This document shows, one piece after another, positions 1 through 64,000 of a stretch of 64,000 nucleotides of DNA (positions are counted from its first letter, which is position 1; the number at the start of each line of letters is the position of its first letter). Under the pieces are notes generated by a model that made no database searches, was not told the DNA's origin, and saw only the letters and a program-made list of their open reading frames with translations. The position numbers were made by a program, and so were the translations under genes. Source of the DNA: Robertkochia flava (GTDB lineage Bacteria; Bacteroidota; Bacteroidia; Flavobacteriales; Flavobacteriaceae); the NCBI RefSeq assembly GCF_020166515.1, contig NZ_JAINZT010000005.1, positions 186,001 to 250,000 on the forward strand. Reading direction: 5' to 3'.

Positions 1-337
1 AGTTGGGTACATAGACATTAACCAGGAAAAAATGTTCGAATTCGGTGCAGATCACCCGACCTTCCTTATCGTGTTCTTCCTTGCCCATATCCTCAGAGGT
101 ATGGACGGCTTCGGTTTTGCTTAAAGTAGCGGTGCCTGAATAGCCCTTTTGCTCTGCGGCATTGGCAACGATGTTAAAGTCATCAGCAACCCCGGATAAA
201 GCTTCTTTGGTTTCATCCACCTGGGCCTTGGTTTCCTGCAAGCAAAGTATGTCGGGGTTGAGGTTTTTTACGGTTTCAAAAAAATCCTTTTTAACCACGG
301 CTCGGATGCCATTTACGTTCCAGGTAACGATCTTCAT
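1..337 (-). CDS. xth: Exodeoxyribonuclease III, N-terminal part (cut by window edge)
   Basis: The minus strand reads from an ATG at 337 through the window edge, giving 112 residues without a stop. The start MKIVTWNVNGIRA and the LQETK motif (Glu35, the family metal ligand) are hallmarks of the ExoIII/APE1 endonuclease-exonuclease-phosphatase fold, and the visible part ends at VNVYVPN with Tyr109 where E. coli ExoIII has its active-site Tyr. Family knowledge: the enzyme cleaves DNA at abasic sites and trims 3' ends in base-excision repair in the cytoplasm. Roughly 250 residues are expected, so more than half lies before base 1 of the window. No clear promoter was seen upstream. Confidence 0.93.
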   Translation of the reverse strand, partial: MKIVTWNVNGIRAVVKKDFFETVKNLNPDILCLQETKAQVDETKEALSGVADDFNIVANAAEQKGYSGTATLSKTEAVHTSEDMGKEEHDKEGRVICTEFEHFFLVNVYVPN

Positions 338-643
338 GATGACGACTTTTTAAGTTCACCATAAAGGTATTCAATAAGGACAAAACTCAAATCATATTTA
401 GGTGTTGATTAGTCAAAAAACAACCTCAACAGGGAAGCAAGGAAAGGGAGAACCGTTTCTTTTATGGTGTTTGATATTCGATTTTTTCGACTGTTAAACG
501 TTGTTTTTACCTCTCTCAAGCAATAGACAGCGAGTATCACCTCCAGGCATTCAGAGATTATCCTACTAAAGGCTTTTTGGTGGATTGATACGATTCACTT
601 TGCCAGGGTTCTAACATCTGATTCACCGGTTTTCACCTCATGC
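338..643. other. Intergenic, nothing recognised
   Basis: This 306-base AT-rich stretch separates exonuclease III from the broken outer-membrane gene. I see no coding frame with family resemblance, no repeat array and no convincing hairpin. Confidence 0.5.
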
Positions 644-1693
644 TTATTTTTTCTTCCCGGTGAGCACATCAGGAACAAAAACCAGATTCAAAAAATACAG
701 GTTGTTTTTATATCGTTGTCGTATACCGTAGTCAAATGCATATTTGAAATTCATCTGCAGGTGATCTTTCCAGATCCAGTAGCTTACACCAAATCCCAGA
801 CTGCTCTTACGGTCGTGAAATGTTGGATCCCAGTAGACATCGTCTCCTTTATCATCTCCAATTTGCCAGTTGTGCCCGCCCTGAATGGATACTTCGAGTC
901 TTTCGGTAAAGTATTGACTGATTCCGTATTCAAGGGAAAACCGGTCACCAGGACGCACATCGGCATCCTCGATCTAGCTGTTGGTCTCATAGGTAAGCCC
1001 CAGCATAATGGCACTGGACCTGTCTTCCACGGGATAGAAATATCCATAGCCCTGGAACTGGTGGGTCCAGAACCCCAGCCCAACATTATCATCGCCTCCG
1101 GTTTCATATTTCCCGGTGGGGGCGTAGAACCCGTACAGAAAGGTAATATCGGCATTGTCCAAACCCCAGGAAAGTCCGACGGGGGCTACAAACAGATCGC
1201 TTATTCCGGAGACTTTGCTATTGGTCCTTCTGGTAAATGTGGTATCTAAAATGGCGCCATTTCGCTCGGTTATAACGGAGACATCAGCCGAAATATAATT
1301 CGCGGAAATTCCCGCCATGTACCGGGCTCCTAATATTTCGAAGTTGGAGGCCCAGAATATGGTAGGGATACTCGTAAATGCATCCAGATTGGTGGAAACT
1401 TCTATGGGAGGAAGCCCAGGATTTATATTTCCCAGGTTAATACGGTTAAACCCATTTCCGTTTCGGTCTATGTATTTATTGCTGGAGGCAAAGGCATTGT
1501 ACCATAATACAAAGAGTCCGGGTGGGGGAGTAGCCATATCCCGTACATTCTTAACCACGGGAGCATAATGCCCTCCCTGAACAGGAGATACGACTTGTGC
1601 GTATACTGTTGGATGAAAAAATAAAGCCAACGATAAAATCAACACCCACGGGTATCCTATCGGAGTGTTTTGGAATTGGTTTTTTGTTTTCAT
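644..1693 (-). pseudogene. Outer-membrane MetA/phenol-degradation-like beta-barrel gene with in-frame TAG
   Basis: One continuous minus-strand frame of 350 codons starts at MKTKNQFQNT, has a signal peptide ending near VYAQ (residue 33), and is interrupted by one TAG at 974-976 (codon 240) before continuing in the same frame to 644. Upstream part: FVLWYNAF, NYISADVSVI and a loop ending TYETNS. Downstream part: PGDRFSLEYGISQYFTERLEV followed by alternating beta-strand residues. This layout resembles the MetA-pathway outer-membrane family (PF13557-type, function unclear). Because the frame and family resemblance continue past the stop, I infer a recent nonsense mutation, a sequencing error or readthrough. 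A 239-residue product would lack the last barrel strands. No operon partner is adjacent. Confidence 0.75.
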
Positions 1694-1835
1694 GACTTAT
1701 GGTTTCAGGTTATCCGGATAAACCATTACATAAATAAGTCGAATTTAAAGGAAGCTCTAAAGTAAAGAGAAAACGTATGTTAAAAACTGATTGTCATCAT
1801 AGGTGTATTCAGCGCGAGGGGGCTCCCCGGAGGGT

Positions 1836-1972
1836 TAATTCATCATGTGGTATTCGTTGGCGGAGATACCCGTATTCTTTTTGAATATCCGGGTGAATTG
1901 CCGGGGATATTTAAATACCGGTTCATAGGCGATCTCCTTAAATAAGGTACGAACCTGCCTGCCCGCAGCCAT
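1836..1972 (-). pseudogene. Fragment of an AraC/XylS-family regulator (C-terminal helix-turn-helix)
   Basis: The minus-strand frame ending at TAA 1836-1838 reads KEIAYEPVFKYPRQFTRIF, then KKNTGISANEYHMMN. This is the second helix-turn-helix of AraC-family proteins (typical form: EIAYELGFKYPQHFTRxFKKxxGxSPxEYR). Only about 40 codons remain. The 5' side runs straight into a CCTGCC palindrome and GGTACGAGG-type repeats, so the effector domain and first helix-turn-helix are missing. I read it as a gene remnant truncated at a repeat; the regulator it came from cannot be identified. A short ATG (1972) could translate it, but nothing suggests it does. Confidence 0.7.
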
Positions 1973-1981
1973 GCAGGCAGG
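1954..1981. repeat. REP-like palindrome CCTGCCTGC/GCAGGCAGG
   Basis: Perfect 9-base arms CCTGCCTGC and GCAGGCAGG flank a 10-base loop, sitting at the truncated end of the AraC fragment. Related palindromes occur at 62277-62296 and 62393-62407, and the CAGGCAGG motif recurs inside the 2.8-3.1 kb and 21.8 kb arrays. Confidence 0.7.
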
Positions 1982-2170
1982 GGTACGGAGGTACGAGGAA
2001 ACGAGGAGGAAACCGGAAGATTATAGATGATGAATGCTAGGTAATACATTTTATAGTGCCCGTACCCCGTCACCCGTACCTTGTCACTTAGGCTATAATA
2101 TTTTCGGCTTAACTAATTGGTTGCGAAGTATTTGTGGTATTTTTAAGCTTGAATAGTAGTATTTAAAGTT

Positions 2171-2668
2171 ATGAAGTATCCACGAAGTTTTTCGCATATA
2201 GGGCTTAATGTACCCGACATACAAAAAGCAGTCGATTTTTACGCTGAGGTTATGGGCTGGTACGTGATCATGCCACCGACCCTGGTTAAGGAAGAAAGAG
2301 AAACCCCGGTGGGGCAAATGTGCATAGATGTGTTCGGGGAAGGGTGGCAGGAATTTATGATCGCCCATATGGCCACCTCAGACGGAATCGGAATCGAGCT
2401 GTTTTCTTTTCACCTCAAAGGCCAGGAAGCCCCCGATTTTCAGCCCATGCGAAACGGGCTCTTTCACTTTTGTGTACAGGATCCCGATATCGAAGGGCTC
2501 ACCCAAAAGATCGTGGCTGCCGGCGGGAAGCAGCGCATGCCCATCCGAAGTTATTATCCGGGCGAAAAACCGTATCAGATGGTCTATGTGGAAGATCCGT
2601 TCGGGATCGTTTTCGAGATCTATACCCATAGCTATGAGCTCACGTATTCGTCCGGGGCGTATAGTTAG
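2171..2668 (+). CDS. VOC-fold (glyoxalase/dioxygenase) family protein
   Basis: The 165-residue protein opens with FSHIGLNVPDIQKAVDFYAE, the start of the vicinal-oxygen-chelate fold, and has the second half-domain motif GLFHFCVQDPDIEGL and the closing DPFGIVFEIYTHSYEL. Metal-ligand positions of the fold are plausible at His9 (SHIG), Glu75 (GIELFSF), His98 (LFHF) and Glu151 (FEIYTH). Members include lactoylglutathione lyases, ring-cleavage dioxygenases and antibiotic-resistance proteins; the substrate cannot be told. Length suits a single-chain member. It is cytoplasmic and monocistronic, ends in TAG and is followed directly by repeat arrays. Confidence 0.85.
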   Translation: MKYPRSFSHIGLNVPDIQKAVDFYAEVMGWYVIMPPTLVKEERETPVGQMCIDVFGEGWQEFMIAHMATSDGIGIELFSFHLKGQEAPDFQPMRNGLFHFCVQDPDIEGLTQKIVAAGGKQRMPIRSYYPGEKPYQMVYVEDPFGIVFEIYTHSYELTYSSGAYS

Positions 2669-2669
2669 G

Positions 2670-2727
2670 GGTTACAGGTGACAGGTTACAGGTTACAGGT
2701 TACAGGTTACGGGTTACAGGTTATAAG
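2670..2727. repeat. Tandem array of a 7-base unit (ACAGGTT)
   Basis: Immediately after the VOC gene the sequence repeats ACAGGTT about six times with small variants (ACGGGTT, ATAAGG at the end). There is no coding signal. Part of a wider set of short-unit intergenic arrays in this window. Confidence 0.85.
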
Positions 2728-2798
2728 GGAGAATAGGAGATTGTAGGTTTGCCGTTCGATGGGTTAATTTTAAGTTATAAGTTTTGGTATATTAATAC

Positions 2799-3095
2799 TC
2801 CCAAACTCCAACCTACCGTGCTTCGCACAGGCAGGCAAGCTCCAACTCCAACTCAAACTCAAGCTCCAACTCAAACTCCAACCTACCGTGCTTCGCACAG
2901 GCAGGCAAGCTCCAACTCAAACTCAAACTCAAACTCCAACCTACCGTGCTTCGCACAGGCAGGATTTCCTCCCTTGAGGGATGGCAAGCTCCAACTCAAA
3001 CTCAAACTCAAACTCAAACTCCAACCCAAACTCCAACTCCAACTCCAACCCAAACTCCAACTCCAACTCCAACTCCAACTTCAGCTCCAACTCCT
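2799..3095. repeat. Composite hexamer array (CTCCAA/CTCAAA) with three embedded palindromic islands
   Basis: About 300 bases of CTCCAA and CTCAAA hexamers are interrupted three times by the island CCTACCGTGCTTCGCACAGG (plus CAGG), which folds as an imperfect hairpin. The third island is extended by TTTCCTCCCTTGAGGGATGG. The plus strand is almost free of G outside the islands. The same composite unit occurs in inverse orientation at 21830-21966. Open frames through it are low-complexity Gln/Leu/Ser runs and are not genes. Confidence 0.9.
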
Positions 3096-3300
3096 GACTG
3101 ATTCGCCCATCATTTCATATCCTTTCGCTCTCTTTTTCTAATTCTGGGATTTTAAACTTCATCTCTTCGAAATTTTTGTGATTGGTTTTTCCATTGTTAC
3201 TCAAAGACTTCCAGTTATTTAGTAACTTCATAATGGAGGAGTGTCAAGGAAGGCTTTTTCCTGTGTAACAAATATTACAGCCCTGAAGCAGGGCAACCCT

Positions 3301-3308
3301 TAATTTTG
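3301..3308 (+). promoter_or_regulatory. Putative -7 box for the cytochrome-porin operon
   Basis: TAATTTTG matches the Bacteroidota -7 consensus TAnnTTTG and lies 29 bases before the ATG at 3338, implying a leader of about 25 bases. No clear TTG was found at the -33 position. Confidence 0.4.
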
Positions 3309-3337
3309 TTATCACTAGTAATAGTTTAGATAACTAT

Positions 3338-4366
3338 ATGGATGAACTTCACGAAATATTGCGTTCTCTTAGAAGACAGCTCAGTTGGCTGATCTCCGGG
3401 ATATTGTTGGTTACGGTTTTTATTTTTCTCTACAGTTTTAATCCCGGAATGCTCGATTTTTTAAAGTCGCAACCCAAGACATGGGAATTAAAGATCCCCG
3501 AGGAGGAATTCGCTGCCGGAGTGATGGATCCGGAAGTGAAATACGGCTATCTGATACTCTCGGAGACATCCAGATGGATAGGTCCGGGAGCCGAAGATCC
3601 CGCGATGCATTTTTCCGGGAATAACCTTTCCTGTACCAATTGCCACCTGAAAGGTGGTACCCAGGCCGGGTCCGGTTCCTGGGTGGGTGTTACTGACCGT
3701 TATCCGCAGTTTCGCGGACGCGAGAATACAACCGGTACCATTGAAGACCGTATTAACGGGTGTATGGAACGCAGTATGAACGGAAGAAAGCTGCCTGAGG
3801 ATTCCCGTGAAATGCAGGCTATGGTGACCTATATGGAATGGCTTGGAGAAGGGTTGCCGGAAGAGCGCCTTAAGGAGTTTTCGGGGTACCCTAAAATTAA
3901 TATTCCCAATGTGGCCGTAGACCTGGAGAAAGGCAAAGCTGTTTACAGTCAGCACTGTGTGATTTGTCATGGGGAGAACGGACAAGGGGCTGCCAAGCCC
4001 GATGGCCCCGGATATGTTTATCCGCCCCTATGGGGGAATGACACCTATAACAACGGGGCCGGAATGCACCGGGTAATCACCGCGGCAGAATTTATAAAGT
4101 CGAATATGCCTTACCTGGAAGCCACCTGGGAGAATCCTAAGCTCACCGATGAAGAAGCCTATCATGTTGCCGGGTATATCAACAGTTTTGCAAGGCCGGA
4201 GAAGTCCAATCTCGAAGCCGATTTCCCGGATAAAAAACTAAAACCGGTTTCCACACCCTACGGACCATGGGCCGATGATTTTTCTCCGGATCAACATAAA
4301 TTCGGACCTTTCCCGCCGATTATCGAATACTACAAAAAGCAATACCAAATCACGAAATCGAAATGA
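3338..4366 (+). CDS. Dihaem c-type cytochrome, thiosulfate dehydrogenase (TsdA)-like
   Basis: The 342-residue protein has one N-terminal membrane segment (about 13-33) and two haem-binding motifs, CTNCH (99-103) and CVICH (207-211). Between them DRINGCMERSMNGR carries Cys142, 43 residues after the first haem cysteine. In TsdA a Cys in this region ligates haem 1, and the spacing matches what I recall for the Allochromatium enzyme. TsdA interconverts thiosulfate and tetrathionate outside the cytoplasmic membrane. Here the haem domains are probably periplasmic and membrane-anchored. The last codons overlap the porin gene by four bases (ATGA), so the two are one operon. A SoxA-like or other electron-transfer role is the alternative. 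Confidence 0.8.
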   Translation: MDELHEILRSLRRQLSWLISGILLVTVFIFLYSFNPGMLDFLKSQPKTWELKIPEEEFAAGVMDPEVKYGYLILSETSRWIGPGAEDPAMHFSGNNLSCTNCHLKGGTQAGSGSWVGVTDRYPQFRGRENTTGTIEDRINGCMERSMNGRKLPEDSREMQAMVTYMEWLGEGLPEERLKEFSGYPKINIPNVAVDLEKGKAVYSQHCVICHGENGQGAAKPDGPGYVYPPLWGNDTYNNGAGMHRVITAAEFIKSNMPYLEATWENPKLTDEEAYHVAGYINSFARPEKSNLEADFPDKKLKPVSTPYGPWADDFSPDQHKFGPFPPIIEYYKKQYQITKSK

Positions 4367-5721
4367 TGCGAAAATATATTTTGAGTACCCTGGTGATCAC
4401 CCTGTTCAGCTTTTCACTATGGGCTCAAAAAAATGATGAGGTTACACCGCAGAAAGGAACCCTCAGCGGACAATGGAGAACCTATTTCATGAATACCATA
4501 AACAAGGGCGAACTGAAGGATTATTACGCCCTGGCCACAGGGGGATATGTGAAATACGAATATCAGTTTTCTTCAGGACTCTATCTGGGAGGGGCGTTAT
4601 ACACCTCCCTGAATACCAATATCCAGGATCTCAACCTTCCTGACCCGATAACCGGCCAGGCGTCACGCTACGAGATTGGCTTGTTTGATATCGAAGATCC
4701 GGATGACCGCTGGATCGCTCTTTTGGGGGAAATGTACCTGGGGTATGCTGCAGCAGGACACGATCTTAAGGTAGGGAGAATGAAGGTTAAGAGCACTTTT
4801 CTTAATCCGCAGGATGGACGTATGATTCCCACCCTGGTTCAGGGCATTTGGTATCAGTACGGCTCAGCCCAGGGACATAAGTTTCAGATCGGGGTACTGG
4901 ACAGGATTGCTCCGCGATCGACAGATAAATTTTTTGAAATAGGGGAAAGTATCGGCCTCTATCCCGTTGGCAGGGATATCGCCGGTGAGCCTTCACTCTA
5001 CCGGGAGAATGTAAATTCAGATTTCGTAATCCTGGCCAACTCCGACCTGAGGATCTCAAAACAGTTCTCTGTGGAACTTTGGGATTTTTATGTGGATAAT
5101 GTATTTAATAGTTTGTATATCCGTCCCACATATAAGGTAAATCCAAAATGGACCCTACAGGCAGAATGGTTACACCAAAACCGATTGGACAATGGAGGGA
5201 ATGCCATAGACAGCCTGAGTTATTTCCGCAATAAATTTGCTGATGTGATCGGGGGGAAGGTTGCCTACCGGATCAATAAGACATCATCGGTCTCCCTGGC
5301 CTATGACCGTATTACGGGGGCCGGGCGCTTTTTGTTTCCGCGGGAATGGGGACGGGAATTCCTCTTCAGTTTTCAGAAACGGGAACGCAGTGAGGGAACG
5401 GCCGGAAATCACGCCCTGGTTGCCTATTTTAATACACAAACCGAGTTTCCCGCCCTGAAAACAAAGGTGCTTTCTACATGGAGTGCAGGACAACACTGGA
5501 AAGATGATCCTTTCAACCCGGCCCTGAACAAATATGCCTTTCCGAGCTATGCGCACTTCAATGCAGACCTCTTTTTTGAATTTGAAGGCCTGAAAGGATT
5601 CCAGCCTGAATTCCTGGTGACCTATAAGGTGGCTAATGGAGATTTCCCGGACAGCCCGAATTTTATCATGAACAAGGCGGATATGTGGAATATCAACCTG
5701 GTGCTTAATTATAATTTTTAG
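4363..5721 (+). CDS. Outer-membrane porin-like beta-barrel protein (OprD-like)
   Basis: The 452-residue protein begins with a signal peptide (MMRKYILSTLVITLFSFSLW, cleavage near AQK). It continues with alternating hydrophobic/aromatic strands (KYEYQFSSGLYLGGALYTSL, FSVELWDFYVDN, TLQAEWLHQNRLDN) and ends in NINLVLNYNF, with the C-terminal Phe typical of outer-membrane barrels. The shape and length resemble OprD-type porins of Bacteroidota, for which substrates are mostly unknown. It overlaps the cytochrome gene by four bases, so translation is likely coupled. I infer that it lets the cytochrome's substrate, possibly tetrathionate or thiosulfate, cross the outer membrane. The stop codon is TAG. 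Confidence 0.75.
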   Translation: MMRKYILSTLVITLFSFSLWAQKNDEVTPQKGTLSGQWRTYFMNTINKGELKDYYALATGGYVKYEYQFSSGLYLGGALYTSLNTNIQDLNLPDPITGQASRYEIGLFDIEDPDDRWIALLGEMYLGYAAAGHDLKVGRMKVKSTFLNPQDGRMIPTLVQGIWYQYGSAQGHKFQIGVLDRIAPRSTDKFFEIGESIGLYPVGRDIAGEPSLYRENVNSDFVILANSDLRISKQFSVELWDFYVDNVFNSLYIRPTYKVNPKWTLQAEWLHQNRLDNGGNAIDSLSYFRNKFADVIGGKVAYRINKTSSVSLAYDRITGAGRFLFPREWGREFLFSFQKRERSEGTAGNHALVAYFNTQTEFPALKTKVLSTWSAGQHWKDDPFNPALNKYAFPSYAHFNADLFFEFEGLKGFQPEFLVTYKVANGDFPDSPNFIMNKADMWNINLVLNYNF

Positions 5722-5818
5722 GGAGACAGGGAGACAGGGAGACAGGGAGACAGGGAGACAGGGAGACTGGGAGACCGAGAAACAGGGATACAGGGAAACA
5801 GGGAAACAGGGATACAGG
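5721..5818. repeat. Tandem array of an 8-base unit (GGGAGACA and variants)
   Basis: Directly from the porin stop codon the sequence repeats GGGAGACA about six times, then decays into GGGATACA/GGGAAACA variants, about 98 bases in all. The array sits between convergent genes. The plus strand is strongly purine-rich. Confidence 0.88.
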
Positions 5819-5846
5819 TTGGTAAGCGGGAAGAGTTCGTAAAACG

Positions 5847-5876
5847 GAAAAAAGCCCTTATGAAAACCATAAGGGC
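5847..5876 (-). terminator. Rho-independent terminator of the persulfide dioxygenase gene
   Basis: On the minus strand the perfect 9-bp stem GCCCTTATG/CATAAGGGC with loop GTTTT is followed by TTTTTT. It lies 25 bases past the stop codon at 5902. Confidence 0.88.
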
Positions 5877-5901
5877 CCGGTAATTCCTTCCGTTGAAGGG
5901 T

Positions 5902-7245
5902 TTATTTTGATTTAAACTCTTTTACTGCTTCCCCCAGGTCATAGACTGTATCGCTCCTGAGTCCGTTAAGAATACTGCTTCCTGCTGCACTTCGGTATCC
6001 GCCGGCACAATGCACCACAAGCGGTTTCTCCTGAGGAATTTCGTTTACCCTGTCTCTGAGTTCATTCAGAGGAATATTCACTGCATTTTCGAAGATCGGG
6101 TTCCCGGCCACCTCACTGGCATTGCGAACATCTACAATCGTATAGTTATCCGGATGCTCCCTGAAGGTTTCCAGTTGGAGCGGTGTGCTTTGTTCCAGAT
6201 CAATCTTACCATTAAGGGTAATAACCGCTGTGATCAGGGATTCGTACCCGATTTTGGCCACTCGGGCCAGAATCTCATGCCTTCTGTCGGCAGCAGGAAT
6301 GACCAGGATAAATTTTTCTTCCGGCCTTACGATAGATCCCAGCCATGTTTCCACCTTGTCGTCGATGCCATCAGCCTGGATATTGAAGCTTCCCCTGAGG
6401 TGACCTGCTTTAAAATCAGATGCCTTTCGGGTATCAACGATCAACCCTCCGTTGTGTTCCGGGGCATATCCTATGCGAAACGGAATGCCACATAGACTCT
6501 TTTCGTAATCGGGAGCCCCTTTTTTATTGATGTCTACATCGTAGCCGAAGTAGGACGGAATAAAAGGCTGATCCTTGAGGATCTCATACACGAATTCCTC
6601 CTCGGTCTGCTCCCTGAACGCCCAGTTGCCCTGTCTTTCATTTCCGAGGGTGCTGCTGGCGGCATCACTGAGGTTCTTCCCACATAGCGATCCCGCGCCA
6701 TGCGCCGGATATACTGTGGTTTCATCAGGGAAATCCCTGAATTTTTCCTGTATGGTATGATACATCATTTTTGCCAGTTCTTCTCTTTTCGCTTTCATAT
6801 TTCCCGCCTTTTCTCTGAGGTCAGGGCGGCCAACATCTCCGATAAACAGGGTGTCACCGGTAAATAATGCATGGTCTGAACCATCGGTGGCATGTATGGT
6901 GATCCCATCCGGCGAATGGCCTGGCGTATGAAGGGCGGTAAAGGTAACCTCTCCCATCGTAAAGCTGTTTCCATCATCGAAGGCCTGGTGCGGATATTCT
7001 GCTCCCACCATGGAACTTGTATAAATGGTAGCCCCGGTTTCCTTATGGATCTGAAGGTGACTGCTTATAAAATCGGCATGGGGATGGGTCTCAAAAACGG
7101 CAACGATGCGGGCATTATTGCGCTCCGCAAAGTGGTAATAGGGCATAGGATCGCGAGCAGGATCTACCAGTGCGATCTTATCGCCACTAACGATGGCGTA
7201 AGAATAATGAGCCAGGGGTTTATCTTCAAATTGCTTAATCTTCAT
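5902..7245 (-). CDS. Persulfide dioxygenase-rhodanese fusion (MBL fold, CstB-like)
   Basis: The 447-residue protein has an N-terminal metallo-beta-lactamase domain with THPHADF (His54, His56, Asp58), TPGHSPDG (His110), TGDTLF (Asp131) and PAHGAG (His182), the ligand set of ETHE1-type persulfide dioxygenases. Two rhodanese-like domains follow. The first (about 265-350) has VDTRKASDFKAGHLRG but no cysteine in its active loop (VIPAADRR), so it is probably inactive. The second has VVHCAGGYRSA with catalytic Cys413. CstB-type fusions oxidise persulfides and form thiosulfate. That product would be a substrate for the convergent TsdA-like cytochrome, so I infer a local sulfide/persulfide oxidation set. 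Soluble, monocistronic. Confidence 0.88.
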   Translation of the reverse strand: MKIKQFEDKPLAHYSYAIVSGDKIALVDPARDPMPYYHFAERNNARIVAVFETHPHADFISSHLQIHKETGATIYTSSMVGAEYPHQAFDDGNSFTMGEVTFTALHTPGHSPDGITIHATDGSDHALFTGDTLFIGDVGRPDLREKAGNMKAKREELAKMMYHTIQEKFRDFPDETTVYPAHGAGSLCGKNLSDAASSTLGNERQGNWAFREQTEEEFVYEILKDQPFIPSYFGYDVDINKKGAPDYEKSLCGIPFRIGYAPEHNGGLIVDTRKASDFKAGHLRGSFNIQADGIDDKVETWLGSIVRPEEKFILVIPAADRRHEILARVAKIGYESLITAVITLNGKIDLEQSTPLQLETFREHPDNYTIVDVRNASEVAGNPIFENAVNIPLNELRDRVNEIPQEKPLVVHCAGGYRSAAGSSILNGLRSDTVYDLGEAVKEFKSK

Positions 7246-7559
7246 AACCTGTTTTACATTTTAAAATTCATTAGAACTTCGGTCAGGATCCTTCTTTAAT
7301 TCCGCTACTTCCCAGGTTTACCCTAATCAGGCGGCGCCGGGTTACTAACGGTCAGACCTCAACCGAGGTGCTTTTAAAAGTAGGAATTCTTTCCTCTATT
7401 TTCAGTAACATAAGTCACATAAGAGGTCAGGGATAAAGTTCAAAAAATGTAAAGACAAGAGGGTTTCATATCGCTGGCTCAGACAAGCACTTTAGGTTTT
7501 CCCGTTTTCTGCTGCCTTTGGAGGTCCTTCTGAGAAAGAGCACTCTAAAAAAGATGGAA
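7246..7559. other. Intergenic region between two minus-strand genes
   Basis: These 314 bases precede the persulfide dioxygenase gene. They contain short inverted repeats (GGCGGCGCCGG context at 7330-7341; ACCTCAACCGAGGTG at 7356-7370), but I could not place a promoter box or a known riboswitch fold. Confidence 0.4.
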
Positions 7560-8096
7560 TTATTCCTGGTCAATCACCTTTGCGTATTCCTGGCAGGTAA
7601 CCGCGCAATCGCTCTTAACATTTTCCAGGGTGCTTTTCCAGGTACTTAGCTTCTCGCTAACTTCCTCCGTTTGCCGGTTCAACTGATCGATGGCATCAAG
7701 ATGCTCTTCAGACAGGCTGTTATTTTCAAATTTATCATTAAGATCTTCGACGATCTTTGCGTTTTCTGTCCAAAGTGTCTCCAACTCTGAGATTTCCTGG
7801 TTCATAAGCGTGTATGTATCACCATGACCTCTGCATACTGCATCAAGACTGTCCAGGATTTGTTTTTTATCATCAGAGATCGCGGTCACATCAATTTCCG
7901 CATCCATTCCTTCATACATGTCTTTCCAGGCTTTAAGCTCGGTATCGGCCGATTGGGCAAATGAAGTAAGTTCTTCTGTGGTTGAACTCCAGTTGTTGTT
8001 CAGTGTGTCCAGCTGCTCCTTGTAGGCATCTGAAGAATTACATCCGGTTAGCATGAGTACTCCGATAAGGCTCATAAATCTGATTGCATGTTTCAT
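7560..8096 (-). CDS. Small coiled-coil lipoprotein of unknown function
   Basis: Starting at MKHAIRF (8096), the 178-residue protein has a lipobox LMLTGC with lipidated Cys19. An ATG at 8102 would add two residues. The mature part is acidic and helical (EQLDTLNNNWSSTTEELTSF, ELETLWTENAKIVEDLNDKF), suggesting a coiled-coil periplasmic or outer-membrane-attached protein. Three cysteines occur (CRGHG and, near the end, CAVTC). I do not recognise a family. It stands alone on the minus strand between the GH109 cluster and the sulfur genes; no shared transcript with either is evident. Confidence 0.7.
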   Translation of the reverse strand: MKHAIRFMSLIGVLMLTGCNSSDAYKEQLDTLNNNWSSTTEELTSFAQSADTELKAWKDMYEGMDAEIDVTAISDDKKQILDSLDAVCRGHGDTYTLMNQEISELETLWTENAKIVEDLNDKFENNSLSEEHLDAIDQLNRQTEEVSEKLSTWKSTLENVKSDCAVTCQEYAKVIDQE

Positions 8097-8213
8097 GATC
8101 ATTATGTGTTTTGATTTACAAACCTTAAAGGTAACCATTCTCAGGGGGCCTAGAAAAGACCAGGGGTTAAAGTTCTTTTAAACCCGGGTGTCACCAGACG
8201 TTTCCGCACCCTC

Positions 8214-9578
8214 TTAATAGGTGTCTTTCATCCAGTTATAAGGGGTGCGTTTAATCCAGTTTCCTCTTGTGAAATCTGGAAAATCCTGAGGTGCTCCGTT
8301 GTTGGCGATGGAGGCTTCAGAAAGTGGGGTAACCGAACTCCAGGCCGCAGCGTCATATACATCCAAGGGAGGTGCAATATTCTGTTTTGCCGACTCCACA
8401 AAGGCATTGATCACAAAGAAATCCATGCCGCCATGACCTGAACCGGCAGCGTATTCGCCGTATTTTTTCCAAAGCGGGTGGTCATAGCGATCCAGGTAAT
8501 CATCCATCTTTTCCCACTGGTGTTCATCACTTTTCCCTTCCACATAGATACGCTTATCGTAATAATCAAATTCCGTTAGTCCGTTTACGCCCTGCACCCG
8601 GAATCCGAGAGAGTAGGGCCGGGGCAGGTTACAGTCGTGGGTAATGATGATGGTTTCTCCTTTGGCTGTGCCTATGGTGGTGGTAATCACATCCCCCTGC
8701 TTCCATTTCAGGTCGGCATTGGGATGGTTGGCACCTCCCTGTGGGTGGTTTACAATATAGTTATGCAATCCAACGGCTTTAGTGGCGTGAGCGGTAAGCG
8801 ATACAAAACGGTTGCCACGATTAATATCGGCCATGGTAGCTACCGGTCCCAGCCCGTGAGTTGGGTACACATCAGCATTTCGCCTGAGGGAGTGTTGGGT
8901 TCTCCATTTGGCTTCTGAGATGGCGTTCTCACCGAATTCAACTCCCCCTCCGTAGGGTTGCTTCCCGTCATTGAACTTTACATGTCTCAGGTCGTGCTGA
9001 TAGCCGCATCGGAAGTGTACAAGTTCCCCGAAGAGTCCCTGCCTGACCATATGGAGTACGGCCATTACATCCCTGCGGTAGTTTACATTTTCCAGGATCA
9101 TCAGGTGGGTGCCTGTTTCCTCGTGGATATTGACCAGGTCCCAGCACTCCTCCAGTGTATTTGCGGCAGATACTTCCACCCCGGTATACTTACCTGCCTT
9201 CATGGCATCTCCGGCCATACGCACATGCCATAACCAGGGGGTGGCTATGATCACGGCATCGACCTCCTGCAGGTCCAGAAGATTGCGATAGTCATATTCA
9301 TCCTTTCCAAACATTTTTGGGGCAGGCTTTCCCGCCTCCCTTATTTTCTTCCGGCAAAGATCGATACGGGCCGGATCGATATCGCAGAGGGCGGTGACCT
9401 CCACATCGTCCCGGAGAAGTAAATTATCAAGGTGATTGGTGCCGCGTAAGCCCACACCTATAAGTCCCACCTTGAGCTGACTTTTTTGTGCGTTCATGGT
9501 AAAGGCCATTTCCGGCATAAATAATAATCCGGTCCCGGCAGCTGAGGTAGCTTTTATAAAGTTTCTTCTGGAATTCAT
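8214..9578 (-). CDS. Exported GH109-like glycosidase (Gfo/Idh/MocA fold), probable alpha-N-acetylgalactosaminidase
   Basis: The 454-residue protein starts MNSRRNFIKATSAAGTG, a Tat-type signal. It then has a Rossmann NAD-binding motif (VGLIGVGLRGTNHL, about 37-50) and GH109-type segments: GVEVSAANTLEECWDLV, ENVNYRRDVMAVL, DVYPTHGLGPVA (with the His expected in the active site) and KWRTQHSLRRNADVYP. GH109 enzymes cleave alpha-linked GalNAc with bound NAD, by a redox-elimination mechanism in the periplasm. It is followed downstream on the other side by a Na+ symporter, a sugar nucleotidyltransferase and a GHMP kinase, which fits amino-sugar use. Other exported oxidoreductases of this fold are the alternative. 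Confidence 0.8.
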   Translation of the reverse strand: MNSRRNFIKATSAAGTGLLFMPEMAFTMNAQKSQLKVGLIGVGLRGTNHLDNLLLRDDVEVTALCDIDPARIDLCRKKIREAGKPAPKMFGKDEYDYRNLLDLQEVDAVIIATPWLWHVRMAGDAMKAGKYTGVEVSAANTLEECWDLVNIHEETGTHLMILENVNYRRDVMAVLHMVRQGLFGELVHFRCGYQHDLRHVKFNDGKQPYGGGVEFGENAISEAKWRTQHSLRRNADVYPTHGLGPVATMADINRGNRFVSLTAHATKAVGLHNYIVNHPQGGANHPNADLKWKQGDVITTTIGTAKGETIIITHDCNLPRPYSLGFRVQGVNGLTEFDYYDKRIYVEGKSDEHQWEKMDDYLDRYDHPLWKKYGEYAAGSGHGGMDFFVINAFVESAKQNIAPPLDVYDAAAWSSVTPLSEASIANNGAPQDFPDFTRGNWIKRTPYNWMKDTY

Positions 9579-9616
9579 AACATGTGGTTTAACTCTTTTG
9601 GTTGGGTAATGGAGGA

Positions 9617-11452
9617 TTAAAATATGACCGATTTAATCTGACGCCACAGTTTGGTGAGAATAAAAGCAGCCACTGCGGCGGTAAGGGTAAGGATCCCGGC
9701 TTTGGTGTATTGGCCGTAGATCCAGTATCCGGTGGCAAAAAGGCTGCTGTAGATCACCACACAGCCAACAAGGGTTGCGGCAATACCTGCCGGTACATTC
9801 CATGTTTCCCCATGGAATGCTTTTGAAAGTTTATCGGTATCTCCTTCTTTAATGACCTTTTTCCAACCGGGGCCACCGGGATTAATCTTCAAACAGAATG
9901 TTTCCAGGGTTTCCTGTGATTCCGGAGCTGTCAGGTAGGTCACCAGAACCCAGATTATTGTGGTGGCCCCAACAATAAAGGGATAGGTCATCCATCCGGG
10001 CATAAGGCCGTCGATCGGGACTCCCGTGTCATTTATTCCTCCAAACAAATAGGTGCCTGCCGCTGTAAAGTTGATCAGGATAGAAATGATTCCCGAGGAG
10101 AACATGGCCGAGATCTCACTCCAGGCATTTATGCGCCACCAGAACCATCTCAGGATAAAGATGAGGCCTGTTCCGGCCCCGAACATCAGGATGATATTAA
10201 ACAATTGAAGGGCATTGTTGAGCACCAGGGCCAATCCGGCAGAGACCACCATCAACAGTACCGTGGCCAGCCTTCCGGTGTTCACCTGTTCCCTTTGGGA
10301 AGCACCGGGATGAATGTGCTGAATATAGAAATCGTTTACCACATAGGAAGACCCCCAGTTGAGGTGGGTGGAAATGGTAGACATATAGGCAGCAACCAGG
10401 GAGGTGAGCACCACCCCGAGCAGGCCATTAGGTAATTTGGTGAGCATGGCGGAATACGCCAGGTCATTGCCCAGCTTATCCTGGGTTACTCCCGGGAAGG
10501 CTTCCTGTATGCTTGCAATATCCGGGTAGACCACAAGGGAAGCCAGGGCCACCAGGATCCAGGGCCATGGCCTCAGGGCATAATGCAGGATATTGAAAAA
10601 GAAGGTAGCCCCAATGGCGTGATTTTCATTTTTAGCCGCCAGCATACGCTGGGCGATATATCCGCCTCCTCCGGGTTCGGCACCTGGATACCAGGCGCTC
10701 CACCACTGCACAGCCAGCGGAATAATGAGCAGGGTGATCAGGGTTTCTTTATTGTTGAAGTCCGGAAGAATATGAAGTTTGTCTGCTACATTCTCATGAG
10801 TGATCAGCGCCTGGATCCCACCAACTTCCGGTAAGTTTACGCAGTACCACGCGGCCCCGATGCCCCCGGCCATGGCCACAAAAAACAGGATAAAATCGGT
10901 GTAGACCACTCCTTTGAATCCGCCCACGGTACTAAATATCACCGTAACCAATCCCGCAATACCCACTGTTTCAAGGGGTGAAAGTCCCAGCATGATCTGC
11001 CCGATCTTAATGGCGGCAAGTGTGACTGCCGACATGGCAAGAACGTTAAATAACACCCCGAGGTACACGGCGCGAAAGCCCCTTAAAAACCGCGCGGGTT
11101 TTCCACTGTAACGTAATTCGTAGAATTCGATATCGGTATTTACCCCGGACCTTCTCCATAATTTGGCATAGATAAATACGGTTAACAATCCGGTGATCAG
11201 AAAAGCCCACCAAACCCAGTTCCCGCTTACCCCACCGGTTCGAACTATATCGGTTACCAGGTTAGGGGTATCGGTAGAAAAGGTCGTGGCTACCATGGAA
11301 ACCCCGAGCAGCCACCACGGCATGGTTCTGCCCGAAAGAAAATATTCTGAAGTGCTTTTTCCGGATTGACGGGAAACATAAAATCCGATACCCAGGGTTA
11401 GGGTAAAAAAGGAAAAGATAAAAAGATAGTCCAGGGTATTCAGTGTGATCAT
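9617..11452 (-). CDS. Sodium:solute symporter (SSS family), probable sugar uptake
   Basis: The 611-residue protein has about 14-15 hydrophobic helices. Family signatures include YFLSGRTMPWWLLGVSMVAT with FSTDTPNLV near the N-terminus (TM1, sodium site), IFSTVGGFKGVVYTDFI, and VAAYMSTISTHLNWGSSYVV (TM8, sodium-site Ser/Thr). It resembles the SGLT-like branch found in Bacteroidota sugar-use loci. It follows the nucleotidyltransferase and kinase genes and precedes the GH109 gene on the same strand, so I infer import of the sugar released by the glycosidase. The exact substrate cannot be read from the sequence. It lies in the inner membrane. Confidence 0.87.
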   Translation of the reverse strand: MITLNTLDYLFIFSFFTLTLGIGFYVSRQSGKSTSEYFLSGRTMPWWLLGVSMVATTFSTDTPNLVTDIVRTGGVSGNWVWWAFLITGLLTVFIYAKLWRRSGVNTDIEFYELRYSGKPARFLRGFRAVYLGVLFNVLAMSAVTLAAIKIGQIMLGLSPLETVGIAGLVTVIFSTVGGFKGVVYTDFILFFVAMAGGIGAAWYCVNLPEVGGIQALITHENVADKLHILPDFNNKETLITLLIIPLAVQWWSAWYPGAEPGGGGYIAQRMLAAKNENHAIGATFFFNILHYALRPWPWILVALASLVVYPDIASIQEAFPGVTQDKLGNDLAYSAMLTKLPNGLLGVVLTSLVAAYMSTISTHLNWGSSYVVNDFYIQHIHPGASQREQVNTGRLATVLLMVVSAGLALVLNNALQLFNIILMFGAGTGLIFILRWFWWRINAWSEISAMFSSGIISILINFTAAGTYLFGGINDTGVPIDGLMPGWMTYPFIVGATTIIWVLVTYLTAPESQETLETFCLKINPGGPGWKKVIKEGDTDKLSKAFHGETWNVPAGIAATLVGCVVIYSSLFATGYWIYGQYTKAGILTLTAAVAAFILTKLWRQIKSVIF

Positions 11453-11610
11453 AGCTTAAGTTTAGGTTGGCATACGTTAGGTTATGGTTTTTCAAAAATA
11501 ATTTTTTCGCGAAGCCCTGAAAACTTTTTTTACTGGTTCGCATGGAAATGGCTTCCCGGATGCCAGGCTTTACGAAGCGGTCTTGTGTGACCCCGGAGCA
11601 GGCCAACTCC

Positions 11611-12495
11611 TCATTGCCATAATTCCTGAGGATAATGTGTTTCGAGATATTGCTTTAAGATCCTAATATCACTTTTTGAAGTGAGATCGGGTACATGTTC
11701 AGTAAGAGGGATTCCAAGTACCGATCGGGGATGGGCTTTCACCATGTTGAGCAAGGCTGTTGGAATCTCTTTCTCCTCCCGAACGGGATGTAAGGGGCAA
11801 TTTTGCAGAAAGGGCAGCACCTGGCTCCCGGTAAACATAAATATATTCATACTCACCCTGAATTTCCCTGCATCATCCCGGTACTGTTCCGACTCCTGTA
11901 CTGAGGGTTTTTCTATGATATCTTCCAAATATCCTTCTGTATCGGTTTTTACAAGGGCAAACCTGTTGATACGCTCCCTGGAGAATTTTAACCCATCCCG
12001 GTCATAGCTGATAAAGGCGTTTGGAGCCTGGGTATTTCGCAGCATTGAAAAGGACTTTATCGAATAGAGGTTATCACTGTTGCAAACCACAAATCGGGTA
12101 TCTTTAAGCCAGGCCTGTTGCTCGATAGCCTGAAGGAGGGCGTCTGCGGTACCCAGAGGCTTTTTTCTGCCTTCCGGAACAGATTGTACGGCAAAAAATA
12201 CATTTAGACCCTGGTAGCGCTTATCGGGTTTTAGATACTGGGATCTGAATGGTGCTGCGTCTTCTCCTGTGAGGAAAACGATGTTCTTGTACCCCGCCCG
12301 TTTGGCGTTGAACAATACATAGTCCAGCAAAGGATATTGATTTTTTCCCAATTGGATAAGTCCTTTACTGCGTTGATTTGCCTGGGCCATTTCTTCCGGG
12401 GTAAGGTCGCTTTCCGCAGCGCTTAATGCCGCCTTCATGCGTGAAGAAGCCCCTCCGGCCAGGATCACCAGAGTCTCCGTTTCAGTTTTATTCAT
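11611..12495 (-). CDS. Sugar-phosphate nucleotidyltransferase-like protein
   Basis: The 294-residue protein starts with VILAGGASSRMKAA, the nucleotide-binding GG-SSRM loop of NTP transferases. It contains KGLIQLGKNQYPLLDYVL, PLGTADALLQAIEQQ and VVCNSDNLYSI (the metal-binding Asp), all in the usual order. An insertion (LSAAESDLTPEEMAQANQRS) separates the loop from the sugar-phosphate part. It overlaps the upstream kinase by eight bases, indicating coupled translation. Such pairs turn a free sugar into its 1-phosphate and then an NDP-sugar. Given the neighbouring GH109 and transporter, UDP-GalNAc/GalNAc salvage is my inference; galactose is the main alternative. Confidence 0.8.
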   Translation of the reverse strand: MNKTETETLVILAGGASSRMKAALSAAESDLTPEEMAQANQRSKGLIQLGKNQYPLLDYVLFNAKRAGYKNIVFLTGEDAAPFRSQYLKPDKRYQGLNVFFAVQSVPEGRKKPLGTADALLQAIEQQAWLKDTRFVVCNSDNLYSIKSFSMLRNTQAPNAFISYDRDGLKFSRERINRFALVKTDTEGYLEDIIEKPSVQESEQYRDDAGKFRVSMNIFMFTGSQVLPFLQNCPLHPVREEKEIPTALLNMVKAHPRSVLGIPLTEHVPDLTSKSDIRILKQYLETHYPQELWQ

Positions 12496-13609
12496 CAGAG
12501 GTGTTTTTTACCCGGACACCCGGGTCGGTTTGAACAGCATAGGCGTCTCGCGCCCCTGCATCTTTAATCGCTGCGATCACCTTTTGAACATCTTCTTCCC
12601 TGGCCAGGGCTATGATGCTTCCTCCCAGTCCGGAACCCACGATCTTGGTGCCTAAAGCCCCTGCACTCAGGGCTGCATCGGTCATGCGGTCTATAAGAGG
12701 CACGGTGATTCCCAACAGTTTGTCCAGGATTTCATGGTGCTGATTCATCAGTTCGCCGATCCGGGTCATGTCCATAGGGTCGTTTTCAATTTCTTTCAAC
12801 GCTTCCATGGTGATGGCATGATTTCTTACCGCTGCCTCAAAAACCGGACGGAGCGGGTTGGAAACCAGGGGCAGGTATTCCGTCAATGCCTCAGGCTGGA
12901 TCTCTGATATACGGAAGTCCGGGAGTTTTTGCCTGATCTCCTCAATTGCCTTCCAGGCCTTTGATCTGAGGTCGCCCAAAAGGGAAAGGGTTGGTTTTGG
13001 TATTCCGGATTCGCCAACGATAAGACCGGGGATCTGCTTTTCAAAAAGCTGATACCGGCCGTTTTCACCGGTTTCCAGGAACATAATATTTCCCAGGGCA
13101 ATGCTGTACTGGTCCATGCGCCCCCCGGGGCTATCCTGTTCAGTGACCTCGGCTGTATACGCCAGTTGAGCGATAAACTCCCTATCGTTGCTCCTGGGGT
13201 GATCGCCGGCTTTTAACAGAAAGGTGATCCAGGCGACCATAACGGCAGAAGAACTCGAAATACCTGCATTAATAGCTACATTCCCTTTTATCGTAATGTG
13301 GTATCCGCTGCTAATACTTCCCCCTAGATCTTTAAAGACCTTGAATCCCGACAGGAGATGGTCTCCCTTAACACCTTTGCTGAAGTCTTCATCGAGGGCT
13401 ATGGTTTTGTTTTCTCCCATATCCGGGAGGTCAATCTGAAAAGTCCTTTGATTTTCAGCACGGGCTTCAAGAGTAATATGCCTGTTTATAGCGCAGGCGA
13501 TCACGGGGAGATACAGGTAATCCTGATGGTCTCCGAACAAGCAGGTGCGTGCAGGTGCAAGTACAGTGATATGGTGTTTGTTCCGGTCCGGGTGGTTGTG
13601 ATGGGTCAT
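12488..13609 (-). CDS. GHMP-family sugar kinase (galactokinase-like)
   Basis: I choose the ATG at 13609 (MTHHNHPDRN), since the longer frame up to 13687 adds a stretch with no family resemblance. Motif 1 is VLAPARTCLFGDHQDYLYLP, a variant of the galactokinase signature. Motif 2 is NVAINAGISSSSAVMVAW (ATP-binding GHMP loop). Motif 3 is ALGTKIVGSGLGGSIIAL near the C-terminus. VTEQDSPGGRMDQYSIALG carries the catalytic Asp region. The product is 373 residues, slightly shorter than E. coli GalK. The substrate could be GalNAc, galactose or a related sugar. It is the first gene of a minus-strand run with the nucleotidyltransferase (8-base overlap) and symporter. Confidence 0.85.
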   Translation of the reverse strand: MTHHNHPDRNKHHITVLAPARTCLFGDHQDYLYLPVIACAINRHITLEARAENQRTFQIDLPDMGENKTIALDEDFSKGVKGDHLLSGFKVFKDLGGSISSGYHITIKGNVAINAGISSSSAVMVAWITFLLKAGDHPRSNDREFIAQLAYTAEVTEQDSPGGRMDQYSIALGNIMFLETGENGRYQLFEKQIPGLIVGESGIPKPTLSLLGDLRSKAWKAIEEIRQKLPDFRISEIQPEALTEYLPLVSNPLRPVFEAAVRNHAITMEALKEIENDPMDMTRIGELMNQHHEILDKLLGITVPLIDRMTDAALSAGALGTKIVGSGLGGSIIALAREEDVQKVIAAIKDAGARDAYAVQTDPGVRVKNTSDE

Positions 13610-13838
13610 CGTATCGCATGCATTTTTAACAGCATTTAATGCAAGTCCCCGAAAGTAGCTATAAGCGGTTAGAATTTCAAATTTCAAAAGTAATTCAGAA
13701 GAGAAATCCGGGGAGGATCTTACGAATCACCAGTCTGGGGATCTCACGGACACTTTAGGAATTTTGTAGGTAAAGTTTTTCAGGGAAACCCGATTTTATG
13801 ATTAAATTTATCAATCAACTGAAATTCAGGTAGTTGCA

Positions 13839-15776
13839 ATGAGTTTGTATTCCACGGAAGTTTCCTCCAGGTTAAAAAGGTGGCTGATCCTTTGTTCGGT
13901 GCTATGTCTTTTCACGGATATGACCGCTCAAAATAAATCCTCCGATTATGATCTTGTTATTCTTGGAGCAACCCCCGGGGGCATCATGGCTGCTATAGAA
14001 GGCTCCCGCCAGGGTAAAACCTGTCTTCTTTTGGAGCGATCTTTTCATATCGGGGGGCTCCCGGCAAACGGACTGGGTGCGACGGATATTTCGACCGAGG
14101 GTGCAGTTGGCGGATTGTTCAGGGAATTCGTGACGGCCATCGAAAAACATTACAGGGATACATACGGAGTATTATCAGAGCAGTACAGAACCTGTAAGAA
14201 AGGCTATCGGTTCGAGCCATCGGTAGCAGAAAGGGTGTTTCATGAGATGATTGCAGCAGAAAAGGGGATCACCGTTCTTACCGGTTATCAGTTCAATGGT
14301 AGGGAGGAAGATGTGCATAAGGAAGAGCGCTATATCCGGTCCCTGAAGGTTACCCACCGGGAGAGTGGAGAAGAAAGGGTGTTTTCAGGGAAAGTGTTTG
14401 TTGATGCAACCTACGAAGGTGACCTTATCGCTGCTGCCGGGGTACCTTATACTGTTGGCAGAGAGGGTAAGGAGGCCTTTGGGGAAGAGCTGGCAGGAAA
14501 AGTATACAAATACTGGGAAGGCCGGGTGGCAGAGGGTAGTACATTTATGCCTGATGATGCCATACAGGCCTATAACTACAGGCTTTGTCTGACCCGGGAC
14601 CCTGAAAACAGGAATCCCATACCTCAACCGGAGACCTATAACAGGGAAGAATACCTGAGTCTTATAGAGGATGTGGTTTCCGGAAGGCATGCAGGAAAAG
14701 AATACGACGAATTTCTGAATCAAACCTCAGGGCAAGAACGTGAGAACATCCGTGCGATGGGTAGTAAGGAACCTCCCAGGGTACCCGGTAATCCCCGGGG
14801 AATCTCGAAGATCTTAAACCCGGTAGCCTTGCCTAACAATAAAACCGATGCCAATAACCAGCAGCGCGCATTCCTGTCTTCTGACCTTCCGGAGGAAAAC
14901 TGGTTGTGGCCCGAAGCTTCGTGGGAATGGAGGGATCGGTTTGCAGAGCGATTAAAGAATTACACCCTGGGCTTACTCTGGTTCGCACAGCATGACCCGG
15001 ACCTGCCGTTATGGTTTCGTGAAGAAATACTTCCATGGGGACTGGCCAGGGACGAATATATGGATAACAACAACTTTCCGCGACAGGTCTATGTAAGGGA
15101 GGGGCGAAGGATGAAAGGCCAGTACTTTTATACCGCCTTTGATGCCTTACCGGTTAAAAAGGGAGAACGGCCGCCGGTGCATCCTTCATCTGTTACGGCG
15201 GGGCATTATTCCATAGATTCCCATGGGGTTAGAAAGAGAGAATCGGGCAGGGTACACCTGGACGGATTTATAAGTCAGCGCACAGCACCGTTTACCGTGC
15301 CATATGGGGTCATGGTTCCCCCGGAAGTTTCGAACCTCCTTGCCCCTGTGCCTGTGTCAGGAAGTCATCTTGGTTTTTCTGTTTTACGAATGGAGCCTAC
15401 CTGGATGGCGCTCGGTCAAGCTGCCGGTCTGGCTGCCTCCATTTCGGTAAACAGGGGAGAACCGGTTCAGGATATACCGGTGAGAACATTACAATTGGGA
15501 TTGTTGGAAAGCGGTGCCGTATTAATGTATTATAAAGACCTGTCGGTCGAAGACCCTTATTATAAGGCACTACAATGGATGGGGGTCCATGGTTTTTTTC
15601 AGGACTGGCATGCACATCCTGAAAGCTGGGTTACCGAGTCCGAACTTCTGGAGATCTCTAGGGTCTTCCGGGCCCGGTTACAGGGCGTGTTAAGGCATAA
15701 GATAACAAGGGCCAACCTGGCGCTGTCTGTCTACGAATACGAATTGCATCAATCAGGGATAACCTTCTCCCGTTAG
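13839..15776 (+). CDS. Secreted FAD-dependent oxidoreductase (FAD_oxidored, xanthan-lyase-like annotation)
   Basis: The 645-residue protein has a signal peptide (hydrophobic 15-28, cleavage near TAQN). It then shows a dinucleotide-binding motif YDLVILGATPGGIMAAIEGS (the GxGxxG variant of PF12831 proteins) and LLLERSFHIGGLPANGLGATD. FVDATYEGDLIAAAGV and the late GFSVLRMEPTWMALGQAAGLAA motif are typical of these FAD proteins. They often accompany Bacteroidota polysaccharide loci, but their reactions are mostly unproven. It is divergent from the sugar kinase cluster, with about 230 bases between starts, so shared regulation is possible. Its stop codon overlaps that of the next, convergent gene by four bases. 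Confidence 0.83.
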   Translation: MSLYSTEVSSRLKRWLILCSVLCLFTDMTAQNKSSDYDLVILGATPGGIMAAIEGSRQGKTCLLLERSFHIGGLPANGLGATDISTEGAVGGLFREFVTAIEKHYRDTYGVLSEQYRTCKKGYRFEPSVAERVFHEMIAAEKGITVLTGYQFNGREEDVHKEERYIRSLKVTHRESGEERVFSGKVFVDATYEGDLIAAAGVPYTVGREGKEAFGEELAGKVYKYWEGRVAEGSTFMPDDAIQAYNYRLCLTRDPENRNPIPQPETYNREEYLSLIEDVVSGRHAGKEYDEFLNQTSGQERENIRAMGSKEPPRVPGNPRGISKILNPVALPNNKTDANNQQRAFLSSDLPEENWLWPEASWEWRDRFAERLKNYTLGLLWFAQHDPDLPLWFREEILPWGLARDEYMDNNNFPRQVYVREGRRMKGQYFYTAFDALPVKKGERPPVHPSSVTAGHYSIDSHGVRKRESGRVHLDGFISQRTAPFTVPYGVMVPPEVSNLLAPVPVSGSHLGFSVLRMEPTWMALGQAAGLAASISVNRGEPVQDIPVRTLQLGLLESGAVLMYYKDLSVEDPYYKALQWMGVHGFFQDWHAHPESWVTESELLEISRVFRARLQGVLRHKITRANLALSVYEYELHQSGITFSR

Positions 15777-16294
15777 AATTTTGAGTTGCTCAGAAACAGA
15801 CTGATCTTGTTTCTGAAGGTAAGCAGCAGGCCACCGGTAATGAGCTGAAGTCCGGTGATCGCAAGGTTTATCGAGGGTTCTGAACTGGCCTGGTTACGGC
15901 TGATGAACTTTTGCCAGGCAGAAGGCTCGGGCTGATCCTTCATCAGGTGAAAGGTCTGATACAAGAACTCAGGTAATTTGGTAACTACAAGAATACCTCC
16001 TGCAAGTATGATACCCAGCTTGATCAGGGTGAATTTATCTACGTTACCAAACTGGATTTCCTTTTCTTCAAAGCCCTGGTCCAGTTCCAGCAGGTCGATG
16101 ATCATGTCGCTTCGGAAAACGATCACAATAAAGATGCCTATCATTATCGCAGAAACCACAAAGATCCAAATGAAGGATGAGAGTTCGAACTCGGAAATGC
16201 TGAAGGCTTTAGGTAAAAATGTGAAGATACTGATGATCAACGCATAAAGTCCCATTAATTTGAGAATCAGTCTGAAAAGGTCGCGAAGAAGCAT
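15773..16294 (-). CDS. Small integral membrane protein, unknown
   Basis: The 173-residue protein has hydrophobic segments at about 8-30, 43-61, 90-110 and 145-162, with charged patches FRSDMIIDLLELDQGFEEKE and SRNQASSEPSINL between them, suggesting four membrane helices. I do not recognise a family. It is convergent with the FAD oxidoreductase (stop codons overlap) and lies downstream of the monooxygenase gene on the same strand with a 62-base gap, so cotranscription is possible. Confidence 0.72.
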   Translation of the reverse strand: MLLRDLFRLILKLMGLYALIISIFTFLPKAFSISEFELSSFIWIFVVSAIMIGIFIVIVFRSDMIIDLLELDQGFEEKEIQFGNVDKFTLIKLGIILAGGILVVTKLPEFLYQTFHLMKDQPEPSAWQKFISRNQASSEPSINLAITGLQLITGGLLLTFRNKISLFLSNSKF

Positions 16295-16356
16295 GATCTT
16301 AAGATTTAGGTTTATTCAAATATAGTATTTTTTCTAAAACCGGGAATTTTGCTATT

Positions 16357-17817
16357 CTATTTAAATTCCAGGCTATTATCTGTGAGCTTACTGTATTTCA
16401 AGGTCCACATGTCTTTGAGGTAGTTCTGGTAGATCTTCCAGGGGTGTTCTGACCCTTGTTTAGGAAGTACATCCAGGGCTCTTTTGATATACCCTGCATC
16501 AAAATCCAGCAAGGGTTCTGAGGTGTACCTTTCCGGATCGAATCTCGGGGTACAGGTACGGTAACCCTGCTTATCCATAAAGTTCAGAAGTCGTGCCACA
16601 TACTGTCCGTTCAAATCACATTTCAGGGTCCAGGAAGCATTGGTATACCCGACCGCAATAGCCATATTGGGTATGTCGCTGAACATCACCCCGCGGTAGA
16701 CATGCAGGGATGAGGTGTCTGTTTTCTTGTTGCCTATCTTCACATCCATCCCTCCGAGCAGTTTAATTTTTAATCCTGTTGCAGTAATAATAATATCTGC
16801 ATCCAGAACCTTACCGGAATTCAGTGCGATACCGTTTGGCAGAAACTCCTTTATGGTGTCTGTTACCATTTGCGCTTTGCCTTCCCGTATGGACAGAAAG
16901 AGGTCGTTGTCGGGCACAAGGCAAAGGCGCTGATCCCAGGGATCGTATGTTGGAGTGAAATGCCTCATGTCGTAATCCGCTCCCAATTGATGCTGTGCCT
17001 GGTTCTGTATGAAATTCCTGATCTTTCCGGGCCATTTTCTGGAGACCTTATAAAGCCCCAGGCTGAAGAGTATATTTTTCCATCGGGACAGGCTATGCGC
17101 CCAGCCAGCCGGGAGAATGCGCTTGAGACGGTTTGCAATTTTGTCTTCGCGAGGAAGGTTCAGGATATACGTGGGCGACCTTTGCAGCATGGTTACTTTT
17201 TCGGCTTTCTTTGCCAACTCAGGTACCAGGGTAACAGCCGTGGCACCACTACCTATCACCACCACCTTCTTATTGGTGTAATCCAGGTCTTCCGGCCAGT
17301 GCTGTGGGTGTACCACCGGCCCGTTGAACACCGAGGCCGTTCCCTTTAAAGGGTCATACCCCTGGTCGTAATCGTAATATCCGCTGCAAACAAATAGAAA
17401 CCTGCACTTTAAAACAGTTTCTTTTTGCTCTTTGATGTTGATGGTTACTTCCCATAGAGCATCCTCTTCGATCCAGTTGGCACCTATTACCGTGTGGCTG
17501 TACCGGATATGCTTGTCGATACCGAATTTGGAAGCCGTATCTTTAATATACTTCAGTATGGAAGGCCCGTCGGCAATAGCCTTAGGATCTTTCCAGGGAT
17601 TAAAGGAAAACCCAAGGGTATACATATCCGAGTCTGACCGGATCCCGGGATATTTAAACAGATCCCAGGTGCCTCCCATCTGTTCCCGAGCTTCCAGAAT
17701 GGCGTAGGTTTTATCCGGGCATTTTTCCTGCAAATGGTATGCAGCGCCAATGCCGGATAAACCGGCGCCAATGATTAGGACATCTGTAAAATCTTCGGAA
17801 TGTGCTCTTTTAGACAT
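16357..17817 (-). CDS. FAD/NADPH-dependent monooxygenase, Baeyer-Villiger type
   Basis: The 486-residue protein has an FAD motif at about 13-20 (VLIIGAGLSGIGAAYHLQ), the EAREQMGGTWDLFKYPGIRS segment and an NADPH motif (KKVVVIGSGATAVTLVPELA). Just before the second motif is FNGPVVHPQHWP, which fits the Baeyer-Villiger fingerprint FxGxxxHxxxWP. It resembles the EtaA/MymA branch that converts ketones to esters and can oxidise thioamides. It is cytoplasmic. The substrate is unknown and no pathway neighbour is evident. A small membrane protein follows on the same strand. Confidence 0.86.
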   Translation of the reverse strand: MSKRAHSEDFTDVLIIGAGLSGIGAAYHLQEKCPDKTYAILEAREQMGGTWDLFKYPGIRSDSDMYTLGFSFNPWKDPKAIADGPSILKYIKDTASKFGIDKHIRYSHTVIGANWIEEDALWEVTINIKEQKETVLKCRFLFVCSGYYDYDQGYDPLKGTASVFNGPVVHPQHWPEDLDYTNKKVVVIGSGATAVTLVPELAKKAEKVTMLQRSPTYILNLPREDKIANRLKRILPAGWAHSLSRWKNILFSLGLYKVSRKWPGKIRNFIQNQAQHQLGADYDMRHFTPTYDPWDQRLCLVPDNDLFLSIREGKAQMVTDTIKEFLPNGIALNSGKVLDADIIITATGLKIKLLGGMDVKIGNKKTDTSSLHVYRGVMFSDIPNMAIAVGYTNASWTLKCDLNGQYVARLLNFMDKQGYRTCTPRFDPERYTSEPLLDFDAGYIKRALDVLPKQGSEHPWKIYQNYLKDMWTLKYSKLTDNSLEFK

Positions 17818-17915
17818 ATGAATAGGATAGTGTTCGGAGTTCCTTAAAGGTAAATAATTTCAGGATTTCCGAAATGGTAAAATGGGGTGATTGACGTGGA
17901 TATTGAGAACCGTGA

Positions 17916-18599
17916 TTATTCTTCGCTTCCCAGGTACTTGTAAACCACTCCTGCAAGGATGGCACCTGCAATGGGAGCGACCCAGAATAACCACAGCTGT
18001 TCCATGGCCATACCTCCTGCAAAAATAGCCTGGCTGGTACTTCTGGCCGGGTTTACAGAGGTATTGGTAACGGGAATGCTTACCAGGTGGATCAGGGTAA
18101 GTGCCAAACCTATGGCAATACCCGCAAAACCCTGAGGAGCTTTCGGATGTGTAGCGCCAAGAATAACAATGAGAAACATAAAGGTGAGTACCACCTCAGC
18201 TACCAGGGCCGCCGTCATACTGTATCCGTCCGGAGACAGGGCGCCATAGCCATTGGCAGCAAAAGTTCCCGTTTCGAAACCTGCCTTGCCCGAAGCAATA
18301 GTGTACAATACTGCAGCGGCAGCTATGCCTCCGATCACCTGAGCCAGGATATAGGGCAGCAGTTCTTTTTTATCAAAGCGGCCACCGATCCAGAGACCTA
18401 TGGAAACTGCAGGGTTGAGGTGACATCCTGAGATATGACCGATGGCGTACACCATGGTAAGCACAGTGAGACCAAACGCCAGGGAAACACCGGCAAATCC
18501 AATACCAAGTTCCGGGTAACCCGCTGCCAGGACAGCGCTTCCGCACCCTCCAAAGACCAGCCAGAAGGTACCGATAAATTCAGCAATAAATTTTTTCAT
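17916..18599 (-). CDS. aqpZ: Aquaporin Z
   Basis: The 227-residue protein has six hydrophobic helices and both aquaporin signature loops, [17 protein letters not shown] (first NPA, about 63-66) and [15 protein letters not shown] (second NPA, about 185). The His before the first NPA and Arg after the second fit the narrow water-selective filter of AqpZ, rather than the wider glycerol facilitator. It forms a tetrameric water channel in the inner membrane. Its leader (18622-18690 on this strand) contains a long, well-paired stem, unusual for this family and a candidate control element. Confidence 0.94.
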
Positions 18600-18621
18600 A
18601 ATAGTAGCTTTTAGAGAATTT

Positions 18622-18690
18622 CAGGAAGGCCTGTGGTCATGCTTGCCAAGGTGTTATTGCCTTAAAGCGTATCCACAGGAAAAAGCCTTC
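18622..18690 (-). promoter_or_regulatory. Candidate structured RNA leader upstream of aqpZ
   Basis: Read on the minus strand, arms pair in nested order: GAAGG with CCTTC, CCTGTGG with CCACAGG, GCTT with AAGC, AAGG with CCTT, closing an 8-base loop CAATAACA. Internal loops are ATAC/ATGA and T/GGC, and one side has a six-base CTTTTT bulge. The element ends 22 bases before the aqpZ start and has no U-tract, so it is not a standard terminator. I know no named riboswitch with this layout. Confidence 0.55.
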
Positions 18691-18754
18691 TATAACTAAA
18701 AGTAATTAAAAATACTGAATTTCAGTACGTTAAAATGAAAACGGGATGCCGGGA

Positions 18755-19120
18755 TCAATCTTCTTCCCGTTTGGCGCGGTCCAAATGAAAGGCCGGGGTG
18801 CAGATGGCAAGATATTCACATGCCTCCCCGAAAGGATTCGAATATTGTACGCGAACCCCTTTCTCTATATGTATGGACTGTCCTGCCTTGAGCACGACCA
18901 CCTCCCCGTCTATATTAAACTGTTTTTGCCCTTTGATCACAAAAGTATACTCGTCGAATTCGGGAGTCTGGAAGGGCTCACTCCATCCCGGCGGTGCTAC
19001 CATATGGGCAATACTTATATGATCATTCCCGGTGGTGGCCAGTCCGTGATGTTCCTCGATAATTTTACCATCAGTTGTCGGGATCCGGAAGGGTTCCGTT
19101 TGAATACTGTATTTCTTCAT
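18755..19120 (-). CDS. Small cupin-domain protein
   Basis: The 121-residue single-domain protein contains cupin motif 1-like HMVAPPGWSEPFQTPEFDEY, then the beta-barrel turn FVIKGQKQFNIDGEVVVLKA and motif 2 GQSIHIEKGVRVQYSNP. Metal ligands are only partly conserved: His111-type at the end of motif 2 is His in SIHIEKG, and motif 1 has Glu but lacks the usual HxH pair. It is cytoplasmic; small cupins bind sugars, hormones or metal and no function can be assigned. It lies four bases after the stop of the YjgR-like ATPase gene on the same strand. Confidence 0.82.
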   Translation of the reverse strand: MKKYSIQTEPFRIPTTDGKIIEEHHGLATTGNDHISIAHMVAPPGWSEPFQTPEFDEYTFVIKGQKQFNIDGEVVVLKAGQSIHIEKGVRVQYSNPFGEACEYLAICTPAFHLDRAKREED

Positions 19121-19124
19121 GAGA

Positions 19125-20636
19125 TTATCTTTTAGAGATGGCCTTGTTGAGAATACCCATCACCCCCCGGATAAAGGTAGCGCTGGTAAGTACTTTTACT
19201 ATTGGATTCATCCGGGAGCTACTTCTGGGTTGTACCGTCTTTCTCTGGGTACGTGCTTTTTCCTGCAACTCCTCCTCGCTGGCTTTTTTAATCTTTTCAT
19301 TCAGCAACTCGTAAGCACTCTCCCGGTCTGTACGCTCATTGTACTTGGAGGATAGTGCAGATCCTTTTAGCAGCGTGCTGAGTTCGTGTTCGGTTAGGAT
19401 ATCCATCCGGCTTTGGGGTGCTCTCATCATGGTGGCGGCAAGGGGGGTGGGCCTGCCTTTCTCATCGAGTGCCGTAACAAGGGCTTCCCCTATACCCAGG
19501 CTGGTAAGTACCTCTGCCGTGTTGTAAAACTCGGAGATCGGATAGTTTTCTGCGGTTTGTTTTATGGCCTTCCGGTCTTTGGCGGTAAAGGCCCGAAGCG
19601 CATGCTGAATCTTGAGTCCCAGCTGGGATAACACCTCCTCAGGAACATCAGTCGGGGTCTGGGTAATAAAGAACACCCCCACACCTTTAGACCGGATCAG
19701 CTTGATAATGCTGTTGATCTGGTCGAGCAATGTAGTGGAAGCCTCGTCAAAAATAAGATGGGCTTCGTCTATAAAAATCACCAGCTCGGGTTGTTCGGGA
19801 TCGCCAATTTCGGGCATGGTGGTGTAGATCTCTGCCAAAAGGCTCAACATAAAGGTGGAGAACAGCTTGGGCTTATCCTGTATATCTGTAAGCCTGATCA
19901 CATTGATGTAGCCCTGCCCGTTCTCATCCAGGCGCATCAGGTCGTCTGTTTCAAAGGATCGCTCTCCAAAAAAAAGGTCTGCTCCCTGTTGTTCCAGCTC
20001 GATGATCTTTCTGAGAATGGCACCGGTGGAAGAAGTTGAGATCCGGCCGTAAGCTTTATCAAACTCTGCCTTTCCTTCTTCGGTGGCATACTGAAGGATT
20101 TTTTTCAGGTCCTTTAGATCGAGCAAGGGCAGTTCCTTATCGTCACAGTACTTAAAGATCACCGCCATAATACCTTGCTGAGTTTCCGAAAGGTCGAGAA
20201 TACGGGATAACAGCACAGGGCCAAACTCTGAGACGGTTGCTCTTAACCTTACTCCTTTTTGATCGGATAGGGTAAGAATCTCAACCGGGAATCCCTTGGG
20301 GGCATAATCCAGTCCGATCGCCTTCATACGTTCGTCTATCTTAGGATGGGGTGTACCTTCAGCAGCCAGTCCGCTGAGGTCACCTTTCAGGTCCATCAGT
20401 AATACAGGAACCCCCCTGGAAGATAGCTGTTCTGCCATAACCTGCAGGGATTTGGTCTTGCCTGTACCCGTGGCCCCGGCAATAAGCCCGTGCCTGTTCA
20501 GGGTTTTCAGAGGGATCCTGACCATGGTGTTCGTGAGCGGTGCGCCATTGAGCATGGCAGCGCCAACCTCCAGGGCATCTCCCTTAAAGGTATATCCTTG
20601 TTCAATCGCTTCTTTAAATTGATCAGCAGTATGCAT
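19125..20636 (-). CDS. HerA/YjgR-like ATPase (DUF853 family)
   Basis: The 503-residue protein has Walker A at GATGTGKTKSLQVMAEQL (about 53-70), VLLMDLKGDLSGLA after it, and Walker B LVIFIDEAHLIFDEAST (about 288). The sensor-like FITQTPTDVPEEVLSQLG segment and a C-terminal coiled, basic tail complete it. The family (E. coli YjgR) belongs to the FtsK/HerA superfamily of hexameric NTPases; its cellular role is not settled. The leader lies next to a 300-base octamer array that separates it from queE. The cupin gene follows after four bases, so they likely share a transcript. Confidence 0.88.
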   Translation of the reverse strand: MHTADQFKEAIEQGYTFKGDALEVGAAMLNGAPLTNTMVRIPLKTLNRHGLIAGATGTGKTKSLQVMAEQLSSRGVPVLLMDLKGDLSGLAAEGTPHPKIDERMKAIGLDYAPKGFPVEILTLSDQKGVRLRATVSEFGPVLLSRILDLSETQQGIMAVIFKYCDDKELPLLDLKDLKKILQYATEEGKAEFDKAYGRISTSSTGAILRKIIELEQQGADLFFGERSFETDDLMRLDENGQGYINVIRLTDIQDKPKLFSTFMLSLLAEIYTTMPEIGDPEQPELVIFIDEAHLIFDEASTTLLDQINSIIKLIRSKGVGVFFITQTPTDVPEEVLSQLGLKIQHALRAFTAKDRKAIKQTAENYPISEFYNTAEVLTSLGIGEALVTALDEKGRPTPLAATMMRAPQSRMDILTEHELSTLLKGSALSSKYNERTDRESAYELLNEKIKKASEEELQEKARTQRKTVQPRSSSRMNPIVKVLTSATFIRGVMGILNKAISKR

Positions 20637-20692
20637 ATATGATGAAGTTTATACTAAAATACGGGAATTTGTTAATAGTTATGGGATTAAGA

Positions 20693-21008
20693 AGGGAGGT
20701 ACGTGGGTAAGGAGGTAAGGAGGTAAGTGGGTAAGGAGGTATGGAGGTACGTGGGTATGGAGGTATGGAGGTATGTGGGTAAGGAGGTATGGAGGTATGG
20801 AGGTATGGAGGTACGGAGGTATGGAGGTACGGAGGTATGGAGGTACGGAGGTACGTGGGTAAGGAGGTATGGAGGTATGGAGGTACGGAGGTATGGAGGT
20901 ATGGAGGTATGGAGGTATGGAGGTACGGAGGTATGGAGGTTCGGAGGTATGGAGGTGCGGAAGTACGTGGGTACGTGGGTACTTGGGTACCTGGGTACGT
21001 GGGTACGA
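20693..21008. repeat. Long tandem array of octamers (GGAGGTAT/GGAGGTAC/GTGGGTAC)
   Basis: Roughly 38 head-to-tail 8-base units, mostly GGAGGTAT, GGAGGTAC and GGAGGTAA with interspersed GTGGGTAn, fill the gap between two divergent genes. Edges drift to GTACTTGGGTACC-type variants. The plus strand is almost free of C apart from the GTAC positions. All six frames stay open only because the unit has no stop in some frames; they are low complexity and not genes. Confidence 0.93.
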
Positions 21009-21178
21009 AGAGGAAGTGAGGGGGTGCGTGGCGTGTTGGTGTCAGGGAGTCGGGAGTAGATGTTCTTAACGCATGCCTTGTCCCTGATTTTACTCCCGGG
21101 TTGAGCAATCCTTAAAAACTGAAAATTTCGAGCCAAGAACTGCGTGCTGAGATCTGTTTTCTATAAATAAAGTAATTG

Positions 21179-21186
21179 TATCTTTG
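21179..21186 (+). promoter_or_regulatory. -7 box of queE, implying a leaderless transcript
   Basis: TATCTTTG fits the TAnnTTTG consensus exactly and ends four bases before the ATG at 21191. The transcript would start at or next to the start codon. The -33 element is weak. Confidence 0.55.
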
Positions 21187-21190
21187 GCCC

Positions 21191-21823
21191 ATGGAAAAAA
21201 GTGAGGTTTTAGCACTGGTAGATAAGGGCGAGATGTTACCCCTGATGGAGGAGTTTTACACCATCCAGGGGGAAGGGTATCACAAAGGTACCGCGGCTTA
21301 TTTTATCAGGGTAGGCGGTTGTGATGTGGGATGCCACTGGTGTGATGTGAAGGAAAGCTGGAATGCAGCGACCCACCCACCCACCCATGTCGACCAGATC
21401 GTGGAAAATGCCGCCAGATATTCAGATACCATTGTGGTCACCGGGGGAGAACCCCTGACCTGGAATATGGATCCGCTTACCAGCCGACTCCGTGACAAAG
21501 GCCTTAAGATCCATATCGAAACCTCTGGGGCTTATCCGCTGACGGGGCATTGGGACTGGATCTGCCTTTCGCCCAAAAAAATGAAGCTTCCCAAAGATGA
21601 GGTCTATCAAAAGGCCCATGAGCTAAAAGTGATCGTATACAACAAACACGATTTTGTCTTTGCAGAGGAACAGGCCGCCAGGGTCAATGACCGTTGCATC
21701 CTTTATCTGCAACCCGAATGGAGCAAAAGGGAGACGATGATCCCTGAGATCGTAGACTATGTAATGAAGAATCCGCGTTGGAAGGTGTCCCTGCAAACCC
21801 ATAAGTATTTGAATATTCCGTAG
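21191..21823 (+). CDS. queE: 7-carboxy-7-deazaguanine synthase
   Basis: Starting at MEKSEVLALV (21191), since an upstream in-frame ATG at 21176 would lie before the -7 box, the 210-residue protein has the radical-SAM cysteine motif CDVGCHWCDVK and the early EEFYTIQGEGYHKGTAAYFI segment. VVTGGEPLTW and HIETSGAYPL follow in the usual order. QueE converts carboxytetrahydropterin to 7-carboxy-7-deazaguanine in queuosine and preQ0 synthesis, using SAM, a 4Fe-4S cluster and Mg2+. No other queuosine gene is in the window. A composite repeat array follows its stop (TAG). Confidence 0.93.
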   Translation: MEKSEVLALVDKGEMLPLMEEFYTIQGEGYHKGTAAYFIRVGGCDVGCHWCDVKESWNAATHPPTHVDQIVENAARYSDTIVVTGGEPLTWNMDPLTSRLRDKGLKIHIETSGAYPLTGHWDWICLSPKKMKLPKDEVYQKAHELKVIVYNKHDFVFAEEQAARVNDRCILYLQPEWSKRETMIPEIVDYVMKNPRWKVSLQTHKYLNIP

Positions 21824-21829
21824 GGAGAG

Positions 21830-21966
21830 TTTGAAGTAGGGAGTTTGAGTTGGAGTTTGAGTTTGAGTTGGAGCTTGCCATCCCTCAAGGGAGGAAATCC
21901 TGCCTGTGCGAAGTACGGTAGGTTTGAGTTTGAGTTTGAGTTTGAGTTTGAGTTGGGAGTTTGAGT
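21830..21966. repeat. Inverse copy of the composite hexamer array at 2799-3095
   Basis: TTGGAG/TTTGAG hexamers flank the island CTTGCCATCCCTCAAGGGAGG, AAATCCTGCCTGTGCG, AAGTACGGTAGG. Reverse-complemented, this equals the extended island at about 2940-3020 with a single base change seen over about 70 bases. It lies between convergent genes. Confidence 0.9.
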
Positions 21967-22076
21967 CTGAAGGTTTAGATCAACGAAATACTCCATTGAG
22001 ATGATTGAAAGCAGGTTGTGGGGTTATGCTTCCACTACCTTGTTGTTGGACATTTCCGGCTGGATTTCAAAATTTC

Positions 22077-22784
22077 CTATTCACTAAAAGTCAGCCTGGC
22101 CAGGTAGTCGTAGTGTTCCCCTTCTGTGATAAGCTCACAATTCAGGCCAGCCTCGGTGGCGATCTCCTCCAGGCGTGTATAATCCAGGTAGAGCCATGGG
22201 AAAGATTCACTTTCGCCCCTGTAGTGCACAGTAAAATCCAATTCGCCGTAATACCGGTCTCCCGGAACCCATTTGCCTCCGTCTTCATCCTCGTCATACA
22301 TATAAATGATATCTGACGAATCGATAAGGATCTGTCCGTTTGGAGTGAGCAATTCCGCTATTTTTTTCAGGTTGCCGGCTGCCTCATCAAAACGGCCCAG
22401 GAGTCCTGTGCCGTTCATGAGCAGTAATACGGTATCATAACGCTGTGGAGGCAGGTCGTACAGGCTGCCGTGAATCGCATGCTTTACCCCGCGATTCCGG
22501 GCTATTTCGATACAAGATGCACTGCTGTCCAGGGCAGTGACCTCGAGGTTTTCCTGTTGTTGCAGGTATAGGGCGTGACTGCCGGCTCCGGAACCTGCAT
22601 CCAGAACTTTTCCTTTACAACATTGTAATGCCCGTTGTTCGGTAACGGGCATTTCCTCATAGGTTCTTAACAGGTATGCAACCGGAAATTCATCCGGATC
22701 TGAGATGTTGGTCTCGGTAAGCATGTCCTCTGTATAGTCCCCATTGATGTAATCCTGTAATGCCTTCCCCATTAAATCCTTCAT
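22077..22784 (-). CDS. Class I SAM-dependent methyltransferase
   Basis: The 235-residue protein has the SAM-binding motif KVLDAGSGAGSHALYLQ (about 60-75), LEVTALDSSASCIEIAR, and YDTVLLLMNGTGLLGRFDEA, as in small-molecule methyltransferases. An acidic loop IYMYDEDEDGGKWVPGDRYY follows. The N-terminal 50 residues form a helical cap. The substrate is unknown. It runs convergent to queE across the repeat array and lies 16 bases downstream of the 22801 gene on the same strand, so cotranscription is likely. Confidence 0.85.
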   Translation of the reverse strand: MKDLMGKALQDYINGDYTEDMLTETNISDPDEFPVAYLLRTYEEMPVTEQRALQCCKGKVLDAGSGAGSHALYLQQQENLEVTALDSSASCIEIARNRGVKHAIHGSLYDLPPQRYDTVLLLMNGTGLLGRFDEAAGNLKKIAELLTPNGQILIDSSDIIYMYDEDEDGGKWVPGDRYYGELDFTVHYRGESESFPWLYLDYTRLEEIATEAGLNCELITEGEHYDYLARLTFSE

Positions 22785-22800
22785 CGCTACAGTTGTTTTG

Positions 22801-23484
22801 TTAGATCGCCTTATTGTAGAATTCGATAAAACGGATCAGGTCTTCTTCCTTCTTAAGTTTAAGTCGTTGTTCCTTGATAAACTGAGTCATCTCCTTATCT
22901 AAAGTTCCGAACTGTTCCTCAATTTTTTTATTGGAACCTTCCAGCTCAATGGCTTTTTCCATTCCCGGAAGTTGCAGAAAGTAATCCTCGCGGCTGATGA
23001 ATCGCGGGGGCGTATTTTGATCGTAACCGGTACGTCCCTGTTTGGCTTGCTCAAAGATCTTGTAGTGGCGCTTGAAGAGTCTAGCCTCTCCTTCACAACT
23101 CAGGCATTCCATATATCCTTTTCTTTCGCTTTCTTTGTAAGTAAAATCTACCTGTGTAAAAAGCCGCCCCTTAATGATGAAGTCGTTCTCATTATTCGGA
23201 TTGGTGGCGTAGATCTTCTCCTCACTGATCTTAATTTCTATCTTATCTTTGTAGGCGTTGTACCTCAGATCGATGTTGGGTATGGATTTCCCGTCTTTGA
23301 CCATATAGCCTTTGGAAAACTCGCTGCCATCGAGATATGGAGAGCCATCTATGCCGCTATATTCGGCAGCTTTAGTGTTTAGTAAAGTGGTAGCTCCATA
23401 GGCATAAGCCTCGGTTTGTTGGGCAAAGGACGAAATGGAGGTAAGGGTAAAGGTAAAAGTAAAGAGGTAAAGTAATTTTTTCAT
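22801..23484 (-). CDS. Secreted protein of unknown function
   Basis: The 227-residue protein has a signal peptide (MKKLLYLFTFTFTLTSISSF, cleavage near AQQ). The mature part contains YGATTLLNTKAAEYSGIDGS, DFIIKGRLFTQVDFTYKESE, a CLSC pair (MECLSCEGEA) and a Lys/Glu-rich helical end. The pattern resembles uncharacterised exported proteins common in Flavobacteriia; I assign no function. Its start is 22 bases from the start of the divergent YkgJ-type gene, so their promoters must overlap. Confidence 0.72.
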   Translation of the reverse strand: MKKLLYLFTFTFTLTSISSFAQQTEAYAYGATTLLNTKAAEYSGIDGSPYLDGSEFSKGYMVKDGKSIPNIDLRYNAYKDKIEIKISEEKIYATNPNNENDFIIKGRLFTQVDFTYKESERKGYMECLSCEGEARLFKRHYKIFEQAKQGRTGYDQNTPPRFISREDYFLQLPGMEKAIELEGSNKKIEEQFGTLDKEMTQFIKEQRLKLKKEEDLIRFIEFYNKAI

Positions 23485-23506
23485 TTTCGGGTTTTAAGTT
23501 TTAATT

Positions 23507-24001
23507 ATGGAAGATTTTATAAATAAATTACCGCAATTGGCGGGAGACCAAGATAAGGAAAACAAAAGATTTTTTAAGAAGCTTAAAAAAAATCCGCCTA
23601 AGAAACTGGATGATCTCGTACATGGAATTCACGATGAGGTGTTTAGTGAGATCGACTGCCTGGAATGTGCGAATTGCTGCAAAACCACAGGCCCCCTTTT
23701 CACCAATGCCGATATTGAGCGTATTGCAAAATTTCTCAGGATGAAACCCCTGCAGTTTATAGAACAATACCTCAGGGTTGATGAAGATAACGACCATGTA
23801 CTGCAAAAGGTACCCTGTGCCTTTCTGGACGATCAGAACTACTGTCTCATCTACGAGGTCAGGCCCAAGGCCTGCAGGGAGTACCCGCACACCGACCGCA
23901 AGAACTTCCACCAGATCACCGGACTCACCCTGAAGAACACCGCCATTTGTCCGGCAGCATTTCGTATCGTTGAGGAAATGAAAAAGCGATTGCCTAAATA
24001 G
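23507..24001 (+). CDS. YkgJ-family cysteine-cluster protein
   Basis: The 164-residue protein carries the cluster CLECANCCKTTGP (about 51-58, CxxCxxCC), then PCAFLDDQNYCLIYEVRPKACREYPH and ICPAAF. This is the conserved cysteine order of the YkgJ/UPF0153 (PF03692) family, thought to bind Zn or an Fe-S cluster; its function is not established. It is cytoplasmic and starts 22 bases from the divergent secreted protein. The sterol-desaturase-like gene follows after 23 bases on the same strand, suggesting an operon. Confidence 0.87.
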   Translation: MEDFINKLPQLAGDQDKENKRFFKKLKKNPPKKLDDLVHGIHDEVFSEIDCLECANCCKTTGPLFTNADIERIAKFLRMKPLQFIEQYLRVDEDNDHVLQKVPCAFLDDQNYCLIYEVRPKACREYPHTDRKNFHQITGLTLKNTAICPAAFRIVEEMKKRLPK

Positions 24002-24024
24002 CCCGAAGTTGTTATATTTCGGAC

Positions 24025-24870
24025 ATGGAAAGTATTATCAACTATTTCGAGTCGATTCCTTCAACTCACAGAAGCCTTATCCTGGTTTCCGGAATCACTT
24101 TTTTCTGGCTGCTGGAATACGCCGCCCCCCTTTTTAAATTCGATTACAGGAAATTCAGGCATGCCTGGCCGAATATTTTCTTTACCCTCACTACCATAGT
24201 CGTTAATTTCGTTTTAGCATTTATACTTTTAATGACAAGTGACTGGACAGTAGCCAATGATTTTGGGGTATTGCAATGGCTGGATGCTCCGTTGTGGGTA
24301 ACGGTAGTGCTGGGAGTCATGCTGCTGGACCTTATCGGTGCCTGGCTGGCGCACTGGGTACAGCACAAGATCAGGCCGTTATGGATGTTCCATTTGATCC
24401 ACCATACCGACAACCACGTGGATACGACCACAGCCAACAGGCATCATCCCGGTGAAAGTGTGATCCGGTTTATCTTTACCACCCTTGGCGTATTCGTGCT
24501 GGGGGCTCCCGTAGGGATTATCATGTTATACCAGTCATTATCGGTAGTGTTCTCTCAGTTTAATCACGCCAATATTGAACTTCCCAAAAAGGTGGATGAT
24601 GTGATCAGCTGGCTTATTGTTTCCCCGGATATGCATAAGGTACACCATCATTATGTATTGCCGTATACAGATACCAATTACGGCAATATCTTTTCCATCT
24701 GGGACCGCATGTTCGGTACATTTGCAAAGATGCGAAATGCCGACCTGGTTTATGGGGTAGACACCTATCCGGATGTCGATTCGAACGCAAAGATCAATAT
24801 CCTGCTAAAGTTGCCTTTTGGCAAGTACCGCGCTCCTGAAGGTGCGAAATTCGATAAACCTCAGGGGTAA
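24025..24870 (+). CDS. Sterol desaturase/fatty acid hydroxylase-family membrane protein
   Basis: The 281-residue protein has about four to five membrane helices and the histidine clusters AHWVQHK, HLIHHTDNHVDTTTANRHHP and MHKVHHHYVLPYTDTNYGN, the eight-His di-iron site of the PF04116 superfamily. Members hydroxylate or desaturate sterols, carotenoids and fatty acids at the inner membrane. The substrate cannot be read here; many Flavobacteriia carry such genes for lipid or carotenoid modification. Its last 10 bases overlap the end of the convergent namZ gene. Confidence 0.87.
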   Translation: MESIINYFESIPSTHRSLILVSGITFFWLLEYAAPLFKFDYRKFRHAWPNIFFTLTTIVVNFVLAFILLMTSDWTVANDFGVLQWLDAPLWVTVVLGVMLLDLIGAWLAHWVQHKIRPLWMFHLIHHTDNHVDTTTANRHHPGESVIRFIFTTLGVFVLGAPVGIIMLYQSLSVVFSQFNHANIELPKKVDDVISWLIVSPDMHKVHHHYVLPYTDTNYGNIFSIWDRMFGTFAKMRNADLVYGVDTYPDVDSNAKINILLKLPFGKYRAPEGAKFDKPQG

Positions 24871-26066
24871 AGTAAATAGGGTTTTCTCATGGCCAGGAAT
24901 TGATTTACTCCTTCCTGCCAGGTCCCTCTTATCGTCTCTGCATCCATACCGCTCTCTATCTGTTTCCGCAGTGTTTCAGTTCCTGCATGCAGTGTGAAAG
25001 ACCGGTCTTTAAAAAAGGCATCTTTATTCTCACTGTAGGTGTAGGCCTCGATCACCCATTGCAGGTCAACTTTTCCAGGAGCAGTAACCGCGCTGAGATC
25101 GCTTCCGAAACAAACTTCACCTTTGTGTTTGGGGTCTTTGGCCCCAAAATTAGGCTGAGGCGTGTATTGAAAGTCAAAATGCTGCTGATCTAAAAACGGG
25201 GCTCCGAAACGCTGAAACTGAAATTCTGTTCCCCTTCCCGCATTTACGGTAGTACCTTCGAAAAGCCCGAGACTTGGGTAAAGCACAACAGACTGATCGT
25301 TCGGCAGGTTTGGAGAGGGCCTCATCGGAAGCGAATACGGCATATTTCTGTTGTACCCCTCCATGGGGATCACCTGAAGTGCACACTGGATCCCATCCTT
25401 GAGCCACTTCTCTCCGTTGATCATCTGTGCATATTCTCCTATGGTCATCCCGTGAACCAGCGGAATGGGATGCATTCCCAGAAAACTCTGAAAATCAGAT
25501 TCCAGGGTGGGGCCATCCACATAGGACCCGTTGGGGTTCGGTCGGTCAAGAACGATTACCGGAATCCCGTTTTCGGCACAGGCCTCCATAACGTAATGCA
25601 GGGTAGAGATGTAGGTGTAGAACCGAACGCCAACGTCCTGAATATCGAACACCACCACGTCGATTCCCTCCAGCTGTTCCGGGGTTGGTTTTTTATTGCT
25701 TCCATAAAGGGAGATAAGGAGGAGACCGGTGGTTTTGTCGGTCCCATCCTTTACGGTTTCTCCGGCATCGGCCTGGCCCCTGAAGCCATGTTCCGGCGCA
25801 AATACCTTTTTAATGGAGATATCCTGCAGGAGCAAAGAGTCGACAAGATGGGTAAATCCGGTATCTTTTCGCGCGATCACCGAGGTCTGGTTGGCTACCA
25901 CGGCCACGTGTTTCCCTTTCAGTAGCGACAGGTATTTATCCGTGTGCTGAACTGCAGGAACGGGCCCGGTTACAGCGGGTTGTTCCTGGGCTTTTCCCGG
26001 GTTACAGGAAGCGATTAAGAAAAACGATAATAAAAATGTATTTTTGAGGCTTAACAAGCGGATCAT
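24861..26066 (-). CDS. namZ: Exo-beta-N-acetylmuramidase NamZ-like (DUF1343)
   Basis: The 401-residue protein begins with a signal and lipobox-like IASC (Cys21). It contains the DUF1343 hallmarks GKHVAVVANQTSVIA, KKVFAPEHGFRGQADAGETV, EGIDVVVFDIQDVGVRFYTY and VIVLDRPNPNGSYVDGPTLE, plus VNAGRGTEFQFQRFGAPFLD. NamZ releases terminal MurNAc from peptidoglycan fragments; it is exported and supports cell-wall recycling. Its ATG is only three bases from the TTG start of the divergent permease gene, so its promoter must lie inside that gene. The 3' end overlaps the desaturase gene by 10 bases. Confidence 0.9.
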   Translation of the reverse strand: MIRLLSLKNTFLLSFFLIASCNPGKAQEQPAVTGPVPAVQHTDKYLSLLKGKHVAVVANQTSVIARKDTGFTHLVDSLLLQDISIKKVFAPEHGFRGQADAGETVKDGTDKTTGLLLISLYGSNKKPTPEQLEGIDVVVFDIQDVGVRFYTYISTLHYVMEACAENGIPVIVLDRPNPNGSYVDGPTLESDFQSFLGMHPIPLVHGMTIGEYAQMINGEKWLKDGIQCALQVIPMEGYNRNMPYSLPMRPSPNLPNDQSVVLYPSLGLFEGTTVNAGRGTEFQFQRFGAPFLDQQHFDFQYTPQPNFGAKDPKHKGEVCFGSDLSAVTAPGKVDLQWVIEAYTYSENKDAFFKDRSFTLHAGTETLRKQIESGMDAETIRGTWQEGVNQFLAMRKPYLLYP

Positions 26067-26069
26067 ACT

Positions 26070-27305
26070 TTGAATTTAGAATATTTTATAGCCAAACGCC
26101 TTATCAGGGGTAAGGAGCATAAAAGTAGCATTTCGGCCCCAATTATAAAAATCGCCATTGCAGCTATTGCAATAGGACTGGTCATGATGATGATCGCGGT
26201 GGCAACAGGCGTGGGACTGCAGCGAAAGATCCGTGAAAAGGTGGCGGCCTTTAACGGTCATATCCAGATCTTTAATTACGACAACAATCAATCTGACGTT
26301 TCGGTAAATCCGGTCTCTATCAACCAGGATTTTTACCCCGAATTTAATACGGTGGAAGGGATTTCCCATATCCAGGCGGTGGCTACCAAAGGGGGGATCA
26401 TCCGCACGGCGGATACCTTTGAAGGAATCATTGCCAAAGGGGTGGGGGCCGATTATAACTGGGATCCTTTCCGGGATTACCTGGTGGAAGGGCGCCTCCC
26501 GGATTACAGTGAGAAACGAAATGAGGAAGTGCTGATCTCCAGATATCTCGCCTCCCGATTGCAGTTTAAGCCGGGCGATGAGTTCTGGGCCTTTTTCCTC
26601 AAGGACCAGCCCAGTGAGATCCCGAACCAGGTAAAATTTACTGTGGTCGGGATCTATGACAGCGGCTTCAGCGAATTCGACTCCAATTATATGTTCATTG
26701 ACCTGAGGCATGTCCAGCGAATGAATCGCTGGAAACCGGATCAGGTAGGGAGCTTTGAGGTGTTTATTGACGATTTTGATGAACTGGAACAAAAAGGGAG
26801 AGAGGTGTACGGAAGTACCGTGTCTACCCTGGACTCCCAGACCATATCCGGTAAATACTACCATATCTTTGAATGGTTGTCGCTTTTTGATTTTAATATT
26901 GCCATCATTATCGGGATTATGATCATCGTGGGAGGAATTAATATGATTACTGCCCTGCTGGTACTTATTCTGGAAAGAACACCCATGATCGGGATCCTGA
27001 AGGCTCAGGGCTGTTCTAACTGGAGTATTCGAAAGATCTTTTTATACAATGCGGCCTATCTTATCGGGGTGGGATTATTTTGGGGCAATCTCATTGGGCT
27101 GGGCATCCTCCTGTTGCAAAAATATTTCGGAATCATACCCCTGGACCCGGAAACCTATTACGTGTCTACTGCCCCGGTGTATGTTAGTGGGTGGCATATT
27201 CTTTTATTAAATGCCGGAACCCTGGTGCTGTGCCTTTTAATGCTGCTGATCCCTTCCTATATTATTACCCGAATCTCTCCTGCACGTTCTATTCGTTTCG
27301 AATAA
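26070..27305 (+). CDS. LolE/FtsX-like ABC transporter permease with TTG start
   Basis: I use the TTG at 26070 because it gives the family N-terminus MNLEYFIAKRLI, typical of flavobacterial permeases; no ATG lies nearby in frame. The 411-residue protein has one N-terminal membrane helix (about 25-48), a large extracytoplasmic domain and three C-terminal helices (FNIAIIIGIMIIVGGINMI, ILLLNAGTLVLCLLMLLIPS). ITRISPARSIRFE closes it, as in LolC/E and FtsX. Family members move lipoproteins from the inner membrane with an ATPase partner, which is not in this window. Its upstream region is the start of namZ on the other strand. Confidence 0.83.
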   Translation: MNLEYFIAKRLIRGKEHKSSISAPIIKIAIAAIAIGLVMMMIAVATGVGLQRKIREKVAAFNGHIQIFNYDNNQSDVSVNPVSINQDFYPEFNTVEGISHIQAVATKGGIIRTADTFEGIIAKGVGADYNWDPFRDYLVEGRLPDYSEKRNEEVLISRYLASRLQFKPGDEFWAFFLKDQPSEIPNQVKFTVVGIYDSGFSEFDSNYMFIDLRHVQRMNRWKPDQVGSFEVFIDDFDELEQKGREVYGSTVSTLDSQTISGKYYHIFEWLSLFDFNIAIIIGIMIIVGGINMITALLVLILERTPMIGILKAQGCSNWSIRKIFLYNAAYLIGVGLFWGNLIGLGILLLQKYFGIIPLDPETYYVSTAPVYVSGWHILLLNAGTLVLCLLMLLIPSYIITRISPARSIRFE

Positions 27306-27322
27306 GGTCATACATCTCAGAG

Positions 27323-27353
27323 TTGTAAAAGGGGGGGTAAATCCCTAACTTAG
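27323..27353 (+). promoter_or_regulatory. Candidate promoter of cystathionine beta-synthase gene
   Basis: TTG at 27323-27325, a 20-base spacer and TAACTTAG at 27346-27353 fit the Bacteroidota pattern TTG/TAnnTTTG with one base different. The leader would be about 15 bases. Confidence 0.4.
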
Positions 27354-27372
27354 TCAGGAAATAAGACCCCTT

Positions 27373-28728
27373 ATGAAATACGCGGAGAACATACTGGAAA
27401 CCATAGGCAATACCCCCCTGGTGAAGCTGCATACGATCACCAGGTCTGTTGATGCCCTGGTACTTGCCAAGGTAGAGACCTTTAATCCCGGAAATTCTGT
27501 AAAAGACAGGATGGCGGTTAAGATGGTGGAAGATGCGGAAGCCGATGGCCGACTAAAACCCGGGGGAACCATTATAGAGGGAACCAGCGGAAATACGGGA
27601 ATGGGCCTGGCTCTTGCCGCGATCGTAAAAGGGTACAAACTGATCTGTGTGATCAGTGATAAACAAAGTAAGGAAAAGATAGATATTCTGAGGGCCGTGG
27701 GTGCCGAGGTAGTGGTTTGCCCAACCAACGTAGCTCCTGAAGATCCCCGATCCTATTATTCGGTATCAAAACGCCTGGCTGAGGAGATCCCGAACTCCTG
27801 GTATGTAAATCAATACGACAACCTTTCCAACACCCTGGCGCATTACGAACAAACCGGTCCGGAGATCTGGGAACAGACCGATGGAAAGATCGATCATTTC
27901 GTGGTGGGGGTGGGTACCGGAGGAACCATCTCCGGGGTAGGGAAATACCTTAAGGAAAAGAATCCGGAGATAAAGATCTGGGGTATCGATACCTACGGTT
28001 CGGTGTTCAAAAAATATCACGAAACCGGGGAATTCGATGAGAATGAGATTTATCCCTACATCACCGAAGGCATAGGAGAAGACATTCTCCCCGCTAATGT
28101 AGATTTTGATATCATAGATGGGTTTACAAAAGTAACCGATAAGGATGCCGCCATCTATACCCGAAAGCTGGCCAGGGAAGAAGGGGTTTTCTGTGGGAAT
28201 TCGGCAGGGGCAGCGGTTAAGGGCCTCTTGCAGTTAAAGGATCATTTTAAACCCGGACAGGTGGTCGTGGTTCTTTTTCACGACTCCGGGACCCGGTATG
28301 TAGGAAAGATGTTTAATGACGACTGGATGCGCGATCGCGGTTTTATGGAAGAAGAGGTGAAGCATGCAGGTGACCTTACCTCAAAATCGGATACGGAATT
28401 GATTACCGTAAGGACGGAAGAATTGGTAGCACATGCCATAGAACGGATGAAGCAATACAACATTTCCCAATTACCCGTGCTCGACGCCAATGGATTTGCC
28501 GGCTCCCTGGACGAGTCAACCCTCTTTAAGGCCTATATCGACAACAAATCTGTGGCCGACCTTCCCGTAAAAGCCATTATGCAGCCGCCGTTTCCCGTGG
28601 TGAAAAAGTCGAGCTCTTTAGACGATGTTTCCCGAATGATCAACCGCGAAAATAAGGCCGTTCTTGTGGAACTTGAAGATGGGAGGTATGGGATCATCAC
28701 CAAACACGATATTATAAGTGCTATATAA
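27373..28728 (+). CDS. Cystathionine beta-synthase
   Basis: The 451-residue protein has the PLP-lysine motif NPGNSVKDRMA (about 38-48), EGTSGNTGMGLALAAI, a phosphate loop GVGTGGTISGVGKYLK and the CBS-type CGNSAGAAVKGLLQL. Two CBS domains follow (about 340-451; RMKQYNISQLPVLD and DDVSRMINRENKAVLVELED), as in eukaryote-like CBS enzymes. It condenses serine and homocysteine to cystathionine in transsulfuration; bound nucleotides or SAM may modulate the CBS pair. The Crp-like regulator follows after eight bases, so they probably share a transcript. A cysteine synthase with CBS domains is the less likely alternative. Confidence 0.87.
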   Translation: MKYAENILETIGNTPLVKLHTITRSVDALVLAKVETFNPGNSVKDRMAVKMVEDAEADGRLKPGGTIIEGTSGNTGMGLALAAIVKGYKLICVISDKQSKEKIDILRAVGAEVVVCPTNVAPEDPRSYYSVSKRLAEEIPNSWYVNQYDNLSNTLAHYEQTGPEIWEQTDGKIDHFVVGVGTGGTISGVGKYLKEKNPEIKIWGIDTYGSVFKKYHETGEFDENEIYPYITEGIGEDILPANVDFDIIDGFTKVTDKDAAIYTRKLAREEGVFCGNSAGAAVKGLLQLKDHFKPGQVVVVLFHDSGTRYVGKMFNDDWMRDRGFMEEEVKHAGDLTSKSDTELITVRTEELVAHAIERMKQYNISQLPVLDANGFAGSLDESTLFKAYIDNKSVADLPVKAIMQPPFPVVKKSSSLDDVSRMINRENKAVLVELEDGRYGIITKHDIISAI

Positions 28729-28736
28729 ACCGTACC

Positions 28737-29324
28737 GTGGAACCGAATCAACTTCTGTTAAATAACATCCAGCGCTACGTATCCCTGAGTGCTTCTGAGC
28801 AGGAGAGACTTTACGCGATCATCAGACCGGTCAGGATCCGAAAGCGTCAGTTTATAGACCAGCCGGGGTATGTATCGCGTTACAGGAATTATGTGGTTCA
28901 GGGCGCGTTCAGATCGTATTTTATTGATGAAGACGGTAAGGAGCATACGGTACAGATTGCGGTGGAAGATTGGTTTGTAAGCGACTTTTACAGCTATATT
29001 ACACAAACGCCGGCCACCTTGTTTGTAGAGGCCCTTGAAAATTCGCTCATCCTTCAAATGGCATATGACGATATTGAAAACCTGTGTAAAGAGGTGCATT
29101 CCCTTAGTGAGTATTTCAGGCTCTCTACAGAAAAGGCATTTGCCTTTTCCAGAAAACGGGCCTTGTCTAACCTAAGCCTTACTGCAGAGGAAAAGTATCT
29201 CGAATTGCTGGAGCGTTACCCGGATATTGTACAAAGGGTTCCTCAAAAGATCATTGCCTCTTATTTAGGTATGACCCCGGAATTCATGTCCCGTATTCGT
29301 AAGGGATTATCATCAGAATCTTAA
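28737..29324 (+). CDS. Crp/Fnr-family transcriptional regulator (GTG start)
   Basis: The 195-residue protein, read from a GTG at 28737 (8 bases past the upstream stop), has a cyclic-nucleotide-like beta-barrel (RKRQFIDQPGYVSRYRNYVV, VQGAFRSYFIDEDGKEHTVQ, EALENSLILQMAYDDIENL) and a C-terminal helix-turn-helix (PQKIIASYLGMTPEFMSRIRK). It lacks cysteines for Fnr-type iron-sulfur sensing and the exact cAMP-binding residues are not evident. Such regulators are common next to metabolic genes in Bacteroidota. The partner here may be the CBS gene, but target and signal are unknown. Confidence 0.85.
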   Translation: MEPNQLLLNNIQRYVSLSASEQERLYAIIRPVRIRKRQFIDQPGYVSRYRNYVVQGAFRSYFIDEDGKEHTVQIAVEDWFVSDFYSYITQTPATLFVEALENSLILQMAYDDIENLCKEVHSLSEYFRLSTEKAFAFSRKRALSNLSLTAEEKYLELLERYPDIVQRVPQKIIASYLGMTPEFMSRIRKGLSSES

Positions 29325-29425
29325 ACTATATCAAGAGTATTTCCTGAACTGGTTCATTTTTATGCCAGGTGTCTTTATGCAACTTTGTTATCTCGATAAT
29401 GAGGAGAATTTAAAATCAAAGTATT

Positions 29426-30106
29426 ATGAAGACCAAAACACATCTTCCGTCTTATGAGTCGGGGTTAATATCCCTGAGAAGTCAATTAAAAGAAGCCCTC
29501 CCCGGGGACCTATTACAAATATTTGACAATGATGCCGCCCACCTGGAGAAGAACCTTTCTGAAGGGGTGAGGTTAAAGAAAGGGGATATCGCCCCTGATT
29601 TTGAGCTGCTTAATGCTGCCGGAGAAAAAGTACGGCTGTACGAGATGTTAACACACCAAAGAGTGGTATTGGTGTTTTACCGGGGTGGTTGGTGTCCCTA
29701 TTGCAACCTGCAGTTAATGCTTTATCAAAAGGTACTTCCCGAATTTAGAGCGCAGGGAGCCGTTCTTGTGGCTGTATCACCCGAATCACCGGACAACTCC
29801 ATGGATACCAAAGAGAAGAATACTTTGGCATTTGAGGTCCTTAGTGATCCCGGTAATATAGTTGCGAAGCAATATGTGGAAGTATTCCGAAATTCAGAGC
29901 GTGCGATAGAAGCCATGGCCAGTCTTGGGATTAATTTTTATGACTTTTATACAGATTCATCCGGAACCTTACCCGTGCCGGCGGTTTTTATAATCGAACA
30001 GAGCAGGCGATTGAGTTTTGCACGTTCCGGCGGGGGAGACTACAGAAGCCGCGTGGAACCGGAGGATATTCTGAACGTTTTAAAGAGCGATGGTGATGGA
30101 AAATAA
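29426..30106 (+). CDS. Peroxiredoxin-like protein (AhpC/TSA family)
   Basis: The 226-residue protein has an N-terminal helical extension, then APDFELLNAAGEKVRLYEML, the thioredoxin-like strand VVLVFYRGGWCPYCNLQLML with the peroxidatic Cys in the WCPYC motif (about residue 90), and VLVAVSPESPD. GTLPVPAVFIIEQSRRLSFA provides the cis-Pro. WCPYC instead of a PVC motif places it with atypical peroxiredoxins that may also reduce disulfides. Substrates are hydrogen peroxide or organic peroxides by family knowledge. It overlaps the start of the broken SDR gene by 11 bases. Confidence 0.83.
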   Translation: MKTKTHLPSYESGLISLRSQLKEALPGDLLQIFDNDAAHLEKNLSEGVRLKKGDIAPDFELLNAAGEKVRLYEMLTHQRVVLVFYRGGWCPYCNLQLMLYQKVLPEFRAQGAVLVAVSPESPDNSMDTKEKNTLAFEVLSDPGNIVAKQYVEVFRNSERAIEAMASLGINFYDFYTDSSGTLPVPAVFIIEQSRRLSFARSGGGDYRSRVEPEDILNVLKSDGDGK

Positions 30107-30927
30107 AATTTGGTTTGTAACGGGGATTTCAAGCGGACTGGGCAGAGCCCTGGCCGAAACGCTGATGACTCATGACATATTCGTTATAGGTACATTCAGA
30201 AGAAAGGAAGAGGTGAACGAGTTTAACGAAAAGCATAACGGTAAGGGCTTTGCTGTGCATTTGGAACTCGATCAGAAAATGGAGATGGATACGATCATTG
30301 CAAGGGTAGTTGAAAGATTCGGGCATATAGATGTGCTTGTGAATAATGCGGGATACGGCTTTGCAGGAGCAATAGAAGAAGCATCAATGGAGGAGGTCAG
30401 GGCGGTATTTGAAGTGAATTTTTTCGGGGTTATGCAACTTACCAAGGCCGTTCTTCCTCATATGAGACTTCGTGGAGAGGGACATATCATACAAATCTCT
30501 TCTCACGGGGGGAGTGAGGGCTTTTGCAGGTTTTGGGGTGTATAATGCCAGTAAATTCGCGCTCGAAGGATTTAGTGAAGCATTGGCGCAGGAGGTACAA
30601 CCTCTGGGAATAAAGGTTACTATCGTAGAACCCGGACCTTTCAGGACCGGATTTGCGGGCAAAAACCTGAAAGTTTCAAATGCCAGGATCCGGGACTATG
30701 AAAAATCGGCAGGTGCCTTTACCGAAAAACTTCGGGCGGTGCACGGACGGCAGGAAGGTGATCCTGTAAAAGCCGCCAGGGCAATCCTTCATATTGCTGG
30801 AGGCGATCTGGAGGTATTGCGCCTCCCTCTTGGAAATATTGCCTTAAACAGCATGGAAGCGAAACTAAAAAGTCTGGATCATGATATGACGCAAACAAGG
30901 GCTATCGCATCGGCAGCAGTGTTTTAA
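30096..30927 (+). pseudogene. Short-chain dehydrogenase/reductase, frameshifted at a G6 run
   Basis: From MENKIWFVTGISSGLG (TGxxxGxG cofactor motif) the frame continues through VLVNNAGYGFAGAIEEA and HIIQISSHGG, then runs into six Gs at 30507-30512 and ends early at 30545. In the +1 frame the remaining enzyme continues as GVRAFAGFGVYNASKFALEG with YxxxK and the C-terminal substrate lid up to 30927. Removing one G restores a continuous chain of about 276 residues with normal SDR order. The frameshift separates NNAG from YxxxK, so the short product is probably inactive. Causes: homopolymer sequencing error, real mutation, or phase switching. Confidence 0.85.
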
Positions 30928-30994
30928 CAATAATCCAGACACTATGATCCTGTTCTGTGCTAATTTCTTAATTTAGAAGGAAATAGCAGGCAGT

Positions 30995-32080
30995 ATGGGA
31001 TCAAGACGTCAATTTATAAAACAGGGGACATTTGTATTTTTTGCTTCCCAATGGCCCTTTATGTCCTATGCATCATCCGGCAAAAAAACGCTGGGAGTAG
31101 CCCTTACCGGCCTGGGGTCCTACAGTACCCATCAGCTTGGGCCTTCCCTGAAGCAAACGGAGCATTGTGAACTCAGAGGCATCATTACCGGTAGCCCCGG
31201 TAAGATCCCCGGGTGGCAAAAGGAGTATGGGATAGCAGATGCCCATGTGTATGATTACGGGCAAATGGATCAGCTGGCGAATGATGATGGGATCGATGTG
31301 GTGTATGTGGTACTGCCAAACGCCATGCATGCCGAATATGCCGTACGGGCAGCAGAAGCCGGAAAGCATGTGTGGTGTGAGAAGCCTATGGCACTGAATG
31401 TGGAGCAATGCGAGCGGATAATCGAGGCCTGTGAAAAGAATGGAGTAAGCCTTAGTATCGGTTATCGCATGCAGCATGAACCCAATACCCGGCAGCTTAT
31501 GAAATGGGCAAAAGAAGAAACCTTCGGACCCGTGCAGTCTGCCGTAGCCGAAGCCGGATTTCATTTCAGGGGCGATGATCCCTCGAACTGGAGACTTAAA
31601 AAAGAGATGGGCGGAGGGGCCTTGTATGATATGGGGGTGTACTGCATAAATGCGGCCCGCTATGCCACAGGCAAGGAGCCTGAAGGAGTGGAGGCCCGGG
31701 TGGTGAACCGGCGCGGGGAGTTGTTTACGGAAGTAGACGAGACCACGGAGTTTACCCTCTACTTTAAAAACGATCTCAGGGTGTCCTGTACCACCTCTTT
31801 CGGAGAAAATCTAAACCGGCTGGAAGTACAGTGTCGGGACGGAAATTACTACCTGCGCCCCATGCAATCCTATACGGGAGTTCAGGGTGGTGCCAGCGAC
31901 GGAACCCGTCTTGAACCCATAAAAGGGAAACAACAGGTGCTGCAAATGCAGGACGATGCCCGATCCATTATAAATAATACCCCGGTTATGGTACCCGGAG
32001 AGGAGGGTTTAAAGGATATTCGTATCGTTGAAGCTATCCAAAAATCCGTTAAATTGGGAAGTAAATACGTACAAATCTAA
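30995..32080 (+). CDS. Exported Gfo/Idh/MocA-family oxidoreductase
   Basis: The 361-residue protein starts MGSRRQFIKQGTFVFF, a Tat-like signal, followed by a Rossmann start (LGVALTGLGSYSTHQLGPSL) and the family EKP motif (HVWCEKPMALNVEQCERI, about 128-135). FHFRGDDPSNWRLKKEMGGG and YDMGVYCINAARYATG belong to the substrate-binding half, as in glucose-fructose oxidoreductase. The NAD(P) is probably carried tightly. The substrate is unknown. It stands alone, with a weak TAATTTAG box at 30969-30976, and is one of three exported members in this window. Confidence 0.83.
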   Translation: MGSRRQFIKQGTFVFFASQWPFMSYASSGKKTLGVALTGLGSYSTHQLGPSLKQTEHCELRGIITGSPGKIPGWQKEYGIADAHVYDYGQMDQLANDDGIDVVYVVLPNAMHAEYAVRAAEAGKHVWCEKPMALNVEQCERIIEACEKNGVSLSIGYRMQHEPNTRQLMKWAKEETFGPVQSAVAEAGFHFRGDDPSNWRLKKEMGGGALYDMGVYCINAARYATGKEPEGVEARVVNRRGELFTEVDETTEFTLYFKNDLRVSCTTSFGENLNRLEVQCRDGNYYLRPMQSYTGVQGGASDGTRLEPIKGKQQVLQMQDDARSIINNTPVMVPGEEGLKDIRIVEAIQKSVKLGSKYVQI

Positions 32081-32158
32081 ACCGTAATTATACGGCACGG
32101 AGAATTTTTCTTGTCCGTTTATTTGGAAAATACAGGATTTTAACGTATATTCCAGTCG

Positions 32159-32166
32159 TATTTTTG
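32159..32166 (+). promoter_or_regulatory. -7 box of a small stand-alone transcript
   Basis: TATTTTTG matches TAnnTTTG. With the terminator at 32406-32436 it bounds a transcript of about 265 nt that includes the 43-residue ORF at 32250 and a leader of about 78 nt. The -33 element is not clear. Confidence 0.45.
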
Positions 32167-32249
32167 TTAGCCCCAAATTCAAAATAGAAATACACACGTA
32201 AGAATTAACCTTAAATTAGAAGTATCAACTCTATCTAAATATCAACATT

Positions 32250-32381
32250 ATGGGGCAATCATTACGCAAACAAGAATCTACTTTACTGATCTACGCGCTC
32301 AAATTTATAGTATTCGTATTGATTACGATGCTGTCATGGACCTTTATTTCAACCATGTTTAATTTGATCGGAATCATTTAG
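32250..32381 (+). CDS. 43-residue membrane microprotein
   Basis: ATG at 32250 opens 44 codons ending TAG: a short charged head (MGQSLRKQES) and one long hydrophobic helix (TLLIYALKFIVFVLITML, SWTFISTMFNLIGII). It is bracketed by a -7 box upstream and a strong terminator 25 bases downstream, which supports it as a real, separate gene. I know no family; a regulatory membrane peptide or a subunit of a larger membrane complex are possible. A non-coding RNA with an incidental ORF is the alternative. Confidence 0.55.
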   Translation: MGQSLRKQESTLLIYALKFIVFVLITMLSWTFISTMFNLIGII

Positions 32382-32405
32382 ATTGACATAAGTAGAAAAG
32401 AACGT

Positions 32406-32436
32406 AAAAAGCTTCCCGGAAGGGAAGCTTTTTTTA
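32406..32436 (+). terminator. Rho-independent terminator
   Basis: Arms AAGCTTCCC and GGGAAGCTT around GGAA, then TTTTTTT, directly downstream of the microprotein gene. Confidence 0.9.
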
Positions 32437-32500
32437 TGCAAAACATCCACCCTGTAAAACTTGTAGGCTGTAGTTGTTGTCTTGTTAAAAAATTCTTAAC

Positions 32501-32529
32501 TTGACCGGACTAACATGCCTATACCTTTT
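32501..32529 (+). promoter_or_regulatory. Candidate promoter for the 32532/32714 pair
   Basis: TTG at 32501-32503, 18-base spacer, TACCTTTT at 32522-32529 (one base off TAnnTTTG) ends two bases before the ATG at 32532, implying a leaderless or nearly leaderless message. Confidence 0.45.
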
Positions 32530-32531
32530 GA

Positions 32532-32714
32532 ATGATTAAAGATCTTATTAAGCGCTACGGCATCTGGAATATCGTAATGATCCTGGTAGTTCTGGTCACT
32601 ATTATTGTGGCCGAAACCATCTTTCTGATGGGGCACAAATTGTCGGGAATATTTATCGGGCTTTGGGCTCCGACTATTCTGGGTTTTATGAATTATTTTA
32701 AACCTAAGGAATAA
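32532..32714 (+). CDS. 60-residue membrane protein, unknown
   Basis: MIKDLIKRYGIWNIVMILVV opens a protein with two hydrophobic helices (about 13-32 and 36-55) and a basic end (NYFKPKE). The stop shares a base with the next ATG (TAATG), so the pair is translationally coupled. No family is recognised. It lies between the microprotein unit and the convergent copper operon; a link to copper is possible but unsupported. Confidence 0.6.
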   Translation: MIKDLIKRYGIWNIVMILVVLVTIIVAETIFLMGHKLSGIFIGLWAPTILGFMNYFKPKE

Positions 32715-32821
32715 TGACCGAATTTGTGTTATACTACTCGCTTATCGTAGGGGTGCTTTTCCTGGGATGGCTTGTATATGTGGTCATGCTCTATTATAAA
32801 ATGGGAAGGGGCAAAGATTAA
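32714..32821 (+). CDS. 35-residue membrane microprotein coupled to the gene at 32532
   Basis: The ATG at 32714 overlaps the stop of the previous gene by one base. The 35 residues (MTEFVLYYSLIVGVLFLGWL, VYVVMLYYKMGRGKD) are one membrane helix with a basic cytosolic tail by the positive-inside rule. Coupling, hydrophobicity and the intact frame support it. The family is unknown. Confidence 0.5.
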   Translation: MTEFVLYYSLIVGVLFLGWLVYVVMLYYKMGRGKD

Positions 32822-32860
32822 CCCCTGCCCCTTTATAAATGATCTGATCTGGATTGTTGT

Positions 32861-34564
32861 TTACTTCGTTTTAAGGGTATCTGTTACACTCCCGCAATTT
32901 AACATTACTTCCCCGTAATACGGATTTAATACCTCTTCAGTGGTACTCAGCCAGTCGGCCCCCTTGTTCTGATTTGCCATCGGGCAATTCTGCACGTATA
33001 ATTTTTCGGGGAGTTCGTCCATACTTTTGGCAAGGGTTACCATGACATCCGATAATATAACCAGGTGCGCTCTTTGCGATTCGATCTCCTCATTGTTTCC
33101 AATGGCGGTGATCATTTGTCCGGCTTGTTTTACCAGTTTTGATTCTGCCTCCCCCAGGATAGAGATATCGAGTTTCTCATATTCCGACAATACCTTCCTT
33201 GCCTGCTGTTTAACACCCTGTGCATCGGTGTTTACAAAGTATTCGTTCATTTGGATGTAGGCTGAAATAAGTGGCCAAAGAGTTTTCTGAAAACTACCTG
33301 GTAATACCAGTGGTTCATTACCGCTTGCGTCCTGCTTTTCCTCCCTGTTCATCATAGAGGGTTTGCCTTGTAACTGTGCCGCTGCATCTATGGTAAAGGT
33401 TCCCTGAGTAACCACCTGCTCGCCTTGCTCTAATCCGGCCAATACTTCATAGGCATCATTCATTTCACCGCCCAGTTCAATTTCCCGTAATTCAAAGACC
33501 GGTTCGTTGGTGTCCGGTTGAACATATACCACAGAACGGGTTCCGGTCCACATGACTGCCGATTTAGGGATTACGATACCCGAATTGGACAGGTCTTCTC
33601 CAACCCCGGCGGTTGCTTTGATAAACATTCCCGGTTTAAATAAGCCTTCGGTATTTTCTAACTCCGCCCGCACTCTGGCAGTCCGGTTGGCCGTGTTGAG
33701 CAAAGGGTCGATAAATTCAATGCTGCTTTCAAAGCTTTTCCCTGGATAGGCGTTAGCTGTGATGTTGAGTGTCTGTCCTTCATTTAAAACCGCCAGTTGA
33801 TTCTCATACGCATCCAGAACAGCCCAGACACTGTTCAGGTTGGCAATGCGGTAAAGCGGTTGTCCTTGTTTTACGTAATCGCCTTCATTGATAAGCTTTT
33901 CCGTTACTGTTCCTGAAATATTGGCGTATACCGGGAAGAATTCCTGTACCCTACCCCTGGTCTCGATCTCTGAGATCTGCTTTTCAGAAAGTTTCCAGAG
34001 TTTTAGTTTATTTCTAACGGCTTTGTACAAAGCAGGCTGATTTTCCTTGAGCCCTGCCGCAGTGAGAAGTTCCTGTTGGGCGGCTACGAGTTCAGGAGAA
34101 TATATGGTAGCCAGTAATTGTCCCTGACGTACCGCTTCCCCTGTGGTGTTAATGTATAGGTCTTCTATACGTCCCCCGAAGTAGGCTGCCTGCACCAGGG
34201 TATTTTTTTCATTAGCAACAATTTTTCCGGATAGCCGGATACTCGATGCGCCTTCTGAATTGCTTCCCGCGGTAGTAGTGTTGATATTGGCCAGAGCTAC
34301 TGCCTGTTCACTCATACGGAACTGGTTGACCGCTAATCCGTCTGCCCCTGTCTCTGCCGGAATCAGGTCCATCCCGCAAATGGGACAATCGCCGGGCTCG
34401 GGCTGCATGATCTGGGGGTGCATGGAACAGGTATACATTTGCGCCACGCCGGTTTCTGTTTCGTGCTCATGGTCTGTAGTAGCCGTGTTGTTACCTCCAA
34501 AGATCAACCATCCCAGTACCAGGCCCAGAGCCAGGATACCAATATAAATTCCAGTTTTTTTCAT
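32861..34564 (-). CDS. CusB-like copper RND adaptor with metal-binding and DUF3347 domains
   Basis: The 567-residue protein has a signal-anchor (about 5-24), a heavy-metal-binding zinc-ribbon-like domain [24 protein letters not shown] (44-67), the hairpin and barrel of an RND membrane-fusion protein (IRLSGKIVANEKNTLVQAAY, GGRIEDLYINTTGEAVRQGQ, SGTVTEKLINEGDYVKQGQP), and a C-terminal DUF3347 domain ending NPYYGEVMLNCGSVTDTLK. CusB links pump and outer-membrane channel and hands Cu(I)/Ag(I) over. It is last in the operon, overlapping the PepSY gene by four bases; the adaptor usually lies beside the pump gene, so the order is unusual. Confidence 0.9.
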   Translation of the reverse strand: MKKTGIYIGILALGLVLGWLIFGGNNTATTDHEHETETGVAQMYTCSMHPQIMQPEPGDCPICGMDLIPAETGADGLAVNQFRMSEQAVALANINTTTAGSNSEGASSIRLSGKIVANEKNTLVQAAYFGGRIEDLYINTTGEAVRQGQLLATIYSPELVAAQQELLTAAGLKENQPALYKAVRNKLKLWKLSEKQISEIETRGRVQEFFPVYANISGTVTEKLINEGDYVKQGQPLYRIANLNSVWAVLDAYENQLAVLNEGQTLNITANAYPGKSFESSIEFIDPLLNTANRTARVRAELENTEGLFKPGMFIKATAGVGEDLSNSGIVIPKSAVMWTGTRSVVYVQPDTNEPVFELREIELGGEMNDAYEVLAGLEQGEQVVTQGTFTIDAAAQLQGKPSMMNREEKQDASGNEPLVLPGSFQKTLWPLISAYIQMNEYFVNTDAQGVKQQARKVLSEYEKLDISILGEAESKLVKQAGQMITAIGNNEEIESQRAHLVILSDVMVTLAKSMDELPEKLYVQNCPMANQNKGADWLSTTEEVLNPYYGEVMLNCGSVTDTLKTK

Positions 34565-35277
34565 GATCTTACTTTTATTCGTTTTTTTAGTTTTCTAACA
34601 GTAGGAGAAGAAATGTACCAAAGGATGAAGCCACTGAGCACGGTAATGAGCCCCAAAAGGGAGAAGGCTCGCAAAACGGTGGTGTTAAAATTATCCCTTC
34701 CTTCATAATCCATGGTATGGGTCATCCATAAGAAGTCAAAAATGCGCCAGTCCCGGTGTCTTACCGTCTGGAACTTTCCGTCTTTCATGGAGACATAGGC
34801 CTTGAGCTGTTCATCCCCTTCATAGGAGATCACATAGGCCGGGAGCATTTTCTCCCGGTATTCGTGGTGATCACCTGCCTCCGCGATGGAAGCCACCGAG
34901 GCTACCTGCAGCTCATCCTGCATATAACTAGAGGCAACGCTAAGGGCTTCCTCCTCAGAGATGGTGGCCTTTGGTGCACCGGTATGGGCATTGTACAGCA
35001 TGTTTTTATTTACCCAGTAGTAGGGTTGTTCGTCAATAACCCTTAATTCCAGGTAATTGATACCTTCGGAAACCTCAAGGGTGGAAGGGGAGACCAGGGC
35101 TTTTTGTTTCCCGGGCTCAAAGTTCAGGTTTTTAAACTGGTCGCCATGGATCTCATCAATGTCGGTCCAGCTAAAATACATGCCGCTTACAGTCCACATG
35201 ATGAATTGCAAGCCGAGGATGATCCCCAGGTAACGGTGGGCCTTTCTCAGGGCCATTGCTTTTTTTCGATCGATCAT
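34561..35277 (-). CDS. PepSY-domain membrane protein
   Basis: The 238-residue protein has two membrane helices ([20 protein letters not shown] at about 15-34; [19 protein letters not shown] at about 205-225) and between them a PepSY-type periplasmic domain ([40 protein letters not shown]). It resembles PiuB-like/PepSY-TM proteins that handle metals or iron reductase partners. A basic tail ([10 protein letters not shown]) is cytoplasmic. It overlaps copA by four bases and cusB by four, so it is part of the copper operon. A role in periplasmic Cu handling is my inference. Confidence 0.82.
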
Positions 35278-37784
35278 TTTAAGGTTTTGATTTGGGCACT
35301 TCTAAGGCGAAGGGCATTGGTAATTACGGATACAGAACTGAAACTCATGGCCAGGGCCGCTATCATAGGCGATAGTAAAACCCCGAAGAAGGGGTAGAGT
35401 ACCCCTGCGGCTACCGGTACTCCGATCATATTATATATCAGGGCAAAGAACAGGTTCTGTTTTATATTGGTCATCACTTTTTCACTGAGCATTCTGGCCT
35501 TCACCAGCCCGCTGATATCTCCTTTAAGCAAGGTGAGTTGTGCACTTTCAATGGCTACATCGGTACCCGTTCCCATGGCAATTCCTATGTCGCTTTGGGC
35601 AAGAGCAGGGGCATCATTAATACCATCTCCGGTCATGGCTACAATCTCTCCCTGATCCTGGAGGTCCTTCACTATCTTTAGTTTGTCTTCGGGTAAAAGT
35701 CCGGCCCGGAAGTCAGAGATCCCGATATGGCTGGCTACTGCTTTGGCCGTATCTGCATTATCCCCGGTTAGCATGATCACCCGAAGGCCATGTTGCTGGA
35801 GGGTATTAATGGCGTTTTTACTGTTTTTTCGGATCTTGTCTGTAATGACAACATACCCTGCCAAGACCCCGTTAATTGCCATAAGAGGTACGGTCTTTCC
35901 TTCCTTTTGAATCCGGGCGATCTCATCTGCCACCCCGGGCGAAATCGCGACTCCTTCTTCCTTTAGGAAGTTTTGATTTCCGAGAAGAATGGTAGCCTGA
36001 TCTGTCACCCCTCTTACCCCTTTGCCGGTGACGGCCTCAAAATCCTGTACCTCTTTCAGAGGGATATGGAGTTCTTTAGCATGGGTTACCATGGCGTCTG
36101 CCAAGGGGTGCTCGCTGTTGCTGTTGATGGTCGCTGCCATCCCGGCCAGGGAGGCTTCGGTATATTCCGGGTGGGTGGAGACCACTTTTTCCACGGCAGG
36201 TTTTCCTTCTGTCAGTGTTCCGGTTTTATCGGTGAGCACTACGGTTGCTTTTGCCATTTTTTCAAGAGCTTCAGCATTTTTAACCAGAACCCCCGATTGT
36301 GCCCCTTTTCCAACTCCGACCATGACAGACATGGGGGTGGCAAGTCCCAGGGCGCAGGGACAGGCAATGATCAAAACCGCAATGGCGTTGATAAGGGCAT
36401 AGCTCAGGGAAGGTTCCGGCCCCCAGATCGCCCATATGGCAAAGGTGATCAGGGCGGTGAGCACAACGATGGGTACAAACCAAGCCGAAATACGATCGGC
36501 CAGGTTTTGAATAGGAGCCCGGGACCGACTGGCCTCATTCACTAAATGGATGATCTGGGCTAGCAGCGTGTCTTTTCCTACCTTTTCAGCCTCCATAGTA
36601 AAACTCCGGTTTCCGTTAACGGTACCTGCCTTGACGGGATCCCCCTCATGCTTTTCAACACCCAAAGGTTCGCCTGTGATCATCGATTCGTCGATTACGG
36701 TATTCCCTTCTGATACATGGCCGTCTACGGGAATCTTCTCTCCTGGCTTTACCTTGAGCAGATCTCCTGTCCTTATCTGGGATACAGCAATGATTTCTTC
36801 CTTGCCATTAACGACCCGGGTGGCCTGGTTGGGCGTAAGTTGCAACAACTCTTTTACGGCCGCATTGGTTTTTCGATGCGCACGGGCCTCCAGTAACTGT
36901 CCGAGTAATACCAGGGTAAGGATCACCGTTGCCGACTCGAAATACAGGTGTACGGTACCATCTCCGGTTTTAAACTGGTCCGGAAAAATATCGGGAAACA
37001 AGAGGGCAACAAGACTGTAGATCCAAGCAACTCCGGCTCCGATACCAATCAGGGTAAACATGTTAAGGTTCCAGTATTTTAAAGACCTCCAGGCCCGTTC
37101 AAAGAACATCCAGGTCGCGTAAAACACCACCGGTATAGAGAGCAGCAGTTGCAGCCAGTCCCAGTACACCCGGTCCATGAGGTTATAGAGTGGGTTTGGA
37201 TGCAGCATATCTGACATCGCTATCAGAAATACGGGTAGGGTAAAAGCAACGGCAACTTTAAATTTTTTTAATAATCGGGTATATGTATCGTCTTCTGCAT
37301 CAGCCTCGGCATCTTTAGGAACGAGGTCCATTCCGCAGATGGGACAAGATCCGGGACCATCCTGTTCGACCTCGGGATGCATGGGACAGGTGTAAATTAC
37401 AGGAGTATTCGAAGTAACGGCCTGTTTTACCAGGTCCATTCCACATACCGGACAGTCGCCGGGTTGGTCATAGGTTTTATCGCCCTCACAATGCATAGGG
37501 CAATACCAGGAACCGGGCGAATCTGATGATTCGGAAGAGACTTGTTTTTTCGGTTGTGGCGGGGCCGTATAGTTTTCGGGATGAATACTGTAGTTGCCAC
37601 CTTCTTCCTCAAAGGCTTTTTGTAAGGTTTCCAGGGGAATATGATGCTCCATGCTCACCACGGCTTTCTTAGCCTCGAGATCAACCCGGGCCTCAAGTAC
37701 CCCCTCCTGTTTTTTCAAAAGGGATTCAACATGGGCTCGGCAACCGTTACAACTCATTCCTTCTATGTGGTAGGTATGTTTCAT
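35274..37784 (-). CDS. copA: Copper-translocating P1B-type ATPase
   Basis: I start at [15 protein letters not shown] (37784) as an ATG before it adds eight non-family residues. The 836-residue protein has an N-terminal HMA domain ([10 protein letters not shown]), two heavy-metal-binding domains ([20 protein letters not shown] at about 95 and [20 protein letters not shown] at about 132), eight membrane helices with the transport motif [11 protein letters not shown], phosphorylation loop [20 protein letters not shown] and [14 protein letters not shown]. It exports Cu(I) from the cytoplasm. It overlaps the PepSY gene by four bases and is preceded by an intercistronic hairpin. Confidence 0.95.
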
Positions 37785-37799
37785 CCTGTGATATTTATT

Positions 37800-37836
37800 G
37801 GGTAGCACCCCGGGTTTAGGATTCCCGGGGTACCCA
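37800..37836 (-). other. Intercistronic stem-loop between the DUF3347 gene and copA
   Basis: GGGTA...CCCCGGG pairs with CCCGGGGTACCC around a loop TTTAGGATT. On the minus strand it lies after the DUF3347 stop and 15 bases before the copA start. There is no U-tract, so an mRNA processing or stability role is more likely than termination. Confidence 0.65.
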
Positions 37837-37842
37837 ATCTGA

Positions 37843-38460
37843 TTATTTTATGGTTTCCTTCACCGCTCCACAGTGAAGCATTTTGTCTCCGAAATACGGG
37901 TTCATGATCTCTTTGTTGTCTGAGATCCATGAGGCTCCGGTATTGTTAAATGCCATCGGGCAATACTGTCTGTACACCTCTCCTGAGGTCAGAGCTCCGT
38001 TCATCATCTCAGATACGGCTGCAGTAATGGCAACAAACGCCTTGCGCTGCGCTTCAACATCTTCAGACTGGGCAATCGTCTGGGCAGCAGCTTTCAATGC
38101 TTCCTGGTCTCCGGCTTTATCAGCCAGTGTACTGGCAGCAGTAGCAGCTGCAGCGGCATCGGTAGCTACCAGGGCATCCTTAAGTGCGATATAGGCTTTA
38201 AAGGTTTCTGCTGTAGCTTCGTCTTTGAATTCAAGGGCAGCAGTTTGCTGGTCGCTGTTCATGTTTCCATGGTCTTCATGCATGCCTTCCTGGTTGTGCA
38301 TGGCTTCTTGATCGTCCTTATGCATTCCGTCATGCATCTCTACTTGGTCATTGGCGGCTTCTTCAGCCTTCTTTTTATCCTCTGTTCCGCAGGAAGTAAA
38401 TGCAGTGAATACCAATCCACTCATTAAAAGTGCAGCAAGGGTTTTGTTTACTCGTTTCAT
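37843..38460 (-). CDS. DUF3347 lipoprotein with Met/His-rich linker, candidate copper chaperone
   Basis: The 205-residue protein has a lipobox TAFTSC (Cys24), a Met/His-rich linker ([31 protein letters not shown]) and a helical DUF3347 domain ending [20 protein letters not shown] then [15 protein letters not shown]-type sequence. The same C-terminal motif ends the CusB adaptor of this operon. Cys, Met and His positions suit Cu(I)/Cu(II) binding in the periplasm. It overlaps cusC by four bases. Copper binding by this family is an inference from composition and context. Confidence 0.8.
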
Positions 38461-39701
38461 GTTGTAGTACTTAAATAATTAATAATTAATGATTCATTAT
38501 AATAGGAGCGAACCTCATCGATAAGGCTCATTTCAAATCGCAACTGCATATCCTGGATATCCAGCAATTCATTGAAATCGATTGTTCCGGTTTCATAGGA
38601 CCTGAGCAGGATTTCCATGGCATTTTCTGCTTCCCTGATATTCTTCTGCAGGGTTTCCGTATTGATCCTGGCTGTGGTTCGGGAATTTACAGCTTCGTAT
38701 AATACCGTTTCAAGGCGGTTTCTGCGTTCCTGACGGTCAAATTCTAGGCTTTGTATTTTCATATCATTCTGCCGTGATACAGACCGGTATTTTTTATTGA
38801 ATAGCGGAATGGTAACCGATACCATAGGCATGATAATATCCTTTCCGTTGTCTGCCGGGTTCATATCAGTCCGTTTTTCCACTGGAATATAATCCAGTCC
38901 GAAACCCAGGTTAGGAGCAGCCTCCTTTTTGTTGAGTTCCTCTGACTGCACCACAGACTCGTACATCTCTTCGAATTTCACCAGTTCCGGATGCAGATCC
39001 AGGTTGATGGTTTGCATATCCATTGCTTCCACTTGGAGCATGAGGGTGTCGGGCAGGGTGACCGGGGCAGTGCTTTCAGTACCGGTAAGATTGTGAAAAC
39101 GAACTGTTTCGGTTTCCGTTTGTTGTTTTAAAAGGGCCAGTTTGTTCTCCAGCTCGTTTTTCCGGATCTGGATCTTAAACACAGATACCGCAGATCCTTT
39201 CCCAGTTTCCAGTCCGCTAAGGGCCAGTTGTTCATAGGAGTCGGTTAAGGTAAGCTGTCTCGAGACCACTTCCATTTTTTTCTTCAGCGCGTACAACCGG
39301 TAATAGGTTCCGGAGAGCTCCAGGATAAGCTTACGCTCCCTGATGAGTACCTCCAGGGCCTGGGCATCGGCCAGGGAGGCGGTAAAGTTCTGCCGGGCAG
39401 AGATATTCCCAAACCAGGGAATCATTTGCTTTACCGAGAATCTCGCACGCTGTGCACCGGTACGCGTTTCCGGTTCACTCACAAAGTATCCTACCCCAAA
39501 TTCTGTATTGGGAAGGGCGTTGACTTCTTCCGTTTTTTCCTTGCTGATCTCATAGGCCAGCCGGCTGGAAGCCAGGTCCGGATTATGTTCCAGTGCCTGT
39601 AATATATACGTTTGTAACAGGGGGGAAGGATCCTGGGCGTATATGGTAAAACCTGAAGTGAGGCTCAGGGCCAGGGCCAAAAGATATCGGGTGTGTTTCA
39701 T
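38457..39701 (-). CDS. TolC/CusC-like outer-membrane efflux protein
   Basis: The 414-residue protein has a signal peptide ending TIYAQ (residue 22) and two repeats of the TolC-type coiled-coil hairpin (LEHNPDLASSRLAYEISKEK, VVSRQLTLTDSYEQLALSGL; LDLHPELVKFEEMYESVVQS, EIRLEAV-like end). GTIDFNELLDIQDMQLRFEM is the usual final helix motif. It forms the trimeric channel of a CusCBA copper efflux complex. It overlaps CusA by four bases and the DUF3347 gene by four. Confidence 0.88.
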   Translation of the reverse strand: MKHTRYLLALALSLTSGFTIYAQDPSPLLQTYILQALEHNPDLASSRLAYEISKEKTEEVNALPNTEFGVGYFVSEPETRTGAQRARFSVKQMIPWFGNISARQNFTASLADAQALEVLIRERKLILELSGTYYRLYALKKKMEVVSRQLTLTDSYEQLALSGLETGKGSAVSVFKIQIRKNELENKLALLKQQTETETVRFHNLTGTESTAPVTLPDTLMLQVEAMDMQTINLDLHPELVKFEEMYESVVQSEELNKKEAAPNLGFGLDYIPVEKRTDMNPADNGKDIIMPMVSVTIPLFNKKYRSVSRQNDMKIQSLEFDRQERRNRLETVLYEAVNSRTTARINTETLQKNIREAENAMEILLRSYETGTIDFNELLDIQDMQLRFEMSLIDEVRSYYNESLIINYLSTTT

Positions 39702-42700
39702 GACTGTTTTCTTTTAAGTTGGAATTCCTTAACCATACTGAACAATACCGGAACCACAAACAGGGTGATCAGGGCGATGGTCATTCCTCCGAAGGCCGGG
39801 ATGGCCATCGGGATCATAATATCGCTGCCACGCCCGGTAGAGGTAAGTATCGGGATCAGGGCCAGCAGGGTAGTAGCCGTGGTCATTAAACATGGACGGA
39901 TACGTTTTTCTCCGGCCTCGATAACGGAATCCCTGATCTCGCGAACCGTGTCGGGAGTATTCGCCCTGAAGGTTTGTGTGAGGTAGGTGGCCATCACCAC
40001 CCCGTCGTCGGTGGCAATTCCGAAAAGCGCAATAAAACCAACCCATACAGCAACACTGAGATTGATGGTTTTTATGTTAAGCAGGCTTCTGAAATGAATC
40101 CCGAACAATTCAAAGTTCATAAACCATTCCTGTCCGTATAACCAGATCATAATAAAACCTCCGGCAAAGGCAACGGCGATCCCTGTAAAAACCATCAGGG
40201 AGGTGGTTACCGAGCGAAACTGGAAGTACAGGATCAGGAAAATAATGAGCAGTGATAAGGGAACCACCAGTTGAAGGGTCTTTTCTGCTCTTAGCTGATT
40301 TTCGTAGGTCCCGGTAAATTTAAAACTTATCCCGGAGGGTACTACCAGGTCTCCGGATTCAATGCGGTTTCTGATTTCTTTTTGCGCATTCTCCACCACA
40401 TCTACTTCCGCAAATCCGTCTACCTTGTCAAACAGTACATAGCCTACCAGGAAAGTGTCTTCGCTCTTGATCATTTGCGGACCCTTTTCGTAACGGATAT
40501 GGGCAACCTCACTCAGGGGGATCTGACTTCGGTCTGCGGTGGTCAGGAAGATGTTTTCCAGGGCCCCGGGATCGTTTCTGAGTTCCCGCGGATAGCGCAC
40601 CCTCACCCCGTAACGTTCCCGTCCTTCCACGGTTTGGGTGAGGGGCATGCCTCCCACAACCACTTCAAGGGTTTTTTGAGCCTCTTCTACAGTAATCCCG
40701 TAACGGGCCAGTTGCTCGCGGTCAAGATCGATCAGCAGGTAAGGCTTTCCAACGATACGGTCTGCAAATACGGCCTCGTCCTTAACCCCCTCTGCGGTTT
40801 TCAGGATATTTTCCAATTCCATCCCGAACGCCTCGATCTTATTGAGGTCCTGACCTTTTATCTTAATCCCCATAGGCGCCCGCATTCCGGTTTGTAACAT
40901 CACCAGGCGCGTTTCAATAGGTTGCAGCTTAGGGGCAGAAGTAACCCCTGGGAGTTTGGTAACCCTGACGATCTCGTTCCAGATGTCGTCGGGAGTGCGA
41001 ATTTCAGGCCTCCAGTTTCTGTAGTAAGCTCCGTCTTCATCAGGGATCAGTTCGTCTGTATCTGCAGGGAACCCTGACGGAATGACAGGGATATCGTTAT
41101 TTCTGTCCTGATTGGGATTCACTGCGGTGCCCCCGGACTTTAGTACGAATGCTCCCGATGCATCTACCCGGTATCTTTGTTTTTCTCCGGACTCATTTTC
41201 CTTGTATTCCGGGTGATAGAGGATAATGTTCTCATACATGGAAAGCGGCGCAGGATCGAGCGCACTCTCCGTTCTTCCGGCCTTACCAACAACCGTGGCG
41301 ATCTCCGGTATGGATTGTACCGCCATATCGAGCTGTTGCAATACCCGCTTGTTTTCTGCCACTCCCGAATGGGGGAGGGAGGTAGGCATCAATAGAAAGG
41401 ACCCCTCATTTAGAGCCGGCATAAATTCCTTACCGGTGTTTCTCCAGATAGCAAGCCCCAGGATGATCAGGGTGGTGGGAACTATCAGGAATACTTTTTT
41501 ATGGTTCAGCGTCCAGCGTAAAATCCGGGAATAATGTCTTATAAAAAGTGTAAAGGCTCCCAATAACCCGAAACAGATAAGGGAAACAAAGATGATGTTA
41601 GGAACCACAGACCGGTCAAAGCCCAGGGGACGCCAATAGGTGGCCAACAGCAGCACAATAGCCAGGGCAGTGAGTCCTGTATGCCACCAGGTACGTTTTT
41701 GCTCGGTTATCTTTTTGGAGAATGCAAGGTGGTTTACCACAGCGAACCCCGGAAGTACCAGTCCTGCCCAATACCCTTTCACCAGGGCATAGCCACCCAG
41801 GAGGATCAGGACGATGTTCCAAAAGTGTTTCAGCCAGCCTTTTCCTGTCCTGCGTTTAAAGAGCATTGCTGCAAATGGCGGAATCAGGAAAAGGGTTACT
41901 ATAATGGATGCTGTAAGGGCCATGGTCTTGGTAAAGGCCAGCGGACGGAACAGTTTTCCTTCGGCACCGATCATGGTAAAGACCGGGATAAAACTAATAA
42001 TTGTGGTTAGTACGGCCGTAATGATAGCTCCGGATACTTCGGTGGTTGCCTGATACACAATCGTGTTTACCGGTTGACTTTCCCCTTTCTCTTCCAGGTG
42101 CCTGATGATATTTTCCGAGAGAATTACCCCGACATCTACCATGGTTCCAATGGCAATGGCAATTCCGGACAATGCCACAATGTTCGCATCTACGTGAAAG
42201 ATCTTCATGGAAATAAATACCATGAGCACGGCGATGGGCAGCAGCCCTGAAATAAGAACAGAAGCTCTGAGATTATAAACCATCACTATGATCACAAGGA
42301 TGGTGATCAGGATCTCGAAGGTAAGGGCTTCATTAAGGGTTCCCAGGGTTTCTTCAATAAGCTCGGAACGGTCATAGAAGGGAACAACGGTAAGTTTAGA
42401 AAGGCGACCGTCTTTTAATTCCTTAGAGGGCAATCCATCTTTCAGTTCTGCGATCCGGGCTTTAACATTGTTGATCACTTCCATGGGGTTGGCCCCGTAA
42501 CGGGCCACAACCACACCGCCAACGACTTCGGCTCCTTCCTTATCCAGGATGCCCCGACGTTCTGCCGGACCCATGGAAACCTTTGCAATGTCGCCGATAC
42601 GCAGGGGGGTGTAGTTGTTTACGGCGACAACCGCCTGCTCGAGATCCTTCAGGTCTTTGATATACCCGAGTCCGCGTACCAGGTATTCTGCCTGGTTGAT

Positions 42701-43423
42701 CTCTATGGTCTGTGCTCCCACATCGCGGTTACTTTCCTTAACGGCTTTCACCACCTGATTTAAGGTGATGTTGTACTGACGCATGAGCTCCGGATCCAGA
42801 TCAATATGGTATTCCCTGACGTAACCTCCTATCGAACTCACCTCTGAGACGCCCCCTGCAGAGGATAAGGCATATTTTACATAGTAATCCTGGATACTTC
42901 TTAGCTCCTGAAGGGTCCATCCTCCGGTGGTGTTACCATCCTGATCTCTTCCTTCAAGGGTATACCAGAAGATCTGTCCCAAACCTGTGGCATCGGGACC
43001 CAGAGAAGGATTTACCCCATCAGGCAGGAGGCCCGAAGGGAGGGAGTTGAGTTTTTCCAGGATACGAGATCTGCTCCAGTAGAACTCGATGTCTTCTTCG
43101 AAAATGATGTAAATACTGGAAAACCCGAACATGGAAGTACTTCGGATGGTCTTTACCCCTGGTATGCCCAAAAGAGAGGAGGTCAGGGGATAGGTTACCT
43201 GGTCCTGGATATCCTGGGGCGACCGTCCCGGCCATTTGGTGAATACGATTTGCTGATTTTCTCCAATATCCGGAATGGCATCAACGGCAACCGGGTCATT
43301 GGGTAACAGGGGAGTCTCCCAGTTAAAGGGGGCAACCATGATGCCCCATCCGGTAAAGCATACCAGCAGAATTACTGCGATGAGTTTGTTCTCTATAAGA
43401 AACTTAATAGTGCGATTAAGCAT
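39698..43423 (-). CDS. cusA: CusA-like heavy-metal RND efflux pump
   Basis: The 1241-residue protein starts MLNRTIKFLIENKLIAVILL and has the RND motifs GSDATGLGQIFWYTL-type periplasmic loop (DATGLGQIFWYTLEG), IAIAIGTMVDVGVILSENII with the proton-relay Asp/Glu, and the C-terminal FATDDGVVMATYL region. CusA pumps Cu(I)/Ag(I) from periplasm or inner membrane through CusC. It is about 190 residues longer than E. coli CusA: about residues 505-620 contain four additional hydrophobic segments, and about 720-790 a Pro/Asp-rich loop. It overlaps cusC by four bases; a Cys-rich small protein precedes it. Confidence 0.9.
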   Translation of the reverse strand: MLNRTIKFLIENKLIAVILLVCFTGWGIMVAPFNWETPLLPNDPVAVDAIPDIGENQQIVFTKWPGRSPQDIQDQVTYPLTSSLLGIPGVKTIRSTSMFGFSSIYIIFEEDIEFYWSRSRILEKLNSLPSGLLPDGVNPSLGPDATGLGQIFWYTLEGRDQDGNTTGGWTLQELRSIQDYYVKYALSSAGGVSEVSSIGGYVREYHIDLDPELMRQYNITLNQVVKAVKESNRDVGAQTIEINQAEYLVRGLGYIKDLKDLEQAVVAVNNYTPLRIGDIAKVSMGPAERRGILDKEGAEVVGGVVVARYGANPMEVINNVKARIAELKDGLPSKELKDGRLSKLTVVPFYDRSELIEETLGTLNEALTFEILITILVIIVMVYNLRASVLISGLLPIAVLMVFISMKIFHVDANIVALSGIAIAIGTMVDVGVILSENIIRHLEEKGESQPVNTIVYQATTEVSGAIITAVLTTIISFIPVFTMIGAEGKLFRPLAFTKTMALTASIIVTLFLIPPFAAMLFKRRTGKGWLKHFWNIVLILLGGYALVKGYWAGLVLPGFAVVNHLAFSKKITEQKRTWWHTGLTALAIVLLLATYWRPLGFDRSVVPNIIFVSLICFGLLGAFTLFIRHYSRILRWTLNHKKVFLIVPTTLIILGLAIWRNTGKEFMPALNEGSFLLMPTSLPHSGVAENKRVLQQLDMAVQSIPEIATVVGKAGRTESALDPAPLSMYENIILYHPEYKENESGEKQRYRVDASGAFVLKSGGTAVNPNQDRNNDIPVIPSGFPADTDELIPDEDGAYYRNWRPEIRTPDDIWNEIVRVTKLPGVTSAPKLQPIETRLVMLQTGMRAPMGIKIKGQDLNKIEAFGMELENILKTAEGVKDEAVFADRIVGKPYLLIDLDREQLARYGITVEEAQKTLEVVVGGMPLTQTVEGRERYGVRVRYPRELRNDPGALENIFLTTADRSQIPLSEVAHIRYEKGPQMIKSEDTFLVGYVLFDKVDGFAEVDVVENAQKEIRNRIESGDLVVPSGISFKFTGTYENQLRAEKTLQLVVPLSLLIIFLILYFQFRSVTTSLMVFTGIAVAFAGGFIMIWLYGQEWFMNFELFGIHFRSLLNIKTINLSVAVWVGFIALFGIATDDGVVMATYLTQTFRANTPDTVREIRDSVIEAGEKRIRPCLMTTATTLLALIPILTSTGRGSDIMIPMAIPAFGGMTIALITLFVVPVLFSMVKEFQLKRKQS

Positions 43424-43504
43424 AGGATCTGAATGTGGTTTTAGACAAAGAATAGTTGAGGCCTGACATGAAGTTGCCAGCCCTTAAAAGGTCTTAAAAC
43501 CGGA

Positions 43505-43921
43505 TCAGATTAAGTATGATTCGTAAAATACAGGAAGATCTTTAATGAGGAGGGGCGGACTGTAATCCTTGAATTCAGGTCGCTCGGGAGTTTCCTCTTC
43601 AAAGAAAAGAGAGAAGGAATACATGAAAGCAGCGATAACCACCTGGGGAACTTCGGACGACCCATCCTGGGCCGGACTTACTTCGTCCTGGCCTTCGATC
43701 AGAATGTGCTCCTCAGAACAACACGGGGTAGCATCAACCTGTTCGCCCTTCGTTGTTTCTGCCATCATCATATCCATGCCGCAGTCTTCAGCAGGCAGTA
43801 TCAACGAAACATCGACGAGGTGATCCATACAATAGTGCTTATTGATGGAAAATGACATCGTCGAGAACATGACCACAAAGGCCATGAGCATCGCTGATAT
43901 TTTCTTGATAACCGCTTTCAT
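43505..43921 (-). CDS. Small Cys-rich HYC_CC_PP-type protein heading the copper operon
   Basis: Starting at MKAVIKKISAM (43921), the 138-residue protein has an N-terminal hydrophobic segment, then NKHYCMDHL (HYC), DCGMDMMMA (Met-rich), TPCCSEEH (CC) and DYSPPLLIKDLPVF (PP). These features define the flavobacterial HYC_CC_PP family, which co-occurs with copper or other metal efflux genes. Its function is unknown; Cys, Met and His placement suggest metal binding. It precedes cusA by about 80 bases and has a -7 box 10 bases before its start, so it is probably the first gene of the copper transcript. Confidence 0.8.
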   Translation of the reverse strand: MKAVIKKISAMLMAFVVMFSTMSFSINKHYCMDHLVDVSLILPAEDCGMDMMMAETTKGEQVDATPCCSEEHILIEGQDEVSPAQDGSSEVPQVVIAAFMYSFSLFFEEETPERPEFKDYSPPLLIKDLPVFYESYLI

Positions 43922-43930
43922 TTCAACTAA

Positions 43931-43938
43931 CAAAAGTA
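43931..43938 (-). promoter_or_regulatory. -7 box for the copper operon
   Basis: On the minus strand TACTTTTG matches TAnnTTTG and ends nine bases before the ATG at 43921, preceded by an A/T-rich tract. Confidence 0.55.
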
Positions 43939-44047
43939 ATACTCTTTTTTTTAATAAAAATAATTTGTTGTGAAAACGCTGTTAAAAGGAGTATGTACAC
44001 CTCTTGAAAGGCAAGGTGGGTTAGCGGTTAGCGCGAATGAAAACCGT

Positions 44048-44341
44048 TTATTCTATTTCGCCTTCCCAGCAAATATTTGCCTCTTTTTGCTCTGTAATGG
44101 CTTTATAGTGGTTGTAGGTGGCCTCGTTGATGGTCATGTCAAATTCGCCACTACCGGCGTTGTTCTCCAGGGTAGCCGTGTAATTGCAGGTATTGTCCAC
44201 GCATCCGTAACTCAATCCAATCAGGTAGAGTTCACATTGGGCGTCTTCGCCGGGATTTTCTTCCGTTTTCGTGCAGGAGAAAAAAATGCTGACTGCAGTG
44301 CACAGCAATAGCAGGCGTTTGCTTTGGTTAAGTAGGTTCAT
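44048..44341 (-). CDS. Small lipoprotein, unknown
   Basis: From MNLLNQSKRLLLLCTAVSIF (44341) the 97-residue protein has a lipobox FFSC (Cys23), then an acidic part with four cysteines (AQCELYLIGLSYGCVDNTCN and ICWEGEIE). Paired cysteines suggest disulfides in the periplasm. Longer upstream starts reach 44395 but add a stretch without signal properties. No family is recognised; it is monocistronic. Confidence 0.65.
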   Translation of the reverse strand: MNLLNQSKRLLLLCTAVSIFFSCTKTEENPGEDAQCELYLIGLSYGCVDNTCNYTATLENNAGSGEFDMTINEATYNHYKAITEQKEANICWEGEIE

Positions 44342-44490
44342 TTTAGTTCGGATTTGGTATCGCAAGAAAAGAAAAATCTTATAAATATTAAACAATTCTC
44401 ATTATTTCCGTCTTATAATGGGTGGAATATGATGGCTGTAAGGGAATTATGACTTAAATTTAGGGGTCACCTAAACCAATACAGTGCGTT

Positions 44491-44943
44491 ATGACTGATC
44501 TGTGGAAACTAGTAGTTCTTGCCCTTTTTATATGTATTTCCTGTGAAAGTGAAGATGATGCTTCAGAAATTACCGGTACCCTGGACGGAACATGGAAGCT
44601 TGAAGCCAGAATTTATGACGGAAGCAGGGAGTCGCTCACCGAATGCGAAATGATGCAAACCGTAACATTTTCCGGGGAAGAATCCCTGAGCATGTACTGG
44701 CTTGAGATACCACCTTGCGAATTTTCAGGGTATACCGGCACCTACATCCTTAACGGGGAGCAACTAAGTGTAACCCTGCCCGAATGGCCGGATAGTAACG
44801 GGGCTTTTATTTCGAATTACAAGGTTTTATTACTTAGCGAATCGGATCTTCGTGTAGAGTTGCTCAACGACAGCGAAAGAGGAGACTACCCTGACGAGGA
44901 AAAAACGATTCTTATTTTTGAAAAGGAAAGTCCTGCATCCTAA
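44491..44943 (+). CDS. Lipocalin-like small lipoprotein
   Basis: The 150-residue protein has a lipobox ICISC (Cys18), then a compact beta-barrel pattern: TLDGTWKLEARIYDG, CEMMQTVTFSGEESLSMYWL, YTGTYILNGEQLSVTLPEW and FISNYKVLLLSESDLRVELL. GTW at the start of the first strand is typical of lipocalin-like (DUF4923/5004-type) lipoproteins of Bacteroidota. The function is unknown. It is convergent with the next gene. Confidence 0.72.
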   Translation: MTDLWKLVVLALFICISCESEDDASEITGTLDGTWKLEARIYDGSRESLTECEMMQTVTFSGEESLSMYWLEIPPCEFSGYTGTYILNGEQLSVTLPEWPDSNGAFISNYKVLLLSESDLRVELLNDSERGDYPDEEKTILIFEKESPAS

Positions 44944-44974
44944 ATGTGCCGGGGATACCTCTTTTGAACTTCCA

Positions 44975-45832
44975 TTACTGATGCGTAGGCACCAGGCCCC
45001 GGAGTCCCATGTCTGCCAATTGTTCTCCGGCAGCCGGCTCATATTTTCCGTCGGCGTTTACCTCCTGCCATTCAAAACTGTTATTGACGGAGAAACTCAG
45101 ATTGATGGTAATATTCTTTGATTCGTTACCGGTGATCACCAGAGGTTCCGTAAATGCCCCTGTAACCACACAGGAGCCCTGGGGAATGGGAGAGGTTTCA
45201 AATAAGGGGTTCGGCACGGTAACTGCGCCTTCCGGGGCTTGTCCGGAAAAGGTTTGGCCCAGGGTCTCAAAGATCCAGAATCCCTGAAGTTTATTTTCGT
45301 TGACGGCGACCACCTCACCATTGATATCTACAGAAGATATATAGTTGTTATATCCCAGGAAGCTTGCAATTGTGCCTTGTAAAAGTGCTCCGTTGTTCAA
45401 AAAATCAATGGTGCCGTTCTGATAGGAAATAGAAACACGTACCCAGGTATAGGTGCCGGGGGCTAATCCGGAAAGCGGTATTTCCATAAAGTTTTCATTA
45501 TGAGCAACCACCCTGGCCTTTTCGAAGTCGATGGCTTTTTCACCTCCTGCATTGGTCTCTTCTCCCATGTAGATAATTTGACCCTCTCCCAATGGGGTCA
45601 GGGCATCCGGGGTAAGTTCGATATAGTGGGCGCTCATCCCGTTAACAACAGGGGTCTGTGCGGCGTTTCCGGCTGGAATTCCTGCCGGTTGGCCGAGATT
45701 GTTAAGACGTTCCTGGGTGTCACTGAATTGCATTTTCACCACAAGGGTGGGTTCAGAAGTTGTTTCGGTATCGTCTGTATTACAACTCCAGAATAGGCTG
45801 CATGTAAATAGGAGGACTAGGTAGGTTCTCAT
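44975..45832 (-). CDS. Lipoprotein of unknown function
   Basis: The 285-residue protein has a lipobox FWSC (Cys17), then a Thr/Glu-rich linker and an Ig/beta-sandwich-like body (VVKMQFSDTQERLNNLGQPA, YTWVRVSISYQNGTIDFLNN, NITINLSFSVNNSFEWQEV). NADGKYEPAAGEQLADMGLR near the C-terminus resembles calcium-loop wording but I do not assign binding. The family is unknown; probably on the outer membrane or surface. The promoter is not visible. Confidence 0.7.
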   Translation of the reverse strand: MRTYLVLLFTCSLFWSCNTDDTETTSEPTLVVKMQFSDTQERLNNLGQPAGIPAGNAAQTPVVNGMSAHYIELTPDALTPLGEGQIIYMGEETNAGGEKAIDFEKARVVAHNENFMEIPLSGLAPGTYTWVRVSISYQNGTIDFLNNGALLQGTIASFLGYNNYISSVDINGEVVAVNENKLQGFWIFETLGQTFSGQAPEGAVTVPNPLFETSPIPQGSCVVTGAFTEPLVITGNESKNITINLSFSVNNSFEWQEVNADGKYEPAAGEQLADMGLRGLVPTHQ

Positions 45833-45950
45833 GGTTAGGGCACGTTTAGTGTAAGTGTAATATTACAAAAATTCCCGAAATGAGTTATCGATGCTTATTA
45901 ATGGAATGGAGATCAATAGTATTTTAATATGCCCTCAAATTAAAGGGTTC

Positions 45951-47162
45951 TCAGCGTAATCCTATGCCGAGGATCACGCCAAAGGATTCATAGGGGAACC
46001 AGGTATTGTTGGATCGCATGTTTTGGGTGGTTTGATATCTGAATTCAAGTGAAACAGCATTGCGGAATTTATAACCGGCACCAAATCCTGCATTGACATT
46101 AGAATCGAAAGAAACACCGCCGGTGGCATTATGGATCGCTGCCTTTGACGGGAAGTCAAAAAATAAGGCAGCATTGATAAAGAATTGATGGTGGGTGCTG
46201 AGAAACATATAATGTCGCACTCCGATGGGAAGCTCCAGGCTGTTATAGGTAGCGGTTGCTTCCCGGGTGATCTGGAAGTCTCCGTCCTGGTAGATGGGGA
46301 ATTCTCCGCTTTCCTCATACCCTCTCAGGGTAGGCTCTGTTATAATCGCCCATTTATTTTTGTTGAAGGGCAGGGTGTACTCTAATTCCAGTCCCAGCGT
46401 GAAGCTGGTATTGCTGCCAAATTCCAGGGCTGGTTTCCCGGGATTGTTCTGGTCTTCTACAGAGAGAGAAGAGAACTGTATTCCCGGCCTTAGCCTGATA
46501 TGAAAGGTACGATCCTTATAGGTCTTTTGGATACTTCTTTTTTCACTGGTCATCGGGGTTATCCCATTATAGCGATTAAAATAAGCGACCAGGTCTTCTA
46601 CCTGGTACTGTAGTTTTTGGATGGCCCCAAGATCGTAGTCAGGGATTTTCAGATCGCTCCAGAGTTGCTGGTGAAAGCGGTTATTAGTCCCGACAGAGTT
46701 CACTCCAAATTGATAACGTTTGTAGATCAGCGGAGTAATGGGTTGTCCGGGGGTGCTGTAAAAGAATCGCTTGCGGTTGGCATTGATGTAGGCGTATAAG
46801 GTGGATTTTCCCTCCGAAAGAACTTTCAGTAGTATCTGCTCTTCCTTAAAATCGGGTCTGCGTTCGCGACTTAATGCATTCGAATTGTCTGAAGACTGAT
46901 CTACTTGTACAACTGCCCTGATGTATTTTGATCCTGTTTCCAGTCCGAATTCTGCTACCTCTTCCTTGGCTAGCCTGGTTGAGGTTCCTTCCGGAGTAGA
47001 CCGGAACCGGATCTTTTCCGGGTTGTTAAGCCAGTCTTCATTTTCGATATATCCTTCGTGTAACTCATTGGAATTGTCGAGGTACCAGCCTTTTTCAAAA
47101 CCGATCTGGGCCGTTAGGGTAAACGAGAAAAGGAAGGCAAGCAGGCAAAAGCTTATTTTCAT
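45951..47162 (-). CDS. Outer-membrane beta-barrel protein, PorT-like C-terminus
   Basis: The 403-residue protein has a signal peptide (LTAQ at residue 19), an N-terminal segment seen in flavobacterial proteins (FEKGWYLDNSNELHEGYIEN) and a C-terminal barrel from about residue 215 (HIRLRPGIQFSSLSV, SFTLGLELEYTLPF, GFGAGYKFRNAVSLEFRYQT, GVILGIGLR). The N-terminal part may be periplasmic or surface-exposed. Function unknown. It has a TAnnTTTG box (47216-47223) 53 bases upstream. Confidence 0.78.
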   Translation of the reverse strand: MKISFCLLAFLFSFTLTAQIGFEKGWYLDNSNELHEGYIENEDWLNNPEKIRFRSTPEGTSTRLAKEEVAEFGLETGSKYIRAVVQVDQSSDNSNALSRERRPDFKEEQILLKVLSEGKSTLYAYINANRKRFFYSTPGQPITPLIYKRYQFGVNSVGTNNRFHQQLWSDLKIPDYDLGAIQKLQYQVEDLVAYFNRYNGITPMTSEKRSIQKTYKDRTFHIRLRPGIQFSSLSVEDQNNPGKPALEFGSNTSFTLGLELEYTLPFNKNKWAIITEPTLRGYEESGEFPIYQDGDFQITREATATYNSLELPIGVRHYMFLSTHHQFFINAALFFDFPSKAAIHNATGGVSFDSNVNAGFGAGYKFRNAVSLEFRYQTTQNMRSNNTWFPYESFGVILGIGLR

Positions 47163-47215
47163 ATCACGCTGGGTTGGAACGTGCTCCGGGAAGGGAGGAC
47201 TTCATCTACAGCGCA

Positions 47216-47223
47216 CAAATATA
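47216..47223 (-). promoter_or_regulatory. -7 box upstream of the beta-barrel gene
   Basis: TATATTTG on the minus strand matches the TAnnTTTG element exactly and would give a leader of about 48 bases. The -33 element is not clear. Confidence 0.45.
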
Positions 47224-47416
47224 TAAGAAAATACTGACATTTATATAGACTATTTACATCAATATAGCTTTTGCAAAAGAGGTTTGTGCAGAAGTAACTG
47301 GGGTATAATGCTTTAGCAGGTAACAGGGGATGCTGCAGCCGGATACCTCAAAAAGCGCCAACTGTGGAATCTTCAGAAGGTATGAGGTGTTTTTAAAATA
47401 CCGAAAAGAAGTTTCC

Positions 47417-48157
47417 CTAGGTATTTCTAACGTAGACCAGGTTCTTATTTCCCCTTGGATTTTTACGAATTTCCACCTTGAACTGAGGGATGGATTTGAT
47501 GAGGGGGGTAAGTTTGGAAAACCCGTAATTCCGGGAGTCAAAGTTGGGTTGTTTCTTTTGAAGTAAGGCTCCAACCTCGCCCAGAAATGCCCATCCTTCT
47601 TCATCTTCCAGGTCGGAGATAGTGGTGGCGATCAGGCGTATCACCTTTGGGGTGATCTTGTCGATCCTGGCTTTTCTGCGTTCTTCAGGACGTGCTTTAT
47701 CGCTGGACTCTTCCGGTTCTTCGTGAAGGATCTCCAGGTAAATAAACCGGTCGCAGGAGGCGATAAAGGGTTCCGGGGTTTTTTTCTCTCCGATCCCAAA
47801 AACAGTCATTCCCGCTTCTCTCAGCCGAATGGCGAGGCGGGTAAAATCACTGTCGCTGGATACCAGACAAAATCCGTTAACCTTTCCGGAATAAAGGATA
47901 TCCATGGCATCGATGATCATGGCCGAATCGGTTGCATTTTTGCCTCGGGTATATCCGTATTGCTGTATAGGGGTAATGGCATTTTCCAGCAGCACTTTTT
48001 TCCATTTGCCCAAACGGGGCTTGGTCCAGTCGCCGTAAATACGCTTCAGGGTAGGATTACCGTATTTGGCAATCTCTTCCAGCATTTCCTTTACATAGGT
48101 GGAGGGTACATTGTCGCCGTCGATAAGAACAGCAAGATTAAGGTCTGAAGGGCCCAT
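47417..48157 (-). CDS. NYN-domain RNase-like protein with LOTUS/OST-HTH domain
   Basis: The 246-residue protein has a PIN-like NYN domain: LAVLIDGDNVPSTYVKEM (first acidic residues), NATDSAMIIDAMDILYSGKV and GFCLVSSDSDFTRLAIRLRE (catalytic Asp cluster). The C-terminus, DEEGWAFLGEVGALLQKKQP to DSRNYGFSKLTPLIKSIP, is an OST-HTH/LOTUS RNA-binding domain. The family (LabA/YaiI-like) is thought to cleave or bind RNA. It begins directly at the rpsU stop with no gap, so both are on one transcript and translation is probably coupled. Its target is unknown. Confidence 0.88.
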   Translation of the reverse strand: MGPSDLNLAVLIDGDNVPSTYVKEMLEEIAKYGNPTLKRIYGDWTKPRLGKWKKVLLENAITPIQQYGYTRGKNATDSAMIIDAMDILYSGKVNGFCLVSSDSDFTRLAIRLREAGMTVFGIGEKKTPEPFIASCDRFIYLEILHEEPEESSDKARPEERRKARIDKITPKVIRLIATTISDLEDEEGWAFLGEVGALLQKKQPNFDSRNYGFSKLTPLIKSIPQFKVEIRKNPRGNKNLVYVRNT

Positions 48158-48352
48158 TTACTCTTCGTTCCTGCGCTGGTATTCCAGCTTGTATTTTGCC
48201 TTGGCGATCTCCTCGCGACGGGCGGCAGATGGTTTTGTGAAGTGTTGATTCTCACGAAGCCTCTGGATCTGTTGGGTCTTTCTAACCTTTTGCTTGTACC
48301 TTTTTAAGGCGCGATCGATATTTTCTCCTGGTTTTATATTGATAATAAGCAT
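48158..48352 (-). CDS. rpsU: Ribosomal protein bS21 (small paralogue possible)
   Basis: The 64-residue basic protein (MLIINIKPGENIDRALKRYK, FTKPSAARREEIAKAKYKLE) matches the bS21 N-terminal strand and helix pattern. bS21 binds the 30S platform near the anti-Shine-Dalgarno region. The sequence differs enough from common flavobacterial S21 that a second paralogue in the genome is likely. Its start lies 24 bases after the U-tract of the cold-shock gene terminator and no promoter box is visible between them. Confidence 0.85.
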   Translation of the reverse strand: MLIINIKPGENIDRALKRYKQKVRKTQQIQRLRENQHFTKPSAARREEIAKAKYKLEYQRRNEE

Positions 48353-48375
48353 ATGGATGTATTTTATGTAATTAT

Positions 48376-48412
48376 AAAAAAAAAGGGAGGTAATGCCAAA
48401 GCACTACCTCCC
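48376..48412 (-). terminator. Rho-independent terminator between cold-shock gene and rpsU
   Basis: GGGAGGTA and TACCTCCC arms around GTGCTTTGGCAT-type loop, followed by TTTTTTTTT on the minus strand. rpsU starts 24 bases further on. Confidence 0.9.
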
Positions 48413-48422
48413 CGGGAATTCT

Positions 48423-48617
48423 TTAGTCGATTACTTCAACGTTAATGGCATTAATCCCTTTTTTGCCTCTTTCGGTTTCAAATTGTACACGATCATTATC
48501 ACGGATCTCGTCAATAAGACCTGTTGAGTGTACGAAAATGTCTTCTCCACCATCTTCTGAGGTGATGAATCCGAATCCTTTTGTTCTGTTGAAGAACTTT
48601 ACTGTTCCTTCTTTCAT
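48423..48617 (-). CDS. Cold-shock domain protein
   Basis: The 64-residue protein has both RNA-binding motifs, KGFGFITS (RNP1) and DIFVHSTGL (RNP2), and starts MKEGTVKFFNRTKG. Cold-shock proteins bind single-stranded RNA/DNA and can melt terminator hairpins. A long leader (from about 48620 to at least 48760) without an obvious promoter fits the long untranslated region of csp genes. The next genes downstream, after a terminator, are rpsU and the NYN protein. Confidence 0.93.
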   Translation of the reverse strand: MKEGTVKFFNRTKGFGFITSEDGGEDIFVHSTGLIDEIRDNDRVQFETERGKKGINAINVEVID

Positions 48618-49094
48618 GGTATAAAAATTAAAATGTGATGAAATCAGATCGTTCTTTGGTCACCGCATATGCAGGATAATTTGCCTGTACATGCTGAATG
48701 CCCGGATCTGAAAAGCAAAAAATAAAAAAGAGGAAATAATTATCTGAAGGGATGAAAGATTTCTTGATCTGATTGAATCTTCTGCTATTTGCGGCAAAGA
48801 AACGATTTTCTAGTGGTTTTAACTAATATAATCGGGTTTACTTTGAGTTCAATGAGTTTTGAGCCACTTGAAAAAAGGTGGGTGATGTCTTCATTTTTCC
48901 AGCTATAACGGGGGATAAGCAACGTTTATACGCACGGTTTTGGGTGTAAAATAAATTTAGTCATCTTCGAAAAGGCTTTCTTTGGTATTCATTAAGTAAG
49001 GTTTTACCTCTGTTTTTCCTTCAATACAGATGTAAAGCCGAAGTAGGAGCCGTAAAATTTTTAACTTAAGCCATGCAAATTAAATCAATACAGG
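48618..49094. other. Intergenic region between divergent cold-shock and Gfo/Idh genes
   Basis: These 477 bases probably hold the cold-shock gene's long 5' leader on the minus side and the promoter of the Gfo/Idh gene on the plus side. I see no perfect TAnnTTTG box and no coding frame with family resemblance. Confidence 0.45.
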
Positions 49095-50222
49095 ATGTAT
49101 AGCTTTCGTTTATATGCCCAGGTAGTCTTACCCCTGGTTCTAAATCTCGTTTTTATGGTTACCACCGCTACGGCCCAACAGCAGCCCGTTCGAATCGGGA
49201 TCTCCGGATTGTCTCATACGCATGTTCACTGGATCCTGGGTAGAGAAGAGGTGGGAGATATTGAAATTGCAGGTATAGCAGAACCCGACAGGGAACTTGC
49301 CAGGCGTTATGCAGCGCAGTACGGTTTTTCCATGGATAAGGTATACCCTGACCTGGAGTCGCTGATCGCAGCCGTGTCCCCGGAAGGGGTTGTTGCTTTC
49401 GGCCCCATCTCCGAACACCTGAAGGTGGTGGAATCCTGTGCGCCTAAGGGAATTCATGTCATGGTGGAGAAGCCCCTGGCCATTAGTATGGATCATGCCA
49501 TGAAAATGAAGGCCCTCGCAGAGGAGCACCAGGTACATTTGCTAACCAATTATGAGACGACCTGGTATCCTACCCACCATAACCTTAAAGATCGAATGGA
49601 AAAGGGAGAGATCGGGGCTTTGCGAAAGGTGATCGTAAGGGATGGGCACCGGGGCCCGAAAAAGATAGGTGTAGATCCGGAATTCCTCTCCTGGTTAACA
49701 GACCCTGAATACAACGGGGCCGGGGCCTTAATGGATTTTGGGTGTTACGGAGCTAACCTCATGACCTGGATCATGGAAGGGGAAAGGCCGGTAAGTGTAA
49801 CCGCGGTGACCCAGCAATTGCAAAAGGAGAATAACCCCAAAGTTGATGACGAAGCCGTTATTATACTTGCCTATCCTGAAACCAACGCGCTGATCCAGGC
49901 CTCGTGGAACTGGCCGGTTGGGCGAAAGGATATGGAGGTATACGGGTTAGACGGGGTATTGTATGCCGATAATCGCAATACCCTTAGAAAACGCCTGGCC
50001 GAAGGCTATGACGGATATTCAGAGGAAACCTTTATTCTGGAAGAGCGACAATATCCGTTTAATGATCCCTTTGCCTTTTTCGCCGGGGTGATAAGGGGGG
50101 CGGTCAGCTTAAATGCCATGGACCTTTCCTCCCTTGAAAATAACCTGGTGGTTATGGAGATCCTCGATGCGGCGCTGAAAAGTGCGAAGTCAGGAGAAAC
50201 GGTCAGGCTACCTGAAGATTAA
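49095..50222 (+). CDS. Exported Gfo/Idh/MocA-family oxidoreductase
   Basis: The 375-residue protein has a Sec-type signal peptide (TATAQ, residue 28), then a Rossmann motif (VRIGISGLSHTHVHWILG), the EKP motif HVMVEKPLAISMDHAMKM and the substrate-half segments GALMDFGCYGANLMTW and EVYGLDGVLYADNRNTLRKR. It resembles periplasmic sugar oxidoreductases of this fold. Substrate and cofactor (NAD or NADP) are not clear. It stands alone, with no glycosidase or SusCD gene adjoining. Confidence 0.84.
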   Translation: MYSFRLYAQVVLPLVLNLVFMVTTATAQQQPVRIGISGLSHTHVHWILGREEVGDIEIAGIAEPDRELARRYAAQYGFSMDKVYPDLESLIAAVSPEGVVAFGPISEHLKVVESCAPKGIHVMVEKPLAISMDHAMKMKALAEEHQVHLLTNYETTWYPTHHNLKDRMEKGEIGALRKVIVRDGHRGPKKIGVDPEFLSWLTDPEYNGAGALMDFGCYGANLMTWIMEGERPVSVTAVTQQLQKENNPKVDDEAVIILAYPETNALIQASWNWPVGRKDMEVYGLDGVLYADNRNTLRKRLAEGYDGYSEETFILEERQYPFNDPFAFFAGVIRGAVSLNAMDLSSLENNLVVMEILDAALKSAKSGETVRLPED

Positions 50223-50264
50223 GATTTTCAGGGGAGTGTTAATCTACCGCGTCCCGGGGGCTGC

Positions 50265-50915
50265 TTACCCTCCGGGAAACCGGAAAACGATACCTCCGCC
50301 AACAGAAAATTGATAAATTGTGGAATAGCTGTCAAAGCTGATGCCTGATCCTCCTGTGCCAAAGTATATACCTCCGCCAACGGCCTGCACTACCGAGGCT
50401 AGCGCAGCCTCTACCCTGAAGGCCAGCCGGTCTGTAAGCCATAAATTGGAGCCACCTCGAATCTGCCAGGCAAACTTGGTGTAGGAGTCACTCGACCTTA
50501 AGTCCGGATTGTTCACGTGAAAGATCCCTATGCCAAGCCCTGCGCCTAAAAAGGGTTCGGCCCTTTCACTCAAAGGGAAATACCGGGTGCTGTTCAGCAT
50601 GATGTAATTAATGGCCAGGTCATAGTCTGTAAATTCGATGCCGGCGAAGTTTCCAACCCGGTAAGAAATGGGAGCCCCGGTATCCTGCCTTAAATACTGG
50701 ATTTCTAAAGCTGTTCTGCCCTGGATAAGATATTCTATCCCGGCACCCCATCGAAACCCGTCTTCGATCTTACCTTCAAAATAGGAGTTACCTCCGAAAT
50801 AGGAAGAAAACCGGTCCTGGAAGACATAGGAGCCGTAGGTATTCAAACGGATCTCCTGGGCATAGGTTACTGAAAAGGCCAGAAAGAGCAGGCTAAGGCT
50901 TAAATATGGTTTCAT
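50265..50915 (-). CDS. Small outer-membrane beta-barrel protein
   Basis: The 216-residue protein has a signal peptide (TYAQ, residue 20) and eight-strand-barrel-like alternation (VFQDRFSSYFGGNSYFEGKI, RWGAGIEYLIQGRTALEIQY, FLGAGLGIGIFHV, FSVGGGIVFRF). It resembles the OmpA/outer-membrane beta-barrel superfamily without the OmpA peptidoglycan domain. It is convergent with the Gfo/Idh gene. Function unknown. Confidence 0.77.
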   Translation of the reverse strand: MKPYLSLSLLFLAFSVTYAQEIRLNTYGSYVFQDRFSSYFGGNSYFEGKIEDGFRWGAGIEYLIQGRTALEIQYLRQDTGAPISYRVGNFAGIEFTDYDLAINYIMLNSTRYFPLSERAEPFLGAGLGIGIFHVNNPDLRSSDSYTKFAWQIRGGSNLWLTDRLAFRVEAALASVVQAVGGGIYFGTGGSGISFDSYSTIYQFSVGGGIVFRFPGG

Positions 50916-51135
50916 CTTGAATCTGTTTAGGAGCAGGCAGAACAGGGAGATGGCGGCATGGATATTTAAAAATACGGAATATTTAGGTTTAATGTTTTTA
51001 TGGTGAGAAGTTTATCGTGCAGGGTTAAAGGTTTAAAAGGCTTGAGGTATAAAGTATTTCTTTGCCCGAAATTGAACTCTTCCCTCAAACTCATTTCTGA
51101 AACTCATCCTGAAGCGTATCCCTCAAACTCCAATA

Positions 51136-51163
51136 CAAAAAACGCGACCCCTTTCGGAGCCGC
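51136..51163 (-). terminator. Terminator downstream of the SnoaL-like gene
   Basis: On the minus strand GCGGCTCC-GAAA-GGGGTCGC (8 bp with two G-U pairs) is followed by GTTTTTTG, 28 bases after the stop at 51192. Confidence 0.75.
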
Positions 51164-51191
51164 GCAGCAATATACAACCTGTTATAGTGGT

Positions 51192-51650
51192 TTACTTAGA
51201 TTCTTCAGCCGGTTCTACAGCGCTGATCACGTCTCTCATGATTCGCCATTTTCCATCAGTTTTTTTCCACAGGGTAGAGTAGAGTCCGGATTCAACAACG
51301 GTACCATCAGCGATCAAAATTTCATACGATCCTATTTCGGTGGCGAAATCCCCTTGTTGAAAAACCTCACGAGTTTCGGTTTTAATGGACATGTCCTGTT
51401 CCATCATTGGTTTGTGAACATCCACAATGGTTGCTCTCCCTTTAAGCGCTGGTTTCCCGGAAAACTTTAATAGTGCATCCTCCGTCCAGCAAGATGCAAA
51501 TCCTTCTACATCTTTAGCCTTGAAAGCCTCCGTCATTTCTGCTAATCGGTTTTCGATAGCTTCTTTTGCTGTATCATCCTGTGCATAGCCTGTTACCGAA
51601 CATAACAGCAGTGATGCTGTAAGGACTATTTTAGTTAAAATGGATTTCAT
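51192..51650 (-). CDS. Secreted SnoaL/DUF4440-like protein
   Basis: The 152-residue protein has a signal peptide (GYAQ, residue 24) and the NTF2-like fold: IENRLAEMTEAFKAKDVEGF, ASCWTEDALLKFSGKPAL, GRATIVDVHKPMMEQ, ATEIGSYEILIADGTVVESG and LWKKTDGKWRIMRDVISAV. This is the SnoaL/DUF4440 pattern (PF14534-type). Such proteins range from isomerases to inert binding pockets. It is probably periplasmic; no function assigned. A clear terminator follows. Confidence 0.82.
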   Translation of the reverse strand: MKSILTKIVLTASLLLCSVTGYAQDDTAKEAIENRLAEMTEAFKAKDVEGFASCWTEDALLKFSGKPALKGRATIVDVHKPMMEQDMSIKTETREVFQQGDFATEIGSYEILIADGTVVESGLYSTLWKKTDGKWRIMRDVISAVEPAEESK

Positions 51651-51849
51651 GTTAAAATGTTTATCGGTTAGTTTTCAGGAAGATAAGGAATTATATTAAC
51701 AAGTGAAAACTGTATATGTATAGCGATATGTGTGCGCCTTTCAACAAGGGCTAGTGATAAGTCTTTCATGTGTCTGAGGTCACCATGGAGAACATGGTGT
51801 AACTACGTTTCCGGGGTTTATACGTTTGATATTTTGCTTCCGGTTCCCG

Positions 51850-51883
51850 AAAAAAAGAAGGGCTGCCTGAAACAGACAGCCCT
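51850..51883 (-). terminator. Terminator of the SusCD operon
   Basis: AGGGCTG/CAGCCCT arms (with inner CTG/CAG pairs) around TTT, followed by TTTTTTTC on the minus strand, 78 bases past the susD stop. Confidence 0.85.
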
Positions 51884-51960
51884 ATTTGGTGGGATTACCG
51901 ATTTGTTGGTTAAGGTTGCTAACTCAAATCAACTATTCTGATGAGTTCGGCATGCAAAAC

Positions 51961-53442
51961 TTAGTTCACGTCCCACCATAGTTTGGTATGCAGGTTATCG
52001 GGACCTTGCTTGGATACGATCTCGTCGTAGTTAGCCTTGTTATTAGACTCCACGGAAGCATCGTAGGCATGTCTTACAGGAATTCTCTGGTCTCCTGCAA
52101 ACTCCGAAGGCGTGAGTGCCGGAGCATCCAGTCTTCTCCACTCTGCCCAGGCTTCCGGTCCGTTCAGGTAAAGGGCCACCCATTTTTCGTAGGCGATGTC
52201 CTCAATGGTAACCGCGGTGTACCCGTCAACGTAGTTAGCGATGTCTTCAGCATCAACCCCCCAGTATTCCATAGAAGCAGTAATACCTTCCTTGAACAGG
52301 GTAAGGGCATCTGCACCACCTACGGTCCAGTTATTAAGGGCAGCTTCGGCCAAAGATAACTTCATCTGGGCTGCAGTATAAATTGGAGTAGGGAAGGTGT
52401 TGTCTTCGTAAATAATAACTGCCGGAGGAAACGAGTAATCCGGAACGTTTCCATTCACCTTTCCATCCGGAGCACCAACATAGAGCGAATCGTTCAAAGC
52501 AGGATACTTCGCTGCATCGGTAAGTGCAGGGAATACCGGGTTCTGGAATACAGAATCTCTGGCAGGCATGGCATACTGGTATAATCTTGGGTCCAGGTTA
52601 GAACGCAGGGACTCGATCATGGTTTCAGACACGATATAGTCTTCACGGGTTTTAAACCTGTCATGCCATGGGCTGTCGCTCGCATCATCAGACCCGTACA
52701 TGAACTCAATGTTCTCGTCATTGCTGTCGATATACTTTCCGGATGCGATCACTTCCTCGAACTTGCTTTTAGCAAGAGATGGATTGGCGTCAGAAATACG
52801 CAGGGCCATGGTCATTTTCAGGGAATTTGCAAAAAGTTCCCAACGCGACATATCGCCGCCAAACATCACATCGCCCTGAGGTCCTGGTGCCTCCATATTG
52901 ATCATAGCCATAGCTTCTTCTACCTCAGTAAACATAATGTTGTAGAGTTCTTCCTGGGTATCGAACTTAGGCTGTGGGTTGTCTATTCCCTGGAAAGCTT
53001 CCGTCCATGGAAGACCTCCCCAGCGATCGGTCATAAACTGAAGGATATACGATCTGAGGATCTTGGCTACAGCGATCTGGTTGTCGTTGTTACCATAAGC
53101 CTCAGCCTCTCCTTTGGTGGCTTCGTTCGTGTTCAGCTTGATGATCTCGTTCAGGTTCTGAATGGGACCTGTGTAGTAATCATTATAATTATAGGTTAAC
53201 ACGGTATAACGGGATTCCCCGGGATACTGCCCCTCGGTGATCTGCTGGGTAAACAATACCCCGGAAAGGTGCGTACCGATGGTGGAAACCGTTTTTTCTG
53301 CCTCCGTTAGCAGCTGCGAGGTAACCGCAGCCCCGGGGCCGTTTGGATTGTCGTTAGTGTCGCCGAAGTCTACAGACTCACATGAGCAGGCCAGCACGGC
53401 TGCGCAAGACAACAGGGAAATATTTCTTAGGATTCTTTTCAT
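51961..53442 (-). CDS. susD: SusD/RagB-like outer-membrane lipoprotein
   Basis: The 493-residue protein has a lipobox CSCE (about Cys20), then DTNDNPNGPGA, TPR-like helices (AVAKILRSYILQFMTDRWGG, SLKMTMALRISDANPSLAKS, AQMKLSLAEAALNNWT) and the C-terminal YEKWVALYLNGPEAWAEWRR motif that ends SusD-like proteins (SusD-like_2 branch). It caps the SusC receptor and binds a glycan or other ligand. It follows susC after 11 bases. No carbohydrate-active enzyme lies in the same transcript. Confidence 0.92.
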   Translation of the reverse strand: MKRILRNISLLSCAAVLACSCESVDFGDTNDNPNGPGAAVTSQLLTEAEKTVSTIGTHLSGVLFTQQITEGQYPGESRYTVLTYNYNDYYTGPIQNLNEIIKLNTNEATKGEAEAYGNNDNQIAVAKILRSYILQFMTDRWGGLPWTEAFQGIDNPQPKFDTQEELYNIMFTEVEEAMAMINMEAPGPQGDVMFGGDMSRWELFANSLKMTMALRISDANPSLAKSKFEEVIASGKYIDSNDENIEFMYGSDDASDSPWHDRFKTREDYIVSETMIESLRSNLDPRLYQYAMPARDSVFQNPVFPALTDAAKYPALNDSLYVGAPDGKVNGNVPDYSFPPAVIIYEDNTFPTPIYTAAQMKLSLAEAALNNWTVGGADALTLFKEGITASMEYWGVDAEDIANYVDGYTAVTIEDIAYEKWVALYLNGPEAWAEWRRLDAPALTPSEFAGDQRIPVRHAYDASVESNNKANYDEIVSKQGPDNLHTKLWWDVN

Positions 53443-53453
53443 TTTTCTTCTTT

Positions 53454-56400
53454 TTAAAAATTCAGTTTAACATTTAAACCAAAAGATGATGTCATTGGCA
53501 GGGTTCCGTTCTCAGCCCAGTTTACCCCACTTCTTTTCTCTAATTCTGAAGGATCTACCCAGTTCAGGTCAGAATCGATCAGCCATACGTTGTTTCCGAG
53601 TAAGGATACCGAAGCCGACTGCATTCCGATCATTTCTGCGATATTGCTTCCCAGGTTATAGGTAAGTCTGAAGGTTCTCAGTTTGAGGTAGCTCGCATCA
53701 TGTACGTTGTTGGCATAAATATTACCGATATTACCGGAGTTAAAGTACGCCTTGGGGTCTACATATTTGTCAACTACCGTTCCGTCAGAGATAGGGGCGC
53801 CGGTTACAGGGTCGGTTCCGGTTTGAAGAACTCCCTGGATGCGGATACCTCCACCATCGGCTACAGGATCCCTTAGCGGATTTCCTTTATCATTAAGTCC
53901 GGCGGTGTAATCGGTAAGACCGGAGTTGTCCATGTAACGCTCGGTTCTTGAGTAATACAGACCTCCCTTTTGCCCGTCAAATCCTAGGAAAAGTTCAACA
54001 CCTTTGTACCGGAGGTTGGTGGTAATACCATAGGTGTAATCAGGAAGTAAGCTACCAAGTTTCGCATTTTGAACTCTTGCAAACTGATCAGAATCCGTAA
54101 AGATGATGCTGCCGTCGGTATGGCGGGCAAAATCGGTTCCAACAAAGGTTCCCCACTCTTCTCCTACAGGGGCGAGCAGTCTCAGGTTGGAAGTATAAGA
54201 ACTGATCTGATAATTGTCAACTCCGGGATAAATTGCTTCTACTCTTTTTTCCAGAGTACCCACATTCACTCCTAGGTCAAAATTCCAATCACTGTTTCTT
54301 ACGATGGCCATATTCACAGCAGCTTCAAGACCTTTAGAAGTTGTTTTTCCTGAGTTCAGGGTGATCTCAGTATATCCGGTAGAACCGTCCAGATTGATGT
54401 CTGTTGGCAGGTTCTCGTCATTTCTGTGGAAGTAAGTAAGATCAAGACCAATTCTGCTCATGAAAAAGTTCAGTTCTGTACCGATCTCATATTCGTCTCT
54501 GATACCTCCGATCAGGTTAGGGTTGTTCTGCTCTTCCGGTACCAATAAAGTACCATTACCCTGGTAAAGTCCGTTGGCCTCATAGGTCTGAGAGATCCTG
54601 TATGGCTGCGGGAAGAATGGAGCGCTGGCATAACCCAATCTTAATTTAGCAAAGGTCAGCACATCATTTGCTTCAAAAAGCTCATGAGCCAATAACGATC
54701 CGGAGATTCCCCAGGTCGAAACGCTATTATCGTCAGGGTTTGCTGTTGACGACCAGTCTACCCTGTAGGATCCGTCAAGGTAAAAGAAGTTGCTATACCC
54801 CAGGGAAGCTTTTCCAAACATACCCCTGGTCTTCCTGTTCTCGTAATACGTAGTCGCAGTTACGGGGTCCTTAGAGCCATCAAGGTTATAGAATCCAGGA
54901 ATGGTAAGATCGCCATTCGTATTCGCCCCCAGTCTCTTGTACGCATTACTGAAAGTGTCACCACCCACAGATACCTGTACATCGAGGTTGTCGTTCAGGA
55001 ATTTGTTGCGGTAGTTGGCCATGGCGAAGTAATGCTCTTCGTTATTTCTTCTCTGGCTTACTTCAAAGTAGGCCGGATCCAGTAAACTCTTAGTGGTGAC
55101 CCTGTCATCACTGTAGTATGATGTGAAGGAAGATCGTACTTCCGCAATAATATCAAAGTGATCGTTGAACTTGTAGTTCAGGCTCAATTTACCGAAAGCG
55201 GCATTTTTCTCATCATGTCTCAGGTTTTCGTAAGACTGGAAATAAGGGCTATCCCAGTAAAGCGGACGTGTATCTCTTGGTCCACGAATGTTCCAGGAAA
55301 TGATCTGACCATTTTGCTCGTAGTTCTTTAAGCGATCCATATCGAGCTGACGTTGCCACCACTGGTTAAAGTTCGACCCGATGTTACCGTAATTCTGATC
55401 CGGGTTGTTCAGGGTGTTTCTGTCCTGGTAGTTTACGTTAGCGGTTACGCTGAACTTTTCAGTAATATCGAAACTTCCGTTTAGCGAGAAGTTCACGGTC
55501 TTTCTTTTGGAGTTCGGTACGATCCCCTCTTCGTCAACAAGGTTGGCTGAAGTTCTGATGTTATAACCTTCTCCTGCCTTCCCGAAATTAATACTGGTAT
55601 TGTAGGTAGGAGCCGTGTTGTAGAAGTTTCTGATGTTGTTCTCGTTAGAAACCCATGGTCTTAACTCTCCGAACTGAGGCGTTCCCGGAATCCATGAATC
55701 CCAGTGACGTACCATTTGTCCTTCCATTCTTGGTCCCCAGGACTCATCTGCCCAGTAGTCTGGGTAAAGCTGTCCGTCAAAGGCAGCCCAGGAAGCAGGA
55801 TCCTGTGCAGGATCATAGCTAAACACATTGAAATCCTGGCTGTAACCCCCACCGTACTCGTTCTGGTAGTTTGGCAGAGCAGACACCTGGTTGATCAGGG
55901 TAGTGTGATCAATTGAGAACTGTGCCCTTCCGTCTTTTCCGGTCTTTGTGGTGATCACAATTACCCCGTTACGTCCGGGAGGTCCGTAGATCGCTGTCGC
56001 AGAAGCACCCTTCAGTACCGACATGTCTTCGATGGTGTCCGGGTTGATGTTCCCGATGTTGTCTACAAAAACTCCGTCTACAACATAAAGTACATCAGAT
56101 TCACCCCTTAATTTGATCTCAGAGTTTCCGAAGGAAGAACTGGAGTTACCCACGATCTGTACCCCGGCAACCCTACCGGCAAGTGCATTGTTAATGTCTA
56201 CTTGCTTTCCCTTTTGCAGGGTCTCACCCCCAACACTCTGCTGAGAGTACCCCAGGGCTTTCTTTTCTCTTTTGATACCCAGACCGGTTACAACAACTTC
56301 GTCCAGCGCCTGAGCATCGGCTTGGAGGGAAACATTAATAGTGCTTGCAGCACCAACTACCTGTTCCAGGGTGGTCATCCCGATATACGAGAATACCAAA

Positions 56401-56606
56401 GTCTCTCCTGTATTTGCCGTGATGGTGTAGTTTCCATCAAAATCGGTTTGGGCGCCATTGGTGGTCCCTTTTACAAATACGTTGGCCCCCGGTAGGGGAA
56501 GGCCATCCTGGTCGGACACCGTACCGGTGACCGTTTTCTCTTGTGCAAGAGTAACTTGCACTACCAACGCCAGCAAGAGCGTTAGCAATCCATTGATTTG
56601 TTTCAT
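53454..56606 (-). CDS. susC: SusC/RagA-like TonB-dependent receptor
   Basis: The 1050-residue protein has a signal peptide (TLAQ, residue 21), a carboxypeptidase-like regulatory (CarboxypepD_reg) domain (VTGTVSDQDGLPLPGANVFV, DFDGNYTITANTGETLVFSY), the TonB box region DEVVVTGLGIKRE and plug (ALAGRVAGVQIVG, DGVFVDNIGNINPD), then a 22-strand barrel ending SFGLNVKLNF. It imports a ligand delivered with SusD, using TonB energy. The cargo is unknown. It is transcribed from the promoter at 56633-56663 and followed after 11 bases by susD. Confidence 0.95.
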   Translation of the reverse strand: MKQINGLLTLLLALVVQVTLAQEKTVTGTVSDQDGLPLPGANVFVKGTTNGAQTDFDGNYTITANTGETLVFSYIGMTTLEQVVGAASTINVSLQADAQALDEVVVTGLGIKREKKALGYSQQSVGGETLQKGKQVDINNALAGRVAGVQIVGNSSSSFGNSEIKLRGESDVLYVVDGVFVDNIGNINPDTIEDMSVLKGASATAIYGPPGRNGVIVITTKTGKDGRAQFSIDHTTLINQVSALPNYQNEYGGGYSQDFNVFSYDPAQDPASWAAFDGQLYPDYWADESWGPRMEGQMVRHWDSWIPGTPQFGELRPWVSNENNIRNFYNTAPTYNTSINFGKAGEGYNIRTSANLVDEEGIVPNSKRKTVNFSLNGSFDITEKFSVTANVNYQDRNTLNNPDQNYGNIGSNFNQWWQRQLDMDRLKNYEQNGQIISWNIRGPRDTRPLYWDSPYFQSYENLRHDEKNAAFGKLSLNYKFNDHFDIIAEVRSSFTSYYSDDRVTTKSLLDPAYFEVSQRRNNEEHYFAMANYRNKFLNDNLDVQVSVGGDTFSNAYKRLGANTNGDLTIPGFYNLDGSKDPVTATTYYENRKTRGMFGKASLGYSNFFYLDGSYRVDWSSTANPDDNSVSTWGISGSLLAHELFEANDVLTFAKLRLGYASAPFFPQPYRISQTYEANGLYQGNGTLLVPEEQNNPNLIGGIRDEYEIGTELNFFMSRIGLDLTYFHRNDENLPTDINLDGSTGYTEITLNSGKTTSKGLEAAVNMAIVRNSDWNFDLGVNVGTLEKRVEAIYPGVDNYQISSYTSNLRLLAPVGEEWGTFVGTDFARHTDGSIIFTDSDQFARVQNAKLGSLLPDYTYGITTNLRYKGVELFLGFDGQKGGLYYSRTERYMDNSGLTDYTAGLNDKGNPLRDPVADGGGIRIQGVLQTGTDPVTGAPISDGTVVDKYVDPKAYFNSGNIGNIYANNVHDASYLKLRTFRLTYNLGSNIAEMIGMQSASVSLLGNNVWLIDSDLNWVDPSELEKRSGVNWAENGTLPMTSSFGLNVKLNF

Positions 56607-56632
56607 AAAAATTAGTTAAAGTTAGCTTGCGG

Positions 56633-56663
56633 CGAATGTAAATAAATAGTTAACCTGTACAAA
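56633..56663 (-). promoter_or_regulatory. Promoter of the SusCD operon
   Basis: On the minus strand TTTG (ending at 56660), an 18-base spacer and TACATTCG (56640-56633) approximate the TTTG/TAnnTTTG promoter of Bacteroidota with one base different in the -7 box. The leader would be about 20 bases. Confidence 0.5.
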
Positions 56664-57039
56664 GAAATTCAATAAATAAGAGACCTTACTTAATATTTTT
56701 ATCATAAATTCAATAAAAATTGTATTTCATTGAGTTTTTATCAAAAATTTGACTTTTTTTTAATTTTGATTCAAACCTGTTTTTCAAGTACCTGACGTTA
56801 AACAAAATAGGAATGTTAAAATCAGGTCTCCATCGCTGGGGGAAGAGTGTTTATAAGGATTTTGCTGATTATTTACTCTATTTTAGGTTCAGATAGCGAT
56901 TTTAATCTACATAAGGCTCAAGGCACTTCAATTTCGGATCCCGGGTTTTAAAAAATCAGAGATCTCCTTATGGATCAAGAAGACTTTGAATATGGTCTGG
57001 AGATAATTATTTATTTTTAAAAGGAAATTAATACTGTCA
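56664..57039. other. Intergenic between divergent susC and aldolase genes, nothing else recognised
   Basis: AT-rich sequence with runs of T (56740-56770). I see no gene family, repeat array or terminator here; it must hold the plus-strand promoter of the aldolase-like gene, which I could not place. Confidence 0.45.
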
Positions 57040-58233
57040 ATGATGAAAGCTACTCCTGCACGCCGGGATTTCCTGAAAAAAATGGGGTTAACCGGCCTTC
57101 CTTTCCTGATTCCATCCATGCCTTTATGGGCAGCGCCCGAAGTGCCTTATCAACAAGCCCAAATAGGTGATAAGGATTATATGGTGAATTTTGCCCTGGA
57201 CGGAAAATTTTATTCCCCTCAGGGGTACCTCAGGAAGTTACAGGAGATCAATACCGGGTTGGAGATCGGGGAAGATATGTATTATGAAGGGGGAGCAACG
57301 GCAAAACTGGAAGCACTTTTCGCCCGGATCACCGGGAAGGAAAAGGCCGTATACCTGCCCACCGGTACTATGGCCAATCAGATCGCCGCCAGTTTGTTAA
57401 GCGACGATACTGCCAAGATCCTGGTTCCTGAAAATTCACATATGTTTCGCGATGAGGCAGATGCTGCTCAGCGTATTCATCATAAGCGACTGGTGCCCTA
57501 CGGTGGTGCTGACCGGGTGGCCACCCTGGAGGATCTGAAAATTGCAGAGGCCCATACGCTGGAAGGGGAGGTGTTTCAAAGCGGACTTAAAACCGTGGTG
57601 GTGGAACATCCCGTTCGAAGGGCGCATGGCAGAGTAGTGCCGTTTGAAGAGTTGAAGAAAATCTCCGATTACTGCAGGGAAAAGGGCTATAAAATGCATT
57701 TGGACGGAGCCCGTTTGCATCTGGCCTCCGTCTATACCGGAATTCCGGTTGGCGACTACGCTGCACTTTTTGATACGGTATATATTTCCTTGTATAAGTA
57801 CCTCAATGCCGGAGGTGGAGCCATCCTTTGCGGGGAGGCCGCCCTGATGGAAAAGGTGAAACACCAGATGAAAGTACTGGGAGGTACCATGTGGCAAAGT
57901 TGGTACAATACGGCCATGGCCCTGCATTACGTGGAAGGTATTGTGGAGCGCTGGCAGCAATTGGTAAAAAAGGGGGCACGCCTGGTGGAGGAGTTAAATA
58001 CCATAGAAGGATTGAGGATAACTGCCCTTGACGGGGGGACCAATATGTACCAGCTGGAAACCGGAAGCCGGGAAATGGGAGACCGCCTGGTAGCGAATCT
58101 GATCAATAATGATCAGCTCTACCTTCAGTCACCGGATGAAAATGGCAGGATATGGCTTTATATGAATGAGTCGACCCTGGAGATACCCAATGAAGAACTT
58201 CTGAAAGCTTTTAAAAGGGCCTGGATTTCATGA
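57040..58233 (+). CDS. Exported threonine-aldolase-family PLP enzyme
   Basis: The 397-residue protein starts MMKATPARRDFLKKMGLTGL, a twin-arginine-like signal ending near PLWAAPE. The body has the beta-eliminating lyase/threonine aldolase fold: EDMYYEGGATAKLEALFARI, KAVYLPTGTMANQIAASL, HLDGARLHLASVY and SLYKYLNAGGGAILCGEAAL with the PLP lysine (SLYKYLN). L-threonine aldolases cleave threonine to glycine and acetaldehyde, normally in the cytoplasm, so an exported form is unusual. Substrate specificity is not readable. It is divergent from SusC and monocistronic. Confidence 0.82.
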   Translation: MMKATPARRDFLKKMGLTGLPFLIPSMPLWAAPEVPYQQAQIGDKDYMVNFALDGKFYSPQGYLRKLQEINTGLEIGEDMYYEGGATAKLEALFARITGKEKAVYLPTGTMANQIAASLLSDDTAKILVPENSHMFRDEADAAQRIHHKRLVPYGGADRVATLEDLKIAEAHTLEGEVFQSGLKTVVVEHPVRRAHGRVVPFEELKKISDYCREKGYKMHLDGARLHLASVYTGIPVGDYAALFDTVYISLYKYLNAGGGAILCGEAALMEKVKHQMKVLGGTMWQSWYNTAMALHYVEGIVERWQQLVKKGARLVEELNTIEGLRITALDGGTNMYQLETGSREMGDRLVANLINNDQLYLQSPDENGRIWLYMNESTLEIPNEELLKAFKRAWIS

Positions 58234-58293
58234 TTTTTTAGGGGTGGGGGGATGTTTTAAAGCGGGCAGGAGCAATTGCTCGGAGTAGGACTA

Positions 58294-58337
58294 AAAAAAG
58301 TCTGCCGACCAATTTAATGGACCTAACAGACTTTTGA
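58294..58337 (+). terminator. Candidate terminator after the aldolase-like gene
   Basis: AAAAGTCTG and CAGACTTTT arms enclose a partly paired loop (GACC/GGACC) with TTTT at the 3' end on either strand. It may work in both directions; the pairing is imperfect inside. Confidence 0.5.
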
Positions 58338-58667
58338 GGTTCCCCCAAACCTACTTTTTAAATATTTTTCAAATTCGGGATCTCAGGGGTGGGAGAGATC
58401 CGTTCGCTAAACCATATGGTATCCTTCTCAGCAGAGAAGTGAAATGCCATTTTCCCGGCCTTAAAGCATTTTTTCGTTAAGAATATACAAAAGCCCTGTG
58501 GAGATGTATTATCCAAATCCGGCTGCTCATATTCGAAACCTTTATGCGCATCTTTGAGAACAGTAATTAAGATTAACGCACAATTTATCGACTATTTGTT
58601 TCATTTCATATACCCCTTTTTGGGTATTTTCAGTGGTGGGTTATATTTAAAGGCTTGCAAATTTTTA

Positions 58668-59456
58668 ATGGACTCCACAGAAATCATTCAATACTGGGAA
58701 TCGAAATACGCTTCAAATGAGGTTATGGGAAATAACTTCAATCTGGAGCCTTTCTTGCATGGATTTTTAGCTGCATTCAGCCCGGGGCATTCCTATTATT
58801 ACGTGGCTAATTTCAAGAGCATGACCCTGCCTTATGTAGCCGAAAGCGTAGTGGACTTCGTGGGAAAGAAAAGCGATAAGGTGACCTTTCAGGATATAGT
58901 AGCTACCGCACATCAGGACCAGGTGGAGATGGTGCGATTAAAGGAACAGGTGATCTATGATTTCTACTTCAATTTTCTTCCCCGGGAAGACGTCAATAGG
59001 TTTAAGGCTGTATATCTTTATAAGATGCAGGATCCCAAAGGCCGTACAAGGGTGATGTTACAGCAGGCCTTACCGCTCAATTTAGACGCATCCGGCAACC
59101 TGGAGAACGCTCTTAGCGTGCATACAGATGTTAGTTATTTGCGGATCCAGCCGGATCATACCATTTCTTTCTTCAGTCTTAAAGGGAGCCAATCATTTTT
59201 GAACGTGAATTCAGAAACGGGGCGCTTCGATCCGGAATCGATACGGGGCAAAGACTTACTCGATGTTTTAACGCCCCGGGAACGGGAGATCGTTGGCTTG
59301 CTGGCCAAAGGATTGAGTTCCAAGGAAGTTTCTGTTCAGCTTCATGTATCGGTGCATACCGTGCAGAAACACCGGAAAAATATCCTGCAGAAAACCAATT
59401 GTTCCAATACCTCCGAGCTGGTGAGCAATTGCATTATGGCCGGGCTTTTTGTTTAG
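58668..59456 (+). CDS. LuxR-type transcriptional regulator with PAS-like N-terminus
   Basis: I start at MDSTEIIQYWESKYASNEVM (58668); an upstream in-frame start would add a non-family hydrophobic stretch. The 262-residue protein has an N-terminal sensory-like domain (GHSYYYVANFKSMTLPYVAE, QDIVATAHQDQVEMVRLKEQ, FLNVNSETGRFDPES) and a C-terminal LuxR helix-turn-helix LTPREREIVGLLAKGLSSKE, VSVQLHVSVHTVQKHRKNIL. No receiver Asp is evident, so it is not a standard response regulator. Ligand and targets are unknown. The gene lies alone between two plus-strand genes. Confidence 0.84.
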   Translation: MDSTEIIQYWESKYASNEVMGNNFNLEPFLHGFLAAFSPGHSYYYVANFKSMTLPYVAESVVDFVGKKSDKVTFQDIVATAHQDQVEMVRLKEQVIYDFYFNFLPREDVNRFKAVYLYKMQDPKGRTRVMLQQALPLNLDASGNLENALSVHTDVSYLRIQPDHTISFFSLKGSQSFLNVNSETGRFDPESIRGKDLLDVLTPREREIVGLLAKGLSSKEVSVQLHVSVHTVQKHRKNILQKTNCSNTSELVSNCIMAGLFV

Positions 59457-59618
59457 GGAACGGAGCGTGTTTTTCCGGGGAAAAACCCGGACGATACCAA
59501 CAGAGGCTAAACGAATCCTTTTCATATATCTTCTTTAATCTTTGTTCTCTCTTTCTTCCTTCACCATCATTGAATTAATTCCCTTGAATTTATACATTCG
59601 GAAATCTGTGTAATCCAT

Positions 59619-59626
59619 TATCTTTG
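59619..59626 (+). promoter_or_regulatory. -7 box of the ABC-F gene
   Basis: TATCTTTG matches the -7 consensus exactly; the ATG at 59648 lies 21 bases further on, giving a leader of about 17 bases. Confidence 0.5.
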
Positions 59627-59647
59627 CGCCTTCTAAATTCGGAGCAG

Positions 59648-61288
59648 ATGATTACCATAGACGGACTGGCAGTAGAATTCGGGGGAACAACCTTGTTTAG
59701 CGATGTTTCCTTTTCTGTAAATGAGAATGATAAGATCGCCCTTATGGGTAAGAACGGGGCCGGAAAGTCGACCCTGCTCAAGATCATAGCAGGGGTGAAC
59801 AAGCCTTCCCGCGGACAGGTGTCTGCGCCTAAAGAGGCGGTGATCGCTTACCTTCCGCAGCATCTGCTGACCGCTGATGATTGTACGGTATTTGAGGAGA
59901 CTTCCAAGGCTTTCGCTTCCATATTTAAAATGAAGGAGGAGATCGATGCCCTGAACGAAGAGCTTACCGTACGCACCGATTACGAGAGTGATGCGTACAT
60001 GAAGCTTATCGAGAAAGTAAGCGAGCTCAGTGAAAAGTTCTATTCGATAGAAGAGATCAATTACGAGGCCGAAGTAGAACAGGTGCTCATGGGACTGGGG
60101 TTTCTAAGAGAGGATTTCTCCAGACCTACCTCCGAGTTCAGCGGTGGATGGCGCATGCGCATCGAGCTGGCTAAGATCCTGCTGCAGAAACCGGATCTGA
60201 TCCTGCTGGATGAGCCCACCAACCATTTGGATATTGAAAGTATACAGTGGCTGGAGGATTTTCTGATCAACCAGGCCAAGGCGGTGATGGTGATCTCTCA
60301 CGACCGGGCCTTTGTGGATAATATCACCACCCGTACCATCGAGGTTACCATGGGGCGCATCTATGATTATAAGGCCAAATATTCCCAGTACCTCGAGTTG
60401 CGAAAGGATCGCAGGGCACACCAGCAAAAGGCCTATGACGAACAGCAGAAAATGATCGCCGAGACCCGGGAATTCATTGAACGTTTTAAGGGTACCTATT
60501 CCAAGACCTTGCAGGTGCAGTCGCGGGTAAAAATGCTGGAAAAACTGGAATTGGTGGAAGTGGATGAGGTCGATACTTCGGCCCTGAGGCTTAAATTTCC
60601 CCCTGCACCGCGATCGGGGCAATATCCGGTGGTGGTTAGCGAGCTCACCAAGGCCTATGACGATCACCTGGTATTTAAAAATGCCGGCATGGTGATCGAA
60701 CGCGGACAAAAAGTGGCCTTTGTGGGACGTAACGGGGAAGGGAAATCGACCATGATCAAGGCTATAATGAATGAGATCGACTTCCAGGGGAACCTGGAGA
60801 TCGGACATAATGTGAAGATCGGTTATTTTGCGCAGAATCAGGCCTCCCTTCTGGATGAGTCGCTCACCGTCTTTGATACCATAGACCGCATCGCTGAGGG
60901 CGATATTCGCACCAAGATCAAAGATATCCTGGGTGCCTTTATGTTCGGGGGAGATAATTCCAGTAAGAAAGTGAAAGTGCTTTCAGGAGGCGAAAAAACC
61001 AGACTGGCCATGATCAAACTGCTGCTGGAGCCGGTAAACCTGCTCATCCTGGATGAGCCTACCAACCATCTTGACATGAAAACCAAGGATATTATCAAGG
61101 AGGCCCTCAAGGACTTTGACGGTACCCTCATCCTGGTATCTCATGACCGGGACTTTCTGAGCGGACTGGTCACCAAGGTATTCGAGTTCGGGAACAAACG
61201 GGTTAAGGAACACTTTGAAGATATCAACGGATTTCTTGAGCTGAAAAAGATGGAAAACCTCAGGGAGATCGAACGAAAGAACACTTAA
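59648..61288 (+). CDS. ABC-F family ATPase (EttA/Uup-like)
   Basis: I start at MITIDGLAVEFGGTTLFSDV (59648), the usual beginning; an upstream ATG would lie within the promoter box. The 546-residue protein has two ATPase cassettes: GKNGAGKSTLLKIIAGV, EFSGGWRMRIELAKILLQKP and LILLDEPTNHLD; then GRNGEGKSTMIKAIMN, VLSGGEKTRLAMIKLLLEPV and LILDEPTNHLD, with a charged linker (RAHQQKAYDEQQKMIAETRE) between. No membrane domain is fused, as in translation factors of the ABC-F class, which rescue or regulate stalled ribosomes. Antibiotic protection is possible but unproven. Confidence 0.93.
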   Translation: MITIDGLAVEFGGTTLFSDVSFSVNENDKIALMGKNGAGKSTLLKIIAGVNKPSRGQVSAPKEAVIAYLPQHLLTADDCTVFEETSKAFASIFKMKEEIDALNEELTVRTDYESDAYMKLIEKVSELSEKFYSIEEINYEAEVEQVLMGLGFLREDFSRPTSEFSGGWRMRIELAKILLQKPDLILLDEPTNHLDIESIQWLEDFLINQAKAVMVISHDRAFVDNITTRTIEVTMGRIYDYKAKYSQYLELRKDRRAHQQKAYDEQQKMIAETREFIERFKGTYSKTLQVQSRVKMLEKLELVEVDEVDTSALRLKFPPAPRSGQYPVVVSELTKAYDDHLVFKNAGMVIERGQKVAFVGRNGEGKSTMIKAIMNEIDFQGNLEIGHNVKIGYFAQNQASLLDESLTVFDTIDRIAEGDIRTKIKDILGAFMFGGDNSSKKVKVLSGGEKTRLAMIKLLLEPVNLLILDEPTNHLDMKTKDIIKEALKDFDGTLILVSHDRDFLSGLVTKVFEFGNKRVKEHFEDINGFLELKKMENLREIERKNT

Positions 61289-61433
61289 GATGCAGTTACC
61301 GCCATCAGGTTTGGCCAGAGTCTTAATAGATTGGTCAATTTGAATATTTTAGTTTATATAAAGTAAGAAAAGTATTTATTTATAAATAGAGTGTCTGTAT
61401 TTTGCGGCTCAAAATCTCAAATCATACATTCCA

Positions 61434-61964
61434 ATGAACAAGCTTACTTTATTCTTTGTTTTAATTCTGAGCTGCGTTATCCGGCTGAGTGCCTAGGATT
61501 CTTCCAGCAGCCCTACCTCTAAAGGATCATGGCTTATCGAGGCCAACACCAGTTTTGGAAAGGGACATAGTGCCAATACCGGGTTTTTACTAAGGGAATT
61601 GGACGGCACAACCATCTGGAATATTGGAGCTGAAGGCGGGTATTTTGTGGCCGACGATCTGGCTGTAAAATTAGGATTGGGTTATGGTGATAACTCGAAT
61701 TCCCCCGGTTTTTTCTCTTACAAGGGCGGTGCAAAATATTATATCAAAGGGGTGGTTCCTGTTCAGGTGGATCTGAACGGTATTTCCTCGAAGATTTTCG
61801 ACAACTACAATCCGCTGTTCCTTGGAATTCAGGGGGGATACGCCTGGTTTGTGGCCGATAATATCGCTGTGGAACCCGGGCTTCGGTACGATTTTGGCCT
61901 TAATGATGACGCCGAAGCATCTGAAGGGGTTGCCTTTAACATAGGATTCTCCCTTTATTTCTAA
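61434..61964 (+). pseudogene. Secreted beta-barrel gene with in-frame TAG at the signal cleavage site
   Basis: The frame starts MNKLTLFFVLILSCVIRLSA and meets TAG at 61494-61496, exactly where LSAQ-type proteins have Gln after the cleavage site (CAG to TAG is one base). The same frame continues DSSSSPTSKGSWLIEANTSF to a barrel ending FNIGFSLYF (177 codons in all, typical C-terminal Phe). Strand segments such as GYFVADDLAVKLGLGYGDNS and AWFVADNIAVEPGLRYDFGL support an outer-membrane barrel. Translation would stop after 20 residues unless TAG is read through. This is the second amber-broken beta-barrel gene in the window. Confidence 0.82.
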
Positions 61965-61996
61965 GGTGAGGTAGCATTGTCATAAAAAAAGCATAC

Positions 61997-62030
61997 GCCC
62001 TGTCAGGTGATCCCGTCAGGGCTTTTTTTT
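61997..62030 (+). terminator. Terminator after the broken barrel gene
   Basis: GCCCTG and CAGGGC arms around TCAGGTGATCCCGT, followed by TTTTTTTT, 33 bases after the stop codon. Confidence 0.88.
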
Positions 62031-62116
62031 AGCGTTGAGCGCTCGGGGCCGTTTGACTCAGGGGATGTTGAGGTCTTCTTTGGCCGTGAATTTTGCTCTC
62101 TTTGGTAAAAGTTTTT

Positions 62117-62226
62117 GATTACCCAACTCCCAACTCCCAACTCCCAACTCCCAACTCCCGACTCCCGACTCCCGACTCCCGACTCCCGACTCCCGACTCC
62201 CGACTCCCGACTCCCGACTCCCGACT
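62117..62226. repeat. Tandem array of a 7-base unit (ACTCCCA then ACTCCCG)
   Basis: About 15 to 16 head-to-tail units between a terminator and the tmRNA region; the first five read ACTCCCA, the rest ACTCCCG, so the switch is a single block change. The plus strand has almost no G outside the unit's one G. Confidence 0.93.
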
Positions 62227-62248
62227 AACCACTACCGAGATTACTTGG

Positions 62249-62570
62249 TGATCTCCAATGACGCCAATGCTGCAATCCTGCCTGCCGGCAGGCAGGTACA
62301 AACCCAGCCGCGCACTTTGTGCGCAGCGGTTTTATGTTTTCCGGTTGCTCGCTGAAGTAAACTTCGCTCATACTTTCTATTGCTACTACCTACCTGCAGT
62401 ATGCAGGCAGGGTCGTCCCCGACCGTGGATAAATCTTTTAGGGAGAGTACTCCCTGCACGGCGGCTCGTGATCTCCACAACCTCCCATGATGCAAATACA
62501 AACCTGCAGTGCCTGTGGCACTGTGGTTTTGTGTTTCACGGTTGCTCGCTGAAGTAAACTTCGCTCACCC
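62249..62570. repeat. Imperfect direct duplication containing CGGTTGCTCGCTGAAGTAAA
   Basis: Two copies of a roughly 75 to 100-base element (about 62249-62370 and 62469-62568). Both share a TGATCTCCA-type start, TACAAACC, a G-rich palindromic middle, TTTTxTGTTTxxCGGTTGCT and GCTGAAGTAAACTTCGCTCA. They look like degenerate mobile or REP-type repeats. Confidence 0.75.
62277..62296. repeat. 20-base perfect palindrome CCTGCCTGCC/GGCAGGCAGG
   Basis: A perfect palindrome embedded in the first copy of the duplication; a shorter relative occurs at 62393-62407 and another family member at 1954-1981. Confidence 0.85.
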
Positions 62571-62581
62571 CCGTAAAACAC

Positions 62582-62610
62582 AAAACCCCGCAGCGGATGC
62601 TGCGGGGTTT
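62582..62610 (-). terminator. Terminator of the tmRNA gene
   Basis: AAACCCCGCAG and CTGCGGGGTTT arms (11 bp) around CGGATG-type loop, followed on the minus strand by TTTTGTGTTTT, 12 bases after the tmRNA 3' end. Confidence 0.88.
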
Positions 62611-62621
62611 GTGAGTGATTG

Positions 62622-63018
62622 TGGAGTCGGGGAGATTCGAACTCCCGTCCAAACAAGCAATCAAAATGCTTTCTACATGCTTAGTTCCCGTTTGGTTTTC
62701 GACTTGCAGCTGACCGGAAACCGCCTACAACAAGCTTAACTTCTTAAGATTTAAGATCACAACGAAGTAATGCGATCTCTATGTTGACTTTTATGGTGCC
62801 TCTGATCGGGACGCCATCAACAAGGGCTTCCCAGAGACATCTCGCCTCCCCGCCTCGCGGGGACATGGCCAAAATCTTACTATGAATTCAGATTAGGCAG
62901 CAAGAGCGTAGTTATTCTCGCCATTTAAAAAGTGTGAAACATGAGATTTAAGAGCTATATCCCAGCGCTCTGCATGCTTACATTCCAATTAGACTCGCTG
63001 TCAAAACCAGTCGACCCC
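62622..63018 (-). ncRNA. ssrA: Transfer-messenger RNA (tmRNA)
   Basis: The 397-nt minus-strand gene begins GGGGTCGACTGGTTTTGACA (63018), pairs its first seven bases with CGACTCC before the 3' end, and has the T-arm GGGAGTTCGAATCTCCC. The tag-coding part at 62922-62893 reads GENNYALAA then stop, the tag expected in Bacteroidota. It rescues stalled ribosomes by trans-translation. The 3' CCA is not encoded (A at 62622 followed by CAA), so CCA addition by enzyme is needed. A strong terminator follows. Confidence 0.97.
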
Positions 63019-63144
63019 AATATTTTTCAAAGAACTTTACCGTTATTTTACCCGGCAAAGGATAGCAAATGTAATACAATTTCCCAAATCCTTGTGCAAT
63101 TACAGCCATCCCTTTATTTTAGTGCAAAATTTATACCAGAACGT

Positions 63145-64000
63145 ATGATTACATTCGGCATCATAAAAGAACGCAAAAACCCGCCAGATCGCAGGGTAGT
63201 GCTCTCTCCCAGCGCATGTCAAACTGTCCTGAAACAATTTCCTGAAGCCTCCATTGTGGTGGAGCCCTCGGAGCTTCGTGTGTTTGCGGACGGGCAGTAC
63301 CGCGAATCAGGCATAAATGTAACTCCAGACCTTTCTTCAGCAGACGTATTGCTCGGGGTGAAGGAGGTGCCAATCGATGCGCTGATTCCCAATAAAAAAT
63401 ACTTCTTCTTTTCACATACCATAAAAAAGCAGCCGTATAATCGCAATCTGCTTCGCGCTGTACTGGAGAAAAATATCGAACTGTACGACCACGAGGTGAT
63501 CACCAGTCCAAAGGGACAGCGCCTGGTAGCCTTCGGGCGTTACGCCGGATTGGTCGGCGCCTACAACGGTATCCGTACCTACGGATTAAAATTCGGGTTA
63601 TTCGAATTGCCAAAGGCTGAAAGCCTGCCCGATCTGAAGGCGGTACTCGAGACCCTGAAACAATTCGGGCTTCCGCCCATCAAGATCCTGCTTACCGGAA
63701 AGGGACGCGTGGCCGGCGGTGCCCGGGAGATCCTCGAGGCTATGAATATCCGGGAAGTAGGGGTAGCGGATTATCTTTCGAAAGATTTTACTTACCCGGT
63801 GTTTTGTCAGTTGGATGTTCTGGATTACAATAAACCCAAGGATGGAGCGAAACATCCGCTGAAGCACTTCTATCACCATCCGGAAGAATACGTTTCTGAT
63901 TTCATGAAATATGCCGGGGTGACCGATATGTATATCGCCGGTCATTTTTACGGGCAGGGGGCGCCTTACCTGTTTACACGGGAAGATGCAAAATCAGACC
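63145..64000 (+). CDS. Saccharopine/alanine dehydrogenase-like NAD-binding enzyme, N-terminal part
   Basis: From ATG 63145 the frame (MITFGIIKERKNPPDRRVVL) runs open to the window end, 285 codons. ITFGIIKERKNPPDRRVVLS with EVPIDALIPNKKYFFFSHTI is the start of the alanine dehydrogenase/PNT N-terminal domain, as in lysine-ketoglutarate reductase and saccharopine dehydrogenase homologues. LLTGKGRVAGGAREILEAMN is the Rossmann nucleotide-binding turn. The expected role is NAD(P)-dependent lysine/saccharopine or related amino-acid metabolism in the cytoplasm. The rest lies beyond base 64000. It is divergent from ssrA, with a weak TATTTTAG box at about 63111. Confidence 0.87.
   Translation, partial: MITFGIIKERKNPPDRRVVLSPSACQTVLKQFPEASIVVEPSELRVFADGQYRESGINVTPDLSSADVLLGVKEVPIDALIPNKKYFFFSHTIKKQPYNRNLLRAVLEKNIELYDHEVITSPKGQRLVAFGRYAGLVGAYNGIRTYGLKFGLFELPKAESLPDLKAVLETLKQFGLPPIKILLTGKGRVAGGAREILEAMNIREVGVADYLSKDFTYPVFCQLDVLDYNKPKDGAKHPLKHFYHHPEEYVSDFMKYAGVTDMYIAGHFYGQGAPYLFTREDAKSD

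Follow-up and report, generated by a model that had tools for sequence, protein, structure and literature searches.

How a second bS21 gene and the gene for an RNase-like protein come to be expressed when both lie behind an intrinsic terminator is the question raised by a short locus in the genome of Robertkochia flava (3.45 Mb, 13 contigs). In the stretch of 64,000 nucleotides analysed here, hereafter the window, three genes follow each other on the minus strand: csp, encoding a cold-shock domain protein of 64 amino acids (48617-48423; Pfam CSD, 1.2e-18), rpsU2, encoding a second bS21 paralogue of 64 amino acids and devoid of a Shine-Dalgarno (SD) sequence (48352-48158; Ribosomal_S21, 2.5e-14), and a gene for a predicted RNase of 246 amino acids with NYN and LOTUS (OST-HTH) domains (48157-47417; NYN 3.4e-39, OST-HTH 3.4e-19). 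The first two genes are adjacent and in the same orientation, as in a csp-rpsU cold-shock operon, and the spacer between them contains on the same strand an intrinsic terminator (48413-48376) with a stem of 13 pairs (48413-48384) followed by eight T. A first-pass annotation of this DNA had described the same series of csp, terminator, rpsU and NYN-LOTUS gene, which is confirmed, the last gene lying beyond the segment then described. The distance of 24 bases it gave from terminator to rpsU start is right, 23 nt separating the T run from the ATG, and the NYN ATG does abut the rpsU TAA. It had further suggested that, for want of a visible promoter box behind the terminator, the two downstream genes may need readthrough. 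Elsewhere in the window, a tmRNA gene is found on the minus strand (62619-63018; full-length match, 144.7 bits), and low-complexity frames rich in Pro/Thr/His and Gln/Thr at 20623-21136 and 2749-3141 look like DNA repeats rather than genes.

The possibility that rpsU of the window is the housekeeping copy was ruled out, since the genome has three rpsU genes and the canonical one lies upstream of genes that we take to be xerC and hpf. This canonical copy has a promoter box and an SD of 11 nt, with GAAAGGAGGTG before its start, whereas rpsU2 has neither an extended SD nor a promoter box; the third copy, rpsU3, is also without SD. The rpsU2 product is nevertheless a bS21 by family score (PF01165, 53.2 against 27 bits; TIGR00030, 44 against 28.95) and matches chain z of 7jil (9.5e-14). 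The paralogy and the loss of the SD, both evident from the DNA itself, had escaped the first-pass annotation. Upstream of rpsU3 (L003:1400-1491; L072, L077, L082, L066) inspection by eye reveals a conserved TTAACA-N20-TATAAT, with TATACT in L066, which within the genus is unlike the usual TAnnTTTG promoter. In four loci of other genera (L029, L068, L069, L081) an SD-less extra rpsU stands behind the end of a reading frame, presumably the C-terminus of RpoD.

For comparison, loci scoring higher with the window rpsU than with rpsU1 or rpsU3 were designated rpsU2, and the 19 listed here come from at least 17 of 397 family genomes together with G003 and G004, at an E cut of 1e-19 under which weaker rpsU2 were possibly missed. 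Copies with xerC or hpf within the fetched flank were termed canonical, so that a copy cut by a contig end is counted in the mixed remainder. A TAnnTTTG box within 100 nt upstream was present in 54 of 58 canonical copies, 2 of 19 listed rpsU2 and 7 of 30 in the mixed group; for SD matches of 6 nt or more the figures were 42/58, 0/19 and 2/30 (L012 and L111), respectively. The SD-less canonical copies often come from other families within the order. Independent named loci, taken as the best 80 of 392, gave the same picture, with an SD in 38 of 40 canonical copies and 1 of 40 others. Three duplicates (L127, L133 and L136, of L013, L016 and L017) were dropped from the promoter-matrix, SD/box, tree and hairpin counts, and the NYN-anchored loci L033-L057 were excluded from all rpsU counts. 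In the tree, for which the canonical group was reduced by sampling to 18, the 19 listed rpsU2 form one group (86/83, with the fork drawn open). Both the tree and the set inspected for Tyr54 omit L096, whose aligned start has no ATG, as well as L111, truncated by the end of its contig, and duplicate copies of canonical proteins. While the extended SD of an autoregulated rpsU is missing, Tyr54 of the anti-SD pocket is kept in all 19 listed rpsU2, suggesting that their bS21 probably still helps to hide the anti-SD and disfavouring a radically different ribosome.

A comparison of neighbours, proposed with the first-pass annotation, was carried out on the same loci. A csp gene is found directly upstream of rpsU2 on the same strand in 10 of the 19 (G000, G001, G002, G004, G019, G034, G124, G125, G170, G282) and is absent there in nine, and an NYN gene lies directly downstream in nine, representing five genera (G000-G004, G125, G170, G404, G409). 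The closest named genome among the best 80 of 392 loci, Robertkochia sediminum, carries an rpsU2 that is 86% identical in the order csp-rpsU2-NYN found in the window, and csp-rpsU2 also occurs in two Galbibacter loci among these 80. Given the starred branches of the tree, the csp state of the loci must have changed at least three times, though the alignment of 64 columns resolves poorly. The same gene families are neighbours in other orders too: csp adjoins NYN convergently in L174 (G149), and an rpsU paralogue is located downstream of NYN in G013 and G199 (L052, L175).

The association of an RNase-like gene with a ribosomal protein gene, claimed from the window alone, is thus a true linkage, and in all nine linked loci the NYN ATG follows the rpsU2 stop by 0-6 nt. 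Among the 19 rpsU2 genomes, the NYN gene is nonetheless situated elsewhere in five (G025, G124, G149, G276, G282) and was not found in four (G019, G034, G084, G218), which counts against a tight bond with rpsU2; in G199 it is upstream of rpsU2. In 60 unselected relatives an NYN gene was present in 25, in five of these behind rpsU2, all of the genus of the window. The window protein scores above the Pfam cut-offs for both NYN and OST-HTH and has the acidic residues; all 34 NYN proteins compared share D13, D15, D77, D102 and D104, from which RNase activity is predicted as likely. A sequence search of the PDB gave no more than two matches, both to uncharacterised proteins and confined to the C-terminal part.

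The hairpin itself is a consistent part of the csp-rpsU2 arrangement. In the window the spacer folds with -25.1 kcal/mol (z -4.9; none of 200 shuffles as good). An initial scan demanding perfect stems and a T-initial tail missed two of the ten csp-rpsU2 spacers, and a second, looser one, tolerating one mismatch and a small tail offset, detected a terminator-like hairpin in all ten; a stricter terminator scan called it in the window and G001 and not in the spacers of G002 and G004. By the same looser rule, such a hairpin stood upstream of rpsU in only 1 of 9 csp-less rpsU2 loci and 1 of 58 canonical loci, and it was found behind 18 of 20 solitary csp genes. On these comparisons the hairpin is an ordinary csp terminator rather than one made for rpsU2; its presence does not speak for design, and it need not have evolved as a switch. 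Its end lies 17-31 nt before the rpsU2 ATG in nine of the ten loci (70 nt in L113), leaving little room for another promoter. The csp-rpsU2 region matched no Rfam family at the gathering threshold, and hence no known thermosensor or riboswitch family is present at that threshold.

A promoter shared with csp could be the source of transcripts for rpsU2 and NYN. The predicted csp promoter, probably serving rpsU2-NYN also, is located on the minus strand at 48826-48795 and comprises TTAGTTA, 16 nt and CGTTTCTTTG, with the start of transcription expected at about 48790. It is kept across all ten csp-rpsU2 loci, which have in common TTAGT...GTTnCTTTG (CATTACTTTG in L115) followed by a long leader that includes a T-rich element (48740-48711, minus strand, in the window, within the conserved promoter-leader profile). 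The -7 box of these ten loci and of G003 (48795-48802 in the window, and equivalents) reads TTnCTTTG and not TAnnTTTG, a departure from consensus at the second base that all of them share.

An alignment-based profile of promoter and leader was built from the ten loci and run on the sequences upstream of the 9 csp-less rpsU2, 91 other rpsU and 20 other csp genes; the three duplicates remain among the 61 canonical controls, so that the 91 rpsU controls amount to 88 distinct loci. Two csp-less rpsU2 matched strongly (G003, E 8e-19; G404, 1e-6), five weakly (G025, G276, G409, G218 and G084; 0.006-0.17) and two, G149 and G199, not at all. The best other rpsU upstream reached 0.51, and since one of the 20 other csp upstreams, that of G404, scored 0.013, the five weak matches are no proof. 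An earlier 49-column promoter matrix, trained on nine loci, gave four of the nine csp-less loci scores of 19.6-39.8, higher than any control (best 17.7), and left five within the control range. In G025 and G276 a csp at another site has this promoter-leader before it (8e-12 and 2e-16), as if the csp-rpsU2 pair had been split and at least csp had retained promoter and leader.

An instructive locus is that of G003, a congener and sister species, in which rpsU2 is without csp and terminator and directly follows a csp-type promoter and leader. Its rpsU2 is 94% identical to that of the window and pairs with it in the tree (99/85), next to the csp-bearing G002 (99/90). Most simply, csp and terminator were lost here while promoter and leader stayed before rpsU2. 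As judged by the profile, the promoter-leader is retained before rpsU2 in at least two csp-less loci. Since rpsU2 of G003 stands directly behind a csp-type promoter-leader, the csp promoter is the most likely source of rpsU2-NYN transcription, which at loci with the terminator would proceed by readthrough. The suggestion that rpsU and NYN need such readthrough accordingly gains comparative support from G003 and G404.

We therefore favour, with moderate confidence, a cold-shock-type operon in which promoter and long leader are followed by csp, terminator, rpsU2 and NYN-LOTUS gene, and in which a single promoter would drive all three genes. The terminator would make csp the main product, and the fraction of transcripts that read through would yield the second bS21 and the RNase-like protein. 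Lacking an SD, rpsU2 should be translated without the dependence on bS21-free ribosomes that marks canonical rpsU. It could thereby furnish bS21 independently of the autoregulatory loop, plausibly at low temperature, and this bS21 could enter ribosomes; cold induction of csp is itself suggested by its family only. Against the operon, csp is absent from 9 of the 19 listed rpsU2 loci, solitary csp genes bear terminators as well, and of the seven csp-less loci other than G003 and G404, five match the promoter-leader profile weakly and two do not.

It has been proposed for this locus that Csp governs its own downstream genes, and antitermination by cold-shock proteins is known in E. coli. Csp would then melt the terminator hairpin and raise expression of rpsU2 and NYN in a feed-forward switch acting mainly in the cold. 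NCBIfam names CspE as an antiterminator, and csp directly precedes the hairpin in 10 of the 19 listed rpsU2 loci. However, the window Csp attains 69.3 bits against the CspE cut-off of 120 in NCBIfam, and a terminator of this sort, with no rpsU2 behind it, follows 18 of 20 solitary csp genes. Nor, by comparison of the loci, is Csp in cis essential for rpsU2, since nine of the 19 loci lack it and the G003 gene follows a csp-type promoter without a terminator. Antitermination by Csp is a guess, and we regard it as unlikely.

Readthrough would be unnecessary if rpsU2 had a promoter of its own. The earlier statement that no promoter box precedes rpsU holds for TAnnTTTG, of which there is none in the 745 nt before the window gene, but it overlooked a sigma70-type pair, TTGGCA-17-TATAAT (48399-48371, minus strand), which spans terminator and T run, matches at 11 of 12 positions and is at the right distance. 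The TATAAT before rpsU3 of the genus, noted above by eye, implies that boxes of this kind may be used. Yet only three such sites were found in the 2.8 kb scanned against 4.5 expected by chance, and none of the three other csp-bearing genomes of the genus has a comparable site from hairpin to rpsU2 start. The pair is moreover not the Bacteroidota consensus, which for the primary sigma factor is TTTG/TAnnTTTG (PMC6847099). A promoter inside the terminator was for these reasons rejected as the main reading; the site was judged a chance occurrence and a separate rpsU2 promoter improbable. A promoter within csp was also considered: DIF codons give TAnnTTTG in some relatives (e.g. L010), and this is absent in the window.

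The hairpin could alternatively be a processing site or 3'-end stabiliser, one long RNA being cut into a stable csp RNA and an rpsU2-NYN RNA. A stable hairpin would protect the csp 3' end equally well, and the 17-31 nt between its end and the rpsU2 ATG in nine of ten loci would suffice for ribosome loading, but a stem ending in a T run, as found here, is typical of intrinsic terminators, and processing appears to us a rather improbable explanation. That the genes are merely inherited side by side and expressed independently or silent is very improbable, for although NYN is away from rpsU2 in five of the 19 genomes and not found in four, and csp is missing from nine, the order recurs in several genera, the NYN spacing is 0-6 nt in nine of nine loci and the promoter-leader stays with rpsU2 after csp has gone (G003, G404).

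Going beyond the operon, one may speculate that Csp-tuned readthrough, an SD-independent bS21 and the NYN-LOTUS RNase together form a route by which ribosome composition is changed in the cold, with the RNase acting along with, or on RNAs bound by, ribosomes that carry the bS21 isoform. This combined scheme is improbable as it stands. If true, translation would be reprogrammed by a conserved module of csp, bS21 and RNase, in a phylum where most Shine-Dalgarno sequences are ignored. A recurring second, SD-less bS21 gene on a cold-shock-type promoter would demonstrate how cells escape from the bS21 autoregulatory loop and offer a simple genetic handle on ribosome heterogeneity, candidate RNase partner included. 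Bacteroidota would also join the alphaproteobacteria, gammaproteobacteria and cyanobacteria, for which a connection of bS21 with cold-shock RNA-binding proteins has been reported.

The loop to be escaped has been described in F. johnsoniae, and PMC9976891 relates that bS21 of Bacteroidota helps to sequester the anti-Shine-Dalgarno tail and, by way of an SD, regulates its own synthesis, that ribosomes lacking bS21 translate the SD-bearing rpsU mRNA best, and that replete ribosomes initiate on rpsU with a large activation energy, an effect that worsens at low temperature. The canonical copy of the window genome resembles Flavobacterium johnsoniae rpsU in its extended SD, as bS21 does in Tyr54, whereas the loop acts through the SD, which is absent from rpsU2. 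The discussion of PMC9976891 lists bS21 paralogues, none of them from Flavobacteriales.

Cold-shock operons with csp and rpsU are already known elsewhere, so that the kind of system is known; no report of a csp-rpsU2-NYN operon in Bacteroidota was found among the papers listed from an open-licence library. In Sinorhizobium meliloti the cspA-rpsU operon, described as cold-regulated (O'Connell and Thomashow 2000, as cited in PMC4424878), likewise joins a cold-shock gene and rpsU, an arrangement seen here in the order of the genes. The present locus differs from it in belonging to Bacteroidota, in the terminator between the genes, in the NYN-LOTUS gene behind, and in that its rpsU is a paralogue without SD, the genome having in addition a canonical copy with one. 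In Anabaena variabilis the pair rbpA-rpsU is cold-regulated (Sato 1994, as cited in PMC4424878). There too an RNA-binding protein gene, cold-induced in Anabaena, accompanies rpsU, but this first gene encodes another kind of RNA-binding protein without a cold-shock domain. Anabaena RbpA is of the RRM type. SD use differs in the phylum of Francisella. In this genus rpsU1, for one of three bS21 homologues, is in an apparent operon behind cspC, though neither terminator nor RNase gene is mentioned in the available part of PMC9578407. Bacterial proteins combining an NYN/LK-nuclease with OST-HTH, the two domains found here, are known, and some bacterial members are fused to an S1/cold-shock OB fold (PMC2848206). 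In the window the cold-shock domain has a gene of its own, two places upstream and beyond that of bS21, and by analogy the fusions hint at the same partnership. New in the present locus are its occurrence in Bacteroidota, the terminator between the genes, the SD-less bS21 paralogue and the RNase gene.
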